From Chloroflexus sp. Y-396-1 (GTDB lineage: Bacteria > Chloroflexota > Chloroflexia > Chloroflexales > Chloroflexaceae), in assembly GCF_000516515.1 (NCBI RefSeq), contig NZ_KI911784.1, forward strand, positions 434,001 through 498,000: a DNA stretch of 64,000 nt, given 5' to 3'. This document shows positions 1-64,000 of the stretch, piece by piece. How positions within the stretch are numbered: the stretch's first letter is position 1; each line of letters begins with the position of its first letter. A program made the translations under genes and the position numbers. A model generated the notes under the pieces. The model had not been told where the DNA came from. It was given only the letters and a program-made list of their open reading frames with translations, and did no database searches.

Positions 1-1
1 A

Positions 2-3000
2 GAAGCCGACGTTGCAGCATATTTCTCAAGTGATGATGTGTCGTTACGTGAAGAAGACGGTTCAGACGAACGTTTGACCGGTACATTCCGCATTCCCAAA
101 GCAAGTCTTGACGAGAGTCTGGCACCAACTGGCGCTGTGAGTGCACTCAGTGAGAAGAAGGAAGATGTTCCCGCCGAGCCGGAACTAAAGCCCTTCTCGC
201 TTGAAGAGTTGGGCCTCTCGCCCGAAGAGATTGCCCAGCTTGAGGCTGCCCAGCAGCAGGCGCAGCCCGCCGATGCTGAGCCAGAACTGAAGCCCTTCTC
301 ACTCGAAGAGTTGGGTCTCTCGCCCGAAGAGATTGCCCAGCTTGAGGCTGCCCAGCAGCAGGCGCAGCCCGCCGATGCTGAGCCGGAGCTAAAGCCCTTC
401 TCGCTTGAAGAGTTGGGTCTCTCGCCCGAAGAGATTGCCCGGCTTGAGGCCGCCCAGCAGCAGGCGCAGCCCGCCGATGCTGAGCCAGAACTGAAGCCCT
501 TCTCGCTTGAAGAGTTGGGTCTCTCGCCCGAAGAGATTGCCCAGCTTGAGGCCGCCCAGCAGCAGGCGCAGCCCGCCGATGCTGAGCCAGAACTGAAGCC
601 CTTCTCACTCGAAGAGTTGGGTCTCTCGCCCGAAGAGATTGCCCAGCTTGAGGCTGCCCAGCAGCAGGCGCAGCCCGCCGATGCTGAGCCGGAGCTAAAG
701 CCCTTCTCGCTTGAAGAGTTGGGTCTCTCGCCCGAAGAGATTGCCCAGCTTGAGGCCGCCCAGCAGCAGGCGCAGCCCGCCGATGCTGAGCCAGAACTGA
801 AGCCCTTCTCACTCGAAGAGTTGGGTCTCTCGCCCGAAGAGATTGCCCAGCTTGAGGCTGCCCAGCAGCCAGCGCAGCCCGCCGATGCTGAGCCAGAGCT
901 GACCCCCTTCTCGCTTGAAGAGTTGGGTCTCTCGCCCGAAGAGATTGCCCAGCTTGAGGCTGCCCAGCAGCCAGCGCAGCCCGCCGATGCTGAGCCGGAG
1001 CTAAAGCCCTTCTCGCTTGAAGAGTTGGGTCTCTCGCCCGAAGAGATTGCCCAGCTTGAGGCTGCCCAGCAGCAGGCGCAGCCCGCCGATGCTGAGCCAG
1101 AGCTGACCCCCTTCTCGCTTGAAGAGTTGGGTCTCTCGCCCGAAGAGATTGCCCAGCTTGAGGCCGCCCAGCAGCAGGCGCAGCCCGCCGATGCTGAGCC
1201 AGAGCTAAAGCCCTTCTCGCTTGAAGAGCTGGGTCTCTCGCCCGAAGAGATTGCCCAGCTTGAGGCTGCCCAGCAGGCACCAGCCACTAGCGAAACAATC
1301 GCATTTACTGATGAGCCGATTGATAGCCTGCTGTCAGCAGTAAGTTCTGATGAAGGTGATATATTTGCCCACCTGGAACCTTCGGCAACGAGTGGTGAGA
1401 CATCGTTCGAGCTACCCGGCGTTGAACCCATTTCATTCGAGGAATTTGCCAGTCTTGAACCTTTCTCCTTCGATGATATTGAAGGGGGAACCACAACCAG
1501 TAGTGAGCTAGGCATCTCGCCTGAGGAAATCGAAGGCATTGAGTTAGGCAATTTTGAGACAGTTGTGCTCTCGGATAACGAAGAGCCAATGATCGACACC
1601 GGTGATCCCGATCTCAACCGACTGATTCAATTGGGATACCGGCAGGGATATGTCGATCTCACCGATATTATTGCTGTTGTGAAAGACCCCGAACGTGAGG
1701 CCGACCGGATTGAGCAGATCGGCTGGTCGCTCTATCGTGCGGGAATTCAGATTCGTGACGGTGATGAGATCATCGATATGGAGGCAGAGCTTGGCGAAGA
1801 AGAACCGGCAGGAGTATCATCCACGGTATCAGCCGACCTGACTCCATTCGATGAAGGTCCCGCCATCCCCGCCGAGCCGGAGCTGACCCCCTTCTCGCTT
1901 GAAGAGTTGGGCCTCTCGCCCGAAGAGATCGCCCAGCTTGAGGCCGCCCAGCAGCAGGCGCAGCCCGCTCCCGCCGAGCCAGAGCTGACCCCCTTCTCGC
2001 TTGAAGAGTTGGGCCTCTCGCCCGAAGAGATTGCCCAGCTTGAGGCTGCCCAGCAGCCAGCGCAGCCCGCCGATGCTGAGCCAGAGCTGACCCCCTTCTC
2101 GCTTGAAGAGTTGGGCCTCTCGCCCGAAGAGATTGCCCAGCTTGAGGCCGCCCAGCAGCCAGCGCAGCCCGCCGATGCTGAGCCAGAGCTAAAGCCCTTC
2201 TCGCTTGAAGAGCTGGGTCTCTCGCCCGAAGAGATTGCCCAGCTTGAGGCTGCCCAGCAGCAGGCGCAGCCCGCCGATGCTGAGCCAGAACTGAAGCCCT
2301 TCTCACTCGAAGAGTTGGGTCTCTCGCCCGAAGAGATTGCCCAGCTTGAGGCTGCCCAGCAGCCAGCGCAGCCCGCCGATGCTGAGCCGGAGCTAAAGCC
2401 CTTCTCGCTTGAAGAGTTGGGTCTCTCGCCCGAAGAGATTGCCCAGCTTGAGGCTGCCCAGCAGCCAGCGCAGCCCGCCGATGCTGAGCCAGAACTGAAG
2501 CCCTTCTCGCTTGAAGAGTTGGGTCTCTCGCCCGAAGAGATTGCCCAGCTTGAGGCTGCCCAGCAGCAGGCGCAGCCCGCCGATGCTGAGCCGGAGCTAA
2601 AGCCCTTCTCGCTTGAAGAGTTGGGTCTCTCGCCCGAAGAGATTGCCCAGCTTGAGGCTGCCCAGCAGCAGGCGCAGCCCGCTCCCAACGAGCCGGAGCT
2701 AAAGCCCTTCTCGCTTGAAGAGTTGGGTCTCTCACCCGAAGAGATTGCTCAACTGGAAGCGGCTCGACAAACTCAACCGCAACCAGATACTGCGGTTACA
2801 TCTGAAGATGACCTGTTCGACTTCAGCATTGCTGAAACGGCACCGGTCGCAAAGGCTGTTCGTACCACACCACGCAGAGAGGAGCCACCACAAACACCGG
2901 CGCCAGAGGATATTGGCTTCGTTCCCGAACCACTCGACGCCCTCGATGACATCTGGCAAACACCGCCGGAGCTACCGAAAGCTGAGCCAGCACGAGTTGT

Positions 3001-3499
3001 ATTGCCACCACTTGGTGAGCGAACGAAATCACAACCAACATCGCAGCCATCCGTCAGTGAAGAACGCCGGAGCGTAACGCCGACCCGCGACGACCTACGT
3101 TTCGCCCGTCGGGAAGCTGCCAGCAGTGGACGGGGTCGATCTGCACGGGCGCCACTCCGCCCACGTGCACCGGAAGATTTTATTCCGACCGGCAATACAA
3201 CCATAGACGATTACCTGCGGCAACTAAGTGCTAATCCAACAAATCATGCACTGGCATTCACAATTGCCCGTCTCTGTGCGCAAACTGGTCAGGCTGAATT
3301 GATGGCCGTTATCTATCGGCGATTACTTAAACACTCCAATCTACTGGATCAAATGGCCGAAGAACTGGAAGATCTCATTAATACGGTTGAAGAGAGATCA
3401 GTTCTGCGGCAGTTATACCGCATTCTCGGCGATGTTTATTCGCGTCAAGGGCGACTGGAAGAGGCAATAGCTACGTACAGCGCCACTTTTGCAGAATAA
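2..3499 (+). CDS. Giant acidic 34-residue-repeat protein with TPR-like C-terminus (5' partial)
   Basis: The frame is open from base 2, so the true start lies before the window; the GTG at 38 is only the first in-window start-like codon. About 1165 residues are visible. Two blocks of near-identical 34-residue repeats (core LEELGLSPEEIAQLEA plus a Gln/Pro/Ala linker) hold 11 and 9 copies. Between them is a unique stretch (about bases 1590-1790) with LIQLGYRQGYVDLTDI and an RAGIQI end that resembles sigma-70 region 1.1. After the repeats come a Pro-rich low-complexity region and a C-terminal helical segment with a TPR-like unit (YRILGDVYSRQGRLEEAIATY). No signal peptide or membrane segment is visible. 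A Roadblock/LC7 gene follows 43 bp downstream, which suggests a small-GTPase-linked role such as polarity or gliding; that is inference. The function is unknown, but the coding call is secure because substitutions between repeats keep the frame. Confidence 0.85.
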   Translation, partial: EADVAAYFSSDDVSLREEDGSDERLTGTFRIPKASLDESLAPTGAVSALSEKKEDVPAEPELKPFSLEELGLSPEEIAQLEAAQQQAQPADAEPELKPFSLEELGLSPEEIAQLEAAQQQAQPADAEPELKPFSLEELGLSPEEIARLEAAQQQAQPADAEPELKPFSLEELGLSPEEIAQLEAAQQQAQPADAEPELKPFSLEELGLSPEEIAQLEAAQQQAQPADAEPELKPFSLEELGLSPEEIAQLEAAQQQAQPADAEPELKPFSLEELGLSPEEIAQLEAAQQPAQPADAEPELTPFSLEELGLSPEEIAQLEAAQQPAQPADAEPELKPFSLEELGLSPEEIAQLEAAQQQAQPADAEPELTPFSLEELGLSPEEIAQLEAAQQQAQPADAEPELKPFSLEELGLSPEEIAQLEAAQQAPATSETIAFTDEPIDSLLSAVSSDEGDIFAHLEPSATSGETSFELPGVEPISFEEFASLEPFSFDDIEGGTTTSSELGISPEEIEGIELGNFETVVLSDNEEPMIDTGDPDLNRLIQLGYRQGYVDLTDIIAVVKDPEREADRIEQIGWSLYRAGIQIRDGDEIIDMEAELGEEEPAGVSSTVSADLTPFDEGPAIPAEPELTPFSLEELGLSPEEIAQLEAAQQQAQPAPAEPELTPFSLEELGLSPEEIAQLEAAQQPAQPADAEPELTPFSLEELGLSPEEIAQLEAAQQPAQPADAEPELKPFSLEELGLSPEEIAQLEAAQQQAQPADAEPELKPFSLEELGLSPEEIAQLEAAQQPAQPADAEPELKPFSLEELGLSPEEIAQLEAAQQPAQPADAEPELKPFSLEELGLSPEEIAQLEAAQQQAQPADAEPELKPFSLEELGLSPEEIAQLEAAQQQAQPAPNEPELKPFSLEELGLSPEEIAQLEAARQTQPQPDTAVTSEDDLFDFSIAETAPVAKAVRTTPRREEPPQTPAPEDIGFVPEPLDALDDIWQTPPELPKAEPARVVLPPLGERTKSQPTSQPSVSEERRSVTPTRDDLRFARREAASSGRGRSARAPLRPRAPEDFIPTGNTTIDDYLRQLSANPTNHALAFTIARLCAQTGQAELMAVIYRRLLKHSNLLDQMAEELEDLINTVEERSVLRQLYRILGDVYSRQGRLEEAIATYSATFAE
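173..1277 (+). repeat. Tandem 102-bp coding repeats, block 1 (11 copies)
   Basis: There are eleven in-frame copies of a 102-bp unit, the last one degenerating at its 3' end. Copies differ by a few bases, mostly synonymous (ctcgaa/cttgaa, gctgcc/gccgcc) or K/T and Q/P swaps. This near-identity points to recent expansion or gene conversion. Confidence 0.95.
1871..2788 (+). repeat. Tandem 102-bp coding repeats, block 2 (9 copies)
   Basis: There are nine further copies of the same 102-bp unit as in the first block, restarting after about 590 bp of unique coding sequence. The first three copies carry the PELTPF variant and the later ones PELKPF. The last copy diverges into ARQTQPQPD. Confidence 0.95.
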
Positions 3500-3542
3500 G
3501 TGAGGTATCCGTCGTTTTTAGTAGACGAAAGCAGACTACACG

Positions 3543-3914
3543 ATGGCACCACAAGAAAGGTTTAGCATGCGACGCATTGTAGAAGATCTCATCCGGGTCG
3601 ATGGCGTCATTGGAAGCTTGCTGGTTGGCAAAGATGGTTTGGTTGTCGCCAGCACGCTGCTTGATGAAGAAGATGCTGAGATCCTGGGCGCAATGTCAGC
3701 AGCCGTCTTCGGCGAAATTGACAAAGCAACCCGACGGCTAGGGGTCGGGAATCTCGTCGATTCAATCATTGATGCCAAAGACGGTTCGATCTTGATGCTC
3801 GAAGCCAAAGAGCTAATCCTGGTGGTGATTACCCAGCGCACGGTCAACCTCGGTCTGGTCAAAATGGAAATGCGCCGTGCCGCTAAACGGATCAGCGAAG
3901 CAGTGCCGATCTGA
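3543..3914 (+). CDS. Roadblock/LC7 domain protein
   Basis: This 123-residue protein has the alpha-beta Roadblock/LC7 pattern: an N-terminal helix (RRIVEDLIRVDGV), a GSLLVGKDGLVVAS strand pair, a central helix, DGSILMLEAKELILVVIT strands and a final helix (MEMRRAAKRISEAV). Bacterial members such as MglB act as partners or GAPs of small Ras-like GTPases. The start at 3543 has a weak ribosome site; an alternative ATG at 3567 follows GAAAGG and would give a protein 8 residues shorter. It lies 43 bp after the giant repeat gene and is probably co-transcribed with it. No GTPase gene is visible nearby, so the partner is not known. Confidence 0.85.
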   Translation: MAPQERFSMRRIVEDLIRVDGVIGSLLVGKDGLVVASTLLDEEDAEILGAMSAAVFGEIDKATRRLGVGNLVDSIIDAKDGSILMLEAKELILVVITQRTVNLGLVKMEMRRAAKRISEAVPI

Positions 3915-3941
3915 TCGCAGCTAGGACACGTATCTGCTGCA

Positions 3942-3972
3942 AAGAACGACAGGCAATCAGTCTGTCGTTCTT
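3942..3972 (+). terminator. Hairpin terminator after Roadblock gene
   Basis: A perfect 11-bp inverted repeat (AAGAACGACAG / CTGTCGTTCTT) with a 9-nt loop sits 28 bp after the Roadblock stop. The T-tract after it is weak. Confidence 0.7.
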
Positions 3973-4236
3973 CGTTGTTCGCTCCTATCCGCCACTCACA
4001 AGGAGTATAGCCCTTCCGTAACGGCTGCGGTAGGATAGATACCTCTATCGCACCTTCCCATTCGTCTCCTCTGGCAAAGCAGTGAGAGGTTGCTCAGCAA
4101 GTTCATCCACCAGCAAACGCGCTTTACCCTTGCCCTTCCTCTCGCTTTGTGGGAAAGGGAGGGAACCAGACGTCCTGAGTACGCGGGCCGCTGATATGCG
4201 TCGGGTGATCATCCTGAAGAGCAGACATTCGGGTTA

Positions 4237-4245
4237 TGGTATACT
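4237..4245 (+). promoter_or_regulatory. Extended -10 promoter for ndk
   Basis: TGG-TATACT is an extended -10 element about 44 bp upstream of the ndk ATG. No clear -35 box is seen at 17-18 bp spacing. Confidence 0.45.
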
Positions 4246-4288
4246 GACCGCGGAAAACAAACCTGTTTCACCATTTGATGAGGTATCC

Positions 4289-4744
4289 ATGGAACGTGCA
4301 TTGTTAATCCTGAAACCTGACGCAGTACAGCGAGGACTGATTGGTGCTATCATTAGCCGGTTCGAGCAACGTGGCTTAAAGTTTCAAGGTCTCAAACTGA
4401 TGCAGGTAGACGAAGCCCTTGCTCGTCGGCATTATGCCGAGCATGAAGGCAAGAGCTTTTTCAATGGTCTGGTCAGCTATATCACCTCAGGGCCGGTCGT
4501 AGTGGCGGTTGTCGCCGGTAAGCCAGGCACTGTCGAGCTGGTTCGTGCGATGGTTGGAGCGACCAACCCGGCCAAAGCTGCCCCAGGTACCATCCGAGGT
4601 GATTTTGGGGTAGATATTGGCAGAAACCTGATTCACGCCTCAGACTCGCCGGAAAGTGGCGAACGCGAAACGGCTATCTTCTTCCAGCCCCATGAGCTGG
4701 TTGGTGAGTGGAATCGCTCTCTTGACGGTTGGATCTACGAATAG
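4289..4744 (+). CDS. ndk: Nucleoside diphosphate kinase
   Basis: This 151-residue protein moves the gamma-phosphate of ATP to NDPs through a phospho-histidine. It begins MERALLILKPDAVQRGL, the canonical family N-terminus, and carries the active-site block NLIHASDSPESGERE with the catalytic His at residue 116. Length matches the family. The frame is open upstream to 4082, but the conserved N-terminus and the GATGAGG sequence just before 4289 fix the start there. It appears to be transcribed alone, with a hairpin directly after it. Confidence 0.97.
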   Translation: MERALLILKPDAVQRGLIGAIISRFEQRGLKFQGLKLMQVDEALARRHYAEHEGKSFFNGLVSYITSGPVVVAVVAGKPGTVELVRAMVGATNPAKAAPGTIRGDFGVDIGRNLIHASDSPESGERETAIFFQPHELVGEWNRSLDGWIYE

Positions 4745-4760
4745 TTCAGGGTTATCGATA

Positions 4761-4778
4761 ACGGACATTACTGTCCGT
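4761..4778 (+). terminator. Small hairpin after ndk
   Basis: A 7-bp perfect stem (ACGGACA / TGTCCGT) with a 4-nt loop starts 16 bp after the ndk stop and 50 bp before the DAHP synthase start. It may be a weak terminator or attenuator; there is no T-tract. Confidence 0.4.
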
Positions 4779-4827
4779 CAATGCGGTTGGCGCGATCAGA
4801 TGATTGCAACCAACCGCCAACTTGTCT

Positions 4828-5871
4828 ATGCTGGTAGTCATGGAAGCCCATGCCACGGCAGAGCAGATTGAAGCCGTGTGCGCCGAAATCCGGGCCATGG
4901 GATTTACCCCACACCCAATGCCGGGGCCAACCCGTACCGCAATTGGCATAACGGGAAATCAAGGCCCAATTGAGCAAGCCGGGCGATTACAACGTCTGCC
5001 CGGAGTGAGCCAATTAATCCGTGTAACAGTACCGTATAAGCTAGTAAGTCGGGAATTCAAAGAACTCGATACCGTCGTTGACGTCGGAGGGGTTCCAATT
5101 GGTGGTCATGGGATTGCCATTATTGCCGGCCCGTGTACTGTCGAAAGTCGTGAGCAAACGCTGAAGATAGCCCATGCTGTTCAAGCTGCCGGTGCAGTTA
5201 TGCTGCGGGGTGGAGCCTACAAACCACGGACATCGCCCTATACCTTCCAGGGTTTGGGGAAAGTCGGGTTACAGATTCTGGCCGAAGCACGGGCACTAAC
5301 CGGGATGCCGGTCGTTACCGAAGTGATGGACACAGAAACCCTCCCCCTGGTAACCCAGTACGCCGATATGTTGCAAATCGGTGCGCGTAACATGCAAAAC
5401 TATTCGCTGCTCCGTGCAGTCGGACGTACCCGGCATCCTGTCCTACTCAAACGAGGTTTTGCTGCCACAGTGAAAGACCTGCTCTTGGCCGCTGAATACA
5501 TTTTGGCCGAGGGCAATCCGCATGTTGTCCTGTGCGAACGAGGGATTCGCACATTTGACGACAGTCTTCGCTTTACTCTCGACCTAGGAGCGGTTCCGCT
5601 GATCAAGAAACTTTCTCATCTCCCGGTGATTGTTGATCCATCACACGCCAGTGGACGGGCTGATATGGTAATACCGATGGCGCGAGCGGCGATTGCTGCC
5701 GGTGCTGACGGTTTGATCATTGAAGTACACGATAATCCGGCCTTCGCTGTTTGTGACGGTACTCAATCGCTGGTACCTGAAGGTTTCGCCGAATTAATGC
5801 AACAATTGCAACGGATTGCCATCGCAATCGGACGACCGCTAATACATGAGAGGATAACGCAATCCGGTTAA
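4828..5871 (+). CDS. aroF: 3-deoxy-7-phosphoheptulonate (DAHP) synthase
   Basis: This 347-residue enzyme condenses PEP and erythrose 4-phosphate in the first step of the shikimate pathway. It is the AroAI-beta/Thermotoga type: an N-terminal ferredoxin-like domain (about residues 1-70, MLVVMEAHATAEQIEAV) precedes the TIM barrel. Barrel motifs are GPCTVESREQ, RGGAYKPRTSPY, QIGARNMQNY, LLKRGF and DPSHASGR. The start at ATG 4828 fits the family N-terminus; a TTG at 4804 would add eight residues without homology. The N-terminal domain in this type is usually the site of feedback control by aromatic amino acids (family knowledge). The rodA-like gene starts 53 bp later on the same strand. Confidence 0.95.
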   Translation: MLVVMEAHATAEQIEAVCAEIRAMGFTPHPMPGPTRTAIGITGNQGPIEQAGRLQRLPGVSQLIRVTVPYKLVSREFKELDTVVDVGGVPIGGHGIAIIAGPCTVESREQTLKIAHAVQAAGAVMLRGGAYKPRTSPYTFQGLGKVGLQILAEARALTGMPVVTEVMDTETLPLVTQYADMLQIGARNMQNYSLLRAVGRTRHPVLLKRGFAATVKDLLLAAEYILAEGNPHVVLCERGIRTFDDSLRFTLDLGAVPLIKKLSHLPVIVDPSHASGRADMVIPMARAAIAAGADGLIIEVHDNPAFAVCDGTQSLVPEGFAELMQQLQRIAIAIGRPLIHERITQSG

Positions 5872-5924
5872 TTACGAATCCGAGCGTAACCTCGGCTGCT
5901 TGAAAACACCCAAAGAGGGAAAGG

Positions 5925-7049
5925 ATGGAGATCAGACGCTGGCGTGATCTGGACTGGGCCATATTGGGGAGCGTGATCGTGTTGCTCATTATCGGCATTT
6001 TAGCGCTCCACAGTGCTACCCTTAACGCCGTAGCCGGTAATGGGTTACCACTACGCCCGGTCTTTAACCGTCAAATCATCTACATCATCGTTGGTCTGCT
6101 CCTCATGGGAGCCATGATGTTGTTTGATTACCGTCTGCTCTCGAGTCTCGCTCGACCGCTCTACATCGGTATTATTCTTCTACTGAGCGCAGTGCTGGTT
6201 GTTGGGCGCATCAGCGAAGGGGCACAAAGCTGGATTGCCATCGGCGAACGTACTTTTCAGCCAGCAGAATTGGCAAAACTGGTACTAATCCTGACGCTGG
6301 CCGCCTACTGGCAGCGCTATGCTGATCGTGGTGGAAGCTGGTTCATCCAGGCCGGTGGCCTGCTGATTGCAATACCTCCCATGGCTTTGATCTTCGTTCA
6401 ACCCGATTTAGGGACGACCCTGGTTATGGCCAGCATCTGGTTGGTGATCGCATGGGGGGGCGGTATGCGGTTATCGCAATTACTGACATTACTCGTTGTA
6501 TCAATCCCCCTTGCGTGGATTGCCTGGCATTACGTGCTCGACTCGTATCAGCAAATCCGGCTTAGCACCTTTTACTATCTGCTCACCAATCCGGCGGCGG
6601 CTGATTTTAATGCTGCCTACAATGTGATTCAAGCCCTTAATGCAATTAGTTCGGGAGGCCTTACCGGTGCAGGACTTACCCGTGGTCTGTTTAGCCAGGG
6701 CAACTATGTGCCGGTGCAACATACCGACTTTATCTTTGCAGTGATTGGTGAAGAGTTAGGCTTTATCGGTGGTGTGGTATTGATTGTGTTTCTGACCGTC
6801 TTACTCTGGCAGACGCTCACTGTTGCCGGGAAAGCTCGTGATCAATTCGGACGATTGGTCGCTCTCGGTATTTTTGGGATGCTTTTCAGCCATATCATTA
6901 TCAATCTCAGTATGAACATGAGTTTACTGCCGGTTACCGGTCTGCCATTACCATTCGTCTCGGCTGGTGGGAGTTTTATGCTGACTACGCTGGCTGCGGT
7001 CGGTATCTTACAAAGCATCAGTCTGCGTCATCGGCAAATCGCTTTTTAA
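5925..7049 (+). CDS. rodA: RodA/FtsW-type SEDS peptidoglycan polymerase
   Basis: This 374-residue polytopic membrane protein of the SEDS family makes glycan strands from lipid II together with a class B PBP. About ten hydrophobic helices are visible. SEDS signatures include the AQSWIAIGERTFQPAELAK block, VQPDLGTTLV, the conserved loop HTDFIFAVIGEELGFIGG and the C-terminal LPVTGLPLPFVSAGGS. The absence of a long extracytoplasmic or C-terminal extension favours RodA over FtsW, but no mre or division genes lie nearby to settle this. The ATG at 5925 is preceded by AGAGGGAAAGG. A hairpin terminator immediately follows the stop. Confidence 0.9.
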   Translation: MEIRRWRDLDWAILGSVIVLLIIGILALHSATLNAVAGNGLPLRPVFNRQIIYIIVGLLLMGAMMLFDYRLLSSLARPLYIGIILLLSAVLVVGRISEGAQSWIAIGERTFQPAELAKLVLILTLAAYWQRYADRGGSWFIQAGGLLIAIPPMALIFVQPDLGTTLVMASIWLVIAWGGGMRLSQLLTLLVVSIPLAWIAWHYVLDSYQQIRLSTFYYLLTNPAAADFNAAYNVIQALNAISSGGLTGAGLTRGLFSQGNYVPVQHTDFIFAVIGEELGFIGGVVLIVFLTVLLWQTLTVAGKARDQFGRLVALGIFGMLFSHIIINLSMNMSLLPVTGLPLPFVSAGGSFMLTTLAAVGILQSISLRHRQIAF

Positions 7050-7051
7050 GG

Positions 7052-7074
7052 AGGGCGAGGCAGTACCTCGCCCT
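7052..7074. terminator. Hairpin after rodA
   Basis: A GC-rich 9-bp stem (AGGGCGAGG / CCTCGCCCT) with a 5-nt loop begins 2 bp after the rodA stop. It lies between the convergent rodA and PfkB genes and may serve both. Confidence 0.65.
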
Positions 7075-7169
7075 TACGTTTGAAGTACAGCACCCTCAGA
7101 GGTGAGCCGTGCTTTTTGAGCGTGTTCAGCTCCACACGCTCAACAACCAAGGCTGGAATGCAAGCCGGA

Positions 7170-8075
7170 CTATGGTGTTGGTTGAGTTTCTCGCACCAAT
7201 GCCTCAACCTCAGCCAATGTTGGCAGGGAGCTACGGCCACCAAGACCACGAGTTTTGAGCGCGGCAGCGGCACTGGCAAAACGCAGGGCCATCGGCAAGG
7301 GATCGTTACGGAGTAAAGAAAAGAGCAGTGCACCGTGAAAAACATCACCACAACCGGTCGTATCCACCGGACTGGTAGGAAATGCAGGCGTAAAGATCAG
7401 TTCGCCACCTGAACAGGCCCAACTTCCAGCCTCACCAGCCGTCACTACAACCAATGTGCGATACTGTTCGGCCAGAGCCTGCGTTGCCGCAGCCAGATCG
7501 GAAAGACCGGTCACAGCACGGGCGAAATTGGCTGAGACCACAATGTCATCACACAGAGGCAGCAACTCTAGCACCGTTGGATTCACCCGCTCAGCGTCAA
7601 TCATGATCCGTCCGCCAGCAGCGCGCACCTGATGAGCAGCCGTCAGTGCGACTGGCAGATGACTGTCGATCAGCAAGGCACGAGTTTGTGCTGCCAGTGC
7701 TGGTGGAAAGTCAAGATTGCTAAAGACAGCCGCTTCGTTGTACCACCAGACAGTACGCCGGTCGCTTCCTGGCTCGGCCAGGACGAAGGCAATGTGCGAC
7801 GAGCCATGACCCGTCATAAGGAGAGAGGTATCAACTCCAAAACGGTTCAGCTCTGCGCGAATAGCAGTCCCGTACCGATCATCACCAACGGCACTCAACA
7901 ATGCCACTCGTGCTCCGAGCCGGGCCAGCGTTACCAGGGCCGTTGCCACCGGGCCACCTCCCATCTCCACATATCCGGCCAACGGCTGCTTTTGACCAAG
8001 CGTAGGTGGGTGTGCTGTCACACCGATCAAATCCCAACTGGCAATCCCTACGCCGATCACATCAAAACGTGTCAT
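7170..8075 (-). CDS. PfkB-family carbohydrate kinase
   Basis: This 301-residue ribokinase-like kinase phosphorylates a sugar or nucleoside with ATP. The first PfkB signature appears as GGGPVATALVTLARLG and the second as DTTGCGDVFHGALL, containing the anion hole and catalytic Asp. The start at 8075 is chosen because GGGAGG lies just upstream and the family N-terminus FDVIGVGIASWDLIG follows; the frame is open further upstream but without support. The substrate is not readable from sequence. It is divergent from deoC, with a 487-bp spacer between them, which fits sugar or nucleoside salvage, but this link is inference. Confidence 0.88.
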   Translation of the reverse strand: MTRFDVIGVGIASWDLIGVTAHPPTLGQKQPLAGYVEMGGGPVATALVTLARLGARVALLSAVGDDRYGTAIRAELNRFGVDTSLLMTGHGSSHIAFVLAEPGSDRRTVWWYNEAAVFSNLDFPPALAAQTRALLIDSHLPVALTAAHQVRAAGGRIMIDAERVNPTVLELLPLCDDIVVSANFARAVTGLSDLAAATQALAEQYRTLVVVTAGEAGSWACSGGELIFTPAFPTSPVDTTGCGDVFHGALLFSLLRNDPLPMALRFASAAAALKTRGLGGRSSLPTLAEVEALVRETQPTP

Positions 8076-8562
8076 TATCAACCTCCCAAGTCTCGTTATT
8101 TCGCATATTTGCATCGTACCGTCATTCCCGATAGAAACGGGATATTTCTCCTCCACATGTGGTACACCGATTCAAGTGGAAAGACAGCGCATCGTCTTAT
8201 TGTCTCGACCCACTTCAAGGAGGAGCAGATTACGCATCGCAATGCCAGAAAACCCATTATCGCTTACCGAATCGCTCTACAACGGGAAAAAATGGGGAGA
8301 AAGGTACGTTCCTCCATCAGGATGCAGGCCAAAGGCCCGCGCTCCCAGATCGGGTCGCATATGGACTACGACGTAGCGTGAATAAGCAAAGGATATTCCT
8401 TTCCTATTCACCAACATCGTCGTGCACAAAGTCGGCGTTGAAATCAGTCCATAATGTCATTCGCCTATCATTACCATTCAGCGAACAGCTTGTCTAGCTA
8501 TGCTACAATAGCATCGTGAATGATGTCGAATAAGTGCGCCACCCGTCAAGAGGAGCGTTGTT
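8076..8562. other. Intergenic region between PfkB gene and deoC
   Basis: This is about 490 bp without a supported gene; open frames here lack ribosome sites and protein character. It must hold the promoters for both divergent genes. It contains a palindrome at 8499-8513 and, near 8333, a GGCCCGCGCTCCCAG fragment also found near 38228. Confidence 0.6.
8499..8513. promoter_or_regulatory. Palindrome ATGCTA-caa-TAGCAT upstream of deoC
   Basis: A perfect 6-bp inverted repeat with a 3-nt centre lies 50 bp upstream of the deoC start. The same arms occur at 24132-24146. It could be an operator or a small hairpin. Confidence 0.35.
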
Positions 8563-9354
8563 GTGGAAGATGTAATTGCGCAGGTGCGATCACACATAGA
8601 GTCGTTGGTCGGTCTCCCAAGTGGGACACCGTTGGCGAATGTGCCACCTCCACCAGCTTCAGACACTCCGATTGCCAGCCTGATTGATCACACCTTACTT
8701 AAACCAGAAGCAACGGTCGAGCAGATTGATCGACTGTGCAATGAAGCCAAACAATACCGCTTCGCCAGTGTTTGTGTCAATCCGCGTTATGTCGAGCGCT
8801 GTGCACGCGCACTGGCCGGTTCCCCGGTACGTGTTTGCACGGTTATTGGTTTCCCGCTCGGTGCAACGACCACGAAAGTGAAAGTCTTTGAAACGGTGCA
8901 AGCAATCGGTCACGGCGCACACGAAGTTGATATGGTGATGGCGATTGGTGCATTGCGAGGCCGCGAGTATCACGTCGTCGCTGACGATATTCGTGCTGTA
9001 ACCGATGCTGCACATGCGAGTGGTGTGCTGGTCAAAGTTATTCTGGAAACCGGTCTGCTGACCGATATCGAAAAGATTGCGGCTTGTATTCTGGCAGTAC
9101 GTGCCGGGGCTGATTTTGTCAAAACCAGTACCGGTTTTGGGCCAGGTGGTGCGACCGTTGCCGACATTCGGCTCATGCGGGCTGTCGTTGGCCCGACCAT
9201 CGGGGTGAAGGCGTCGGGCGGAATACGCTCACTAACAATGGCGCAGGAGTTGATTGCGGCTGGCGCAACCCGAATCGGCACTTCGGCTGGTGTCGCCATT
9301 GTGCAAGCATCAGAAGGAATGGTATCAGAACCACCACATAGCGATACCTATTAG
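8563..9354 (+). CDS. deoC: Deoxyribose-phosphate aldolase
   Basis: This 263-residue class I aldolase cleaves 2-deoxyribose 5-phosphate to glyceraldehyde 3-phosphate and acetaldehyde. Key motifs are [31 protein letters not shown] and [13 protein letters not shown], with the Schiff-base Lys at about 187 and GVKASGGIR near the C-terminus. The GTG start at 8563 follows AGGAG with good spacing. The N-terminus has about 30 residues before the conserved core, slightly longer than the E. coli-type enzyme. It lies divergent to the PfkB kinase and 141 bp upstream of sucD. Confidence 0.95.
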
Positions 9355-9495
9355 AAATTCTGACGCAGGCGCGGTTGATTACCTTTCTTATGAAGATATT
9401 GGGGACGCGGAAGCAGCGCACGAAGAAATTAAAAAACTGCGATGTTTGGGCGAACGCTGATAGGGAGTGTGTAAACAGATGACAAGGAGGAACGA

Positions 9496-10383
9496 GTGAG
9501 CATTCTGATCGATGCCAATACCCGATTGTTGGTACAGGGGATCACCGGCAAAGAAGGAGAATTCCATACTCGCCAGATGATCGAGTATGGGACGAAGGTG
9601 GTAGCCGGGGTGGTGCCAGGACGCGGCGGACAAATGGCGATTGATGGCCGGGTACCGGTATTTAACACAGTATCAGAAGCAGTAGCGGCTACAGGTGCGA
9701 ACACTGCCGTGATTTATGTGCCAGCTCCCTTCGCCCCCGATGCCATTCGCGAATCGGCTGCGGCTGGTATTCCTTTGATTGTTTGTATCACCGAAGGCAT
9801 TCCAGCACTCGACATGGTTAGCACTTATGCCTTTGTCCAGGAATGTGGGGTTCGCCTGATCGGTCCTAACTGTCCCGGCCTCCTCACACCGGGTGCTGCC
9901 AAAGTAGGCATTATTCCCGGCAATATTGCCATGCCCGGCCCGGTCGGCATTGTCAGTAAATCGGGAACATTGACATACGAAGCGGTTGATGCGCTCACCC
10001 GCCTGGGTATTGGTCAGAGTACCATTGTCGGGATCGGTGGCGACCCGATCATTGGCACGAACTTTATCGATGTGTTGGCGATGTTTGAATCCGATCCACA
10101 AACTGAAGCCATCGTTCTGATTGGTGAGATTGGTGGTACTGCCGAACAAGAGGCGGCAGCGTACATCAAAGCTCACGTCAGTAAGCCGGTGGTAGGCTTT
10201 ATTGCCGGTCAGACAGCACCGCCTGGAAAGCGAATGGGACACGCTGGCGCGATCATTAGCGGCGGTGAAGGAACAGCGCAAGAGAAGATTGTCGCCCTTG
10301 AAAGTGTCGGAGTGCGCGTAGCCCGGATGCCAGCCGATATTGCCGGTTTGGTGAAAGAGGCGCTGAGTGCACGGAAGATGTAA
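9496..10383 (+). CDS. sucD: Succinate-CoA ligase, alpha subunit
   Basis: This 295-residue subunit carries the CoA-binding Rossmann domain ([15 protein letters not shown] near residues 11-25) and the phospho-histidine loop ([11 protein letters not shown], His at about 249). With the beta subunit it interconverts succinyl-CoA and succinate with NTP formation. AAGGAGG sits 7 bp upstream of the GTG start. The beta-subunit gene sucC, often adjacent, is not next to it here: the preceding gene is deoC and a terminator follows. The partner must be encoded elsewhere. Confidence 0.95.
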
Positions 10384-10414
10384 CTGAAGAGCATGGCTGC
10401 CCCTCGCTTCCCCT

Positions 10415-10444
10415 TGCCCCTCCTCGCCGACACGAGGAGGGGCA
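10415..10444 (+). terminator. Strong hairpin after sucD
   Basis: A perfect 12-bp GC-rich stem (TGCCCCTCCTCG / CGAGGAGGGGCA) with a 6-nt loop lies 31 bp after the sucD stop. Confidence 0.7.
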
Positions 10445-10602
10445 GGTGAGGTGTTAAACTTTCTATGGTTTCACGCTTACAAGAGAATATCTCGTACCTC
10501 GCCGGTATTGCGCTCAATCGTTCTCGCGTATATAACGGTCAACCTGGATGGAATGGCACACACGAGCATGCGAATCCCAACCGGAGAGGGGCCCTTAGCG
10601 CC

Positions 10603-10973
10603 TGATCAAAGACCTGGGCTTTTGCTGAGTCTCGACCATGACAGCGCCAGAATGGTCAGGGAAACGGTGGCGGGCAATGAATGCGTCGCCGCGACGCGAT
10701 GGAAAAGGGTTTCGACGGTTTCAGTGCCTGTATTGCGGAGCACGCCTGGCGGCCCTCACCTTCCCCCTTACCCCCTTCCTCTCCCCGTGGGGGAGAGGAA
10801 GGGGAACGTGCAGCGGCGTGACCCTCGCTCACCCAACCCGTCACGCGCAGCGCCGGGCGTTGCATGCTCGGCAGCGGGAACGTGTGGCTGATGGCGGAAC
10901 AGAACGTTGCCTCCCAACGCAGTGGTTGCCCGGGTACGGTACGTTCCCAATAAGAAATTCAGGTTTGTGATCA
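10603..10973. repeat. Dispersed element family A, copy 1, with terminal inverted repeats
   Basis: This 371-bp non-coding element is bounded by imperfect inverted ends (TGATCAAAGACCTGGGCTTT on the left; TGATCACAAACCTGAATTTC read inward from the right). Its interior aligns along its length with 26879-27232, sharing for example GGCGGCCCTCACCTTCCCCC and GGAACAGAACGTTG. It has MITE-like architecture; no clear target duplication is seen. Confidence 0.75.
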
Positions 10974-11029
10974 CGCTCTTAGCGGCCTTTCAGCTTCCTT
11001 GCACTCTCTGATACCAATACTGTCTGCGC

Positions 11030-11185
11030 AAGCCGTGTATCCGGCTAACCGCGTGGTTCAGGAAGCATCGGCAACAGGTGGCGGATGTTCGTCGGTGCCC
11101 CGCCGCTAGTGCATTGCCCAGCAGCACAGACGAACCAAAGCTGAGAACATTGAAAACCCCTGTCTGATCCAAGGTTCTGCGTGGT
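11030..11185 (-). repeat. Dispersed repeat family B, copy 1
   Basis: Read on the minus strand this matches the repeats at 27301 and 55818: a CAGAACC-TGGATCA start, a GTTTTCA block and an ACGAACATCC...GCCGATG block in the same order. It is diverged. It lies in the 910-bp spacer between sucD and the first glycosyltransferase, which holds no gene. Confidence 0.55.
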
Positions 11186-11294
11186 AGAGGGTTCAGATCA
11201 AGTGAGAAACTCACGAGATTCACGCAGAGGATTGGCAGGCACGCTATAACAGGTGGGTGTGGTACCCGCCCTTCTCTATTGCAGGTCTTTTGAT

Positions 11295-13430
11295 ATGACA
11301 CGTAACCAGGCAGGTTATCGAAGAAACTGGTGGCTGGTAATTATGGCTCTAACCGGGCTGGCATTGGTGTTTCGCCTGCTGGTCTGGCGCTGGCGTGAAC
11401 TGTATCCGTTAGGCGGTGATGAAGCTGAGTATCTAGCCCAGGCCATAACCCTCCTGCAAGAACGGCGGTACGTTGAACTACGTCTGATGCGGCCACCGCT
11501 GTACCCACTTTTTCTGGCGACGGCGATCCTCTTTGTTGATTCGCTGGTGCAAAACCTGCGCCTGGTGCAAAGTATAATCAGTACGCTCACGGTACCGCTC
11601 ATCATTCTGCTCACCCATACTCTTGCTCAACGCAGTGTACCACAAGCACCACCCACCTTTGCCCGCCGGGCTGGTTTGCTGGCAGGTTTGCTCACTGCCC
11701 TCAATTACACGTTGGCGGCTAATGCGACCGAGTTGCTCACAGAAACCCTCTTTCTAGCCGGTCTCAGTCTGCTCTTCTGGTTGATCCTGTTACCAAAACA
11801 GACCTCTCGACTCGCAGTCTGTACCGGTGTTGTTACCGGTGCATTGTGCCTAATCCGCTCAGTGGCATTGCCACTCTTACCACTAACAATGGGTTGGTGG
11901 CTGATCAATGGCTGGCAAAGCGGGCAACGCCGACAAACATTCATTCATATCGGCATATTCCTGCTAGGATGGTCACTGGTGGTAGGGCCATGGACGATCC
12001 GCAATACCCTGACCTACGGCGGAGTCATTTTAATCGACACCACTGGCGCCGAGAATTTATGGCTTGACAACGATCCTGCTGGTCGGGAAGCGGTAAAAGC
12101 TCAACTTTACGCACTTGGCGAAGATCGCCTATACCGACAGCGGCTGGCGACCGAACGGGGAGTAGCGGTTATTCTGGCCGATCCAATGCGTTTCATCATG
12201 AAAATGGGTCAGGAGTTACGCCGCTTTTTCGCGCTCGAACATACCGACGACATGCGAGCACGACCGGCGATCTGGGTGTCAGCGGCTGAAGTTGCGGCTC
12301 GCCTAGTGCTTGGTGATGGTGTATGGCTGCTGATCCTGCTGGCCGGTAGCTATGGCCTGGTGCAGCGCTGGCACGCGGTACAACCTGACCCAACCCAACG
12401 CACTTTGACCGCCTTCCATACACTGGCGCAACCAAGCTGGTTGCTGGGCGCATGGACTGCTTACGTCCTCTTTACCACACTGATCTTCCACGTTGAACTT
12501 CGTTATCGGCTTCCAATCTATCCGGTTCTTCTTGCCTACACCGGTATGGTAGGCGCAGCCTGGCAAGTAAGATTACGTACAGTTTTCCCACATCGTCAGC
12601 AATGGACGCTTCTCGTACCGTTATTGATGTTGTTGATTACGCTCTGGCACGCACCATACCCAATCATCGCCTGGAAACTAGCGAATAAACACTGGAACCT
12701 GCTGCTGGCCGAGCAGGCACTTACCAACGGTGATGCAGTAAAGGCAGCAGATGCAGCATCCAAAGCACTGGCGTATGACGAACAATCGGTACTGGCCCTC
12801 GTCGCTCTGGCCAGAGCCGCTCTGCTTGGTGGTGATGAAACCACTGCACTGCACTGGCTTGATGAAGCTAGTGCAGTGCTCCCTGCCCATCCCTATCCGC
12901 ATCTGCTACGCGGTGATGTACTACGACGACAAGGCGATCTAATTGCTGCGCAACATGAACTAAGCAGGTTTGCTGCTGTATCACGCGAAGACCTCGCCGC
13001 CTGGCTTTGGGCACGAGCGGTAACACCGCCACCAACGAGACTTCCGCTAGGTGACGGTCTCGATTTAGGTTTCATCCGTGGCATGCACCATCCGCTGCCA
13101 GGTGAACAACACTGGCGTTGGACAACGCGCTGGGCACAAGTACGGTTGACCGCTCCCGCCGGTACGCAGCAGATTGCACTCACGCTGCGGAGTGGTCGCC
13201 CAGACAAAAGCGCAGTAACGATTTGGGTAACTGTCGCCGGTAGCAAACCTCAACCATTTACGATCAGTGCTGAGTGGCAAACCATCACGTTATCCTTACC
13301 GACAACGACACTATCGCGAGAAGTGCTTGTCGCTATTCATTCCCCTACCTTCTGGCCCCGACAGTACGACCCGGCCAGTGCTGATGGTCGTCGGCTTGGG
13401 GTACAACTTGCCTTCGCGGAGGTGCGATGA
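11295..13430 (+). CDS. GT-C glycosyltransferase with TPR and C-terminal beta domain (paralog 1)
   Basis: This 711-residue membrane protein starts at ATG 11295. The N-terminal part (about residues 1-440) is a polytopic GT-C fold of the ArnT/PMT type with the acidic first-loop motif GGDEAEYLAQAITLL and LRLMRPPLYPLFLA. Such enzymes use polyprenyl-linked sugars to glycosylate proteins or lipids outside the membrane. After the last helix comes a TPR-like segment (ALTNGDAVKAADAASKAL, DVLRRQGDLIAAQHEL) and a C-terminal predicted beta-sandwich starting at LDLGFIRGMHHPLPG. The stop overlaps the start of the paralogous next gene (ATGA), so they form one transcription unit. The acceptor is unknown. Confidence 0.82.
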   Translation: MTRNQAGYRRNWWLVIMALTGLALVFRLLVWRWRELYPLGGDEAEYLAQAITLLQERRYVELRLMRPPLYPLFLATAILFVDSLVQNLRLVQSIISTLTVPLIILLTHTLAQRSVPQAPPTFARRAGLLAGLLTALNYTLAANATELLTETLFLAGLSLLFWLILLPKQTSRLAVCTGVVTGALCLIRSVALPLLPLTMGWWLINGWQSGQRRQTFIHIGIFLLGWSLVVGPWTIRNTLTYGGVILIDTTGAENLWLDNDPAGREAVKAQLYALGEDRLYRQRLATERGVAVILADPMRFIMKMGQELRRFFALEHTDDMRARPAIWVSAAEVAARLVLGDGVWLLILLAGSYGLVQRWHAVQPDPTQRTLTAFHTLAQPSWLLGAWTAYVLFTTLIFHVELRYRLPIYPVLLAYTGMVGAAWQVRLRTVFPHRQQWTLLVPLLMLLITLWHAPYPIIAWKLANKHWNLLLAEQALTNGDAVKAADAASKALAYDEQSVLALVALARAALLGGDETTALHWLDEASAVLPAHPYPHLLRGDVLRRQGDLIAAQHELSRFAAVSREDLAAWLWARAVTPPPTRLPLGDGLDLGFIRGMHHPLPGEQHWRWTTRWAQVRLTAPAGTQQIALTLRSGRPDKSAVTIWVTVAGSKPQPFTISAEWQTITLSLPTTTLSREVLVAIHSPTFWPRQYDPASADGRRLGVQLAFAEVR

Positions 13431-15478
13431 AACGCGAAGCTTGGTGGCTCATTGCAATCATGTTCCTGGCCGCTCTCGTTCGGTTAGTGCTCTGGCTACA
13501 ACCGCTGCACTTACCGGCGAACGATGAGGTTGAGTATCTCACAGTGGCGCAAGACCTGCTAGCCGGACGTGGCTGGAGTTTCTACGAACGTTACCATTGG
13601 TTGCGTGCACCACTCTACCCTCTCTGGCTGGCCGGATCGCTCTGGCTCAGTGGCGGTAACGTCTGGCTAGCTGCCCTGCCTAACATTGCGCTTAGCGTGT
13701 TCAATGTCTTCCTAATATACCATCTGTCGCAGGCCATCAACGACAACGCAGGGCCGCTGGTACACCGGCTTGCCGCTCTCAGTGCAGCCATGCTACTTAC
13801 CTACGCCACGTTTGCCTCACTTTATATGAGCGAAACGTTGTTCACGGCACTCTTCGGCACAGCCTGCTGGTTACTACTGGTCTGGCGGCAACGTGGTGCA
13901 CAATGGCGCGATTGGCGGTTATTTGCAGCCGGCGGGCTATGGGGATTGGCGCTTCTGACGCGCTCGCTACCGCTGTACTTTACGCTGGTCGTGATCGTCT
14001 GGGTCGCAGCAAGTGCTGCGGGTCACTGGCAGGACCTGCTCCGCCGTCCGGCGGCACTCTTGGTCGGATGTGCATTTGCGATAACGGCGCTGATCGTCGT
14101 TGCGCCGTGGACGATTCGTAATTGTCTGAGTTACCGGAGCTGCATTCTGATCGAAACCGGTCTCGCGTACAACCTCTGGGCCTTCAATGAACCACGCGAA
14201 GATATGGCAACTATCTTCCGGGTGCTCGAAACAATTCCTGATCCTGCCGAACGGGCAGCGTATGCGACGACTCGTGGCCTCGAACGGCTGCGTGAAGACC
14301 CAACCATCCTACTGCGCAAACTATGGCCCAACTGGCTGGCAATCTGGCGGGTCAAAGCGATTCAGGATCGATTCCTCCTTGAAGATTATCGGGCCGATCC
14401 ACCGCCATTGCTGTTCCTTGGTGCCCTGATTTTCGATGATCTGCTCTACGCCCTGATCGCTCTTGGCGGTATCGCTGCGCTTGTGTATGCAGCCTTCCAT
14501 AGACGAACACCGGCAATCTTGTTCGGGCTATGGCTGGTCTACTTCATAGCCGTATCGCTAGTAACCCATGGGGAAGGACGCTACCGCCATTTTATCTTCT
14601 TTGCCCTCATTCCATACGCAGCTCGAGCCTGGGTTGCATTCAGAGACTGGCCTCGTTTGACACCCAAAGCACTCAGCGTCGCACTTGTGGTCAGCAGCGC
14701 GGTTGGCCTCTCGATAGGAATGGCTTATCACTGGGAGTACGCCATTCAGGGTGGTGTACGGAGCTTTTGGCGGCTTAGTGGTGACCTTGCCCGTCTATCA
14801 GGCAACCTAGCTCTGGCTACAACTGCCTATCAGCAGGCAATCGCTGCCCATCCTACCCCCGACGGCTATCTGGCGTTGGGCGATGTGTTACGCGCCCAGC
14901 AAGACGTTGACGGCGCATTAAACGCATATCGAGCCGCACAGCGCCTTAACATGCTCTACCCACCATCGTATGTTCGGCTGGGCGATCTGCTGCGCGAAAT
15001 CGGTGATCTGGCCGCAGCGCAACAGGCATACCAACCGCAATACGTGAGTGAACAACGCCTTCTCGATCTGGCCTGGCGTGACACATACCCATCACCGTCG
15101 GCAATCATTGACGTTGGTGATGGATTGGACTTCGGGTATCTGGCCGGCTTCTATCCGGCAGAGATGCTGGCTGGCGCTCGTAGCCGCTGGACGGGTGCAG
15201 TAGCCCGCATCCGATTAGCGGCAAACTGTCGGATTGTACGGCTACGTATGGCAGCGTTGCGACCTGACGCTCCTGTAAACGGTCAGTTTTGCGTTGACAA
15301 CATTTGTCACCCGTTCAAGCTCGACACGGCGTGGCGCTGGTTAACCATCCAACTACCATCGCATACAACTCATAGTAAGTTACGCGAGATTGAGCTGCGG
15401 GTAACACCGTGGACAGCTCCAGATGGCCGCACCCTAGGTATCGTCGTTGATCGTATAGAGACGAAGAACGAAGAGTGA
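13427..15478 (+). CDS. GT-C glycosyltransferase with TPR and C-terminal beta domain (paralog 2)
   Basis: This 683-residue protein repeats the architecture of its upstream neighbour: a GT-C membrane region with NDEVEYLTVAQDLLAG and WLRAPLYPLWLAG, a second loop with APWTIRNCLSYRSC, a TPR-like stretch (YLALGDVLRAQQDVDGALNAY) and a C-terminal beta domain starting LDFGYLAGFYPAEM. Its start overlaps the preceding stop by 4 bp, implying translational coupling. The two genes look like an old tandem duplication. Predicted role: transfer of a lipid-linked sugar in envelope or surface glycan assembly; the acceptor is not known. Confidence 0.82.
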   Translation: MKREAWWLIAIMFLAALVRLVLWLQPLHLPANDEVEYLTVAQDLLAGRGWSFYERYHWLRAPLYPLWLAGSLWLSGGNVWLAALPNIALSVFNVFLIYHLSQAINDNAGPLVHRLAALSAAMLLTYATFASLYMSETLFTALFGTACWLLLVWRQRGAQWRDWRLFAAGGLWGLALLTRSLPLYFTLVVIVWVAASAAGHWQDLLRRPAALLVGCAFAITALIVVAPWTIRNCLSYRSCILIETGLAYNLWAFNEPREDMATIFRVLETIPDPAERAAYATTRGLERLREDPTILLRKLWPNWLAIWRVKAIQDRFLLEDYRADPPPLLFLGALIFDDLLYALIALGGIAALVYAAFHRRTPAILFGLWLVYFIAVSLVTHGEGRYRHFIFFALIPYAARAWVAFRDWPRLTPKALSVALVVSSAVGLSIGMAYHWEYAIQGGVRSFWRLSGDLARLSGNLALATTAYQQAIAAHPTPDGYLALGDVLRAQQDVDGALNAYRAAQRLNMLYPPSYVRLGDLLREIGDLAAAQQAYQPQYVSEQRLLDLAWRDTYPSPSAIIDVGDGLDFGYLAGFYPAEMLAGARSRWTGAVARIRLAANCRIVRLRMAALRPDAPVNGQFCVDNICHPFKLDTAWRWLTIQLPSHTTHSKLREIELRVTPWTAPDGRTLGIVVDRIETKNEE

Positions 15479-15755
15479 TTAAGTAGACCTTCGCGATTGG
15501 ACGGTGCAACAGCAGAAGAACACCGACAAATGTCACAACATATCACCTACTTTAGACAGTCGCCTGAAGGTGTCGGCCGCTGGCCAGCGTTGGATATATG
15601 CGGATGGAACTTATCGGTTAGTGTATTCATTTCGCAAGCAGGGGCAGGGGAGAACCTGCCATATCTTTTCGCCGTGGTGTGTTTCAGCAATAACCTTAAC
15701 CGTGGTACCATACATGGTGCAGGCATCATTATGTTATTCTACCCTTTGACGCATT

Positions 15756-17285
15756 ATGCAGCTTGTCTGGTTCAAACGCGATCTGCGCATTCACGATCAT
15801 CCGGCATTAAATGCCGCTGCCGCACGTGGCCCGGTACTTCCACTCTACATTGTCGAGCCGTCGCTTGTGCATGCGCCGGATTTCGCCGCCCGTCATTGGA
15901 CATTCATTCGTGGATGCCTCCACGAACTACGTACCACACTGACAAGGCTCGGTCAACCCCTAGTCGTGCGCGTGGGTGAAGCTGTTGATGTTCTCGACCA
16001 ACTGACACGGGAATGGCCTATCGAAGCGATCTGGGCCCACGAAGAAACGGGAAATCTGTTGAGTTATGCCCGTGACCGGGCCGTGCGACGATGGGCACGA
16101 ATGCGCGGCATCCCGTTTTATGAGCTGCCACAGAATGGCGTTGTGCGCCGCCTATCATCACGCGATGAATGGCAGGTCCACTGGGAAGAGCGCATGAGCG
16201 CAACAGCGGCCCACCCACCATCGGTCTTACCATCACTCACGATTGATCCAGGTGCAATTCCAACCGCCCAAGACCTATCGTTGCCGCCTGACACCCTTAC
16301 CGAACACCAACCACCGGGTGAAACAGCAGCGCTCAGGCTCCTGGACGATTTTCTCTACCGCCGCAGCCGCCACTACCACCGGGCACTCTCCAGCCCGCTA
16401 ACGGCGTGGGAAGGTTGTTCACGCTTGAGCGCCTACCTAACCTGGGGTGCATTGTCGATCCGCACAGTGGTTCAAAAGACACGTCAACGCATTGCCGAAC
16501 TTAACGCCAATGCGGCACCCGAAGAACGATCGTGGCTGCGGGCACTCGCCGCGTTTGAGTCACGTCTGCACTGGCGTTGTCACTTCATCCAGAAACTTGA
16601 AGATGAACCTGAAATAGAGATTCGCAATCTGGTACGAGCTTATGACGGGATGCGCGAGGAACACCATCGCCCTGACCTGATTGTAGCGTGGGCAGCCGGG
16701 CGCACCGGTTATCCATTCGTTGATGCCTGTATGCGTGCACTCACCGCTACGGGATGGCTTAATTTTCGGATGCGGGCAATGCTGGTCAGTTTTGTTGCCT
16801 ACGATCTCTGGCAACACTGGCGCGAACCGGCGCTCATTTTGGCCCGGCGCTGGATCGACTATGAACCGGGCATTCATTACTGTCAGATGCAGATGCAGGC
16901 CGGTACGTCAGGAAATCGTACCATTCGTATTTACAATCCGATCAAACAGAGTATTGATCACGATCCAGAGGGTACTTTCATCCGGCGTTGGGTTCCTGAA
17001 CTGGCAAACATTCCGACCGCGTACATTCACACCCCCTGGCTACTTGACCGTAGCAGCCAGGAGCGTGCCGGATGTCGGATTGGGCGCGACTACCCAGCAC
17101 CTATCGTTGACCACGACCTTGCCTATCGGCGAGCGCGGGCAGCAATCGCGGCAGTACGAGCCCGACCAGAAACGGCGCAAGAAGCAGCCGCGGTACATCA
17201 GCGCCACGGTTCGCGGCGCTGGCAAGCAACTCGTAGGCGTACATCCGGCACTGTTACCGATCGTCAGCTCAGACTCGACTTGTAA
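15756..17285 (+). CDS. phr: Deoxyribodipyrimidine photolyase / cryptochrome family
   Basis: This 509-residue flavoprotein repairs cyclobutane pyrimidine dimers with blue light. The N-terminal alpha/beta antenna domain begins MQLVWFKRDLRIHDHPAL. The C-terminal FAD domain shows LTWGALSIRTVV, ESRLHWRCHFIQKLE, GRTGYPFVDACMRAL, GWLNFRMRAMLVSF and a YNPIKQS segment, all typical of class I photolyases. Length is normal. A cryptochrome-like photoreceptor role cannot be excluded from sequence. The gene stands alone, and a repeat-containing spacer follows. Confidence 0.9.
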   Translation: MQLVWFKRDLRIHDHPALNAAAARGPVLPLYIVEPSLVHAPDFAARHWTFIRGCLHELRTTLTRLGQPLVVRVGEAVDVLDQLTREWPIEAIWAHEETGNLLSYARDRAVRRWARMRGIPFYELPQNGVVRRLSSRDEWQVHWEERMSATAAHPPSVLPSLTIDPGAIPTAQDLSLPPDTLTEHQPPGETAALRLLDDFLYRRSRHYHRALSSPLTAWEGCSRLSAYLTWGALSIRTVVQKTRQRIAELNANAAPEERSWLRALAAFESRLHWRCHFIQKLEDEPEIEIRNLVRAYDGMREEHHRPDLIVAWAAGRTGYPFVDACMRALTATGWLNFRMRAMLVSFVAYDLWQHWREPALILARRWIDYEPGIHYCQMQMQAGTSGNRTIRIYNPIKQSIDHDPEGTFIRRWVPELANIPTAYIHTPWLLDRSSQERAGCRIGRDYPAPIVDHDLAYRRARAAIAAVRARPETAQEAAAVHQRHGSRRWQATRRRTSGTVTDRQLRLDL

Positions 17286-17394
17286 TCGCGAACGCTACGA
17301 CCATGCAAGAGAAGATTGCTCGATAGGATTGAAAGCGGGAGAAAGGACGAGCAAACAACTGACGAGCAGATTCGATTTTGTGTAGAACTTTCTG

Positions 17395-17600
17395 GATAAA
17401 GGCTCCACTTGGGACTTGAGGCGAGGCAGTGCCCTGCTCCTACAGATACATCCAACGGTTGTCGAACGGCCGATGCCTATTCGGTACCCGAACGTCGTCG
17501 CGGATTGTAGAAAATGACACTTTCGGATGCCCTCCGATCTGATAAGGGGCAACCTCTTTGCTGACCTTCGTTTCCCGCAACAGCATTGTTCGGACAGGGG
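17395..17600 (+). repeat. Dispersed repeat family C, copy 1
   Basis: This non-coding stretch aligns loosely with 27700-27885: CTCCTACAGATACATCC / CCCCTACAAACGATACCC, ATGACACTTTCGGAT / ATGACACGTTCGGAT, and GTTCGGACAGGGGCTT / TTTCGGATAGGCCCTT in the same order. It fills the spacer after the photolyase gene. Confidence 0.5.
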
Positions 17601-17601
17601 C

Positions 17602-18021
17602 TTATTTCTCTACCGTATAATTCACGAGCGCCCAAACAATGGCGCCTGCTGCAATCACATGCATCAGGTTGAGAATCATTTGTTCGAGCAGACTAACCGG
17701 CAATGTAAAAGGCCCGGCAAACGAGAGTACTAATACAACTCCTGCACAGATCAGAAACACACGCAATGGTCGCGAGGTAAACCGATTGAGCAGTGCCAGT
17801 AACACAGCCGCACCAATCGCCGGTATAACGGTAGAGACAACAACGGCAACCACCGGTAAGGGCATTGGTTGATTGGTAGGTGGTACCGGCGCACTAAACT
17901 CAAGGCCACCAGCACGCGCTATCGCGTATACTATCAGATTAGCTACAACACCAATCGCAGCCCCAATGAGCGCAGCCTTTGGGAGCTGGCGCGGGTTGAT
18001 GTGATGATCGAAGCGATTCAT
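17602..18021 (-). CDS. Small four-helix membrane protein (DUF6069-like)
   Basis: This 139-residue protein has four predicted membrane helices: LPKAALIGAAIGVVANLIVY, VVAVVVSTVIPAIGAAVL, VFLICAGVVLVLSFAGPF and MILNLMHVIAAGAIVWALV. The layout resembles the DUF6069 family, whose function is not known. The start at 18021 follows GGAGGTGCTA, a strong ribosome site; the frame runs on upstream without support. It lies 20 bp downstream of the large AfsR-type regulator on the same strand and may be co-transcribed. Confidence 0.75.
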   Translation of the reverse strand: MNRFDHHINPRQLPKAALIGAAIGVVANLIVYAIARAGGLEFSAPVPPTNQPMPLPVVAVVVSTVIPAIGAAVLLALLNRFTSRPLRVFLICAGVVLVLSFAGPFTLPVSLLEQMILNLMHVIAAGAIVWALVNYTVEK

Positions 18022-18041
18022 AGCACCTCCAGAAGAGTAGC

Positions 18042-21000
18042 TCAAGCTACCGACATATGAGATGACATTGGCTGGTCAGACTGACCGATTTGAGCCAGAT
18101 AGGTCTCTACAATCTGACGATGCACATCGATGTTGAGATAGATCGAGCGTTGACGCGGATCGCTCAGCCTATCCGCTCGCTCTTGAATCAGATGATAGCC
18201 TAACGCTAGAATAGCGCTGGCACGTGCATCCGCATTGAACGCCAGCGCCTGATATACCGTCCAGTAGATACGTAGTGTCTCCTCTGCTCCGTTAAGATGC
18301 CCACCGGCCAGTAAATGATCAACTATCGGCAAGGCACGTCGCAACGCCTCAGTGGCATCGTGACGCGCCAGGGCGACACGGGTTAGACCGGCTTGTGATT
18401 CGAGCACCAGCACCGGGTTATTGAATTGCTGACGAATATGCAGCGCCTTCTGGTAAGAAAGCTCAGCTTCATCGAGGTGATGCAGCGCCAAGAGGGCATG
18501 GCCTTGAAAGTCGTACCCATACCCTTCCAGCTCTCGTAAGCCACTGCGCTGTGCTTGTTCAATGGTCGCTTGCGCATAAGACAGCGCCAGGTTATGACGC
18601 TGATTGTGGTGAGCGTATAGGCTAAGGTTCGCAGTAATAGTGGTATGATGTCTGCGATCACTGACCAACTCAGAAAGGGCTAATGCAATCTGGGTATGCT
18701 CAAGAGCCTGATCATAATCGCCCATAAAATCAGCCGAAATTCCCAAGTTGATATGGGCAATAATTTCTGCATCGCGATCCCCACACTCACGTGCCAGTGC
18801 CAGCCCCTGGAAATAGTAGCGTTGCGCCAGTGCATAATCACCACGGGCATCGGCATTTTGCGCTAACAGATCAAGAATACGGGTTTTCTGATAGGTCACA
18901 CGTAGGCGCTGATATATCTCGAGAGCCTGATGCAGATAGTGTTCTGACTCCTCAAGTTTTCCCTGTGCACTAACAACATTACTAAGCGTTTCAAAACAAC
19001 GGGCTATTGCCAGATGATCATGAGTCTGCCGGCATACTGCTATGGCTTGCTGAGCAAAATCGGTGGCCGTCCCAAGATTGCCGAGGCGCAAATCGATCTC
19101 GCTCAGCGAGCGTAGACACGTTGCGATGATCAATAGAGCATCGGTATCATGGAATGTGCCATTGGGGCCATTGAGTAGCGCAAGCGCTTGTAAGAACTCC
19201 TGCTGACCTTGTTCGTGATCACCGGCCAGAGTATTGAGCATCCCGGACTGACACTTGATCATTGCCTGTAACAAGGGATCGGCAAGCTGTTCGGCGAGTG
19301 CTAACGCTTCTGCTGTCACGCTTAAAACATGCTGATGACCAGAGCGTAAACGTTGCAACGAAACATACCCTGACAGTAACGAGGCGCGCAAACGTTTGGC
19401 AGACGATGTGATAGGATTCGTGACATAAGCCAGACTCTGCTGGAATCGTTCGACACCGGCAACAAAACGCCCCATCAAGCGGTAGAGGTCTTCATAGGCT
19501 AACGCTGCGTTAGCGACCAAATCCCACTCGGCATTGACCAGTGCCCAATGCCAGGCAACTTCAATGTCAATAAGATTAGCGACCAAATCTTCACGAACCT
19601 CAAAGCTCTGCGGCCCACGCAGACCAGAGCGAGAACTGGTCAACCATTTCAAAAACCAGTGCGCATGGCGACGATAAGCTACTTCGCGGAGGTTTGCACG
19701 TTCGAAGTCTTGTGTCAGTTTCTCACCGGCAAACTGACGGATGTACTCGTGCAACCAGATGCGGTCGCCAGCGAGATGATGTACCAGAGACAGTTCAATC
19801 AGTTCGGTAAGCACCTGTTCACCCGCGGTGATTGCCAGCGCTGCGGCAAGCGGGCAGGCAGCATTCACCACACTCAACATCGCCAGCGCCTGACGACTCG
19901 CTTCAGACAGACTATTCCAGGTCGACTCAAAGACGGCTTGCAAACTACGATGCCGTCCAGGAACATCAAGGATCGGACTGTTCAGTGACTTTATGCTGCG
20001 GAAAACTGTCTGGCGTAATGTCGCCAGGTTCATACTGTTCAAGCATGCAGCCGCCAACTCGATGCCCAACGGCAACCCAGACAGCGCACTACAGACCTGA
20101 TCAATATCGTAATACTCGTTTGCTGTGGTGAACGTCATTCCCTGACGACGGGCCAACTCTACAAACATACGAGCACTAGGACTCACCTGCTGTGTGGTGG
20201 AGATCGTTGATAGCGGGGCCAGATGCAGCACATGCTCTTGCCGTAGATAGAGACGTTGTCGTGAAGTAACCAGTGCAACACATTGTGTTGCCGCACTCAG
20301 CAGCTCTTTTAAGAAAAGACTCGCTGTTACTACGTGTTCAAAACTATCGAACACCAGTAAACATGCCCGATTCTGAAGTGCTGCAATCACCTGAGCTTCC
20401 GTACTCTGCCGATCATTCAGAGCTACCTCACAGGTGTTGGCAATGCAGTGGGCCAGGTATTGCACCGGATTCAACGTCAGCAAACCGATATTCGCGGCAA
20501 AACCATCTTCAGGATGCAGGAACATATAGTATACCCCATCAGGGAAGGCAAAACGCATCAATTGTGCAGCCCGAATCGCCAGACGGGTTTTACCAACGCC
20601 ACCTTCACCAGCTACTGTGATCAATTGCAAATCTGACCGATTGATAAGATCGGTCAGGGTCTGAATTTCCTGCTCGCGACCAACCAAAGGAAGCTGATCA
20701 AGCGCCATTGCCTGACGCTGTGATTTCAGATACGAAGGAGCATCGGGGAGATTCCCTTCACGGATTGCTATCGCTAGCTCCTGAGTTGCCGGTTCTGGTT
20801 CGATACCCAACTCCTGTCGCAGGATTTTGCAACAGTTCTGATATTGAACCAGCGCCGATGCACGTTGGCCCTGACGCGCTAAAGCCAACATCAATTGTCG
20901 ATGAGCCAATTCATGCCACGGCTCGGCTTCCAATTGACGGGTGGCATACGCTAGCACGCTCTGCCAGTCGTGGGCAAGAAGCGCATATTCTCCCAAATGT

Positions 21001-21521
21001 GCTAGAACCGAAAGAAACGAGCGATGAAAATACTCGCGTTGACGGATATACCACTCAAACAGGAGTTCACTGTCTGGTGTAAAACCGGCTAGAAACTCAC
21101 CCTGATACAGAGTTGCTGCTGTTCGTAACAGCTCCTGGCAATGGCGACAACCCGGTATGGAGCGATGATCGTGGGAATGGATCGCGGTCACAATCTGCTC
21201 AAACCGTAGCGCATCAACCTGCCAGACCGGTGGAACGTTGAGCGTTACCGTTTGGGCACTGGTATGAAGCAAAGAACTCGCTTCTCCCAATGCCTGACGG
21301 ATACGACTGAGGGTAACGCGCAGCGTGTTTTGGGCGGCTGTTTGTGGTCGATCAGGCCAAAACAAGCCGGTTAACGTCTCTCGTCGCACCGCCTGTCGCT
21401 GATGAAAGCATAACCAAGTAAAGAGCAAACGAGCATTATCTGTCTGGAAAGCACTGCTTAGCGAGATGCCATTACAGCGAATATCGAACCCGCCTAGTAG
21501 TTGTACGTGCCATGTCTTCAT
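18042..21521 (-). CDS. AfsR/SARP-type transcriptional regulator (BTAD, NTPase, TPR)
   Basis: This 1159-residue regulator has three parts. The N-terminus (about 1-95) is an OmpR-like winged helix (WHVQLLGGFDIRCNG). It is followed by a bacterial transcriptional activation domain to about 250, with LARQGQRASALVQYQ and CCKILRQELGIEPEPAT. A STAND/NB-ARC-like ATPase follows, with Walker A VAGEGGVGKTRLAI and Walker B ACLLVFDSFEHV. The C-terminal half is a long run of TPR units. Such proteins activate target promoters when a signal releases the ATPase/TPR part. The target is unknown; the adjacent small membrane protein and the divergent subtilase are candidates. Confidence 0.88.
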   Translation of the reverse strand: MKTWHVQLLGGFDIRCNGISLSSAFQTDNARLLFTWLCFHQRQAVRRETLTGLFWPDRPQTAAQNTLRVTLSRIRQALGEASSLLHTSAQTVTLNVPPVWQVDALRFEQIVTAIHSHDHRSIPGCRHCQELLRTAATLYQGEFLAGFTPDSELLFEWYIRQREYFHRSFLSVLAHLGEYALLAHDWQSVLAYATRQLEAEPWHELAHRQLMLALARQGQRASALVQYQNCCKILRQELGIEPEPATQELAIAIREGNLPDAPSYLKSQRQAMALDQLPLVGREQEIQTLTDLINRSDLQLITVAGEGGVGKTRLAIRAAQLMRFAFPDGVYYMFLHPEDGFAANIGLLTLNPVQYLAHCIANTCEVALNDRQSTEAQVIAALQNRACLLVFDSFEHVVTASLFLKELLSAATQCVALVTSRQRLYLRQEHVLHLAPLSTISTTQQVSPSARMFVELARRQGMTFTTANEYYDIDQVCSALSGLPLGIELAAACLNSMNLATLRQTVFRSIKSLNSPILDVPGRHRSLQAVFESTWNSLSEASRQALAMLSVVNAACPLAAALAITAGEQVLTELIELSLVHHLAGDRIWLHEYIRQFAGEKLTQDFERANLREVAYRRHAHWFLKWLTSSRSGLRGPQSFEVREDLVANLIDIEVAWHWALVNAEWDLVANAALAYEDLYRLMGRFVAGVERFQQSLAYVTNPITSSAKRLRASLLSGYVSLQRLRSGHQHVLSVTAEALALAEQLADPLLQAMIKCQSGMLNTLAGDHEQGQQEFLQALALLNGPNGTFHDTDALLIIATCLRSLSEIDLRLGNLGTATDFAQQAIAVCRQTHDHLAIARCFETLSNVVSAQGKLEESEHYLHQALEIYQRLRVTYQKTRILDLLAQNADARGDYALAQRYYFQGLALARECGDRDAEIIAHINLGISADFMGDYDQALEHTQIALALSELVSDRRHHTTITANLSLYAHHNQRHNLALSYAQATIEQAQRSGLRELEGYGYDFQGHALLALHHLDEAELSYQKALHIRQQFNNPVLVLESQAGLTRVALARHDATEALRRALPIVDHLLAGGHLNGAEETLRIYWTVYQALAFNADARASAILALGYHLIQERADRLSDPRQRSIYLNIDVHRQIVETYLAQIGQSDQPMSSHMSVA

Positions 21522-22066
21522 TGGGATCTTCTGTAATGATTTTGTTACGTTCTTCCATTATACAACCTGTGAGAACTTATGACGATAACCTTGCGAGGAG
21601 GTAAACGCGCTACAATCGTTGTTGGTCATCACGCTTCAGTCGCCGAACAATATGTTAGCTCTATAAAATGCACAATGACTGATAAGAAAGGAAGGCGAGC
21701 AACGCATAGACTGACCAACCCGCTTATCCCGCGTTATCATACCGGTAAGTTTTATTACCTTCGTCGCTATTCCGACTATTGTCCTGAATGCACCTGATAG
21801 ACCGGTTTTCTAACCACGTATCCGTGCGTGAACAAACCGCTCAGAGGGCACGCTCGTCGATAATGAACCAACGATTCATCAACTTTCATTTCAACCGTCA
21901 GGTACGAGTGTAATGCTATCGCCGGCGATTGGAAAACGAACAAATAGTGTTGGGGAGGAACAGCTATGACCAAAGAGTAATTCTGAATCATATTTCCTTG
22001 TCATTGACGATCTGCAAACGCATCACGACAGAAATGACTAGCCGGTTAAAGAGAGGAAGCAAAATC
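21522..22066. other. Divergent intergenic region, regulator/subtilase
   Basis: These 545 bp contain the promoters of the AfsR-like regulator (leftward) and the subtilase (rightward). Short open frames occur but lack convincing ribosome sites or protein character. Nothing else is recognised. Confidence 0.5.
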
Positions 22067-24112
22067 ATGCGACAACGGACACCAGCATTGCTGATCTTCG
22101 CAGTCATCGGATTCATAACCTTCATTGCTCTGCCAGCATTTTCCCTCATGTCGCCAGCAGCGCCATTGATCCACTTGCGTGCCCGTACATTTAGCCCGCA
22201 ACCTGGTTTTCCTGCCGGTGAACGCGCACTTGTCAACTTACAGAGTACAACGGCATTAGAGCAACGCACGCATGTTTTGGTACAGTTTGAACGTCTGCCA
22301 ACCCCTGCTGAGCAAGCTACACTCTCTCAGGCTGGTCTCAAACTATTGGCATATGTACCAGACAACGCCTGGTTTGCGTCAATCCCGATTACATGGCTCC
22401 AATTGTCAACCTTACCAGATGGAATACGTGCTATTGCCGCCATTCGCCAAACTGACAAACTATCACCAAGACTGACCGACTACCGTGACCAACAACCACT
22501 ACCGGCACTGATAGTAACCTATCCAGATGTCGATGTCGAAACGATCGGCGATCTCGTCAAGCAATTTGGTGGCAGTGTCGAAAAAGTAGTCGCTGAGCGC
22601 CACTACATCCTTGCGAATTTACCCAGTGTTGTCACCCTCACGGCACTGAGTCAGATGGATAGCGTCTTTTGGATCGACGCCTGGCCTGGACCGTTCAGAC
22701 CGAAAAATGATGGTGGTCGGAACGCTACCAAGACAAACCTGGTTCACCAGGCCGGTTATCACGGTAATCCAGCATCAGCACCTGGTAGTATTGTCATTGG
22801 AGTATGGGATTGTGGATGGGTAGAAAACAACCATCCCGGTTTTAGTGGTCGCCTAACGATTGGCGATCCCACTTCGACCTCAAATGGATGTAGTGAACCC
22901 GCAGGTACCAACGATCATGCTACTCATGTAGCCGGAACGGCCGCCGGTAGCGGTACAGGTAGCCCCGAAGGACGTGATCTGCGCGGCCATGCCGATCAGG
23001 CAACCGTCTTATCGTATGACGTTGAAAATGCGGCTGATGAGGTCATTCAGGCTATTCAAACGTATAATCTGGATATTTCCCAGAACTCTTGGGGACCTGA
23101 CCCCGGTGCTTGTGATATAACAGTGCTCGGTGTCTATGATCAGACCGCAGCAGACTTTGATGCCCTGGTACGCGGGAGCTTCTCTAACGCAGTGACCAAG
23201 AAGATCTACGTCGCATTCGCCAACGGTAATGAACAGAGCTATTGCCCCGATGGCTGGCGTACCTCGAGTGGAGGTGCAATGGGGAAGAATGTGATTGCCG
23301 TCGGTGCAACCAACTCCGATGATAAATCAATGACCAATTTTAGTTCGTTCGGTCCAACTGAAGATGGTCGGGTAAATCCCACAATCGTAGCACCGGGCTG
23401 TGAAGCAAATGGTGAAAATGCCATCTGGTCTACCTTACCCGGCCAAACCTATGGTGGAAGTGGATGGTGCGGTACCTCAATGGCGACACCAGCAGTTTCA
23501 GGGATTCTCGGCTTAATGCTGGAAGCATATAATCTGACTTACGATGCTGATCCACTGCCCTCAACGCTACGTGCAGTGTTGGTACAGACTGCTGAGGATT
23601 TAGGTAATCCTGGTCCTGATTATCGGTTTGGGTACGGTCATGTTGATGCACTGGCGGCCATCAACGTGATCTCAACCACTAATAGCGCTGCTCAATCGAT
23701 CTATATCAGAACCGCATCAATTGAGAGTGGGCAAACGCAGGAGTATGTCATCTCTCATCCCGGTGGCTCTCTCAAATGCACCTTGGTTTGGGATGACGTC
23801 CCGGCAACACTTCCGGCCAGTCAGACACTCATCAATAATCTTGATTTACTGCTGATAGGCCCCGATCTTACCTCATACCAGCCCTGGATTCTCGATAAGA
23901 ATAACCCGGCAAATCCAGCTACGCAGGGCACAAACAACATTGATACCATTGAACAGATAGCGATCATGGACGCGGCTGCCGGTACATGGACAGTACGGGT
24001 GTCAGGGAGTAGTATTCCTCAAGGGCCCCAAGAATACTCGCTGGTATGTCCGTTTAGCGTCGTAACCAGTGTTCATCCTCATTCTACGTACATACCGATT
24101 GTAAGCCGGTAG
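22067..24112 (+). CDS. Secreted subtilisin-like serine protease (S8)
   Basis: This 681-residue protease starts at ATG 22067, preceded by GAGAGGA; an in-frame extension upstream has no support. An N-terminal signal peptide (residues 1-27, LLIFAVIGFITFIALPAFS) is followed by a propeptide-like region. The catalytic triad is visible: Asp248 in GVWDCGWVENNHPG, His284 in NDHATHVAGTAAG and Ser471 in GTSMATPAVSG. A P-domain-like beta region follows (SIYIRTASIESGQTQEY through AAGTWTVRVSGSS). The protein ends in HPHSTYIPIVSR. It is probably exported and processes extracellular protein. A terminator lies about 65 bp downstream. Confidence 0.9.
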   Translation: MRQRTPALLIFAVIGFITFIALPAFSLMSPAAPLIHLRARTFSPQPGFPAGERALVNLQSTTALEQRTHVLVQFERLPTPAEQATLSQAGLKLLAYVPDNAWFASIPITWLQLSTLPDGIRAIAAIRQTDKLSPRLTDYRDQQPLPALIVTYPDVDVETIGDLVKQFGGSVEKVVAERHYILANLPSVVTLTALSQMDSVFWIDAWPGPFRPKNDGGRNATKTNLVHQAGYHGNPASAPGSIVIGVWDCGWVENNHPGFSGRLTIGDPTSTSNGCSEPAGTNDHATHVAGTAAGSGTGSPEGRDLRGHADQATVLSYDVENAADEVIQAIQTYNLDISQNSWGPDPGACDITVLGVYDQTAADFDALVRGSFSNAVTKKIYVAFANGNEQSYCPDGWRTSSGGAMGKNVIAVGATNSDDKSMTNFSSFGPTEDGRVNPTIVAPGCEANGENAIWSTLPGQTYGGSGWCGTSMATPAVSGILGLMLEAYNLTYDADPLPSTLRAVLVQTAEDLGNPGPDYRFGYGHVDALAAINVISTTNSAAQSIYIRTASIESGQTQEYVISHPGGSLKCTLVWDDVPATLPASQTLINNLDLLLIGPDLTSYQPWILDKNNPANPATQGTNNIDTIEQIAIMDAAAGTWTVRVSGSSIPQGPQEYSLVCPFSVVTSVHPHSTYIPIVSR

Positions 24113-24130
24113 CGATACATTCACTCTCCT

Positions 24131-24147
24131 TATGCTAACATAGCATA
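24131..24147. promoter_or_regulatory. Palindrome TATGCTA-aca-TAGCATA
   Basis: A perfect 7-bp inverted repeat lies just after the subtilase stop. It shares its arms with the palindrome upstream of deoC (8499-8513). Confidence 0.3.
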
Positions 24148-24177
24148 TCGATCAGATGTGATAATAGCCCATCAACT

Positions 24178-24209
24178 CCGCCAGCCCACATCACTATGCG
24201 GGCTGGCGG
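24178..24209. terminator. Terminator between convergent subtilase and thioesterase genes
   Basis: A perfect 10-bp stem CCGCCAGCCC / GGGCTGGCGG with a 12-nt loop lies between two convergent genes and can serve both directions. Confidence 0.75.
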
Positions 24210-24244
24210 CCTAAGTGTATTTAGGTGATGCCGCAAATCTGTGC

Positions 24245-24679
24245 CTATCGCTCTCCCTGCATCTCAGCCACCCGCGCCCGGAATTCGTCGCTTACGGGCA
24301 CGCTGCGTCCAGCAGCATAATCATACGCGACCAGCACCGACTGTCCGGTCGCGATCAGAGCGCCGTCGCCGACACGGGCAATTGCGTAATCCATTGTAAA
24401 ACTCTTGCCGCCAATCTTACCGACCCGCACCCCAACCAACAACTCATCACCAAAGTGGGCTGGCGCTTTGTAACTGATCGTCAATTCGGCCAGAATAATC
24501 CCCAAGCGATCAAGGGAACCACCAACCAGTCGCTGATAGTAAGCGATCCGCGCCGATTCAAAATAAGTGGCGTAGACCGCATTATTCACATGACCGAGTG
24601 CATCAAGATCGCGAAAGCGAACTTCAATGCGATAGTGGAAGGGATACTCGGCTAATACCGCTGGTACAGAATGGCTCAT
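24245..24679 (-). CDS. Acyl-CoA thioesterase, 4HBT/YbgC hot-dog family
   Basis: This 144-residue single hot-dog-fold protein shows the YbgC/4HBT signature: RFRDLDALGHVNNAVYATYFE, with the catalytic Asp in the D-x-x-G-H-V-N motif. Members hydrolyse acyl-CoA thioesters in the cytoplasm; the substrate cannot be told from sequence. Length is typical. It stands alone, divergent from the CheY-like gene. Confidence 0.88.
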   Translation of the reverse strand: MSHSVPAVLAEYPFHYRIEVRFRDLDALGHVNNAVYATYFESARIAYYQRLVGGSLDRLGIILAELTISYKAPAHFGDELLVGVRVGKIGGKSFTMDYAIARVGDGALIATGQSVLVAYDYAAGRSVPVSDEFRARVAEMQGER

Positions 24680-24718
24680 TCTGCGCTCCTCATTATTGAA
24701 TATCTATCTGTTACTCTC

Positions 24719-24727
24719 TGGTATAAT
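24719..24727 (+). promoter_or_regulatory. Extended -10 promoter for the CheY-like gene
   Basis: TGG-TATAAT is a consensus extended -10, 75 bp upstream of the response-regulator start. Confidence 0.5.
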
Positions 24728-24802
24728 GGCGTCCAACATAACACCAGATCACTCCAACCTATCCCGGCACAGCTTCATTAAAAAACCGGTAAGGAAACCG
24801 AT

Positions 24803-25174
24803 ATGCCAGCAAGTAAGGGTACAATCTTTATCATCGACGATGATCTCGGGCTTCAGAATATTCTCTCTATCGCGCTTCGCAATGCCGGTTATGAAGTCGT
24901 TCTCGCCCGCGATGGCCTCGAAGGACTACGCATGCTGGAAAACATCTCACCCAGCCTGGTTATCAGTGATATTATGATGCCTAATATGGATGGAGTTGAG
25001 ACCTTCCAACGCATCAAGGAACGCCTGCAAGATGACGGCATCCCGATCTTTTTGATGACGGCGCTCAGCCGTAAACCGTGGTTTGCCGATCTCGAAGCTG
25101 AAGGCGCTGTGATTATTCAGAAGCCGTTCGAGGTGCATCATCTCGTTGAGCTGATTGACCGGACATTGAGCTAA
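24803..25174 (+). CDS. Single-domain response regulator (CheY-like)
   Basis: This 123-residue receiver domain has no output domain. Acidic pocket residues Asp12-14 (IIDDDLG), phospho-acceptor Asp56 (VISDIMMPNMDG), the switch Thr in FLMTALS and the conserved Lys in IIQKPFE are all present, so it should be phosphorylatable. No cognate kinase is adjacent. Its 3' end overlaps the 3' end of the convergent HIT gene by 62 bp. Confidence 0.9.
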   Translation: MPASKGTIFIIDDDLGLQNILSIALRNAGYEVVLARDGLEGLRMLENISPSLVISDIMMPNMDGVETFQRIKERLQDDGIPIFLMTALSRKPWFADLEAEGAVIIQKPFEVHHLVELIDRTLS

Positions 25175-25667
25175 GCACTGCGAAATGTGGCCGAAGCCGA
25201 TTATAGGTTTCGTCAAGCGATTCGGGGATTAGTTTTGTGTCGCCGATCACCGGCATAAAGTTAGTATCACCGTTCCAACGCGGAACAATGTGCATATGCA
25301 GATGATCGGCGATACCAGCTCCTGCGACGCGCCCCAGGTTCATACCTAGATTGAAACCGTGGGGAGCGTACTCGGTCTGAAGGATCGCTACACTACGCTG
25401 CGTCAGACTGAATAACTCAGTAGCAACCGCCTGATCGAGCGCGGTGAGATCGGCAATGTGGCTGTAGGGAACAACCATCAGATGGGCGGTATTGTAGGGG
25501 TAGAGATTCATCACCACAAAACAGTATTGCCCGCGATAAAGCACCAGCCGTTCGGCATCATCAGAACCATCAGCAGCCGCTATCGCACAAAAGACACACC
25601 CCTCATCGGGGACATCGCCCCGCTTGATGTAACGCATACGCCATGGCGTATATTTGATTTCCATCAT
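25113..25667 (-). CDS. HIT-family nucleotide hydrolase/phosphorylase
   Basis: This 184-residue protein carries the HIT motif HLHMHIVPRW (His triad) and the upstream helix HLMVVPYSH, plus a Cys pair (GCVFCAI) seen in the Ap4A-phosphorylase/HIT branch. It likely acts on dinucleoside polyphosphates or AMP-linked substrates. The start overlaps the prfB stop (ATGA), so it is translationally coupled to prfB. The last 20 or so residues are read antisense to the end of the response-regulator gene, and the tail after NRLRPHF is not conserved in the family. Confidence 0.88.
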   Translation of the reverse strand: MMEIKYTPWRMRYIKRGDVPDEGCVFCAIAAADGSDDAERLVLYRGQYCFVVMNLYPYNTAHLMVVPYSHIADLTALDQAVATELFSLTQRSVAILQTEYAPHGFNLGMNLGRVAGAGIADHLHMHIVPRWNGDTNFMPVIGDTKLIPESLDETYNRLRPHFAVLSSMSGQSAQRDDAPRTASE

Positions 25668-26768
25668 GACTCCCGCACGTTTGCCCGCAGAAAGGCTTCA
25701 ATAAACGGATCGATCTCGCCATCGAGCACTGCCTGCACATTACTTGTTTCGTAATCGGTACGGTGATCCTTCACCAGTGTCGAAGGATGCAGATAATATG
25801 TTCGCATCTGATTACCAAACGCAGCCTCACGATACTCCCCGCGCAGACGTGCTCGCTCTTCTGCCTGACGCTGTAGCTCTCGTTCGAGCAACCGTGCTCG
25901 CAAGACCCGCAGCGCCAACTCGCGGTTCTGAATCTGTGATCGCTCATTTTGACAGGTGACGACAATACCGGTTGGCAGGTGAGTAATTCGTACCGCCGAG
26001 TCGGTTGTGTTCACACCTTGCCCACCATGCCCTGCGCTGCGGAAGACATCAATTCGCAAATCTTCCGGCTTTATCTCGACTTCGGGCGCATCGTCAACTT
26101 CTGGCATCACCTCCACACGGGCAAAGCTGGTCTGACGAGTATGCGCAGCATTAAAGGGCGATAGCCGGATCAGACGATGGATACCTGCTTCAGCTCGGGC
26201 ATAACCGTAGGCGTAGGGACCACGGATTTCAATTGTTGCACTCTTGATACCTGCCTCTTCACCCTCGCTTCGATCAATCAGGTTGACGGTATAGCCCCGG
26301 CGTTCGGCCCAGCGCGTATACATCCGCAATAGCATCGCTGCCCAGTCTTGGGCATCAGTACCACCCATACCGGCCTGCACCGATAAAAAGGCATCGCGGT
26401 CATCATATGGTCCGCTAAGGAGAATTTCAAGTTCACGCTGGGCGACCTCTTGCTGAATGGCATGCACTTCGGCAGCCAGTTCATCGCTCAGCGAATCATC
26501 ACCTTCCCCTTCGGCCAACTCGATCAGTTCGGCAACGGTCGATATCCGACGTTCGAGGTCATTCCATGACGTTACCTCTTCTTTTAAGCGGGTGAGCCGC
26601 TGCATGATCTCTTGGGCTGTCCGCGGTGTATTCCACAGATCGGGATCGGCAGCACGGGCTTCCAGTTGTTCAATTTCGGCTTGCTTTGCCGCTAAGTCAA
26701 AGGTGCCCCCGTAGATTGGCAAACCGTGTGCGAACTGTTTCTAACTTGTCTTGCAATTCGGTCAGCAT
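25664..26768 (-). CDS. prfB: Peptide chain release factor 2, with programmed +1 frameshift
   Basis: RF2 recognises UGA and UAA stops. The complete protein (367 residues) needs a +1 shift: a short frame starts at ATG 26768 (GAGGGAA upstream), runs 23 codons to CTT, meets TGA at 26699-26697, and continues in the +1 frame from GAC at 26698 to 25664. The downstream frame has the RF2 anticodon-like SPF motif (LSPFNAAHTRQ) and the catalytic GGQ loop (AGHGGQGVNTTDSA). A start-like TTG at 26722 gives an uninterrupted frame, but it lacks a ribosome site and the normal N-terminus. HIT follows with a 4-bp overlap. Confidence 0.93.
26696..26711 (-). promoter_or_regulatory. prfB autoregulatory frameshift site
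   Basis: On the minus strand the order is CGGGGG-CAC-CTT-TGA-C: a Shine-Dalgarno-like purine run three bases before the slippery CTT, an in-frame UGA and a following C. This matches the bacterial RF2 recoding signal by which low RF2 favours the shift. Confidence 0.92.
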
Positions 26769-26878
26769 AGTTCCCTCTGGTCTATCGTTGATAGGTTCAT
26801 AAGATTTTGATCGTTATTCCGTTCTCTATGGTACCACAGCTCACGTTAGCGTGAGAAGGCACTCCTTCTCTACTTGCA

Positions 26879-27232
26879 TGATCAAAAACCTGGGCTTTTG
26901 ATCGTGATGGAAAGAGGTTTACACGTTTTCAGTGCACGTGTTGCGGAGCGCCCTGGCGGCCCTCACCTTCCCCCTAGCCTCCCTTCCTCTCGCCCACGGG
27001 CAGAGGAAGGGGGGATGGTAGTCCCGCCCCCCTTGCCTCTTTCCGCTCCTCCACCGTGAGAGGAAGGGGGAACGTAGGGTGCGGGGAGAACATCGCTCAC
27101 CCAAACCGTCGGCACCTGGCGCTGCCCGCTCGGCAGAGGGAATGGCAGATGGAGGAACAGAACGTTGGCCCCCTAACACAGCGGTTTCACAGGCACAGTA
27201 CGTGCCCAATGAGAAATCCAGGTTTTGGATCA
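26879..27232. repeat. Dispersed element family A, copy 2, with terminal inverted repeats
   Basis: This 354-bp element has inverted ends TGATCAAAAACCTGGGCTTT and (inward from the right) TGATCCAAAACCTGGATTTC, and an interior colinear with 10603-10973. It carries an extra stretch around 27010-27060. It is non-coding. Confidence 0.75.
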
Positions 27233-27300
27233 AGCTCTTACACTAGTCCTGTTTGTGCAAACTGTATACCATCCTGCTACCTTGGGATGATCTACCAGTT

Positions 27301-27500
27301 CTGTCAAGCAGAACCGTGGATCAGAGAGGGGGTAGCCTTCTCTGCTGCGGGTCACCGATATACCAGCAGCGTGACACCGACGACGAAGTCCCTCCCTGCT
27401 GTCGATGACTCCCGACCTACGCGGTCACCTGGGTGCGCGGGCCTCCGGCCCGCCAGAACAGTGGACGACTGGAATCTTTCGGCGAGCGCATCAGTGCCCC
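27301..27500 (+). repeat. Dispersed repeat family B, copy 2
   Basis: It begins with 23 bases identical to 55818-55840 and continues with the same blocks: GTGACACC, CTGTCGATGACTCCCGACCTACGCG, GGTGCGCGGGCCTCCGGCCCGC and GTGGACGACTGGAATCTT. No open frame is conserved between copies. Confidence 0.7.
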
Positions 27501-27699
27501 ATCATCCATAGGCTCCACCAAGCACCACTGGTCACCCGCCTGCGAGGGCATGGGGTAGCTGGCGGAACGGGTCACCGTTCGTCGACGCAGTGGAGGATGT
27601 GGACGAGAGGCCGATGCACCAGGATACACCGTTTTTGTGAACAGGATTGGTATTGAAAACTATCCGCATACCTCGCCGTCACGTTACGACGGGTGAAAT

Positions 27700-27885
27700 T
27701 GGTCGTCAGATGGCATCACATTTGGGAACCACGAGGACACGGCGACGCCATGCCCCTACAAACGATACCCATCGACGTCCGAACGTGGTCTCGAATCGTG
27801 AGAGATGACACGTTCGGATATACAGAGAGCGACCTTCGATGACCTTCATCTCCCACGACCGAATGTTTCGGATAGGCCCTTGAGG
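27700..27885 (+). repeat. Dispersed repeat family C, copy 2
   Basis: It aligns loosely with 17395-17600 (see the shared ATGACAC-TTCGGAT and TTCGGA-AGG-CTT blocks). It lies in a 1.2-kb gene-free region between prfB and the CBS gene that holds copies of families A, B and C in a row. Confidence 0.5.
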
Positions 27886-28005
27886 GGAAATGGGAGAGGA
27901 CCAGGAAGTCGCACCACTCGCGCACTCCTCTTCACGCTCGCCTTCGTCACCACGACCGGGTAGGAAAAGCACGTTGAAAAGCCCCAAAGCATCAACCGCG
28001 AGAAG

Positions 28006-29331
28006 TCAGGAGGAAGACGCTTCCTCCTTGCCTGTTTGCGAAACTGTGCTATCTGCCGCCAGTAACGCCCCTAGCAGGGCTGCTCGCCCAACCATACCCA
28101 CTAGCTTGCCTTGAGCATCAACAACCGGCAAGCGTTTGATCCGTCGCTCTATCATCAACTCTACCGCCACCGTGATCGGCGTTTCCGGATTCACTGTCAA
28201 AGCTGGACTGGTCATCACATCCGCTGCGGTATGATCTTTCAATGCCAGCTCTAGCTCTGGCGAACGAGTACCGCCACCGATCCAGATCGCGAACCGTTGG
28301 AGCAATCCTGGCGCTACCGGTCGCATTGCTCGACGTAGGATATCGCCATCGCTAACGATACCTACCACACGCCGATCATCATCAATTACCACTGCTCGTC
28401 GGCGTGGTGTCGAGAGAATTCGATCCAGAGTCTCAGCTAATGGAGTCTCTGGCTTGACCGTCGGCACATCACGAATCATCACTTCGCCGACAGTTTTTGC
28501 TGAGGTAAGGCTTGTTCCTGGTAAGAGATCGGTGACCGTCGCAAAAGAATTGGCTACTGTTTGTAACAGATCAGACCGACTGATCATACCAACCAGTCTG
28601 CCATCGTTATCAACGACCGGTAGTCGCTTGTGATCGTGCTCGGTCATCACTAAGGCGGCCTGGGCCAGCGATGCTGTAGCGTTGATTGTTTTGGGATCAG
28701 GTGTCATGACATCGGCAACCCGTTCGGGTCTGGCAGCAACTGCGGCCAGATGTGCTGCCCGCTCGGCAACCGGTAACAACTGCTGCAAATGCAGGGGTAA
28801 TTGGCTCACCCCACGCTGCAAGAGATCGCCATCGGTCACGATACCAACCACCTTGCGATTATCATCAATGACCGGCACTGCTCGCAGACCTCGTTCAAGC
28901 AACAGACGTACCACATCGCCAACCGGTGTCGCCACATGGACCGATGCAACGTCCTGGCTCATGACATCTGCAACAGTGAGATGGGGTGGGAAAGCACTAC
29001 GAACACGCCGACCAACTTTGACCACCTGCACTGGTGAAAGCACTATTAGACCTTCCTGAACCAATTCACTTATTTTGGGTATCAGTCGTTGCAGACGATC
29101 ACTGCGGTCAATGCAGGTAATCACTAAAGGTAAACGACTGGGAATTTCTACTAGGAGATCACTGTGAAAAACCCCATGAGTTCCATAACCACCAGCGCCT
29201 CGAAACACGGTTACACCCGGTGCTCCCGCAGAACGCAAGGTGTCAACAATACGCGAAACGATGGTTTGCCCTTGTACGCTATCACCCTCATCAATGTAGA
29301 TCCAGAGCTGCTGAGTAACGGTCTGCTCCAT
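28006..29331 (-). CDS. DUF190 plus four-CBS-domain protein
   Basis: This 441-residue soluble protein starts at 29331 behind GAGGAGGTC. The N-terminal region (about 1-105) is DUF190-like: LWIYIDEGDSVQGQTIV and GVTVFRGAGGYGTHGVFH, a PII-like ferredoxin fold. Four CBS domains follow as two Bateman pairs, each opening with a VADVM, VGEVM or AADVM motif and closing with a VVGIV/LVGM-DGDLL type segment. CBS pairs bind adenine nucleotides. The protein most likely senses energy or nucleotide state. It follows crcB on the same strand; DUF190 proteins are often found beside crcB (known association), so a role in fluoride or ion control is plausible. Confidence 0.88.
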   Translation of the reverse strand: MEQTVTQQLWIYIDEGDSVQGQTIVSRIVDTLRSAGAPGVTVFRGAGGYGTHGVFHSDLLVEIPSRLPLVITCIDRSDRLQRLIPKISELVQEGLIVLSPVQVVKVGRRVRSAFPPHLTVADVMSQDVASVHVATPVGDVVRLLLERGLRAVPVIDDNRKVVGIVTDGDLLQRGVSQLPLHLQQLLPVAERAAHLAAVAARPERVADVMTPDPKTINATASLAQAALVMTEHDHKRLPVVDNDGRLVGMISRSDLLQTVANSFATVTDLLPGTSLTSAKTVGEVMIRDVPTVKPETPLAETLDRILSTPRRRAVVIDDDRRVVGIVSDGDILRRAMRPVAPGLLQRFAIWIGGGTRSPELELALKDHTAADVMTSPALTVNPETPITVAVELMIERRIKRLPVVDAQGKLVGMVGRAALLGALLAADSTVSQTGKEEASSS

Positions 29332-29494
29332 CGGAGACCTCCTCTCCATGTGTTCATCCTCTTTACCCCGACGATAAACGGAACGCATACCACATCAACA
29401 GGCAGCAGGTTATTTTATCAGCCGGTCTCTCATTAACAATCAGCTTAATCGGTTATTCCAGCCGGTTACGAAAACGCACCACCCACATTTCAGA

Positions 29495-29690
29495 GTAGGG
29501 GTTTTCAACGTTTTCAATGCCTGTACTACAGAGCGCGCTGACACCCTCATTCCCCCAGCCCCCCTTCGCTTCCAAAAAGAGAGAGGAAGAGGCAGTATAA
29601 GACAGGTTGGGAAATCCCCATCCTGTTCTCCTCACTCCTCTCCGCTGTCACCACTACCCGGAAAAGCCACAGTTCTGAAGCCAGGCAGTG
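29495..29690. repeat. Dispersed repeat family D, copy 1
   Basis: This is a spacer repeat between crcB and the CBS gene. It has a GTTTTCAACGTTTTCAATGCC block, TGTACTACAGAGC and AGACAGGTTGG, paralleled at 39045-39170 (TGTGCTACAGAGC, AGACAGGTTGG). The first block also resembles the interior of family A. Confidence 0.5.
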
Positions 29691-29696
29691 AGACCC

Positions 29697-30077
29697 CTAA
29701 CCACCCAAGAGACGACCAAGCCCTACTCCCAGCACAACAGCCAGAAGCCCACCACCAACACTACCGGCGATGTAGCCAACTGCTCCCAACCAGTTGCCAG
29801 CATTGAGCAGCAAAAAACACTCGTAGCCAAACGTTGAGAAGGTAGTGAGTCCACCTAGCAGACCGGTAATCAGCATCAGGCGGATCGGCTCACTGACGGT
29901 TAACCGATTAGTTATCAGCGTTAGCAAAAAGCCAATCGCCAGACAGCCCAGGACATTAATGATGAAGGTGCCATAAGGCCACGACGTACCTAAGCGTTGA
30001 GCTGCCCATAAACTAATCCCGTAACGCAGATTTGCTCCGATTGCAGCACCCAATGCAATAGCTAAGACATTGTTCAT
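29697..30077 (-). CDS. crcB: Fluoride ion channel CrcB/FluC
   Basis: This 126-residue four-helix membrane protein is of the Fluc family, which exports fluoride as a dual-topology dimer. Signatures are GAAIGANLRYGIS, GTFIINVLGCLAIGF with the conserved Asn, and GLLGGLTTFSTFGYE with the Phe box. Length is standard. I looked for a fluoride riboswitch upstream (30078-30200) and did not recognise one. The DUF190-CBS gene lies downstream on the same strand. Confidence 0.92.
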   Translation of the reverse strand: MNNVLAIALGAAIGANLRYGISLWAAQRLGTSWPYGTFIINVLGCLAIGFLLTLITNRLTVSEPIRLMLITGLLGGLTTFSTFGYECFLLLNAGNWLGAVGYIAGSVGGGLLAVVLGVGLGRLLGG

Positions 30078-30244
30078 TGCTCACATCGTTGATACAAAGC
30101 AGAACCCGCTAAAACTACTTGTATTGTACGCCAATTCATGACATATTGCGGCAGAACATTGGTCCTTCATCTAGCAGGATGACATTTGCAGCAGGAGAGG
30201 AACAAACCTATCGGTGCAGTGGTGGTCGTTCCAAAACACGAAAG

Positions 30245-30338
30245 GGCGCAGTGGTGCTGCGCCTCTCCAGACCATACGATGCGGTTGATCACACCAGCCT
30301 AGATGAATCGTTGCCACGAGTGCGCAGCGGTGCTGCGC
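30245..30338. terminator. Pair of GC hairpins after the ABC permease gene
   Basis: Two related hairpins, GGCGCAG-tggtg-CTGCGCC (30245-30263) and GCGCAG-cggtg-CTGCGC (30322-30338), lie just 3' of the leftward permease gene. They probably act in termination. Confidence 0.5.
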
Positions 30339-30341
30339 CTA

Positions 30342-31328
30342 CTACGCCCGCACCTCCTGGCGCTGAAACAGGATGTAACCAATGGCAAACAGCACAATCG
30401 TGGCCGCAATCAGACCGGTTGCATGTGGCCATGTTAGCAGAATGCTCTGTGCAGCAGGTAGCGGCGTTCCCGGAATAGCATTGTGTAACTGAATGGGTAA
30501 GATCAACCCCAGTGCACGCACTGCCGGATTAAGCATCGCCAGCGCCACCTCTGAGAAGAGGGTGTTGGGTGAGAGCCGGGTGAGCATCAGTTCAAGCTGA
30601 ATCTGATTGACCAGTGCCTGAACATCACCGGGCGGAACCGGTTGCAACGTGCGCGCCAGGAGGCTGGCCAGAATACCCCAGAAGACGGTGAAGAAGAGCC
30701 AAACGGCAATTGCTGCCAACGCCGCAGTGGCCGGTTGGCGAAAGATAATAGAGAAGAGCATCGCCAGCGCCAGCCAGATACCACCGTAAAAGATTGTAAC
30801 CAGCAGGAACCACAAGATACGCACGGTCTCTTCACCAGTCGGTGGTACACCTAATTGAAGTAACCCCATCCCGACAATTAACAACCAGATTGCTGCCAGT
30901 GCCAGCGCCAGTGTGCCCAAACCGGCCAAAAACTTACCCATCAAGAGGGCATCGCGATAGATCGGTTGAGCCAACACCTTCGACAACGTGCGCTGGTTAA
31001 ATTCGCCATTCACCGAGTCGAAGGCCAGTGCGATGGCCAGTAGGGGCACCAGTAAGCCAAGAAAGCCAACAAATGCCGGTAATGGATCGCGAGCGGTTGT
31101 AAAGAGACGCAAGAACAGGAAATCATCGCCACTACCGGTACCGGCTCGTAGATTCTGGGCTGCGGCGTAGATCGTTCCAAAGGCAGTCAGGAGAATCAAC
31201 GCCTCCAGGATCAGCATGCGCACACTGGTCAGATAATCGGCCATCTCTTTCGCCACCACTGCCCATAGCCCGGTCCATGGCGATCCTTCGCGCTGTTGTC
31301 GGGTCGTTGTACTAAGCTGTCGCTGCAT
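30342..31328 (-). CDS. ABC-2 type transporter permease
   Basis: This 328-residue permease has about six membrane helices ([115 protein letters not shown]) and the ABC-2 family loop [21 protein letters not shown]. The start at 31328 follows AAGGAG. It overlaps the upstream ATPase gene by 17 bp, so the two form one transporter. The direction is probably export; the substrate is unknown. Confidence 0.88.
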
Positions 31329-32262
31329 AGGCTGCTCCTTTCTTGAAGTAGCGAGCGTAGACTTCATCGAGACCGGGTGTGTCAACGCTCAGGCCCAGCA
31401 ACCGACCGCCCACTTCAATCACCTTGCGTGCAACCTCAGCGCGTAAATCAGAGCGCGCTTCGACATTGTAAAAGCGAGTACCCTCCTGCGATACATTCAG
31501 CACCCCGGGAAGCTCGCGCAGAGCAGCCTCCACGGCATCGCCGCCCTCTACTTCGAGATGAATGCGGTACGCGCCGCCCAATACTCGTTGCGCCAGCTCA
31601 CTGACCGTCCCTTCCAGTACCATCCGCCCCTTGTGGAACAATCCAACCCGATCACAAACTGCCTGCACCTGTTGTAGCAGATGCGACGAAAGTAACATCG
31701 TGATCCCACTCGTCTTCAATTGCCGAATCAGATCGAGGAATTCACGTACCGCTTCCGGATCAAGCGCCAGCGTCGGTTCGTCCATGATGATAAGTTGTGG
31801 TTGCTTGATCAACACCTCGGCCACACCCAGACGTTGCCGCATACCGCGTGAGAAGGTTTTGACCCGACGGTCGGCAACCTGACTCAAACCAACCTGATCA
31901 AGAGCAGCGTTGATCCGTCGGCTCATTTCTGGCTCGCGAATACCGTTCAGTTTCGCGATATAGCTCAGGTTCTCACGTGCAGTAAGGTTATCGTAAAACC
32001 CAACCTGATCGGGCAGATAACCAACTCGTGCTTTTACGCTCAGTGGCTGACGGGCCGGGTCTAAGCCAAGCACCCGCACACTTCCACTGGTCGGCTCAGT
32101 CAGACCAAGGAGCATCAGGATTGTCGTCGTTTTACCAGCGCCGTTGGGACCTAACAGACCAAACACCTCACCCTTTCGCACCGTTAGATTGAGATGATCA
32201 ACAGCGGTGAATGAGCCGTACTGTTTGGTAAGGTCACGGCACTCTACCACAACCTCTTCCAT
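31312..32262 (-). CDS. ABC transporter ATP-binding protein
   Basis: This 316-residue ATPase has Walker [12 protein letters not shown]-loop [13 protein letters not shown], signature [12 protein letters not shown], Walker [14 protein letters not shown] and H-loop SSHLL. A C-terminal extension of about 80 residues ([18 protein letters not shown] onward) is typical of ABC-2 drug or export ATPases. The D-loop region reads TLALDP rather than the usual TNGLDP. It sits between the NEW3 protein and the permease on the same strand. Confidence 0.92.
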
Positions 32263-32361
32263 ATCACCACCTCATAGGATAGAGGAGTGAGAAGTGAGAG
32301 GTGACGAGAATTGAAACCTCCTCATCTCACAACCTTCTCGCTTCTCACCCTCTTAAACTGC

Positions 32362-33531
32362 TCAGCGACGACCAAAGCGCATCACGGCTAGACCAACCCC
32401 GACGACCGCAACTGCGATAAGCGCGATCCCAACCAGACCCCACAGGGTTGATGTTAGCACGGTAAAGCGGAATTCACTGGTTGCCGCTGAAGCCTCAGCC
32501 GGACGTGCAGTAAATGTCACGAGATAGTCACCCGCGATAGCCTGATTCGAGGGCTGTACTTTAGCCGTCACTTCGACCACTTGATCTACTGCTAGCTCCG
32601 GAATCTGCTTCGGCTCAAACTCAACCGTCCAGCCGATAGGTGGTGAAGCGCTCAGTTCAATATTGCGCGCCGGTGCGCTCCCTGTATTGCGCACGACCAG
32701 CTTCACTTCAGTTTGTTCACCGATACGAGCTTCACCGGAAAGCCGCCCGTCCGGCGTTGTAAGCACGAGCTGTGGCTGACCGGTAATATCGGCCACCAGG
32801 CGGGTGGAAGTCTGGAGATCACCACCACGAGCCAGAATATTAATCTCGTATGTACCAGCAGGTATATCGGTGAACGGTCGTACCTCAATACTTAAGCTCT
32901 TCGACTCGTTTGGACCAAACGGCACGCTGGTGATGCTCTGACCAGAGAGCTTAAAATCAACCTGGAAGCCACGTGGAGCTTCGGCCAGTAAGCTCACCGG
33001 CACTTCTTCACTACTCTCATTCTTGAGCGTTGCATTGTAGCGGAAGGTAGTTGAAGGGGATCCCCGCAGGGTTGGCAGATCAACCTTGAACGAGAGACCG
33101 GCCGGATTTGTTGTCTTCTCTTTGAGAGTTAAGGCAATTGGTAGGGTAACCTCTTGTGCCACACCAGTTGCCACCGCTATCATGCGGTATTCCCCAGCCT
33201 TAACATCCGTGGGTGGTTCAATCCATAGATCAAACGTGGCGTTATTATTCGGTTCAACATACGCCGATTGAATGACTCGTCCATCACCGCGAAACGTAAC
33301 GTTCCAGGCGGTTGGGACATCACGCATACCAAGCCGAACGATCTGAGGGGTCGTTTCCGTGCCGAGGGTTAGCTTAAAGGTAATCGTATCACCAACGGTA
33401 GCTTCCTGAGCCGGATAACGAGTGTAGAAGAAGAGATTGCGCTGGCCCTCTTGCGCCAGCACTGGCGCTGCACCCGCAATCATCAGCAGCGCCAAAACAA
33501 CAAGGACGTTGATCATGCGAAATATGCGCAT
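32362..33531 (-). CDS. Exported NEW3-domain protein with C-terminal membrane anchor
   Basis: This 389-residue protein starts at 33531 behind GGGAGGGAG. A signal peptide (MINVLVVLALLMIAGAAPVLA) is followed by repeated immunoglobulin-like beta domains matching the NPCBM-associated NEW3 type (ARNIELSASPPIGWTVEFEP, VTAKVQPSNQAIAGDYLVTFTA). A single C-terminal helix (LVGIALIAVAVVGVGLAVM) ends in FGRR. It is probably held outside the membrane. It heads the NEW3-ATPase-permease operon and may be the extracytoplasmic partner of that transporter. Confidence 0.85.
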   Translation of the reverse strand: MRIFRMINVLVVLALLMIAGAAPVLAQEGQRNLFFYTRYPAQEATVGDTITFKLTLGTETTPQIVRLGMRDVPTAWNVTFRGDGRVIQSAYVEPNNNATFDLWIEPPTDVKAGEYRMIAVATGVAQEVTLPIALTLKEKTTNPAGLSFKVDLPTLRGSPSTTFRYNATLKNESSEEVPVSLLAEAPRGFQVDFKLSGQSITSVPFGPNESKSLSIEVRPFTDIPAGTYEINILARGGDLQTSTRLVADITGQPQLVLTTPDGRLSGEARIGEQTEVKLVVRNTGSAPARNIELSASPPIGWTVEFEPKQIPELAVDQVVEVTAKVQPSNQAIAGDYLVTFTARPAEASAATSEFRFTVLTSTLWGLVGIALIAVAVVGVGLAVMRFGRR

Positions 33532-33915
33532 CGTCTCCCTCCCTTGTGTGCGCAACTGAGTGTCTGTTGCAATGATCCACTCAATTCTGGCAAGATAGAC
33601 GGTCAGGATTAGAAGAAGGTTAACAGAGTATTAGTGTTGTCTATGAAGTGAATGTCGAACTCGTTTTACAAGCGGCAACGAAAATCAAGCTGATAGAACG
33701 GTGAAGGAATATTGAATGTTCCAATGCTGCCAAGAGCCATCTATACAATCAACCCTTCAACCGATGGGAGTAAGTTTTACACTTACCCGCTGATGTTCTA
33801 ATGCCGTCAAAGTAGAGAACACATAACACGCACCTTATCGCTCTTAACACAGCAAAAATGATCGGAAAAAGTTGAGAAATGCCGACTATCGTGCTCTACT
33901 CGGACGTATACGTGT
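33532..33915. other. Intergenic region, no gene seen
   Basis: These 384 bp have visibly lower GC than the flanks and hold the presumed promoter of the NEW3 operon. No repeat or RNA gene is recognised. Confidence 0.5.
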
Positions 33916-34674
33916 CTATGAAACCTTTTTTGAGATATTTTCACAACACTTGATTAGTCCGTATTCCCATAACTGATGTGGCGCATCGGGAGGAGAAGAA
34001 CGGCGGGCGAAAAGAGGTTGTAGAGAAAGCGTCTGCAAATGACGTTGCAAAGTTTGATAGGGAATTGCGTGAACCGATTGGGGGTACAGTTTAAATCGAT
34101 AAAATAGATGATAATCGAGGAAACCAAATCGCTTACAGAGAAAATACAAACGCCGACGTAGCTGCAAACGGTACCTCCAACGAATATAATGGCAAATATT
34201 GAAAAAGATCAGTCCGCCTGGTTTTAACATACGGACAAATTCAGTAATAGTATGAAGTACCGACCGATGATTCGGTATATGTTGAAAGACACCAAACGAA
34301 AAGATGAGATCGAAGCTCTGATCTGGTAAGTCGATTCTATCTGGCTGTAACAACAGAAAGCGTGTCTGTGGCAAATGGGCATGAAGCTGACGCGCTTTCT
34401 GTATTAGACTTTCGGCTACATCGACGCCAACATACTCATCGAACAATGTACGAAAAGCTGGCGCTAACCGGCCAATCCCACAACCAAAATCAAGTACACG
34501 GTTAAACTGCTTGGGATACCCAATTTGTGACATTTCCTGGTGAAGCTGTTCTACCTGAACGTAGCCGGTCTTCCAGAAAGCACTTAAATCCCAATTGCTG
34601 ATACCCGTCATTGCCCAAAAAGGATCGAGCCTACCAAGCGCTTCCCACTGTTGTCGATTATAGTTCATGTTCAT
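33916..34674 (-). CDS. SAM-dependent methyltransferase (type 11)
   Basis: This protein of about 252 residues has motif I VLDFGCGIGRLAPAF, the acidic end of strand 2 (YVGVDVAESLI), motif II FDLIFSFGVFQHIPNH and motif III MLKPGGLIFFNI. The acceptor is unknown. Of several close starts, ATG 34674 is chosen; its ribosome site is weak, and 34668 is possible. The gene and both flanks look more AT-rich than neighbours, a possible sign of transfer. It lies next to a surface-polysaccharide type gene, so modification of a glycan or lipid is plausible. Confidence 0.78.
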   Translation of the reverse strand: MNMNYNRQQWEALGRLDPFWAMTGISNWDLSAFWKTGYVQVEQLHQEMSQIGYPKQFNRVLDFGCGIGRLAPAFRTLFDEYVGVDVAESLIQKARQLHAHLPQTRFLLLQPDRIDLPDQSFDLIFSFGVFQHIPNHRSVLHTITEFVRMLKPGGLIFFNICHYIRWRYRLQLRRRLYFLCKRFGFLDYHLFYRFKLYPQSVHAIPYQTLQRHLQTLSLQPLFARRSSPPDAPHQLWEYGLIKCCENISKKVS

Positions 34675-34974
34675 AGAGAATCTTCGCAAATGGCAAAACT
34701 ACCAGAACAAAGGATTCATCGCCATGCCGTATTATGCAGAGGGTCAACTGTTGAGAAGGTCAACGATAACATTCCCAAAGCGCACGCCAATCCATCTGTA
34801 GGTATTTACAGCTTATAAACATACAGCGTGCATACAGCATTCGCCTGAATCATGACATCTTCAGAGAAAACATGCGATAGTAAAATCTCCGTGAACCTGA
34901 GTGAATTTTTTCCTTACTCAATGGTTGAGGAAGCAAGTTGCGTACCCATGAGTTATGTAGATTACCAGCGTACC
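34675..34974. other. Intergenic, AT-rich, no gene seen
   Basis: These 300 bp lie between two leftward genes. I see no gene, repeat or clear terminator. Confidence 0.4.
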
Positions 34975-37900
34975 TTACTCTTGTTTTGCTGAAAAGGACG
35001 AATTGGCGTTACCCCATCCTCCTCTCCAGTTCGCACTGCACACCACCAACAGCCAGAAACTAAACGCCAGATCAGGCCAGAAGTAGAAAGCATCGACGAG
35101 GCCGTGCATCAGTGCACCAGCGAGTGTCGCCGCAGCACCGATGGTCAGTGGCGAGGGGGAGTGTACTGGCGCACGCAGAATACGCCACCCAGCCCATCCC
35201 AACCCGATGAAGAGCAGTGGCCCACCCCGTAGCAGGAGATCAAGCACCAGGTTGTGGGGATGCGCTGTGTAGACTTCGTTGGTGTTGAGGAGCGCTGGAT
35301 CGATATAACGCTGGTAGACGATCAGAAACTGATCGAGACCAATTCCAAATGGATGGTCAATGAATATTGCTAACGCCGCACGCCACGTCGCCAACCGGAT
35401 GGTGCTACTTCCGGTAAACAGACTGAGTCGTTCAATACCGAAGATGGTCGCCGTCGTGACAATCACTGCCACGACAAGGACCATCCCGATGATGAGCCGA
35501 GAACGGATACGAGGCGTCGCAGTAAAGAACAGAAGTCCACTCGCGGCTATCAATGCTCCCAGGTACGCGCCACGCGAGAAGGAGACCATCAGCGCGGCTA
35601 GCGATAACACAGCGATACCAGTAAAGATGATGGTTGGCCAACGCTGGCGCTGCTGCCAAACGCCCCACGCCAGCGCCGCAGCTAGCGGCCAGACCCGCCC
35701 CATCGCTAGACCGAGATTGTTAGGGTGTCCGTATAAGCCAGTCGCCCGTACCACACCCTCGGCGGCAACTAGATCGGCACCGTGGCTGATTTTGGTACCG
35801 ATGAGCGCCGTCAGGTCTATACCGCCAAATTGCGCCAGCGCTACCAGTGCTGAGACAGCGCCACCGGCTAACCAACCGAGCAGGACCGGGTAGAATACTG
35901 CCCGACCCTGCCGTTCGTGCCACCAGAGTAATCCGATGAAGAGCAGTGGCTCGATGATCATCCAGCGCAGTTCACGCAGGGCCGGGCCACGTACCTCGGC
36001 AATGAGTATCCCCCAGAAACCACCAAGCAGCACCAATCCGGCCGGTAGCAGCACCCATATTGTTGTCTGCAGAACCTTGAAACCCGGCCAACGCAACTGC
36101 CGCCAATCGCGTATGATAGTCGCAATTGTCGTCGTCCAGAGCACAACTTCATGCAACGGAAGGTAGATGCCACTGTCGCGAATACCAAAACGGGCATCGA
36201 AGATTCCTTTTGGGATGAAATACAATGGAACAGTGATCGCTACCCAGCGAATAGCCAGATCGGGACGCGCAATGCTCAGACCGAGAAAGGGGAGAAAGCC
36301 AAGCATCGTTATGGGAAGCTGCGCCGATGCCCGGTACGCAATCGCCAGCGTGATCCCTTGTAAAGCAAAGATGATCCATTCGCGTCGTTCGTCAGCGATC
36401 TGCTGCCAGTGGTGTAAGAGGTGATCCAGCATCTGTAGTGCGGTGCGCATCGTGAGCGCACCCACTACTGCTAAACCTGCCACAAGAATGAGTGGCCCAT
36501 AATCGCCGAGCGATCGCCATGGCAGGTCGCGAATAACGGCAAAACCGGTTGGCGGCGTTTCACCGTTCACCTCAATCGTGTGCAACGTATCGGCCAGACC
36601 GTGGATTGCCTGACCATTCATTGATGTCTCTTGACCGTCGATGACAACGTTCGTGAGCTTGCCACCGTGCAACTCAATACCGGTGCCAACAAAACGGAGC
36701 CGCCAACCGCTGCTTGTGCGCTCAACGGCCGGATGTTCCCAGGTATGGACACCAATGTGGGCTACTACTGGCGCACGCAGATATTCCTGCACGATGTGGT
36801 ACGATGGCCTGAGCTGCCAGTCACGACTGACGAGAGCGAAATAGGGCGTGGGATCAGCCGGATCAGGTTCGGCATACCCACCGTAGCGCAACATCCAGAC
36901 GTTCATGACCCCCATCCAGGGCCACTCACGACGGGCACGCTCGATCTGTGCAACCAGGTAGCGACCTTTTGTTTCTTCATCGACCGGTGGCCCCCAGACG
37001 AAGCGTCGTTCTGGCGGAATATCAGCAGTCGCCGCATTGTAGCCAAACTCTGTCACCCACACCGGTGTTGACCAATCACCGTGGCGTTCCATGACCTCGC
37101 GAAGCAGGACGACCCGACTAACATCGTTGCGGGTATCAATCGGACGTTGCCAGTTCCAGTTGTCACGACCACGTAGAAAGATGTAGCGATGCTCGGTTGG
37201 TGGCTGCCCCAAACCGTAATTCTGCGCCGCCATAATGTCGAAATATGCCGCCCCGCCCAACGTATAGATCGCATCGAGATATTCGAGTTCGGTCATCGGT
37301 GCTCGTGGATCAAGACCATCGGTTGGCGCCAGACCGGGGAAGAGAACAACTGCTTCGGGATTAGCCGACTTTACCGCTTCATAACCGACTCGGAGCAGCG
37401 CGAGAAAATCTGCCGGTTTTGGCTCTTGCCAGCCCCACTCGTTCTTGAGGTTTGGTTCATTCCAAATCTGAAAAAAACGAACCTGACCACGATAGCGTTC
37501 AACTAAGGTAGCCAGAAAACGGCCATAATCGGCTAAATCATCCGGCGGTCCGGTCGAATTGCCATCGACTGCCAGACCGGCCTGAAATTCCGGGGTCGCA
37601 CATCCTCGCTCACAGGCCCAGGCCGGAGTGCGATCAACGCGCATAATCAACTCAATGTTATGGGCTACCGCCGAAGCTACAATCCGGTCATATTTGGTCC
37701 AGCTTGATACCACCCCAATTGTCGCCTCGTTCCGGCGGTCAGTAAAATCACCGCGTCCGTGAATTTCAATATCTTCCCAGGGTACCTGCATTCGCACGTA
37801 GCTTGCACCTAATTCGCGAGCTAGCTTGAACGTGCGATCAACCACTGCGGGATCGGGTTCAAGGTGGAGGTTAAACACATTAACCCCTAATGCCGGGCCG

Positions 37901-38052
37901 TCGCTGTAGGGAAAGGGTGTAGAAATGGGGGAACGAGATGCGATGCCGCGAAAAGCGGCATTATCCAACCAGACGGCAACGCCGAGGGTGACAATCAGCA
38001 GCACCCCCAAACCGGTTTGCCAGATAAAGCGAATGGTCGTATTGCGCAACAT
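34975..38052 (-). CDS. Clan-A glycoside hydrolase fused to O-antigen ligase/Wzy-like membrane protein
   Basis: This 1025-residue fusion has an N-terminal helix (8-29) anchoring an extracytoplasmic TIM-barrel glycosidase region (about 50-430). The barrel shows the clan GH-A pattern: acid/base Glu199 in FFQIWNEPNLKN and nucleophile Glu335 in VWVTEFGYN. A small beta domain follows (430-505). From about 518 there are a dozen membrane helices; the C-terminal part carries O-antigen-ligase/Wzy_C features: TGLYGHPNNLGLAMG, SFSRGAYLGA, RLATWRAALAIF, GIGLDQFLIVYQRY and AHPHNLVLDLLLRGG. It may both trim and polymerise or attach a surface glycan. The junction lies inside one uninterrupted frame. The start at ATG 38052 fits the anchor. 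Confidence 0.85.
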   Translation of the reverse strand: MLRNTTIRFIWQTGLGVLLIVTLGVAVWLDNAAFRGIASRSPISTPFPYSDGPALGVNVFNLHLEPDPAVVDRTFKLARELGASYVRMQVPWEDIEIHGRGDFTDRRNEATIGVVSSWTKYDRIVASAVAHNIELIMRVDRTPAWACERGCATPEFQAGLAVDGNSTGPPDDLADYGRFLATLVERYRGQVRFFQIWNEPNLKNEWGWQEPKPADFLALLRVGYEAVKSANPEAVVLFPGLAPTDGLDPRAPMTELEYLDAIYTLGGAAYFDIMAAQNYGLGQPPTEHRYIFLRGRDNWNWQRPIDTRNDVSRVVLLREVMERHGDWSTPVWVTEFGYNAATADIPPERRFVWGPPVDEETKGRYLVAQIERARREWPWMGVMNVWMLRYGGYAEPDPADPTPYFALVSRDWQLRPSYHIVQEYLRAPVVAHIGVHTWEHPAVERTSSGWRLRFVGTGIELHGGKLTNVVIDGQETSMNGQAIHGLADTLHTIEVNGETPPTGFAVIRDLPWRSLGDYGPLILVAGLAVVGALTMRTALQMLDHLLHHWQQIADERREWIIFALQGITLAIAYRASAQLPITMLGFLPFLGLSIARPDLAIRWVAITVPLYFIPKGIFDARFGIRDSGIYLPLHEVVLWTTTIATIIRDWRQLRWPGFKVLQTTIWVLLPAGLVLLGGFWGILIAEVRGPALRELRWMIIEPLLFIGLLWWHERQGRAVFYPVLLGWLAGGAVSALVALAQFGGIDLTALIGTKISHGADLVAAEGVVRATGLYGHPNNLGLAMGRVWPLAAALAWGVWQQRQRWPTIIFTGIAVLSLAALMVSFSRGAYLGALIAASGLLFFTATPRIRSRLIIGMVLVVAVIVTTATIFGIERLSLFTGSSTIRLATWRAALAIFIDHPFGIGLDQFLIVYQRYIDPALLNTNEVYTAHPHNLVLDLLLRGGPLLFIGLGWAGWRILRAPVHSPSPLTIGAAATLAGALMHGLVDAFYFWPDLAFSFWLLVVCSANWRGGWGNANSSFSAKQE

Positions 38053-38340
38053 AGCGCAGAGAGTATAGACGGGTGAGCGATCAATGTCAAGCGATCCAGG
38101 TTTTTCCCTACTAGGCAGTGGTGAAAAGAGGAGAGGAGAGTGAGCGGGCAGGGCAGGCTACACCCTCGCCCCCACGGGCAGCGAAAGCTAGGGCGATGGT
38201 GACCACCTGCATCTGCCAAGACACGGGCCCGCGCTCCCAGGTAACCACATCAGGCAATGGTGACGGGAGAAGAGAGAAGTGAGCAGGAAGGGCGGGTTAC
38301 ATAGATCGTACACCTCGTATCCAACAAGCCCGAATATGGT
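38053..38340. repeat. Spacer with two related short repeats
   Basis: Two similar stretches (about 38110-38155 and 38255-38300) share GGCAGTGGTGA-like, AGAGGAGAG-like and GTGAGCGGGCAGGGC / GTGAGCAGGAAGGGC sequences. GGCCCGCGCTCCCAG occurs between them and again near 8333. No gene is seen. Confidence 0.4.
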
Positions 38341-38937
38341 TCATGGTACGTGCGAAACACCGTTGCGCCGTAATTTTGCTTCGCGCCAAACCCGTACTGC
38401 ACCGCGAATGAAACGGAAGGCAACGAACCCCAGGATCAGGGCAATAATCAGTGCCAGGATCGGTAAGAAGATCGCCAGCAGGCTAAGCACAAACGATAGC
38501 GCGTCTTCCAGAAAACTCACAAAAGGATTAGCAGTACCACCGGTTGCAGCAGTCACCGCCGGGCGGATACTGGTACGTGCGCTCTGTGTGCCCGTGGCAG
38601 CAATGATTGCAGCCACCGCAACAACTGCTGGATGAATAGAAACGGCGTCAGTTGCTGTAGCAAGCGCAACAATCGCTCCGGCAATCGGGCTGATGACCAG
38701 ACCAATGATATGGAGCACGCTATCGACCGCTGGAACTTTGTCACCGATAAAATCGATCAGCGCCAGTATTGCCAGCACAACCATCGTGATTGGATGACTG
38801 AGTAGATCAAACGGCTCGCTGAGCTGTATCAGACCCAACCGCGAAAGTACGCTGACGGTAAGAAGCGGGAGATAGGCATTGAGACCGGTAGCTGTCGCTA
38901 AACCCAGCGAACTCGCAAGTGCAATGATTGTCTCCAT
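38341..38937 (-). CDS. DUF4126 membrane protein
   Basis: This 198-residue protein has about five or six hydrophobic helices. It begins METIIALASSLGLATATGLN and contains AYLPLLTVSVLSRLG and ALIDFIGDKVPAVDS, which are characteristic of DUF4126 proteins. The function is unknown. It has a normal length for the family and stands between spacers. Confidence 0.82.
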   Translation of the reverse strand: METIIALASSLGLATATGLNAYLPLLTVSVLSRLGLIQLSEPFDLLSHPITMVVLAILALIDFIGDKVPAVDSVLHIIGLVISPIAGAIVALATATDAVSIHPAVVAVAAIIAATGTQSARTSIRPAVTAATGGTANPFVSFLEDALSFVLSLLAIFLPILALIIALILGFVAFRFIRGAVRVWREAKLRRNGVSHVP

Positions 38938-39039
38938 ACGAATACTCCAGGGTCACGGATTCCATCAATCGCCGCCTACACCTTACAGAGCGCGTCGGCA
39001 AGTCTCTACGCTCTTTCCCATTTTGAGTGAGAAAGCGAG

Positions 39040-39185
39040 ATCGGGCCACTCAAGTTTTTAGTGTCTGTGCTACAGAGCACGCCCGACCTTTCACCCAGTT
39101 TTACATATACATACAAAAAGGAGGAAGAGGAGCTTGAGACAGGTTGGCAACCCACCTCTCCCACTCACTCCGCTCGAACGAGCTG
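39040..39185. repeat. Dispersed repeat family D, copy 2
   Basis: It parallels 29495-29690: TGTGCTACAGAGCACGCC, GAGGAAGAGG and AGACAGGTTGG in the same order. It lies in a 644-bp gene-free spacer (38938-39581); a family C-like block (GGGATATTTCGGATAGGTTC) occurs near 39540. Confidence 0.5.
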
Positions 39186-39581
39186 AAAAACCCTGGTGTC
39201 CCGAAGCTATGTCACTGTCACAGCCGGTTGTAAACCAACAACGCACGTCGCAGTCATCAATTAACATTGTAGCTCATGCTGTCATTCACGCCACTATTCT
39301 ATTGAACGCTCAACGATAACAAAAAGTTGCAGAATGATGCGACCTACGCTTGCATCAGCACTATCTGGTACGATGAATGTCCTGCACCATCTTAAGGCAG
39401 AAAAAGCATCGCCGTCCTTGGCATACACATAGGTCAGACAAAGTTGTGAGATACTTTTGAGTGACGAGCGCCGCGACGCTGCACCCCAGCACCACCTTAC
39501 CGTAGAAGCGGTGCACGAACCGGCCCTCTTTCGACAACGGGATATTTCGGATAGGTTCAAAGAACAGTACCTGGAGATGCT

Positions 39582-41453
39582 ATGACTGGTCCAATTCACC
39601 GTCGATCTCGATCATCAGTCGCTCGGCTGCAACCAAAGCACTGGCGGCAATGGATCGGTGAGGCGCGTCAGACGTTATCCAACATTCCGGCCGCCTTTCG
39701 CCTGGTCTGGCAAGCCGATCGCAGGCATACCACTGTGATGGCAATCATCACCCTGTTAGCGGCAGGCTTACCATTAGCACAAGCGTATGTTGCGCAGCAG
39801 ATTGTTGACGCAGTGGTTGCAGCAATACGACAAGGGCTCGACACACTAACCGGTCTGGAACAGACGCTACCATGGCTGTTGAGTGAGTTTGGACTGATAA
39901 CAGCAGGGGCAGCGTTCATGCAGGTTCGATCATTGAGTGAGCATATCTTGAACGCACGCTTGAGCAATCTGATTAACGTTGCGATCATGCGAAAAGCACT
40001 ATTGCTCGATCTGCACTATTTTGAAGACTCCCAATATTATGACAAGTTGCAAAATGCACGACGGGAAACGAACTGGCGTGCGATGGCAATGGTCAACACC
40101 GTATTTAGCGCCATTCAGCACATATTGACATTGATCTCATTCACGACCAGCCTGCTCTGGTTTAGTCCGCTGATAGCACTGATTTTGTTTGGTGCGACGA
40201 TCCCTGCCTTCCTCGCCCAGACCCATTTCAGTCGGCTCCGCTTTCGTTTGCTGACCTGGCATGCACCGGAGTTTCGGCACATGCAATACCTCGAATATCT
40301 GTTGACCGTCGATACTGCGGCGAAAGAGGTCAAGCTCTTCGGGTTAGGTGAACCACTGATCGCACGCCATCAAGATCAGTTCCAGCGCTTCTTTCACGAA
40401 GATGCTACGCTGGCCAGGAAACGATCACTGATCAGCATGTGGTGGGGGATGGTCGCTAGCGCCGGTTATTACGCCGCGTATGGCTGGCTGATCTGGCAAA
40501 CAGTAGCCGGCGTGATCACGATTGGCGGTATGACCTTCTACCTCACCATTTTTCAGCGAAGCCAGTCGATCGTGCAAACGCTCTTTAGTAATCTGGCTCA
40601 GCTCTACGAAGGCGGATTATTCCTGAACAACCTCTTTGATTTTCTTGCTCTGGAGCCACGCATATCAGACGGGCGCAATCTGCCGGTACCTCGCCCGATC
40701 CGACAGGGGATCGAATTTCGCAATGTCAGCTTCCGCTATCCAGATCGGGCTGAGTGGGCGTTACGCGACATCAACCTGCACATTGCACCGGGTGAGAAAA
40801 TCGCGCTCGTTGGCGCGAATGGAGCAGGTAAAACGACCCTGATTAAATTGCTGACCCGTCTCTACGATCCAACTGAAGGCCAGATTCTGCTTGATGGTGT
40901 TGATCTGCGCGACTACAATCTTCATGAACTTCGGCAACGTATCGGAGTCATTTTTCAGGATTTTGTCCGCTATCAGGCTACAGCACGTGAGAATATCGGG
41001 TTTGGCCAGATTGAAGAGGTTGCGAATGAAGCAAGGGTGCGAGCGGCGGCTGAACGCGGTGGCGCCGACGAGATCGTGCGTCGCTTAGCAAATGGCTACG
41101 ACACCATGCTGGGACGTTGGTTTGAAAACGGTGCCGAGCTATCCGGTGGTCAGTGGCAAAAGATCGCGTTGGGGCGTGCTTTTATGCGCGATAGTGAGGT
41201 CTTGGTGCTCGATGAGCCAACGGCGGCCCTTGATGCTGAACAAGAGTATGAAATCTTTCAGCGCTTTCGGGATTTAACAGCCGGGCGGATTGCGGTGTTG
41301 ATCAGCCATCGCTTTTCAACAGTACGGATGGCGGACCGGATTGTTGTGCTCGACAATGGCCGTATTATCGAAACAGGCACTCATCAGGAGCTGGTGGCAG
41401 CCAACGGAATGTACGCCCGTTTGTTTCATCTTCAGGCTGCCGGATACCGGTAA
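39582..41453 (+). CDS. ABC exporter (fused membrane and ATPase domains)
   Basis: This 623-residue half-transporter has an N-terminal six-helix exporter domain (about 50-350) and a C-terminal nucleotide-binding domain with Walker A VGANGAGKTTL, Q-loop VIFQDFVRY, signature ELSGGQWQKIALGRAF, Walker B VLVLDEPTAALDAEQE and H-loop ISHRF. The QWQKIALGRAFMRD form of the signature is common in peptide/lantibiotic and lipid exporters. No substrate gene is adjacent. It probably works as a homodimer. Confidence 0.9.
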   Translation: MTGPIHRRSRSSVARLQPKHWRQWIGEARQTLSNIPAAFRLVWQADRRHTTVMAIITLLAAGLPLAQAYVAQQIVDAVVAAIRQGLDTLTGLEQTLPWLLSEFGLITAGAAFMQVRSLSEHILNARLSNLINVAIMRKALLLDLHYFEDSQYYDKLQNARRETNWRAMAMVNTVFSAIQHILTLISFTTSLLWFSPLIALILFGATIPAFLAQTHFSRLRFRLLTWHAPEFRHMQYLEYLLTVDTAAKEVKLFGLGEPLIARHQDQFQRFFHEDATLARKRSLISMWWGMVASAGYYAAYGWLIWQTVAGVITIGGMTFYLTIFQRSQSIVQTLFSNLAQLYEGGLFLNNLFDFLALEPRISDGRNLPVPRPIRQGIEFRNVSFRYPDRAEWALRDINLHIAPGEKIALVGANGAGKTTLIKLLTRLYDPTEGQILLDGVDLRDYNLHELRQRIGVIFQDFVRYQATARENIGFGQIEEVANEARVRAAAERGGADEIVRRLANGYDTMLGRWFENGAELSGGQWQKIALGRAFMRDSEVLVLDEPTAALDAEQEYEIFQRFRDLTAGRIAVLISHRFSTVRMADRIVVLDNGRIIETGTHQELVAANGMYARLFHLQAAGYR

Positions 41454-41649
41454 CTCTTTTTGGCCTGAACTGCTCGATGGCAGCGAAAATGAGAGCGTTG
41501 CTAAAAGGTGTTTCGCAATGTCCTCACCTTCCCCTTGGGCTTTTCAGTGTTATCAGGTTTTGGTCATGTTTACCAATGGATATCTTTGACACGCAGTCCT
41601 ATCTCCGATCCACAGGGTTCCCTTGGGCACAGGCTGCTGGCCTAGGTCG

Positions 41650-41795
41650 GACAGGTATGCTGGTAAGGACATTGCAACGGGCGGGGTGGGAACCCGTCCC
41701 GCCGTGGGTTCCCTGGGTGCGCGGGTCCTGGCCCGCATCAGACAGGTATGCTGGTAAGGACATTACAACGGACGGGGTGGGAACCCGCCTTTACC
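41650..41795 (+). repeat. 91-bp tandem duplication
   Basis: The block GACAGGTATGCTGGTAAGGA with its sequel ACATTRCAACGG-CGGGGTGGGAACCCG occurs at 41650 and again 91 bp later at 41741. Between them is a GGTGCGCGGGTCCTGGCCCGC segment like those near 27432 and 56510. The spacer 41454-41919 has no gene. Confidence 0.7.
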
Positions 41796-41919
41796 AGGCA
41801 GGAACGGACATCATCGGCGAGACAAGCAGGGGGTTGGACGGTGCACGGTCGGAACAGAGTTCAGCGTGCGTTCAAAACCTTCGCTTGCCAACTTGCGCTG
41901 CGCCAAAACCGATCACAAC

Positions 41920-43041
41920 CTATCGCACATAAGCCTGCATTGCTTCGCCAAAGGCACGCTCGGCAGCAGCAGCTCGTCGGAGCAGATCGGTGACCGATCC
42001 TGATTGCGGATCGCTAGCCACCTGTTCGTAGCGTGTCGCCGCTTCTTCAAGATAAGCGGCAGCCTGCACCAACGTTGTATCAGCAGCAAATCGCTCGCGC
42101 AAAAATGCAGCATTATCGTGGCGGAATCGGGCCGTGGTGGCAAACAACTCGCCGAGCTGAGCAGAATTCACTCGCTTTTGTTCGATCTTCTCAATCAGTC
42201 GTTCGAGCGCAACGACTCCCGACGTTGGACCGTACTGATCTGCGCCAAGCGTGACTCGCGCTAATTGCTGCCAGATCGGCTTGAAATCACTGACCGGCGC
42301 AACAGGCGTAAAGACAGTCAGGTTGTACCGCCACGGATAGCCAAAAACCGCCGCCTGAGATTCCATTGCGGCCAGCAGTTGCGCGTGAGTTCGATACAAA
42401 CCGTCGGCCCCCGCCGGATATTGACCGGGCTGACAGGGAGCCGGAGAGAGGCAGACTGTCTCGTAGACAAAAAAACCGTCTTGGTCGTAACCTGCCAGTA
42501 TGTCGCTATGCGCGACAAAGGTGGGATGGTCGTATAGCCGACCCATATCAAGTGCAACTCGCACCGGATATCCTTGAGCAATAAATGAACGCGCTGCTGC
42601 AATCCACAGATCAGGGTCATCTGTCACATAGTACTGACGTTTCAGACCTAGGTACGGCGCTGCCACGAGCATGCCGATTTCCGGGTCTTGACCGAAGGGA
42701 ATGAGCTCATCACTATCGGGAATAGTGGTAAAACCGTAAGTAAAGGCCATCAGCAGATCAATTGCCGGTCGCGGCTGGTGATTCCCGTGCTGAGCAGCAA
42801 TCATCTGTAGACTGGTTGACTGACAAACCGGCAAATCGGCAGCGATCCAGGGCATATCCTGGAGGGTGCTTGCAGCAGGAGCAGGCTGAATATCGGCTGC
42901 GGTCAGGTAGCGAGCTCGATAGACGCTTTGGTAGTAGTACGATAACATCGCCTTCGTCAGCAGCGGCCAGCCAACAACAATACTGATGCCAACTACCACA
43001 ACGATCCCGCCGAGAATGACCGTGATACGACGCCAGTGCAT
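41920..43041 (-). CDS. Membrane-anchored BtrH/C39-like papain-fold protein
   Basis: This 373-residue protein has a single N-terminal helix (ITVILGGIVVVVGISIVVGW), so most of it should lie outside the membrane. The body contains LPVCQSTSLQMIAAQHG, with a candidate nucleophilic Cys, and later FVAHSDILAGYDQDGFFVYE with a candidate His. This order is typical of the C39/BtrH papain-like fold. The C-terminal third is helical (VALERLIEKIEQKR, AAAYLEEAATRYEQVA). Hydrolytic or acyl-transfer activity is inferred from the Cys/His pair; the substrate is unknown. It is leftward and not tightly linked to neighbours. Confidence 0.65.
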   Translation of the reverse strand: MHWRRITVILGGIVVVVGISIVVGWPLLTKAMLSYYYQSVYRARYLTAADIQPAPAASTLQDMPWIAADLPVCQSTSLQMIAAQHGNHQPRPAIDLLMAFTYGFTTIPDSDELIPFGQDPEIGMLVAAPYLGLKRQYYVTDDPDLWIAAARSFIAQGYPVRVALDMGRLYDHPTFVAHSDILAGYDQDGFFVYETVCLSPAPCQPGQYPAGADGLYRTHAQLLAAMESQAAVFGYPWRYNLTVFTPVAPVSDFKPIWQQLARVTLGADQYGPTSGVVALERLIEKIEQKRVNSAQLGELFATTARFRHDNAAFLRERFAADTTLVQAAAYLEEAATRYEQVASDPQSGSVTDLLRRAAAAERAFGEAMQAYVR

Positions 43042-43166
43042 AATCTCTCACTTACGCGACATCCTGATACCTGCCTAATCGTAGCATACACCTGAATATC
43101 CTTACACGATGAAGATATTCATCTGGCGAGATCAAATCACTACCGACGCCGAGAATATCACGCAAG

Positions 43167-43349
43167 CTAACTTTCGTGACGTTGCCGCAGGGGCTTGATC
43201 CGCTGCACCTGATGATTGGCAGGCAAGGTATCAGATTGACGACGCGACCGCCGCCATGGGGCACAACATGCGACCAAAAACCAAGCTAGACCGGCAATCA
43301 CGAGCACTAACAGCCCCTGAACGAGGGTCATGAGACCGGCTACCTCCAT
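43167..43349 (-). CDS. Small single-helix membrane protein
   Basis: This is a 60-residue frame starting at ATG 43349 with GGAGGT exactly 6 bp upstream. It has one hydrophobic helix (LMTLVQGLLVLVIAGLAWFLVACC) followed by a basic tail (APWRRSRRQ). No family is recognised. The strong ribosome site and membrane-plus-basic-tail layout support a real gene. Confidence 0.5.
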   Translation of the reverse strand: MEVAGLMTLVQGLLVLVIAGLAWFLVACCAPWRRSRRQSDTLPANHQVQRIKPLRQRHES

Positions 43350-43447
43350 AGACGTACCTCCGTAATCTGACGTTGAGGATGGTCTTACTCGTAGAATAAG
43401 TATATGCTAATAAAAAGATTTTGTAAACCAGTAAGTGTGTAAATTCC

Positions 43448-44341
43448 TCAACGGATGACCATCCACCAGAGGTAACCGGCAATATGGGCCAACATCAAAA
43501 CCACCATCGTCGCGGCCCCAGCAACAGGCGAATCAGTACGGGTCAGGCGGAACGCGGTATACAGCCCAACCGGCAGCGTTGCAACAACAGATAGCACCAC
43601 GGTAGGCGGTACCAGCCATGGACTGAAACATACCGGCAATCCATAGGCCAGGAGCAGACTCGCCCACCACCACCAGCGCACCTTTTTGCCATAGATCACG
43701 GCAAGCGTGTATTTCCCTACCTGAGCATCGGCGTGCCGGTCTGCCCAGTGCACACCAATGATGCAGACCAATGCAGCAGCAACTATCGGGAGCAGTTGCA
43801 GATAGACGCGCAGTGGCGGCACGCCATGCGCACAGGCGTAAGCCATGAGCGGCATTAACAAGCCGCCAAGGAGAGCATTCGTCAACTCGCCCCAGCCGCG
43901 TCGTTCAAGTGCGGCCGGTGGTACCGAATACAACCAGCCACCGAGCAAGCCAAGCGTGAGGATGATCCCGGCAACCACGGGGATCGCCTCCGTTACAACC
44001 GCCCATACGCCGAAAAGGATGGTTAAAAGACTCACCACCAACGCCGCCCGTAGCGCCAATGCTCGATCCGCAAAACCAGCCGCAATCGCTCCGCTGCCAC
44101 CAGACATACCGGTATGACGAGCCAGCGCATCGGTATCGGCATCAGCGTATTCATCGGCATAGTGAGCAGCCAGATTTGCCAACATCGTCAGCACTAAACC
44201 GACCGCTTGCGGTTGCCAGGCTACCGGCCCATCGGCGGCAGCAATAGCAACTCCTACCGCATACGCCAACACACCGCTCGGCAGAATAAGCGGACGACTC
44301 ATCAGCCATAAGCCGTAGAGTTTTGTTGAGAGGGAAGCCAT
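43448..44341 (-). CDS. UbiA-family prenyltransferase (MenA-like)
   Basis: This 297-residue polytopic enzyme has about eight or nine helices and the two Asp-rich prenyl-diphosphate motifs: NLAAHYADEYADADTD and a second at VHWADRHADAQVGKYTL. The family attaches prenyl chains to aromatic acceptors; the overall pattern is nearest to 1,4-dihydroxy-2-naphthoate polyprenyltransferase (menaquinone synthesis). Other UbiA roles such as chlorophyll or heme side chains are less likely. The start at 44341 fits the family N-terminus (LSTKLYGLWLMSRPL); an upstream extension is unsupported. It stands alone. Confidence 0.8.
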   Translation of the reverse strand: MASLSTKLYGLWLMSRPLILPSGVLAYAVGVAIAAADGPVAWQPQAVGLVLTMLANLAAHYADEYADADTDALARHTGMSGGSGAIAAGFADRALALRAALVVSLLTILFGVWAVVTEAIPVVAGIILTLGLLGGWLYSVPPAALERRGWGELTNALLGGLLMPLMAYACAHGVPPLRVYLQLLPIVAAALVCIIGVHWADRHADAQVGKYTLAVIYGKKVRWWWWASLLLAYGLPVCFSPWLVPPTVVLSVVATLPVGLYTAFRLTRTDSPVAGAATMVVLMLAHIAGYLWWMVIR

Positions 44342-44632
44342 CGCAAACAACCTCTGAAATATTTGCAGGCGTCGAAGAGCGAGAAGATAAAGACACTGTA
44401 TCATCAGTGGCACCTCTAAATCGGCAGAGAAGTACGAGGAGAGAAGTGCATTTCAACACGCGCTCGCCGAACATGGTCACCCATCATGTCGCAATCCAGG
44501 GCAGAGGCCATAGACTGCCACCTGCACAACAGACACCCTCTCAGCGAATTCTAACCCTCCCTTGAGCAAATCTTGAACTTCGTGCTCCATACTAATACAG
44601 GCAAACGTTTTCTTAACCAGAGAGGTGACACG

Positions 44633-45181
44633 ATGCGTCGCATGTTTTTCCTGCTGCTCCTGAGCCTTGCTGCGTGTAGCCAGGCACCCGCCCCAACACC
44701 AATGAGCGGGATGGATCACTCAACAATGAACATGCCTTCTGCTAATGTGCCGTATGATGCACTATTCATCGATAGCATGATCGTCCACCACGAGGGCGCA
44801 GTAACAATGGCCCGCCAAGCTTTGCAAGAGAGTCAACGTCCTGAGATTCGGCAACTGGCAGAAGCAATTATCGCTACTCAGGAAGCAGAAGTTGCCCAAA
44901 TGAAAGCCTGGCGTCAGATGTGGTATCCAGATTTGCCACCAACGGGCGGTATGGCAATGGAGATGGGGCCGATGACGGTAGCTGAAGGCGATGCACCTTT
45001 TGACCAACGCTTTATCAAGGCCATGATCCCGCATCATGAGGGTGCTATTGCGATGGCGCGTGATGCGCTACAAAACGCCGAACATGCTGAAATAAAAGAA
45101 CTGGCACGTGCTATCATGACAGCACAAGAGGCCGAGATTCGTCAGATGCAAGAATGGTTACACACTTGGTTCAATCAGTAG
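44633..45181 (+). CDS. DUF305 lipoprotein
   Basis: This 182-residue protein starts at ATG 44633 behind AGAGGTGA. The N-terminal lipoprotein signal ends in a LAAC lipobox (LLLLSLAACSQ). Two DUF305 ferritin-like halves follow, each with the metal-binding type motif: DSMIVHHEGAVTMA and KAMIPHHEGAIAMA, plus a Met-rich region (GGMAMEMGPMT). DUF305 proteins are often linked to copper; here the His/Met content suggests metal binding outside the membrane. It is a monocistron upstream of a two-component system. Confidence 0.88.
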   Translation: MRRMFFLLLLSLAACSQAPAPTPMSGMDHSTMNMPSANVPYDALFIDSMIVHHEGAVTMARQALQESQRPEIRQLAEAIIATQEAEVAQMKAWRQMWYPDLPPTGGMAMEMGPMTVAEGDAPFDQRFIKAMIPHHEGAIAMARDALQNAEHAEIKELARAIMTAQEAEIRQMQEWLHTWFNQ

Positions 45182-45414
45182 CAATACACCGGAGAGAAGG
45201 GACTCCTATATTCTTTACTCGATTTCGCAGACTTCGAGCCTGCATCCGAGATAAGTGGGTAGAACTAGTGCAAGCGCAGCGTCATACACTGGGGGCGGAT
45301 TTGGAACCCGCCCCGCCAGTGTGGTGACGGGTATGATCGGCAAGCAATGCTATTCTGGCGATAGCGCGAACGACTAAGGGGACGTGGCTGCTGGCAACTG
45401 GCGGCAAAGCATGT

Positions 45415-45618
<204 letters not shown>

Positions 45619-45661
45619 AAGTCATGTTTCAAACACGCTCATAGCAACAAGCATAGCACCT

Positions 45662-46357
45662 ATGACCGCACCGGTAATCTTAATTGTCGATGATGAGAAG
45701 CGCCTGCGCGAACTGGTGGAGCAGTACTTGATTCAGGCCGGCTTTCGTGTCTTCCAGGCTACCGATGGTGTTACCGCACTTACCCAGGCCCGAATGCTAC
45801 ACCCTGACCTGATCATCCTCGATCTTATGCTGCCAGGGCTCGACGGTTTTGAGGTGTGTCGTCATCTGCACACCTTTTCTGATGCCTATATCTTGATGCT
45901 AACTGCCAGAGCAGAGGAGGTTGATCGGATCAGCGGATTGGAGATCGGTGCTGATGATTACCTCGTCAAACCGTTCTCTCCCCGTGAACTCGTTGCCCGA
46001 ATACGAGCACTGTTGCGCCGACCACGGCACATTATGGATAAAGGTACGCCACGAACCATTACGGTTGGACCTTTGTCCATCGATTGTGATGCGCATACTG
46101 TCACATTAGATGGCGAAGCGATCAATCTGACACCATTAGAGTATCGCCTCTTAACTATACTGGCAACAGCACCCGGACGAGTCTTTTCGCGTGCTCAATT
46201 GCTCGACCACGTGTGGGGAAACGACTACTTTGGCGATGAACACGTTTTAGAAGTCCATATTGCGAATTTGCGAAAAAAGCTTGGCGACGATCCAGCACGA
46301 CCGCGGTTTATCTTTACCGTGCGCAGTATAGGATATCGATTTGGGGCGCGACCGTGA
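45662..46357 (+). CDS. OmpR-family response regulator
   Basis: This 231-residue regulator has a receiver domain (ILIVDDEKRLREL, phospho-Asp54 in IILDLMLPGLDG, Lys in YLVKPFSPREL) and a C-terminal winged helix (INLTPLEYRLLTILA, GRVFSRAQLLDHVWG, VLEVHIANLRKKLG). It should bind DNA as a phosphorylated dimer. The stop overlaps a GTG (46354) that is the likely original start of the downstream kinase, so the pair is an operon. Confidence 0.93.
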   Translation: MTAPVILIVDDEKRLRELVEQYLIQAGFRVFQATDGVTALTQARMLHPDLIILDLMLPGLDGFEVCRHLHTFSDAYILMLTARAEEVDRISGLEIGADDYLVKPFSPRELVARIRALLRRPRHIMDKGTPRTITVGPLSIDCDAHTVTLDGEAINLTPLEYRLLTILATAPGRVFSRAQLLDHVWGNDYFGDEHVLEVHIANLRKKLGDDPARPRFIFTVRSIGYRFGARP

Positions 46358-46399
46358 AAGACTGGCTAGCACGCGGCGGATTACGCCGCCGTTTATTAT

Positions 46400-47479
46400 T
46401 TGAGCATCGCTGCTGGGGCGATAACACTGTTAACAATCACGATCATTTTTGCACCGGGCTTACATGATCGACTGATGATCGCCTGGTTGGGACCACATTG
46501 GACAGACGCGGCTAATGCGGACATGGTGGAAATGGAACGAGCAACGAATGAAATCTTTACATTGGCTATGCTTCAAGCCCTGACTATCAGCAGTGGAGCA
46601 GCGATCATTGTAGCTGTCATTGTGAGTGTGGTGACATCACGACAGATCATGCAACCAATCGAGCATCTCTTGCAAATCACACGCCGAATTGCCACCGGCC
46701 ATTACAATGAACGAGTACCACTGCTTGGCGATCACGAACTGAAACGACTGGCAAGCCAATTTAACCTGATGGCAGCCGCATTGGAGCGTGCGGAACAACG
46801 TCGAATAGCGCTGATCGGTGATGTTGCCCACGAGCTACGTACCCCTCTGGCAACGATTGCCGGCTACATTGAAGGGATGCTCGATGGAGTGGTTGAGCCT
46901 GATGAAGCAACCTGGGCATTAGTGCTTGACGAAGTTTATCGCCTGCGCCGACTAACCAACGATTTGCAAGATTTATCGCGCCTCGAATCACACCAGATTG
47001 GATTGCACCTGGAACCGATAGCACCGATACACTTGATCGAGGCTGCATTAGCCCGCCTGAGACCACAATTTACTACGAAAGGTATTGCGCTTTCCGTACA
47101 GGTTTCTCCACATCTGCCACTGGTCTGGGCCGATCGTCATCGAATATTGCAGGTTTTGGTCAATTTGTTAGGAAATGCTCTGCAATATACACCAAACGGT
47201 GGACAGGTCATTATTAACGCCAATACCAATGGTGATACTGTGCGTTTCTGCGTTCGGGATACCGGCATCGGCATCGCTGCCGAACATCTTCCGCATCTCT
47301 TCGAGCGCTTCTACCGCGTCGATCCTTCTCGCACACGAGCAACCGGCGGCAGCGGGATCGGTCTCACCATCTGCAAGGCGTTAGTAGAATTGCATAGTGG
47401 ACACATCGGAGTCGCGAGTGACGGCCCAGGACAGGGCGCAACCTTCTGGTTTACCTTACCTTGCTGTAATCACTCATAG
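46400..47479 (+). CDS. Sensor histidine kinase with apparent N-terminal frameshift
   Basis: This membrane kinase has TM1 (SIAAGAITLLTITIIFAPGL), a short outside loop, TM2 (ALTISSGAAIIVAVIVSVV), HAMP (RQIMQPIEHLLQITRRIATG), HisKA with the phospho-His in DVAHELRTPLATIAGY, and HATPase (NLLGNALQYTP, DTGIGIAAEHL, GGSGIGLTI). The frame starts only at TTG 46400, right at TM1. The missing basic N-terminus (MKDWLARGGLRRRLLF) is present one frame away, from GTG 46354, which overlaps the regulator stop. A one-base shift near 46393-46402 would join them. This is a sequencing error, a recent mutation or recoding. From 46400 it is 359 residues. Confidence 0.85.
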   Translation: MSIAAGAITLLTITIIFAPGLHDRLMIAWLGPHWTDAANADMVEMERATNEIFTLAMLQALTISSGAAIIVAVIVSVVTSRQIMQPIEHLLQITRRIATGHYNERVPLLGDHELKRLASQFNLMAAALERAEQRRIALIGDVAHELRTPLATIAGYIEGMLDGVVEPDEATWALVLDEVYRLRRLTNDLQDLSRLESHQIGLHLEPIAPIHLIEAALARLRPQFTTKGIALSVQVSPHLPLVWADRHRILQVLVNLLGNALQYTPNGGQVIINANTNGDTVRFCVRDTGIGIAAEHLPHLFERFYRVDPSRTRATGGSGIGLTICKALVELHSGHIGVASDGPGQGATFWFTLPCCNHS

Positions 47480-47641
47480 CGTACCAGCAATCTGCACTTC
47501 TGCATCGTAGTTGTGCATTGACCAGGGGCTGAACGTAAGCCTCTTTGACAACATTACACGCTAATTGACAAAACATTGCATCGAGCGTATACTTGATGTG
47601 AGATATTCACATAGAACCATTTTTCGTGCACAATTTCTCTT

Positions 47642-48988
47642 ATGCTTATTGAATTCAGTGTCACTAACTATCGCTCATTCCGCGATCGCGTTACACTCAG
47701 TATGGAGGCGGCGGATATTGCGTCGCAACCGCCTTCGCTCGACGAGCAGAATGCCTTTACCACTCATCGTGGACTGCGCCTGCTCACAAGTGCGGTCGTC
47801 TACGGCGCCAATGCCAGTGGGAAAAGTAATCTGGTTGCGGCGATCAATGTGATGCGCAAGCTTGTGTTGAACTCCTCACGTGATCGCTGGGCGAGCAGAC
47901 TGATCGACGTCGAGCCTTTTCGGTTGAGCACGACAACCGAAACCACGCCATCGATGTTTGAGATCGTCTTCCTAGTCGATGGAACGCAATACCGGTATGG
48001 GTTTGCGATTGATCGCCAGATCATCGTTTCAGAATGGTTGTACCGGCTGGGAAAAGCGCGCGAGGCGACGCTTTTTGTGCGTGACAGGCAGGCTATCAAG
48101 ATCAATTCGCGCACATTCCGTGAGGGACGTGATCTCGAAGTTCGCACCCGACCCGACGCGCTTTTTCTCTCCGTGGTTGCGCAGTTCAACGGCGCTATCG
48201 CAAGGCGTCTGACGGAATGGTTCGCCGCGCTTGATGTCAATACCGGTGTGACAGATTGGGGCGATATGGCGTTTGCGCTTGCCAATTTTGATACCTCTCC
48301 ATATCGCCAGACCATCGAGGCCTTCATGCAGCGCCTCGATACCGGCATCGAACGCCTGGAACCGGAGCGTCTCCCTCTGGCAGAAGACGAACTTGATAAC
48401 ATGTTGGGATTCTCAGTGCATATAAGGCCTGCATTTCTTGATGAACGTTTCCCCTATGGTGCAACAGTCGAGCGCATCCGTGTTCATACCTACCATCAGC
48501 GCTTCGATGCTGAGGGACGACCGGTTGACCGCGTTGCATTCGACCTCGAACGTCATGAGTCGGCAGGCACGCAGCGGCTCTTTGCGCTCGTACCTCCCAT
48601 CATCCACGCCCTCAAAGAGGGCGGGGTGCTGGTGATCGACGAGTTTGACGCTCGTCTTCATCCGAATCTGGCAATGGAATTGATCCGCCTGTTCAACAAC
48701 CCAACCACGAATCCGCACCATGCGCAACTTATTGCGACAACCCACAATACCAATCTGCTGAGCGCAAAGCTGTTCCGACGTGATCAGGTCTGGTTCGTTG
48801 AAAAATCGCGCCAGGGCGCCTCCGATCTCTACTCGCTGGTAGAATATCGTCTCGACGGCAAAATTGTCCGCAATGATGCATCGTTCGAGAAGGACTACAT
48901 CCTTGGGCGCTACGGCGCCATCCCCTTCATTGGCGATCTCCGTGAACTCCTGGGAGTATCCCATGGCGAAGCTCGAAGGGAGGATTAA
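47642..48988 (+). CDS. RloA/AbiLi-type AAA ATPase
   Basis: This 448-residue ATPase is of the ABC/SMC-like COG1106 type: N-terminus IEFSVTNYRSFRDRVTLSME, Walker A VVYGANASGKSNL (55-63), Walker B VLVIDEFDARLHPNLAMEL, and IATTHNTNLLS near the C-terminus. Together with RloB it forms a pair known near restriction systems and in abortive infection (family knowledge). The gene for the RloB-like partner overlaps its 3' end by 26 bp but is broken. It likely acts in phage or plasmid defence. Confidence 0.82.
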   Translation: MLIEFSVTNYRSFRDRVTLSMEAADIASQPPSLDEQNAFTTHRGLRLLTSAVVYGANASGKSNLVAAINVMRKLVLNSSRDRWASRLIDVEPFRLSTTTETTPSMFEIVFLVDGTQYRYGFAIDRQIIVSEWLYRLGKAREATLFVRDRQAIKINSRTFREGRDLEVRTRPDALFLSVVAQFNGAIARRLTEWFAALDVNTGVTDWGDMAFALANFDTSPYRQTIEAFMQRLDTGIERLEPERLPLAEDELDNMLGFSVHIRPAFLDERFPYGATVERIRVHTYHQRFDAEGRPVDRVAFDLERHESAGTQRLFALVPPIIHALKEGGVLVIDEFDARLHPNLAMELIRLFNNPTTNPHHAQLIATTHNTNLLSAKLFRRDQVWFVEKSRQGASDLYSLVEYRLDGKIVRNDASFEKDYILGRYGAIPFIGDLRELLGVSHGEARRED

Positions 48989-49581
48989 ACGACATCAGGG
49001 ACGCCGCGGGCGCATTGTTGGTCGGCGCGAGGTTCGATAGCGCTTTCTGATCGTTTGTGAAGGCGAACAGACTGAACCCAACTATTTCCGGGCTTTCCAG
49101 GTTCCTGGAGTAGTTATAGACATTCGCAGTACGAATAATCGCGGATTGGATATCATCAACAAGGCAATACAGCTTCGTACCGAAGATGAGTTTTCAGGTC
49201 CGGTGCGTATTTGATCGCGATGACCTGCCAAATGCTATCATCCACCAAGCCTTCAATCAAGCGAGAAGGGCAAATATTAACATTGCCTTTTCCAATCAAG
49301 CGTTCGAGTTATGGTATCTCTTGCATTTCGAGTACTACAACACTGCCATGACGCGCAATGGTTACCGCACACGGCTATGCAGTTATCTGAAACCTCTCGG
49401 GTACACATACACAAAGAACAGCACAAATATGTATACCGTTCTTCTTGACCGACAAGCCACCGCGATTGATCATGCACGCCGCCTGTACAATCAATACAAC
49501 CCCTGGGATCCAGCGACTGCCGATCCCTCAACGACGGTTCATCTGCTCGTTGAAACATTGAATAAGCATCGGCGTCCATAA
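48963..49581 (+). pseudogene. Disrupted RloB-like gene
   Basis: An ATG at 48963 inside the RloA gene opens a frame (MAKLEGRIKRHQGRRGR) that hits TAG at 49038-49040 (codon 26). The same frame then continues with RFLIVCEGEQTEPNYFRAF, the RloB signature, to a TGA near 49211. The rest (RCVFDRDDLPNAIIHQAF, NQAFELWYLLHFEYYNT, STTVHLLVETLNKH) lies in another frame from about 49186 to 49581. So two lesions interrupt an otherwise full-length RloB-like protein of about 200 residues. The catalytic-type acidic motifs (CEGEQTEPNYF, DRDD, FELW) remain readable. Confidence 0.8.
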
Positions 49582-50051
49582 TGGAATAGCGGCGAGAACT
49601 CTCACCGATAGACGACAACGGGCACTGGCCCACTATCATCGCCGGGATAAGCAGATGAACGTCAAGTGGACGATACCGACGGTTGTAGTGATGGTCAAAG
49701 TACGCCCGGAATAGCAAAGAGATATGCGTGTGCAGGTTCCCGATTGGCGACACTCACCATTGCCGTCGTCGCTGTCATGGATGGCTCTCTGATACCCCGC
49801 GCGTAACGAGTAATCAAGACACCTAACATCCCTACAGCGTATCCCAATCCCATACCTGTTCCGGCAATTTCCTGGGTTTTGGGGCTATTGCATCACATAG
49901 CGAACGGCGATTCGTGTGTTACGATAGGCAATAAAGCGAGACAGCGATCATCAGGGTTCATCGCATGCACCTTCAGGAGCGACGTATACGGAACCTGTAT
50001 GAGACACCTTGGAGGGGAGACAAGTGGAATCGTATCATTAAGGCGTATTGA
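49582..50051. other. Spacer with no supported gene
   Basis: These 470 bp follow the broken RloB gene. A leftward 52-codon frame (49695-49853) has some hydrophobic character but no ribosome site; otherwise nothing is recognised. Confidence 0.4.
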
Positions 50052-50597
50052 ATGCTGGCGAAGATGATCACCGCAGTTCAACTTGTTCCGTACAGGACTT
50101 CCAGCGACGACTACGCTCTCACCGAGCAGCTCAAGGCTCATTTTGCTCAGATGAAACAGGAACGTGATCCAATGTATTTGACGCTAGATGAGTTTGATAG
50201 AGTCCTCCGGTGGAAACTGCGTGGTCAGTACGGAAGACAGCGGGAGCGACGCGCAGCAAATACGGATGAGGTAGTACGTGTCGTAACAGAAGCCGCTCTT
50301 TCTATCGAACATCCTGACAACGATTACGAAATTGAGCTACGGTTCGGGATACTATGTACACTTCGGGGAGTAGGTGTTCCGGTGGCATCGACCATCCTGG
50401 CTTTGGTATTTCCTGAAAGATATACGGTGATCGACTTCAGAGGTTGGAGACAGGTATTTGGTGAAGCGAAAAGAACATTTTCGGTTTCAGACTACAAACG
50501 ATACCTCCGCGAGATTCAGAAGCTAGCACAAGCGTTGGGATGGCATGTCCAGGAAGTTGACCTGGCAATTTGGGAGTATGATCGTATCAATGGCTGA
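50052..50597 (+). CDS. Uncharacterised protein with OGG/HhH-DNA-glycosylase-like core
   Basis: This 181-residue protein has TLRGVGVPVASTILALVFPE followed by YTVIDFRGWRQVFG. That order, a helix-hairpin-helix GVG loop and then a conserved Asp, resembles the OGG/HhH-GPD glycosylase core, but the protein lacks the obvious catalytic Lys and the domains of full glycosylases. It may bind DNA or a base. AAGGCG lies about 11 bp before the ATG at 50052. The position beside the RloAB remnant suggests a defence context. The function is unknown. Confidence 0.6.
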   Translation: MLAKMITAVQLVPYRTSSDDYALTEQLKAHFAQMKQERDPMYLTLDEFDRVLRWKLRGQYGRQRERRAANTDEVVRVVTEAALSIEHPDNDYEIELRFGILCTLRGVGVPVASTILALVFPERYTVIDFRGWRQVFGEAKRTFSVSDYKRYLREIQKLAQALGWHVQEVDLAIWEYDRING

Positions 50598-50825
50598 AAG
50601 GCCGTTGTAACTACAGACAGAAGGCTCACCCACATTTACACCCGATTCCGTGCCGCTGCACTTCACGGCACGGCTGAACCCAACCGCCGAGCTGCGTACA
50701 GCCAACGTGTATGGCGGAGTGCAGGCACGCGGCCTTCGCCAACCGTAGCAGGCTTTTGCGTCAGGCTCAGCTCTCGCCACATCACTGAGATACTGCTGAA
50801 AACTCCCCGTCTGGCTAACCCATAG

Positions 50826-51521
50826 CTACTCGATCACCACGAACAGTGCATCGGCAATTCGTGGCCCTAACACTAACACTCGTTGATCAACGGCAATGAC
50901 ACAGCGCTGGAAGGGATCGAGAACTCGCACAAGGCTACGCTCCGGTAACAGCTCATGACTCCAAAGCCGTTGCAACAGATGAGGCTCGTAACCAACCCAC
51001 TCGGCGACGCGGGTTAAGCGACAGCGCTGCCCTAACGGTGCATTCGAGACAGGTATCTCACTCGGTACCAGTTCACTCCGCCCAGGGATCGGGTTCCCGT
51101 GCGGGCACACCAGCGCGTGGCGCGTTTGTACAACCACTCGCTCGAGAAACAGCGAAGAGACTACCGGCGCCAGCCGAATGGCCTCGCGATGAACAAATAT
51201 CCACGGTACGCCAAGTACATCGAACAAGAACCGCTCGAGCAGGCGATGACGCACAATTAGTTGTCGAGCTAGTGCATAGCCGTTTGTAGTCAATACCAGC
51301 TCCCCCTGTCTATCGGCGGTAATCAATTGGCGCGTCAGCAGACGTTGCAGAATCGGCAAGGTCTGCTCAGGCTCACCGCGCAGGTAACGCAATAATTGGG
51401 TGGTAAAAACTGGTTGGTCATGTTCAGCCAGAACGGCAAGCGTGAGCAGACACGTAGCATCAGGTTCCGCAAGCTGCATAGTTTCTTGTGCAAAAAGGAG
51501 CGGTAGAGAGGGTGTGACCAT
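50826..51521 (-). CDS. DtxR/MntR-family metalloregulator
   Basis: This protein of about 231 residues has an N-terminal winged helix (LLTLAVLAEHDQPVFTTQLL, ITADRQGELVLTTNGYALA) and the DtxR dimerisation and metal region (VRHRLLERFLFDVLGVPW, VHREAIRLAPVVSSLF, HALVCPHGNPIPG). A C-terminal FeoA/SH3-like part follows (CRLTRVAEWVGYEP to the end). It represses target genes when bound to Fe(II) or Mn(II). ATG 51521 is preferred (GGAG upstream); GTG 51530 is possible. A DtxR-box-like operator overlaps its own promoter. It lies downstream of the heme/iron operon and probably controls it. Confidence 0.85.
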   Translation of the reverse strand: MVTPSLPLLFAQETMQLAEPDATCLLTLAVLAEHDQPVFTTQLLRYLRGEPEQTLPILQRLLTRQLITADRQGELVLTTNGYALARQLIVRHRLLERFLFDVLGVPWIFVHREAIRLAPVVSSLFLERVVVQTRHALVCPHGNPIPGRSELVPSEIPVSNAPLGQRCRLTRVAEWVGYEPHLLQRLWSHELLPERSLVRVLDPFQRCVIAVDQRVLVLGPRIADALFVVIE

Positions 51522-51560
51522 GGATGACACTCCACTTCGGAACGTTACACAGACAACATC

Positions 51561-51591
51561 TTATGTTAACCTAACAAAGATCGGCGTCGAA
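51561..51591 (-). promoter_or_regulatory. Promoter with DtxR-box-like operator
   Basis: TTATGTTAACCTAACAAAG (51561-51579) matches 14 of 19 positions of the classic DtxR box. It overlaps a candidate -10 (TAACAT, 51568-51563), with a -35-like TTCGAC (51591-51586) at 17-bp spacing on the minus strand. This suggests autorepression. Confidence 0.6.
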
Positions 51592-51709
51592 CTGAATCGG
51601 TAAACCGAATGATCGACGCCGACCGCTCATCATCTCTTACCAGCAGCGGTGTTTACACCCATTCCACGCTGGCTTCAGGCTGCCGCTACCCATCGCGCCG
51701 ATCGGTTCA

Positions 51710-52072
51710 TCACTCGCTATGCACCCTGAATGGCTTCCCGCGTGGCTCTGCCACCAAATCAGGTCGGGTTGTGTCCAGAATAATCTCGTGCAATTCGAGT
51801 TTATTAGGCGCGACAAACGCCTCTTTCGGCAATGTACCGGAACGAGCATGCCCCTGGCGAAACTCGTCTGACCGTACCCACGCCTCGAAATGTGCTCGAC
51901 TCTCCCAGGTGGTCAACACGATGTAGGGATCGCCAGGATTCACCGGACGAAGTAACTGATTGCTGATAAATCCAGGCATTCGGTCAACCAGACGAGCACG
52001 ATTGCGAAAAGTTTCCTCAAATAGCTCCGCATAGTCGGGATGAACGAATATTCGATTCGCCGTCGTAATCAT
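51710..52072 (-). CDS. Antibiotic-monooxygenase-fold heme-degrading protein (HmoB/IsdG-like)
   Basis: This protein of about 120 residues starts at 52072 behind GAGGAG. It has the ABM dimeric alpha/beta barrel features: NRIFVHPDYAELFEETFRNR, a PGF-x-SNQLLRP strand and IVLTTWESRAHFEAWVRS. Position as the last gene of a heme/iron ABC operon, 15 bp after the permease, argues for release of iron from heme rather than antibiotic synthesis. The heme-ligand residue cannot be assigned with certainty. Confidence 0.8.
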   Translation of the reverse strand: MITTANRIFVHPDYAELFEETFRNRARLVDRMPGFISNQLLRPVNPGDPYIVLTTWESRAHFEAWVRSDEFRQGHARSGTLPKEAFVAPNKLELHEIILDTTRPDLVAEPRGKPFRVHSE

Positions 52073-52087
52073 GTGCCATCTCCTCAA

Positions 52088-53152
52088 CTAACTAAATCCG
52101 TATTGTCGTCGAGTCCGCAAGATCAGGGCGAGAAAGAACGGACCTCCGGCGAAAGCAGTGAGCAGCCCCACTGGAATCTCGGCTGGTGCTGCCAATGTAC
52201 GGGCGAGCAAATCGGCCAATACCAACAAGGTAGCTCCACTGAGTATACACGCAGGGATAAGCAGGCGATGATCTGGCCCAATTGCCAGCCGAACCATATG
52301 CGGCACAATCAGGCCGATAAACCCAATTGGGCCGGTAAGCGCTACTGCTGCACCGGTAGCCAAGGCAGCCATCAACACCGCAAACCGTTTCACCCATTCA
52401 ATATTGACACCGAGATGGCGGGCTTCCGCTTCACCCAATGCGAAGAGATTGAGATAGAAGCCTAATCGAGGAGCCAGGACAAGCGCTAACAGAATCGGTG
52501 GTGCTGCGGCTAATACCGTCTCCCACAACGCGCCCCCCAATCCGCCGAGCGTCCAGAAAACAATGGAACGCAACTGCGCATCGTCTGCCAGATAGGTCAA
52601 GAGACCAGTCATTGCGCCGGCAAGTGCATTGAGGGCCAGACCCACCAGCAAGAGCATCGCAATGTCGGTGCGACCATGGCGCCGCGATAGGCGATAGACG
52701 AAAAGGGTTGTTGCAGCGCCAGCCAGGAAGGCAGCTATCGGTAGCGTATAGATACCAAACACTGCCACGCCACTGATAATGGTAAAGACAGCACCAAGTG
52801 CAGCTCCACTACTTACCCCGATCAGACCAGGATCGGCCAGCGGATTACGGAATATACCTTGTAAGAGAGCGCCACTAACTGCCAATGCTGCTCCAACCAG
52901 CCCTCCTAACACGACTCGGGGAAGGCGAATGTTCCACAACACCGCAACCTGTTGTTGAGAGACTACGGTTTCCAGTGAAATCCCTACCTTGCCGAGCAGA
53001 ATAGCTGCAACTGCATCGGGCGGAATGGGAACAGCTCCAATACCCACCCCCAGTAAGAGAGCAAACCCGAGCATCACGGCCAACACCGGAAAGATCCAGA
53101 CTCGCCGAACGACCATCGTGGGACGCCCGACCGACATCGTAGTTGCGCTCAT
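52088..53152 (-). CDS. FecCD-family heme/iron ABC permease
   Basis: This 354-residue permease has about ten helices and FecCD/BtuC signatures: LWNIRLPRVVLGGLVGAALA, GALLQGIFRNPLADPGLIGVS and TGPIGFIGLIVPHMVRLAIG. It pairs with the lipoprotein and ATPase encoded upstream. Its start overlaps the lipoprotein stop (ATGA), implying coupled translation. The substrate is heme or siderophore; the HmoB neighbour favours heme. Confidence 0.92.
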   Translation of the reverse strand: MSATTMSVGRPTMVVRRVWIFPVLAVMLGFALLLGVGIGAVPIPPDAVAAILLGKVGISLETVVSQQQVAVLWNIRLPRVVLGGLVGAALAVSGALLQGIFRNPLADPGLIGVSSGAALGAVFTIISGVAVFGIYTLPIAAFLAGAATTLFVYRLSRRHGRTDIAMLLLVGLALNALAGAMTGLLTYLADDAQLRSIVFWTLGGLGGALWETVLAAAPPILLALVLAPRLGFYLNLFALGEAEARHLGVNIEWVKRFAVLMAALATGAAVALTGPIGFIGLIVPHMVRLAIGPDHRLLIPACILSGATLLVLADLLARTLAAPAEIPVGLLTAFAGGPFFLALILRTRRQYGFS

Positions 53153-54216
53153 GACCCCCCCGCTTGCGCTACAGCATCACGGAAAGCGGCAACTAGTTCC
53201 GCTAACGCCTGACCAGTACGTGGTCCCATTCCCAGCAGATAGAGATCGTCAAAGTCGATGACTCGTCGCTGTTGACCGGCTGGTGTATCGGCCAGGCCGG
53301 GAATCTGGAGCAGACCATCGACACCACCAACCGACTCAAGACCCTTGGAAAGTACCAGGATTATATCTGGCTGCGCAGCAATCACCATTTCAGCACTGAG
53401 CGGGGCATAGTTTACAATACCGGCCTCGGTTGCGGCATTCGTTCCTCCGGCAGCAGTAATCATTGCATCAACCGCGGTATTGGCGCCAGCCACCTGTTGT
53501 ACATCCGTCCCGCGCAGGTAGAGAAACAACACACGCGGCGAACGAGCTAAAGCACCGGCTTCAGCACGCGCACGAGCAATCTCGGCTTCAACCTGACCGG
53601 CAAGTTTGTACCCTCGCTCTGGGATACCAAGCGCACGAGCCACAAACAGAATCTTTTGCATCGGCGCCTCTAGCGTTGGCGGATCAGCTACCAACGCTAC
53701 CGGAACTCCGGCTGAACGAATCTGAGCCAGAGCCTCCGGCGGACCGGCAGCCTCATCCCCGATCACCAACGTCGGATTCAACGAGAGAATACCCTCTGCA
53801 TTCAGGCGACGCTGATACCCGATGTTAGGCAGAGCTTTGGTCTTCTCGGCGGGATATGTCGCGCTTGAGTCGACACCAACCACGTAATCACCCATTCCCA
53901 ACGCAAAGATGATCTCTGTAATATCGCCGGTCAAACTGACAATCCGGTCAACCGAATCGATAACAACCGTTTCACCCTGATAATCAGTCACCGTTGCCGG
54001 CAGTATTGGTTCAAGCGTGGTAACAGCAGTCGTTTCAGAAGCTACAACCGGTGCTGATGTTGGTGCTGGTACTGTTGTCGGCAGCGAGACAGGCGCTGGC
54101 ACCCCGGTAGGCGCCGGAAGCGAGGTTGGAACTGTTGCAGAAGTTCCGGTTCCACATGCAGCAAGGACAACCAGCAAAAGAATTAGCGTGAAGCATTTAG
54201 CGAATCTCGGCCACAT
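53149..54216 (-). CDS. Heme/iron-binding lipoprotein (HmuT/BtuF-like)
   Basis: This protein of about 355 residues starts at 54216. The signal peptide ends in a LAAC lipobox (LLLVVLAACGTG), followed by a long Pro/Thr/Ala-rich linker and a periplasmic-binding fold: RIVSLTGDITEIIFALGMG, YVVGVDSSATYPAEK, LPNIGYQRRLNAEGILSLNP and VVIGDEAAGPPEAL-type text typical of hemin-binding HmuT. The start overlaps the ATPase stop by 20 bp. The lipid anchor places it outside the cytoplasmic membrane. Confidence 0.88.
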   Translation of the reverse strand: MWPRFAKCFTLILLLVVLAACGTGTSATVPTSLPAPTGVPAPVSLPTTVPAPTSAPVVASETTAVTTLEPILPATVTDYQGETVVIDSVDRIVSLTGDITEIIFALGMGDYVVGVDSSATYPAEKTKALPNIGYQRRLNAEGILSLNPTLVIGDEAAGPPEALAQIRSAGVPVALVADPPTLEAPMQKILFVARALGIPERGYKLAGQVEAEIARARAEAGALARSPRVLFLYLRGTDVQQVAGANTAVDAMITAAGGTNAATEAGIVNYAPLSAEMVIAAQPDIILVLSKGLESVGGVDGLLQIPGLADTPAGQQRRVIDFDDLYLLGMGPRTGQALAELVAAFRDAVAQAGGS

Positions 54217-55012
54217 ACGTATATCCACTCCCTTCGGTACCTTCCGGTAAACTAAGCACGAGCGGCGCAGCCACGTGCGGATGCGGTTGCACAATGATCG
54301 GTACACCATACACATCGCTTAGCAGATCGGCGCGTAAGACATCCCATGGCTTACCGATTGCCCGGAGGTATCCCTGATGCATTACCCCAACTCGATCGGC
54401 ATAAAGAGCGGCTAAATTCACATCGTGGAGCACAATCAGAGCAGCGCCACCCTGATCGGCAATCTGGCAGGCCAGACGTAACACCCGATGTTGATGGCGC
54501 AAATCAAGCGCGGCCGTCGGCTCATCGAGCAGCAGAATGGGCGTGGTCTGGGCCAAAACACGCGCCATGTGCACCCTTGCCTGTTCCCCACCAGAAAGGG
54601 TCGGCAACGGACGATCAGCAAACATCGCTGTTTCTGTTTGAGCCAGCGCTTCTTGCGCAATTGCGTGATCGTGCTCACCTTCTGCACGACCGCGCAGATA
54701 GGGCGCTCGGCCCATCAGCGCCACTTCCAATGCGGTAAAGGGGAGCGTCAATGCGACTTGCTGGCGTAATACGGCACGCCGTTGTGCCTGTGTCAACGCA
54801 GACATCTGATGAAGGGATTCACCACAAAGCCGGATCGTGCCGTTGCCTGGTGTCAGATCGCCAGCGAGCAGGCTCAAGAGCGTACTCTTTCCGGCGCCAT
54901 TCGGTCCGACAAGTGCAACCACCTCACCAGCAGAAAGCGACAGTGATACTGACTGAACCAGCCAGCGTCCTTCGATGTGATAGCTAATATCCTGAGCGAC
55001 GAGCAGTTCCAT
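54197..55012 (-). CDS. Heme/iron ABC transporter ATPase (HmuV/FecE-like)
   Basis: This protein of about 271 residues has Walker A VGPNGAGKSTL, signature TLSGGEQARVHMARVLA, Walker B PILLLDEPTAALDLRHQ and H-loop VLHDVNLAALYADR. Among FecE-type ATPases the pattern is closest to hemin import (HmuV). ATG 55012 fits the N-terminus (ELLVAQDISYHIEGRW); TTG 55036 would add eight residues. It is the first gene of the operon, behind a promoter with a palindrome at 55052-55083. Confidence 0.9.
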   Translation of the reverse strand: MELLVAQDISYHIEGRWLVQSVSLSLSAGEVVALVGPNGAGKSTLLSLLAGDLTPGNGTIRLCGESLHQMSALTQAQRRAVLRQQVALTLPFTALEVALMGRAPYLRGRAEGEHDHAIAQEALAQTETAMFADRPLPTLSGGEQARVHMARVLAQTTPILLLDEPTAALDLRHQHRVLRLACQIADQGGAALIVLHDVNLAALYADRVGVMHQGYLRAIGKPWDVLRADLLSDVYGVPIIVQPHPHVAAPLVLSLPEGTEGSGYTYVAEIR

Positions 55013-55051
55013 AGGCAGTGACACACCGTTCAGCAAGCGCTAAGCGACGTT

Positions 55052-55083
55052 ATTAGAATATACTAATTTAATAAGTTTGTCAA
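55052..55083 (-). promoter_or_regulatory. Heme/iron operon promoter with operator-like palindrome
   Basis: On the minus strand TTGACA (55083-55078), 17 bp and TATTCT (55060-55055) form a good sigma-70 promoter. The -10 is embedded in the imperfect palindrome ATTAG-AATATA-CTAAT (55052-55067), a likely metalloregulator site. Confidence 0.55.
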
Positions 55084-55104
55084 CTTAAAACCGTAATAAC
55101 ATGG

Positions 55105-55440
55105 CTTTTCAACGTTTTCACTCTACCAGGCAGCGATGCAGTGAGAAGAGTAGGCAGAGGAGCAAGGAGTAAGCGGAATGTCCACAGCATGCCTCGGCAC
55201 GTGCTGCTACCCGCGCCGACGGTGGTCTACAGTCAGGACTATGATCGCTCGCCGATGATGCGCGTATGGTAGGGGCAGTTTCCCGACTTGCCCAGCCGGT
55301 GTGCTCCTGCGACGGGCCTAGGTCTATCGCTGCCGCCGCAGGATACGGCCTGGCGGCCCACACACTAAGGCAAGCGGCATCGATTTGGCGATCGTCGCAA
55401 CAGTGTGAACGACGTTTGTTAGTGAACATGACCAACAACT
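55105..55440 (-). repeat. Degenerate dispersed-repeat spacer
   Basis: Read leftward, its first 60 bp (GGGGTTTTTAGAGTGCTCAG, then TTGGTCATGTT) match 41537-41575 (GGGCTTTTCAGTGTTATCAG, TTGGTCATGTT). The far end carries the CAACGTTTTCA block of family D. There is no gene. Confidence 0.45.
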
Positions 55441-55476
55441 GAGCACTCTAAAAACCCCTAATACAACCAGGCCAAC

Positions 55477-55505
55477 TTGACATCCCCTTCACGCTATGTT
55501 ATACT
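55477..55505 (+). promoter_or_regulatory. Sigma-70 promoter for the tRNA genes
   Basis: TTGACA (55477-55482), 17-bp spacer and TATACT (55500-55505) lie 14 bp before the first base of tRNA-Ile. This is near consensus. Confidence 0.75.
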
Positions 55506-55519
55506 TTCCTGCGTTGCGA

Positions 55520-55596
<77 letters not shown>

Positions 55597-55601
55597 ACCA
55601 C

Positions 55602-55639
55602 GAGAGAATAGGGAATGCCTCTCCATTCTCTATTCTCTC
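55602..55639 (+). terminator. Long hairpin between the two tRNAs
   Basis: A 16-bp stem (GAGAGAATAGGGAATG / CATTCTCTATTCTCTC, one G-T pair) with a 6-nt loop and a downstream TTGTTTT fills the spacer. It may be a partial terminator or a processing signal. Confidence 0.65.
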
Positions 55640-55646
55640 TTGTTTT

Positions 55647-55722
55647 GGGGCGATAGCTCAGTTGGTAGAGCATCTGCTTTGCACGCAGAAGGTCAGGGGT
55701 TCGAATCCCCTTCGCTCCACCA
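55647..55722 (+). tRNA. tRNA-Ala (anticodon TGC), CCA encoded
   Basis: The acceptor GGGGCGA pairs with TCGCTCC (one G-T). The anticodon loop contains TGC, and the T-arm is AGGGG-TTCGAAT-CCCCT. The 3' ACCA is encoded. Confidence 0.96.
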
Positions 55723-55749
55723 ATATTTTCCTCCCCCTCCTGCTGTGCT

Positions 55750-55776
55750 AAAGGCCGTGGTTATACCACGGCCTTT
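55750..55776 (+). terminator. Terminator after tRNA-Ala
   Basis: A perfect 11-bp stem AAAGGCCGTGG / CCACGGCCTTT with a 5-nt loop lies 27 bp after the tRNA. Confidence 0.8.
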
Positions 55777-55817
55777 GGTGCTGTTGAGCATCTTTTGTTC
55801 AACCCCGCAAAACCAAT

Positions 55818-56010
55818 CTGTCAAGCAGAACCGTGGATCATAGACAGGTTTTCAGCGTGCTCAACTTCGGATCACCGTCACTGAACGGCTGATGCAACAG
55901 TGGTGTGACACCAACAAACATCCCGTACCCGCTGCCGATGACGTCCGACCTACGCGAATAGCTAGGCGCACGGGTCTCCGGCCCGCGTGTGTAGTGGACG
56001 GCTAGACTTC
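55818..56010 (+). repeat. Dispersed repeat family B, copy 3
   Basis: It starts with 23 bases identical to 27301-27323 and continues with GTGTGACACCAACAAACATCC, GATGACGTCCGACCTACGCG, GGTCTCCGGCCCGCG and GTGGACGGCTAGACTTCATC. It leads straight into the 126-bp tandem array. Confidence 0.7.
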
Positions 56011-56052
56011 ATCGGCGTATCAACCTCCCGTTGCTCCGCGAGTACCTCCATG

Positions 56053-56732
56053 CTCCCTACAAACGGGGGAGGAAACCCGCTGCTCCCCATGTCGCGCCGG
56101 GCTTGACCGTACCTTCGTTCCCGCACCCCAACGCATGATGCGGGCCAGAGGCTCGCGCACCCAGGCAAGCGCACGATGCTCCCTACAAACGGGGGAGGAA
56201 ACCCGCCGCTCCCGATGTTGCGCCGGGCTTGACCGTACCTTCGTTCCCGCACCCCAGCGCATGATGCGGGCCAGAGGCTCGCGCACTCAGGCAAGCGCAC
56301 GATGCTCCCTACAAACGGGGTAAGAAACCCGCCGCTCCCGAGGTCGCGCCGAGCTTGACCGTACCTTCGTTCCCGCACCCCAACGCATGATGCGGGCCCA
56401 GAGGCTCGCGCACCCACGCAAGCGCACGATGCTCCCTACAAACGGGGGAGGAAACCCGCCGCTCCCGATGTCGCGCCGGGCTTGACCGTACCTTCGTTCC
56501 CGCACCCCAGCGCATGATGCGGGCCAGAGGCTCGCGCACCCACGCAAGCGCACGATGCTCCCTACAAACGGGAGAGGAAACCCGCCGCTCCCGAGGTCGC
56601 GCCGAGCTTGACCGTACCTTCGTTCCCGCACCCCAGCGCATGATGCGGGCCAGAGGCTCGCGCACCCAGGCAAGCGCACGATGCTCCCTACAAACGGGGG
56701 AGGAAACCCGCCGCTCCCGAGGTCGCGCCGGG
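56053..56732. repeat. 126-bp tandem repeat array, about 5.4 copies
   Basis: Unit starts (CTCCCTACAAACGGG) fall at 56053, 56179, 56305, 56432, 56558 and 56684: period 126 bp, with one 127-bp unit from an extra C. Each unit contains GCATGATGCGGGCC and GGTGCGCGAGCC-type sequence related to family B. Long open frames on both strands result from the unit being a multiple of three and are not evidence of a gene. Confidence 0.92.
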
Positions 56733-57217
56733 TATAATCAGCGCATCAACAATGGTTTGGGATGACCAATGTCGGAAGAGATGCAGCATGCCTCTACACG
56801 CACTGCGGACAAGTTGCGAATCGCTCCATTCCTCTGCCCTCTCTCCGCACTCCTGCCGAGTAGTTCCAAGGTCTGGATCAACAGACTGCACGATCGTACC
56901 AGGCCTGAAAGATGATTGATCAGAGTGAAAACACCTTCGCCCTGATAATCATCGCGTTCATCTATCTGCGTCATCACCCCTTCTCGGTAAAACGATAGGC
57001 TGAGCGCATCCGCATAACGCATTTGGTCACATCCTTGCTGGAGGATAGCGCGACTTTTGCCCATCGGTAATCAAGTGATAACCGTGTATGATTGTTATTT
57101 TTCACACAATCTCCTATTGAGGCGCTATACTAGATCTCGGTGTCAGGTATCAATCGTCTGGCACCCGACGGACGACAATGGCGTCTTTTCGTCGCTCAAC
57201 GGTTGAGGAGGAATATT
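56733..57217. other. Spacer between tandem array and small gene
   Basis: These 485 bp have no convincing gene. A TATACT at 57126-57131 is a possible -10 for the following small gene. Confidence 0.4.
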
Positions 57218-57391
57218 ATGAACGACACCTGGCTCGAATTAACGGCAACGACGATCCATCAACGTGACCTAATCCGTGATGCCGAGCGTGAACGACTAGT
57301 GCGTATGGCTCAGCGGCTACGCCGCAAACAATCGTGGTGGTACCGCTGGTGGCAGCGCCTGTTACAACTTGTCCGGCGCACAAGCGCCTGA
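57218..57391 (+). CDS. Small Trp/Arg-rich protein
   Basis: This 57-residue protein starts at ATG 57218 with GAGGAGG upstream. The N-terminal half is an acidic-basic helix (IRDAERERLVRMAQRLRRK). The C-terminal half is cationic and Trp-rich (SWWYRWWQRLLQLVRR), like an amphipathic membrane-active helix. No family is recognised. The strong ribosome site makes it likely real. Confidence 0.6.
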   Translation: MNDTWLELTATTIHQRDLIRDAERERLVRMAQRLRRKQSWWYRWWQRLLQLVRRTSA

Positions 57392-57639
57392 ATGTAGACT
57401 CGGGTAGATTACTTCTTTGCCGCGATGTCCTTGTTTCGATGACTCTACACAACAACAGGGCGGGTCGCAGACCCGCCGTCATCATTTGAACTGGCGCACT
57501 CGTCCACTGGGTGTGGATTTGTATACCCTCGTTCCGTAGAGTACGGGACGTTCCCCTGCCTTTCGCGAATAGTCATCGGAAGAGGATAGGGAAATATCAG
57601 CATTGATAACTCAAGAGGATCCCTGGCTTTTTGTATTGC

Positions 57640-58629
57640 TTATTCACCTATCTGAATCACCGCCGCGCCACGAATCGCACCCCGCCGCAACGCATGGAGT
57701 GCAGCATTCAACTCCGCGAGTGGAAACACCTCAACAGTGGTCTGAACAGGCACCTGCGGGGCGAGCTGGAGAAAGTCTTCACCATCCTCACGAGTAAGGT
57801 TGGCAACCGAACGTACCACTCGCTCACCCCAGAGCAAGTCGTAGGGAAAAGCCGGGATCGGACTCATATGAATACCGCCGCAAACCACAACGCCACCCTT
57901 CGCGACAGCTCGCAACGCTTGCGGAACAAGCTCGCCTACCGGTGCAAAGATAATAGCCGCATCAAGAGGGGTTGGTGGCAGATCGGTTGAGTCACCAGCC
58001 CAGACTGCACCTAACTCACGAGCAAAACGTTGTCCTTCTATATCACCGGGCCTGGTAAACGCAAACACCTGGCGCCCCTGCCAGCGTGCGACCTGGGTTA
58101 TCAGGTGGGCTGCTGCCCCAAACCCATAAATACCCAATCGTTCCCCTTCACCGGCCAGGCGCAACGCACGGTAGCCGATCAGACCAGCGCAAAGAAGTGG
58201 CGCCATTGCTGTCGCCTGCTCATTCGCCGGGAGTGCGAAACAAAACCGCTGGTCAGCAACGGTATACTCGGCAAACCCACCAGGCCGCGTATAGCCGGTA
58301 AACTGCGCCTGATCACAGAGATTTTCGCGCCCTTCACGACAAAACCGGCATGAACCACAGGTCCAGCCTAACCAAGGTACACCCACCCGTTGTCCAACTG
58401 TCCAGCGGGTTACCTGCTCTCCCAGACCCGCGATGGCGCCGACAATTTGATGACCTGGAATCAATGGCAGAGCTGGCGCTGGCAACTCCCCATCAACGAT
58501 GTGCAGATCGGTACGGCAAACAGCACACGCCTCAACTCGAATCAGCACCTCATTTGGCCCCGGTGTTGGTATCGGGAGATCACGGAGCTCAAGTGGCCGA
58601 CCAGGTTCAGTTAAGATCATTGCTCGCAT
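57640..58629 (-). CDS. Zinc-dependent alcohol dehydrogenase
   Basis: This 329-residue medium-chain dehydrogenase starts at 58629 with GGAGGT upstream. The catalytic zinc site is seen in ACAVCRTDLH and the GHQIVGAI motif (PLIPGHQIVG). The structural zinc site has four Cys (WTCGSCRFCREGRENLCD). The Rossmann loop GIYGFGAAAH binds the nicotinamide cofactor. It probably oxidises or reduces a primary alcohol/aldehyde; the exact substrate is unknown. It is not in an operon. Confidence 0.9.
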   Translation of the reverse strand: MRAMILTEPGRPLELRDLPIPTPGPNEVLIRVEACAVCRTDLHIVDGELPAPALPLIPGHQIVGAIAGLGEQVTRWTVGQRVGVPWLGWTCGSCRFCREGRENLCDQAQFTGYTRPGGFAEYTVADQRFCFALPANEQATAMAPLLCAGLIGYRALRLAGEGERLGIYGFGAAAHLITQVARWQGRQVFAFTRPGDIEGQRFARELGAVWAGDSTDLPPTPLDAAIIFAPVGELVPQALRAVAKGGVVVCGGIHMSPIPAFPYDLLWGERVVRSVANLTREDGEDFLQLAPQVPVQTTVEVFPLAELNAALHALRRGAIRGAAVIQIGE

Positions 58630-58749
58630 GGTGTACCTCCTGAGCAACATCGACATATCATACACCCAACGTGATCCAGAACGATCAGATTTTCTGCGCT
58701 ATACGGATACAAATATGTATGAGCGATATACTACAATAAGTTTGATGCT

Positions 58750-59110
58750 CTAACCATCGTATCACTCTCTAGCTCCAAAGAAGAGGGAATATCTATGTCT
58801 CGTCAAACTTCATGCTCTTTCTGCGGTGCGATTGTGTAACCAATTCATTATAATACTCTCATCATAGTATCCACACCATTCCCCCGAATGATTTTCGATC
58901 CATCAAGTTCTCATGGGAAGGACAGCATAATAATGTAATAAAATCGACATTTCTAATGTCTATCAATATACAGTAACAACAAAAACCAAAAATCGTTAAA
59001 CACGACACAAAAAAATAGTAGTTATAGACAAGTTATTTTGATGATACTAACGGTGTGAAAAAAAATGATTACTTCACTCTTGGCATACTGTGGTATTTTG
59101 TCAATGAGTA
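58750..59110. other. AT-rich non-coding stretch
   Basis: About 360 bp are strongly AT-rich compared with flanks. A 14-codon frame at 58795-58839 with a CSFCG motif is too short to call. No gene is seen. Confidence 0.5.
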
Positions 59111-59400
59111 GGTCGAGGAGGTAAAGAACGAATAGAATATTATCCAGCACCTGAAACTCATCGGCGATGACGGTCCTGGTTTGCTGGCGCTCGACCGACG
59201 CCTGGCGGAGCGCGAGGAGGAAGAGGAGGAGTAGTGCGGGGGTACCTGTGGACAGGAGGATGGCGGACACCTCGGTCGTTGCGTAATTGCCGGGGTAACA
59301 GGCAGCAGCAGTCTGACGAAGCGGTGCGGGTCGCTCAGTGGCAACCCTTGCAACCGCTTCGCCTCTGGCCGTGTGCAACGCGGGCAGGCGCACGATGTCT
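59110..59400 (-). pseudogene. Possible remnant of a TraG/DUF87-like ATPase
   Basis: The leftward frame reads LLLLFLLALRQASVERQQTR and then TVIADEFQVLD, reminiscent of the Walker B region of VirD4/TraG or DUF87 ATPases. It has no Walker A, no normal start and no downstream domain. If real it is a short decayed fragment. It lies at the edge of the CRISPR-type operon. The assignment is tentative. Confidence 0.3.
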
Positions 59401-59510
59401 ATAGCAACTGCAGCAAGCTGTCCGGCAGCAGGACGAGCACGAGTTGTTCGCTGATGCGGGCACTGCTGCTGTTCCGTATTTTACAGATGTGAGAGTTGCA
59501 TTGGACGAGG

Positions 59511-59978
59511 TTAAGAAGGCTTTATCCCAATAAACTCGAGTGCCTCTTTTGCATCAAGTACCTGTAGCTGTAAATCCTCGGTTAGGTAGGCAAGTATTTT
59601 CCTGGAATTCTCCTCCTGTCCCTTTACACCTTTACCCATGTCGCTATCTTCAGTCAAGAGTATTTTATGTGGCGATTCGATTGCTACTGCGATAAACACG
59701 TGATCGGAAGGCTCATGGCAACCCAGCTCTGTTAGCTTAGTACGGTGACGGTCGCTCAACACACCCGTGAATCGGGAGTCAATAGTAGCTTCCTTAAACC
59801 ACTTCTCGAATATCTCTTTTCCACCCAACAGTTTGCGATACTCCTGCACGATCTGTCCACCCGAATCCACGCACACAGTCTTGCGAGTGCTAACAATGAC
59901 ATACAAAATTGTCAGATATGGACAGGAAAGTTCCTGAAAACCATTTACAAGAATATTGGTATCAATTGTCAGGTGCAT
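59511..59978 (-). CDS. PIN-domain protein (putative RNase)
   Basis: This 155-residue PIN-like protein has the acidic residues of the active site: Asp6 in LTIDTNILV, Glu46 in IVQEYRKLL, Asp92 in EPSDHVFIAVA, and Asp111/Asp113 in LLTEDSDMG. PIN proteins are Mg-dependent ribonucleases. Its start overlaps the end of the DUF3696 ATPase gene by 17 bp, so the two proteins are made together. There is no antitoxin-like small gene. It is the last gene of the CRISPR-type operon. Confidence 0.8.
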   Translation of the reverse strand: MHLTIDTNILVNGFQELSCPYLTILYVIVSTRKTVCVDSGGQIVQEYRKLLGGKEIFEKWFKEATIDSRFTGVLSDRHRTKLTELGCHEPSDHVFIAVAIESPHKILLTEDSDMGKGVKGQEENSRKILAYLTEDLQLQVLDAKEALEFIGIKPS

Positions 59979-61458
59979 GGTTTTGACTCAGTTTATTCAT
60001 TTCGGCGATAGCCAGGTTGATTTTCAGCACTTCCTCGAAATCACTTGAGAAAAATCCCGAAAATCCTTCTGGAATTGCATCGTATTCCCCTCTATTGCCT
60101 ACACGGAGAGGTTCGATAGTGCTCACCTCACGAACTCGTTGCACGAAGTAGATGCCAAGCTCAGACTCCTCAAGTTTCGGTTCTGTACTATGATTCTGCA
60201 TCGAGGAAGTATGCAAATCTTTGGGTTTCTGAAGTGTAGTTTCGGCTATGCGCCGGCGTAGTCGCAATAACAAATGTTCGCTATGCGTTTCGATCAGAAA
60301 ACGGATCCCATTCCGCGCCATTGTGATGAAGAGGTCAGCCAACTCAGCCTGCGCTCTGGGATGCAGATGCAACTCCGGTTGTTCGATGATCACCAGACCG
60401 CCCTGATTTGCCTTCACGCATTGCACGATGATCGGCAGCACCTGTGAGGCGCCAAAGCCCATAGCACTCAAGGGCAAAGGCATAGCTTCGCTACTTTCCT
60501 GGAAAGCAACTTCAAACTCAGTGAAGAGAGCTCCAACTTCCGATACCAAACGGGTTTCAACACTCTCGGCAAGATCAAGACGCTTCAACCAGGCGCTGAT
60601 TTCCCAGACCTCATCTTCGTTCAACCTGCCGGCAATGAAATCACGGAATGCCGTCCAATCGCGGCGTTGCCACTCATCGGCGGTGTTGCGACTGAATGAG
60701 TAGCGGCGCTGCGGTTCGGGTCGAATAGGGCCAAGATGGACGATGCCTTCCAGAAACTTCTGGATTTCGCCCTTCGGGATTTGCAACAATTGCTTCAAAA
60801 GTTGATAGCCTGTTGCTTCATTCGGGCTTGTCGGCTCAATGAACTGTATATCCAGAAAGTTTCTGTCCAGCTTACAGCCGAACCCGCTCCACGCGCCGGG
60901 TTTTCCTTGTTCGGTCAGGAGGCCTCTTACGAACCACTCATCGCCAAACCGATCAACATCTTCAGGTTCGAGGGCCATCGCCTCAAAGAGCAGGACCTCC
61001 TGTTGCGCATCAGTACTGACAGCCTGAATACACAGGCGGGTCAGGTCGATATGCGAGAGGTCAACTCCACCTGATTCATTGCGATGAGCCGCGTACTCGA
61101 GCGCAATCTGGAGCGTCCGTGTGGAAAACGTGCGTAACTCTGCAATCTTGCTGGTCGCAAGCCATTCCTCGATTTCGACGCTTTTGCAGCGAAAATGAAA
61201 GCAAACGCGGCTTTTCTCATCACCCTGATGCACCATCTCTCGAAAACTACCGATGTCCACACCATACAGATCCGAGAGGACGAACGGTTGCTCTTTTTGG
61301 ACAGAACGCAGGCTCTGCCTTAGTAGTAGCAACGCACGGGTTAGCACGCTCTTGCCGCTGGAGTTGCGTCCGAACAGCAGCGTGATCGGCCGCAACCCCA
61401 CCCATCCTGTATCCTTGAAGGCCATAAAGTTCTGTAAACGGATTGCTTCGACAGTCAT
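59962..61458 (-). CDS. DUF3696-type AAA ATPase
   Basis: This 498-residue SMC/ABC-like ATPase has an N-terminus EAIRLQNFMAFKDTGWVGL, Walker A FGRNSSGKSVLT (30-38), a signature-like LSAMGFGASQVLPI (331-344), Walker B GLVIIEQPELHLHP (354-367) and ETHSEHLLLRL. It ends with a DUF3696-like segment (about 434-475, GIYFVQRVREVSTIE and GFSGFFSSDFEE). AGGAGA precedes the ATG at 61458; the RAMP gene ends 24 bp upstream. The PIN gene overlaps its 3' end. It is probably an accessory part of the CRISPR type III-like locus. Confidence 0.85.
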   Translation of the reverse strand: MTVEAIRLQNFMAFKDTGWVGLRPITLLFGRNSSGKSVLTRALLLLRQSLRSVQKEQPFVLSDLYGVDIGSFREMVHQGDEKSRVCFHFRCKSVEIEEWLATSKIAELRTFSTRTLQIALEYAAHRNESGGVDLSHIDLTRLCIQAVSTDAQQEVLLFEAMALEPEDVDRFGDEWFVRGLLTEQGKPGAWSGFGCKLDRNFLDIQFIEPTSPNEATGYQLLKQLLQIPKGEIQKFLEGIVHLGPIRPEPQRRYSFSRNTADEWQRRDWTAFRDFIAGRLNEDEVWEISAWLKRLDLAESVETRLVSEVGALFTEFEVAFQESSEAMPLPLSAMGFGASQVLPIIVQCVKANQGGLVIIEQPELHLHPRAQAELADLFITMARNGIRFLIETHSEHLLLRLRRRIAETTLQKPKDLHTSSMQNHSTEPKLEESELGIYFVQRVREVSTIEPLRVGNRGEYDAIPEGFSGFFSSDFEEVLKINLAIAEMNKLSQNHAPDN

Positions 61459-61482
61459 CGAGCGTCTCCTGAATGCTGCTGG

Positions 61483-63846
61483 CTACGCCAGTGGACGGAC
61501 ATTGCGAGCTTGTGGAACTTTGGCGCCCTGCGCTACCCTGAACGTCACACGCTGCCCCCGTTGCAGCGTTGCAGCACCTTCCACGTCCGAAGCATGAACG
61601 AACAGTTCGGCGCTTCCATCATCGGGCTTAATGAAGCCATAATTTCGATCTGCAACCCAACGAACTACTGTTCCTGTCTTATCTCCTGCGGCTCCGGCTT
61701 GTGAATTGGCAGTAGTCTGTTGGGTTCGAGCAGTGGTTGAATGTTCGGCTTGTGTCTTTTGAGAAGACTTGTCGCTTGTATTCCGCGCGACATCAGCCAC
61801 CACAATCAGAGGATCGGGAAGCACAGGTCGTTCTTTGTACTCGTTGACCTTACCTGGTCCCGCCTCAACTTCCATGTAGCTGGTGGCTTTTAGCCACTGT
61901 GCCGTTCCCTCGCGCCATTCGAGCATTGTCAGCAACATGCGAATGCGTTCGACCTCCGCCAGCCTTGTGGTGCCAGGTTGCCCAATGGCATCGAGTACGT
62001 AGCGCTCGAATTGCTCGACGTATGGAGTCGCATCTGCTGTCTGTTCAGCCAGATGCCACTTGCTCTCGTCGAACAATTGGCCATAACGCCCCTGTCGGCC
62101 CTGACGGTTACTCAGGATCAGACGAGGGGTGATCTTCACCGCACCCATACCCAGGGGCTTGCCCATGCCCAGTTTGTGACGGTACTCCTTTCCTGGTTCA
62201 CCGGGCAGGGTCAACGCCCACAGCAACGCACCCAACTCCTCTGGTCGGAGGTTCTCAAAGTGCACGGTGAAGTTGAAGCACACGCCTGGCTTGACGGGAA
62301 TCATCCGCGTCAGTTGCTTCTCGTGCTCCCGCTCCTTTGGCGTCGCCTCGATCTCTGGCGAAGTGCCGCGATGCCAGTAGAGCTTGTGCCCACGAATCTG
62401 AGTAGTATCGGGTGGCGAGCCATAGTGGGCCAGCGTCTCCTTACGATCTGGATCGTGACCCGCGTTGCGATCCTGTACCAGGTAGTGCTGAAAGGTGGTC
62501 GCCTTGGGACCGGAAAGCACGTGAGGGGTGATAGGTTTAGATTGAAGCCATACCCCGTTTTGAGCCCCGATGAAGCGTGCGTCCTCAAAGAAGACACGAC
62601 CGGCGTGTTGTCCTTGTGGGTAATTCTGATCCTCCACCCAACCAAAGATGGCGTCAGCCAGATCGGGTTCGGGATAGTTGAGTAACGCATCGGGCACGAA
62701 GTCGTGCGGAGTGGCTGCGCGGTTGGCGCCGTGAAGCCGTGCCGGGATACGGAAATTCGGCGAGTGACCGAAATAGACTACTTCATTACCCTCAGCCACA
62801 AAGAAAACCGGTTTACCGTGGTAGAGACAGCCATTCGGACTGCCTCTGGGGTCGCCGCTCCAGGCTGTGAGTTGTTCTTTCTGATACGGCGTCAGACCCG
62901 CCAGATAATCCTTGATTGCCTGAGGGCGAATCTTGAGAGTGTGAGCCTCCTCATCAGGCATCAGGACTAATGCATGGCTTTTGCGAGGGGAACGCTGCGC
63001 TTTGCCCCTAGCAGACTCCTTCATGTTGCCTGAACAAACCAGATAGCCCTTGTAGCGAAGGGTTGATCCCTCGACTGCTGCCAGTTGGCTGACTGCGACA
63101 TAAGTGCCACGCTGATTACGCCGGAGTTCTACATCAAAAGCGACGGGATGGATTTGTGGGCGATAGTTCGGATCGTCCAATCGAATATAGGCGGGCAAAT
63201 CCTGTCCGCGGATGTTGCGCTCCTTGACCTTCAGAAATGCATCATTTCCTGGCCATCCCATCTGCCTCGGAGTCTTGGCTGGTTGCACATACCAGTTTTC
63301 TCCGCACTGCACAAGGAAACCAGCGCGCACATTGCCGCCAAAGTCACCGATGACCTGGCGATACGGCTCGCGCAGCGGGTCGTCGCGTGATGCAGCTACA
63401 GCCCGAAAGGTAAAGGTCGGCTCCTTACCCACCCAACGCACGCGGCCGAAGCCAGCGATCTCTATCAGAAAGCGTACCATCCCGCGCAGGGTGCTGCCAG
63501 GAATGGCAGGTTGTGGGTGCCCTTCGATCCTGGTTTCCTCGGTCGAGAAAAAGGACGCACGCTTTTCCTTTTCATCGACTGTAAGCTGATCTGGACCCTT
63601 CTCACCAAACACCTGATAGTCGGAAGGTGTCATCATGCCGCGCACGTAGAGTGGAGAGCAGGTCTCCAGTTCGCACTCGATGCGTCCGGTCAGAAGCCCA
63701 TCGCCGTAGCTATCCAGGCCGGGCAAATCCTGCGCTGGCACCACGCGCTCTGGCAAGGGTACGAAGTTATAAGGCGCATGCGCCCAAAATGTGCGTCCAT
63801 TCCGGTCACGTCGCGGTTTCGTTGGATTCGTATGTTTCAGTGCCAT
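61483..63846 (-). CDS. TIGR03986-like CRISPR RAMP protein with C-terminal cold-shock domain
   Basis: This 787-residue protein has an N-terminal RAMP region: HAPYNFVPLPERV (23-35), LLTGRIECELETCSPLYV (51-68), the IPGSTLRGMVRFLIE block (115-129) and the glycine-rich loop KEYRHKLGMGKPLGMGAVKI (553-572). These are hallmarks of the TIGR03986/Cas7-like family of type III CRISPR loci. A Ser/Thr/Gln-rich linker (about 690-722) leads to a complete cold-shock domain (722-787): GTVVRWVADRNYGFIKPDD with the RNP1-type NYGFI, then LFVHASDV (RNP2-type). GAGGAG lies before the ATG. It follows a partial gene by 3 bp. Confidence 0.88.
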   Translation of the reverse strand: MALKHTNPTKPRRDRNGRTFWAHAPYNFVPLPERVVPAQDLPGLDSYGDGLLTGRIECELETCSPLYVRGMMTPSDYQVFGEKGPDQLTVDEKEKRASFFSTEETRIEGHPQPAIPGSTLRGMVRFLIEIAGFGRVRWVGKEPTFTFRAVAASRDDPLREPYRQVIGDFGGNVRAGFLVQCGENWYVQPAKTPRQMGWPGNDAFLKVKERNIRGQDLPAYIRLDDPNYRPQIHPVAFDVELRRNQRGTYVAVSQLAAVEGSTLRYKGYLVCSGNMKESARGKAQRSPRKSHALVLMPDEEAHTLKIRPQAIKDYLAGLTPYQKEQLTAWSGDPRGSPNGCLYHGKPVFFVAEGNEVVYFGHSPNFRIPARLHGANRAATPHDFVPDALLNYPEPDLADAIFGWVEDQNYPQGQHAGRVFFEDARFIGAQNGVWLQSKPITPHVLSGPKATTFQHYLVQDRNAGHDPDRKETLAHYGSPPDTTQIRGHKLYWHRGTSPEIEATPKEREHEKQLTRMIPVKPGVCFNFTVHFENLRPEELGALLWALTLPGEPGKEYRHKLGMGKPLGMGAVKITPRLILSNRQGRQGRYGQLFDESKWHLAEQTADATPYVEQFERYVLDAIGQPGTTRLAEVERIRMLLTMLEWREGTAQWLKATSYMEVEAGPGKVNEYKERPVLPDPLIVVADVARNTSDKSSQKTQAEHSTTARTQQTTANSQAGAAGDKTGTVVRWVADRNYGFIKPDDGSAELFVHASDVEGAATLQRGQRVTFRVAQGAKVPQARNVRPLA

Positions 63847-63849
63847 GAC

Positions 63850-64000
63850 TCAGCTCTCCTCGGTTATGGCAAATAGCCCCAGATTCACCAGACGGCTCAA
63901 GCCTACGATAGCCTGTCCATATTGGTCTGATTGGGCATAGTGACGGACTGTCAAGGCAGCGCGCCGGGCGCCAGACACCACAATTGGGACGGCATGCTGA
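63850..64000 (-). CDS. 3' end of a CRISPR-type operon gene (5' end outside the window)
   Basis: The frame is open from the window edge to TGA 63852-63850 and reads AVPIVVSGARRAALTVRHY, then QSDQYGQAIVGLSRLVNLGL. This has protein character and is tightly linked (3 bp) to the RAMP gene. It is too short to assign; by position a small CRISPR-associated subunit such as Csx19 is possible, but this is inference. Confidence 0.6.
   Translation of the reverse strand, partial: QHAVPIVVSGARRAALTVRHYAQSDQYGQAIVGLSRLVNLGLFAITEES

Follow-up and report, generated by a model that had tools for sequence, protein, structure and literature searches.

The glycosidase PslG of Pseudomonas aeruginosa (GH39; PDB 4ZN2, 5BX9, 9G17) is a membrane-located protein that is encoded separately in the psl cluster, with no fusion to a membrane transferase. 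Its residues E165 and E276 are described as the general acid/base and the nucleophile (PMC11912335) and as critical for activity (PMC6813494; PMC9075953), and the 2025 work classes PslG as a retaining endo-beta-glucosidase (PMC11912335). The need for PslG is disputed, as one group found it to be required and another found it to be dispensable (both cited in PMC6813494). The O-antigen ligase WaaL (PDB 7TPG, CAZy GT121) has a GT-C fold, contains no glycosidase and acts on lipid A-core. According to the sections of a family survey that we draw on (PMC10920833), O-ligases carry two arginines that bind undecaprenyl diphosphate (Und-PP) and a histidine that activates the acceptor, whereas Asp or Glu takes the position of the histidine in every polymerase family of this clan except one (GT127); the ligase family is found in Gram-positives too. 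In these sections, the survey names one bimodular ligase, WadA; across its text the term 'glycoside hydrolase' occurs once, in a remark on CAZy clans, and 'fused' never. Furthermore, PglS is reported as a Wzy_C protein that glycosylates proteins and has a histidine at the same place, with H324A as the inactive control (PMC12800693).

Here we describe a gene of Chloroflexus sp. Y-396-1 that lies in a window of 64,000 nucleotides, which is the whole stretch of DNA that was analysed. Like the bimodular GT25-GT121 protein WadA, the gene product combines a GT121-type ligase with a second carbohydrate-active domain; however, the partner in WadA is a glycosyltransferase (GT25), as described in the same sections of PMC10920833, whereas the partner in Chloroflexus is a glycoside hydrolase. 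Full-text searches aimed at a hydrolase that is linked to such a protein or acts together with it listed no report of this fusion, and one listed paper with both terms concerned a Bifidobacterium; subscription journals lie mostly outside these searches. Databases may well annotate such proteins by domain. Bimodular ligases are known already from WadA; the hydrolase as a partner would be new. Our preferred reading, to which we assign a probability of roughly 0.45, is that the protein is a ligase of surface glycans that sits in the membrane and carries its own PslG-like endoglycosidase.

Table 1. Features of the fusion gene, with positions counted along the window.
Feature	Position	Strand	Basis
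Whole gene, PslG-like glycosidase and WaaL-type ligase module	34975..38052	-	1025 aa, Pfam and model
N-terminal membrane anchor, residues 9-27	37972..38028	-	Hydropathy peak; model helix 2-34
Clan-A TIM barrel, residues 55-426	36775..37890	-	Best structural match PslG, Z 31.1
E199, acid/base, aligned with PslG E165	37456..37458	-	
E335, nucleophile, aligned with PslG E276	37048..37050	-	
Small beta domain, residues 434-507	36532..36753	-	Model; PslG alignment extends to residue 493
GT-C membrane module, WaaL fold, residues 513-1010	35023..36516	-	Profile, models (541-1010 folded alone), fold searches
R827, aligned with WaaL R191 (Und-PP binding)	35572..35574	-	Profile alignment
R886, aligned with WaaL R265 (Und-PP binding)	35395..35397	-	Profile alignment
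H933 in HPHN, aligned with WaaL H313 (acceptor activation)	35254..35256	-	Profile alignment

The gene is a single open reading frame with an ATG start and no internal stop (Table 1). An earlier note on this DNA had claimed that a membrane anchor, a clan-A glycosidase, a small beta domain and a Wzy_C-type region belong to one polypeptide, and we indeed found all four in one uninterrupted frame. The full-length AlphaFold2 model (mean pLDDT 87.9) agrees with this layout: residues 2-34 are helical, strands alternate with helices as far as about residue 426, residues 434-507 are made of beta strands and 513-1024 is largely helical; with a pTM of 0.66, the model does not fix how the glycosidase and ligase modules face each other. 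The Wzy_C-type region was recovered as well (Pfam Wzy_C at residues 813-950, E 2.5e-19, above the curated cut-off), but the extent proposed for it, residues 780-960, proved too short for a module that spans about 513-1010.

The glycosidase part is most similar to PslG. Pfam GH39 (Glyco_hydro_39, PF01229) matched residues 93-240 with E 0.0011 and 18.3 bits, which is below the cut-off of 26, and thus we label the glycosidase PslG-like and not a member of PF01229. A profile of 46 relatives retrieved PslG as the first PDB sequence match (E 5.5e-15), followed by GH39 proteins, and PslG was also the top match in Foldseek and in VIA-align (4zn2: Z 31.1, rmsd 4.9 over 359 residues, with GH39 structures next). 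An HMM search of this part, as the note had suggested, therefore falls short for the Pfam family, whereas profile and fold comparison both put PslG first; because of the fold matches, residues 55-426 are called a TIM barrel. Both catalytic glutamates that the note had pointed out lie at the PslG places. By counting along the profile alignment, we placed E199 (in WNEPN) opposite PslG index 139 and E335 opposite index 250; the PslG chain has 416 residues and its last one is numbered 442, and the implied offset of 26 leads to E165 and E276. The two proteins also have in common the fold, the beta domain after the barrel and the location at the membrane, at an identity of about 18% between PslG and the window glycosidase. 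The concern that the glycosidase might lack an open active site finds no backing at the residue level in the window protein, where the catalytic pair is kept. Judged by these likenesses, the Chloroflexus glycosidase part is predicted to be a retaining endoglycosidase.

Retaining clan-A enzymes are able to transglycosylate. The glycosidase might thus be a transglycosylase that grafts or cross-links the finished glycan, with the ligase merely loading it. That PslG and GH39 are retaining (PMC11912335) fits such a role; however, nothing points to an acceptor site, and the forms without the Glu pair that are described below would be unable to act in this way by the usual route. We therefore regard a transglycosylase as very improbable.

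For the membrane module, we folded residues 541-1010 alone (mean pLDDT 93.4), because the fold search with the whole model gave rows on the glycosidase part. WaaL was the sole match below 0.001 in Foldseek (E 1.4e-5) and the first in VIA-align (Z 21.2, rmsd 4.6 over 366 residues), where SEDS proteins followed at 12.3 and below. It was also the sole PDB sequence match at E up to 1 for a profile of 39 relatives (E 2.1e-13). When counted along this profile alignment, R191, R265 and H313 of WaaL fall on R827, R886 and H933. Both R886 and H933 are invariant in the 78 fused rows that we compared, and position 827 varies among them (R in 56 rows, K in 18, E in two, A and V in one each). Hence, two features of CAZy GT121 (O-Lig) are present, i.e. 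the WaaL fold and the Arg, Arg, His set. No glycosyltransferase domain besides Wzy_C matched the window protein at E up to 1, and a GT25 partner is thus absent. A match to NCBIfam TfpM was weak (E 0.078), and an IctB-type transporter was rejected (TIGR00947, 32.6 bits against a cut-off of 366.4).

Pfam Wzy_C, the family that the window protein matches, includes polymerases as well as ligases. The protein could thus be a polymerase of the Wzy type whose own hydrolase part controls the chain length. Such a reading would suit the role of PslG, which is part of a polymer-making system and whose authors suggest that the polymer is cut at a certain length, and the glycosidase-linked modules are unlike 16 sampled stand-alone Wzy_C proteins. 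The Wzy polymerases of clan GT-C1 also resemble the window protein in their broad membrane fold class and in the Und-PP donor. However, all of their families but one have Asp or Glu where the window protein has H933 (sections of PMC10920833), whereas we found His in 78 of 78 fused rows, a rule that comes from this one family survey and does not discriminate the exception family GT127. In addition, no Wzz lies near the gene, and the closest solved fold is that of WaaL, though few competing polymerase structures may exist. We conclude that a polymerase is unlikely and that the membrane module is likelier to be a ligase, because the WaaL fold is accompanied by R827, R886 and H933 at the ligase residues. 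The note had left polymerisation and ligation side by side; the pattern around H933 speaks for ligation, whereas polymerisation with chain-length control is disfavoured by the same pattern and by the lack of a Wzz near the gene. The PglS/TfpM-type O-linking oligosaccharyltransferases have the Wzy_C domain in common with the window protein and, in PglS, the catalytic His (passages of PMC12800693), but they contain no glycosidase and their acceptor is a protein. Since these protein-glycosylating enzymes share the His, the acceptor of the Chloroflexus protein could, by analogy, also be a protein.

The host genome bears on the acceptor. It is assembled as one contig of 4.89 Mb, and we detected no match to LpxC and none to Omp85 in it, although the same searches were positive in four and seven of 14 control genomes, respectively. 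This is in line with the reported absence of such genes in Chloroflexi (passages of PMC5826079); as a caution, cryo-tomograms of Chloroflexus aggregans reveal an envelope of diderm-like appearance despite the lack of the usual genes (passages of PMC13319060). The layered envelope of Chloroflexota is portrayed in these sources as poorly understood and devoid of known LPS genes (PMC13319060; PMC5826079). Because the LpxC and Omp85 matches are absent, lipid A is unlikely as an acceptor, and we rejected a ligase that joins O-antigen to lipid A, as WaaL does; the term O-antigen, which the note had used, is thus unlikely to apply in its literal sense. The genome further contains four LytR-CpsA-Psr (LCP-type) matches, eight Wzy_C matches (seven above the cut-off, the fusion gene included) and five Wzz matches (four above the cut-off), none of the latter near the fusion gene.

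Within the window, the gene seems isolated, as the nearest frames on its strand are 288 and 285 bases away. The six neighbours that we scanned encode methyltransferase, DUF4126, ABC transporter, weakly C39-like, NPCBM-associated repeat and UbiA proteins; they include neither Wzz nor a polysaccharide glycosyltransferase, and a glycan gene cluster among them was rejected. Across 48 loci, some of them from the same genome, DUF4126 was found near the fusion in six and the ABC transporter in five. Other loci are richer in glycan genes. In two of them (L129 and L213), the fusion lies beside an NDP-sugar epimerase, a second Wzy_C gene and an LPG_synthase_TM protein; the latter is also found by the fusion in L202, and L202 and L213 both include a GT4 glycosyltransferase. 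A separate glycosidase gene directly adjoins the fusion in L213 and in several other loci, and a split form (L121) lies near phosphomannomutase-type and nucleotidyltransferase genes. No clear glycan set was seen in L068 (DUF4230, TruD, MurJ and others) or in L069 (transport permeases). Taken together, the neighbourhoods lend support, short of proof, to a role in surface-glycan assembly.

The fusion is widespread in Chloroflexota. In a search of the class, 156 of 158 genomes had some match, and in a search of the phylum 244 of 400 genomes had a match at E 1e-20 or better. Among the rows listed, at least about 65 genomes with at least 19 family codes carry a match to the whole model inside one open frame, a count without G068 and G175, in which the match runs across stops that separate two genes. 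When the collected loci were scanned with profiles, 116 fused frames were found before the removal of duplicates; 82 distinct fused rows, a few of them partial, were assembled across Chloroflexota. The fusion, which had been called unusual, is thus common in its phylum and recurs in many of its lineages. Elsewhere in the phylum, the two parts are encoded by separate but adjacent genes, e.g. less than 25 bases apart in a single-contig genome (L118 in G064) or with overlapping ends (L126 in G042). An artefact of assembly or annotation, with homologs that are always split, would be the alternative, and we consider its probability negligible: homologs are not always split, and intact copies of the fusion occur in many genomes, two single-contig genomes of the same genus (G006 and G007) among them. 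Beyond Chloroflexota, the spread was probed by patterns from this one protein, which gave 79 loci on genome contigs, one of which, a glycosidase-only locus (L083), is titled Proteobacteria; in a plasmid scan with 12 records, all matches lay inside the glycosidase part and none covered 80% of the query.

To describe the history of the fusion, we compared two trees. The membrane-module tree has 115 rows, of which 78 are fused, 19 split and 18 alone. Fifteen of the 18 alone rows form one side of a branch with a support of 93, and thus the glycosidase-linked modules are largely set apart from the stand-alone ones. As for the remaining three, L026 and L106 sit among fused rows and look like fragments of such genes, and L143 forms a long branch by itself. 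The module tree has 10 switches of the label 'fused' and the glycosidase tree 13, broken draft genes included. A simple reading of these unrooted trees, which are no proof of it, would be one old fusion that was followed by several fissions.

The catalytic glutamates that are kept in the window protein are absent in a related clade of fusions. From 224 glycosidase frames, we took into the glycosidase tree the 173 distinct aligned rows that fill 60% or more of the columns. Both glutamates are present in 49 of 82 fused rows, and one or both are lost in the other 33; L022, L064, L106, L107 and L114 are partial or draft-broken frames (contig ends or drafts) among the fused rows. Unfused rows keep both in 88 of 91 cases, and the exceptions are a frame cut by a contig end (L074), a near copy of a fused gene in the same MAG (L076, near L075) and one true unfused loser with E335 changed to A, which adjoins a fused gene (L197). 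The 36 rows with any loss lack the nucleophile only (23), the acid/base only (five) or both (eight). All 33 fused losers belong to one 36-row branch (support 99) together with L074, L076 and the intact L171, and all losses except L197 fall in this branch. When the catalytic columns and nine rows, including five fused losers, were removed, the 28 remaining fused losers formed one side of a branch with a support of 91. The fewest changes that explain the pattern are three at site 199 and four at site 335, or two at each without the nine rows and the catalytic columns. Many independent events of loss are thus not supported. In the degenerate fused forms, R886 and H933 are kept in all 32 readable cases, and the residue at position 827 is R (18), K (11), E (two) or V (one).

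These losses suggest that the glycosidase might chiefly be a domain of the ligase that holds the chain or reads the acceptor, with hydrolysis being minor even where both glutamates are present. The kept ligase residues in 33 fused rows short of one or both glutamates (32 of 32 readable) fit this idea, as do the unfused rows, which are intact apart from three, two of which look like cut or broken fused genes. However, the losses are confined to one clade and hence amount to few independent tests. Furthermore, no row of the 49-row branch that contains the window protein, fused or split, has lost either glutamate. We thus judge this reading unlikely. Because all 49 rows keep the pair, catalysis is probably under selection in this branch. 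For the whole comparison of losses, related rows are non-independent, the trees are quick ones and the rows were first gathered by likeness to the intact window protein. In the degenerate clade, the glycosidase must have a function different from classical hydrolysis, because one or both glutamates are lost, and perhaps it holds the chain. The losses in this clade also show that the fused form as such does not require hydrolysis. Among the genomes with degenerate forms (9 of 20 examined), nine of nine have an unfused copy that keeps both glutamates (two are near relatives); intact unfused copies are common elsewhere too, and thus this is no proof of compensation by a second glycosidase. In a bolder reading, forms that lost the nucleophile only might act like engineered glycosynthases and transfer from the lipid diphosphate donor.

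For a surface-glycan ligase with a built-in endoglycosidase, we propose the following mechanism. The domain order, both catalytic sets and the folds of the two models are established by the comparisons above; en bloc ligation, the substrate, the acceptor and the coupling of the two activities are inferred. A glycan on Und-PP would arrive at the outer face of the membrane, where R827 and R886 would hold the diphosphate and H933 would activate a hydroxyl of the acceptor, with peptidoglycan, a wall glycan, a glycolipid or a protein as candidates. The chain would then be moved en bloc onto this acceptor. The glycosidase would bind the same chain near the ligase, where it would be kept because membrane segments flank it on both sides. 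In the window protein, E199 and E335 would trim or release the chain by retaining hydrolysis, whereas in the related degenerate clade the glycosidase would be left with the binding role alone. Remodelling of surface glycans in one step, as proposed in the earlier note, would be plausible under this mechanism. With less confidence, we suggest a broader version, namely a wall-glycan ligase that is widespread in Chloroflexota, in bacteria that have no LPS, and uses the hydrolase fold as a chain-handling arm, which in one clade would have become a pseudoglycosidase arm with the ligase residues kept.

It is unsettled why a hydrolase is retained in exopolysaccharide systems next to the enzymes that make the polymer. 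A fusion of both in one chain, together with relatives that have lost the glutamates, offers a case in which evolution would separate the binding role from the cutting role. For Chloroflexota, the fusion protein is a candidate for an enzyme that attaches surface glycans.

The fused gene, which joins a PslG-like glycosidase and a WaaL-type Wzy_C membrane module in one frame, is adjoined by an unfused glycosidase gene at several of the loci collected as its relatives (L178, L184, L187, L190, L196, L197, L199, L200, L202, L203, L204, L205, L212 and L213). In L184, L202–L205, L212 and L213, a stand-alone Wzy_C gene also lies nearby, and glycosidase, fusion and second Wzy_C protein are thus grouped. 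At L197, the nucleophile Glu of the unfused neighbour is replaced by Ala whereas the adjoining fused copy retains both catalytic Glu residues, which is the opposite of the usual pattern of loss in fused proteins. The DUF4126 gene upstream of the window fusion recurs near the fusion in 6 of 48 loci, with some genomes represented twice.

The Chloroflexus genome itself contains a second long frame (L143, 1094 residues). Its Wzy_C match is below the cut-off; it is possibly another composite protein. Separately, a 1153-residue frame in the window carries two arrays of a near-perfect 34-residue repeat. The arrays have a period of 102 bases, comprise 10.8 and 8.6 copies and show 94% matches; the C-terminal end of the protein looks TPR-like.

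Coordinates of the features discussed
Feature	Sequence	Position	Strand
Repeat protein	window	38-3499	+
DUF4126 membrane protein	window	38341-38937	-
Unfused glycosidase, Glu to Ala	L197	3698-4954	+
Second long frame	L143, own genome	near 2771719-2772273	
Methanomethylovorans protein	plasmid NC_019972.1	141890-142882	

Lastly, the plasmid search matched the glycosidase part to a Methanomethylovorans protein that carries the annotation "disaggregatase related" (23.9% identity, E 4e-22). This match suggests a possible link between the glycosidase part and archaeal matrix-degrading enzymes.
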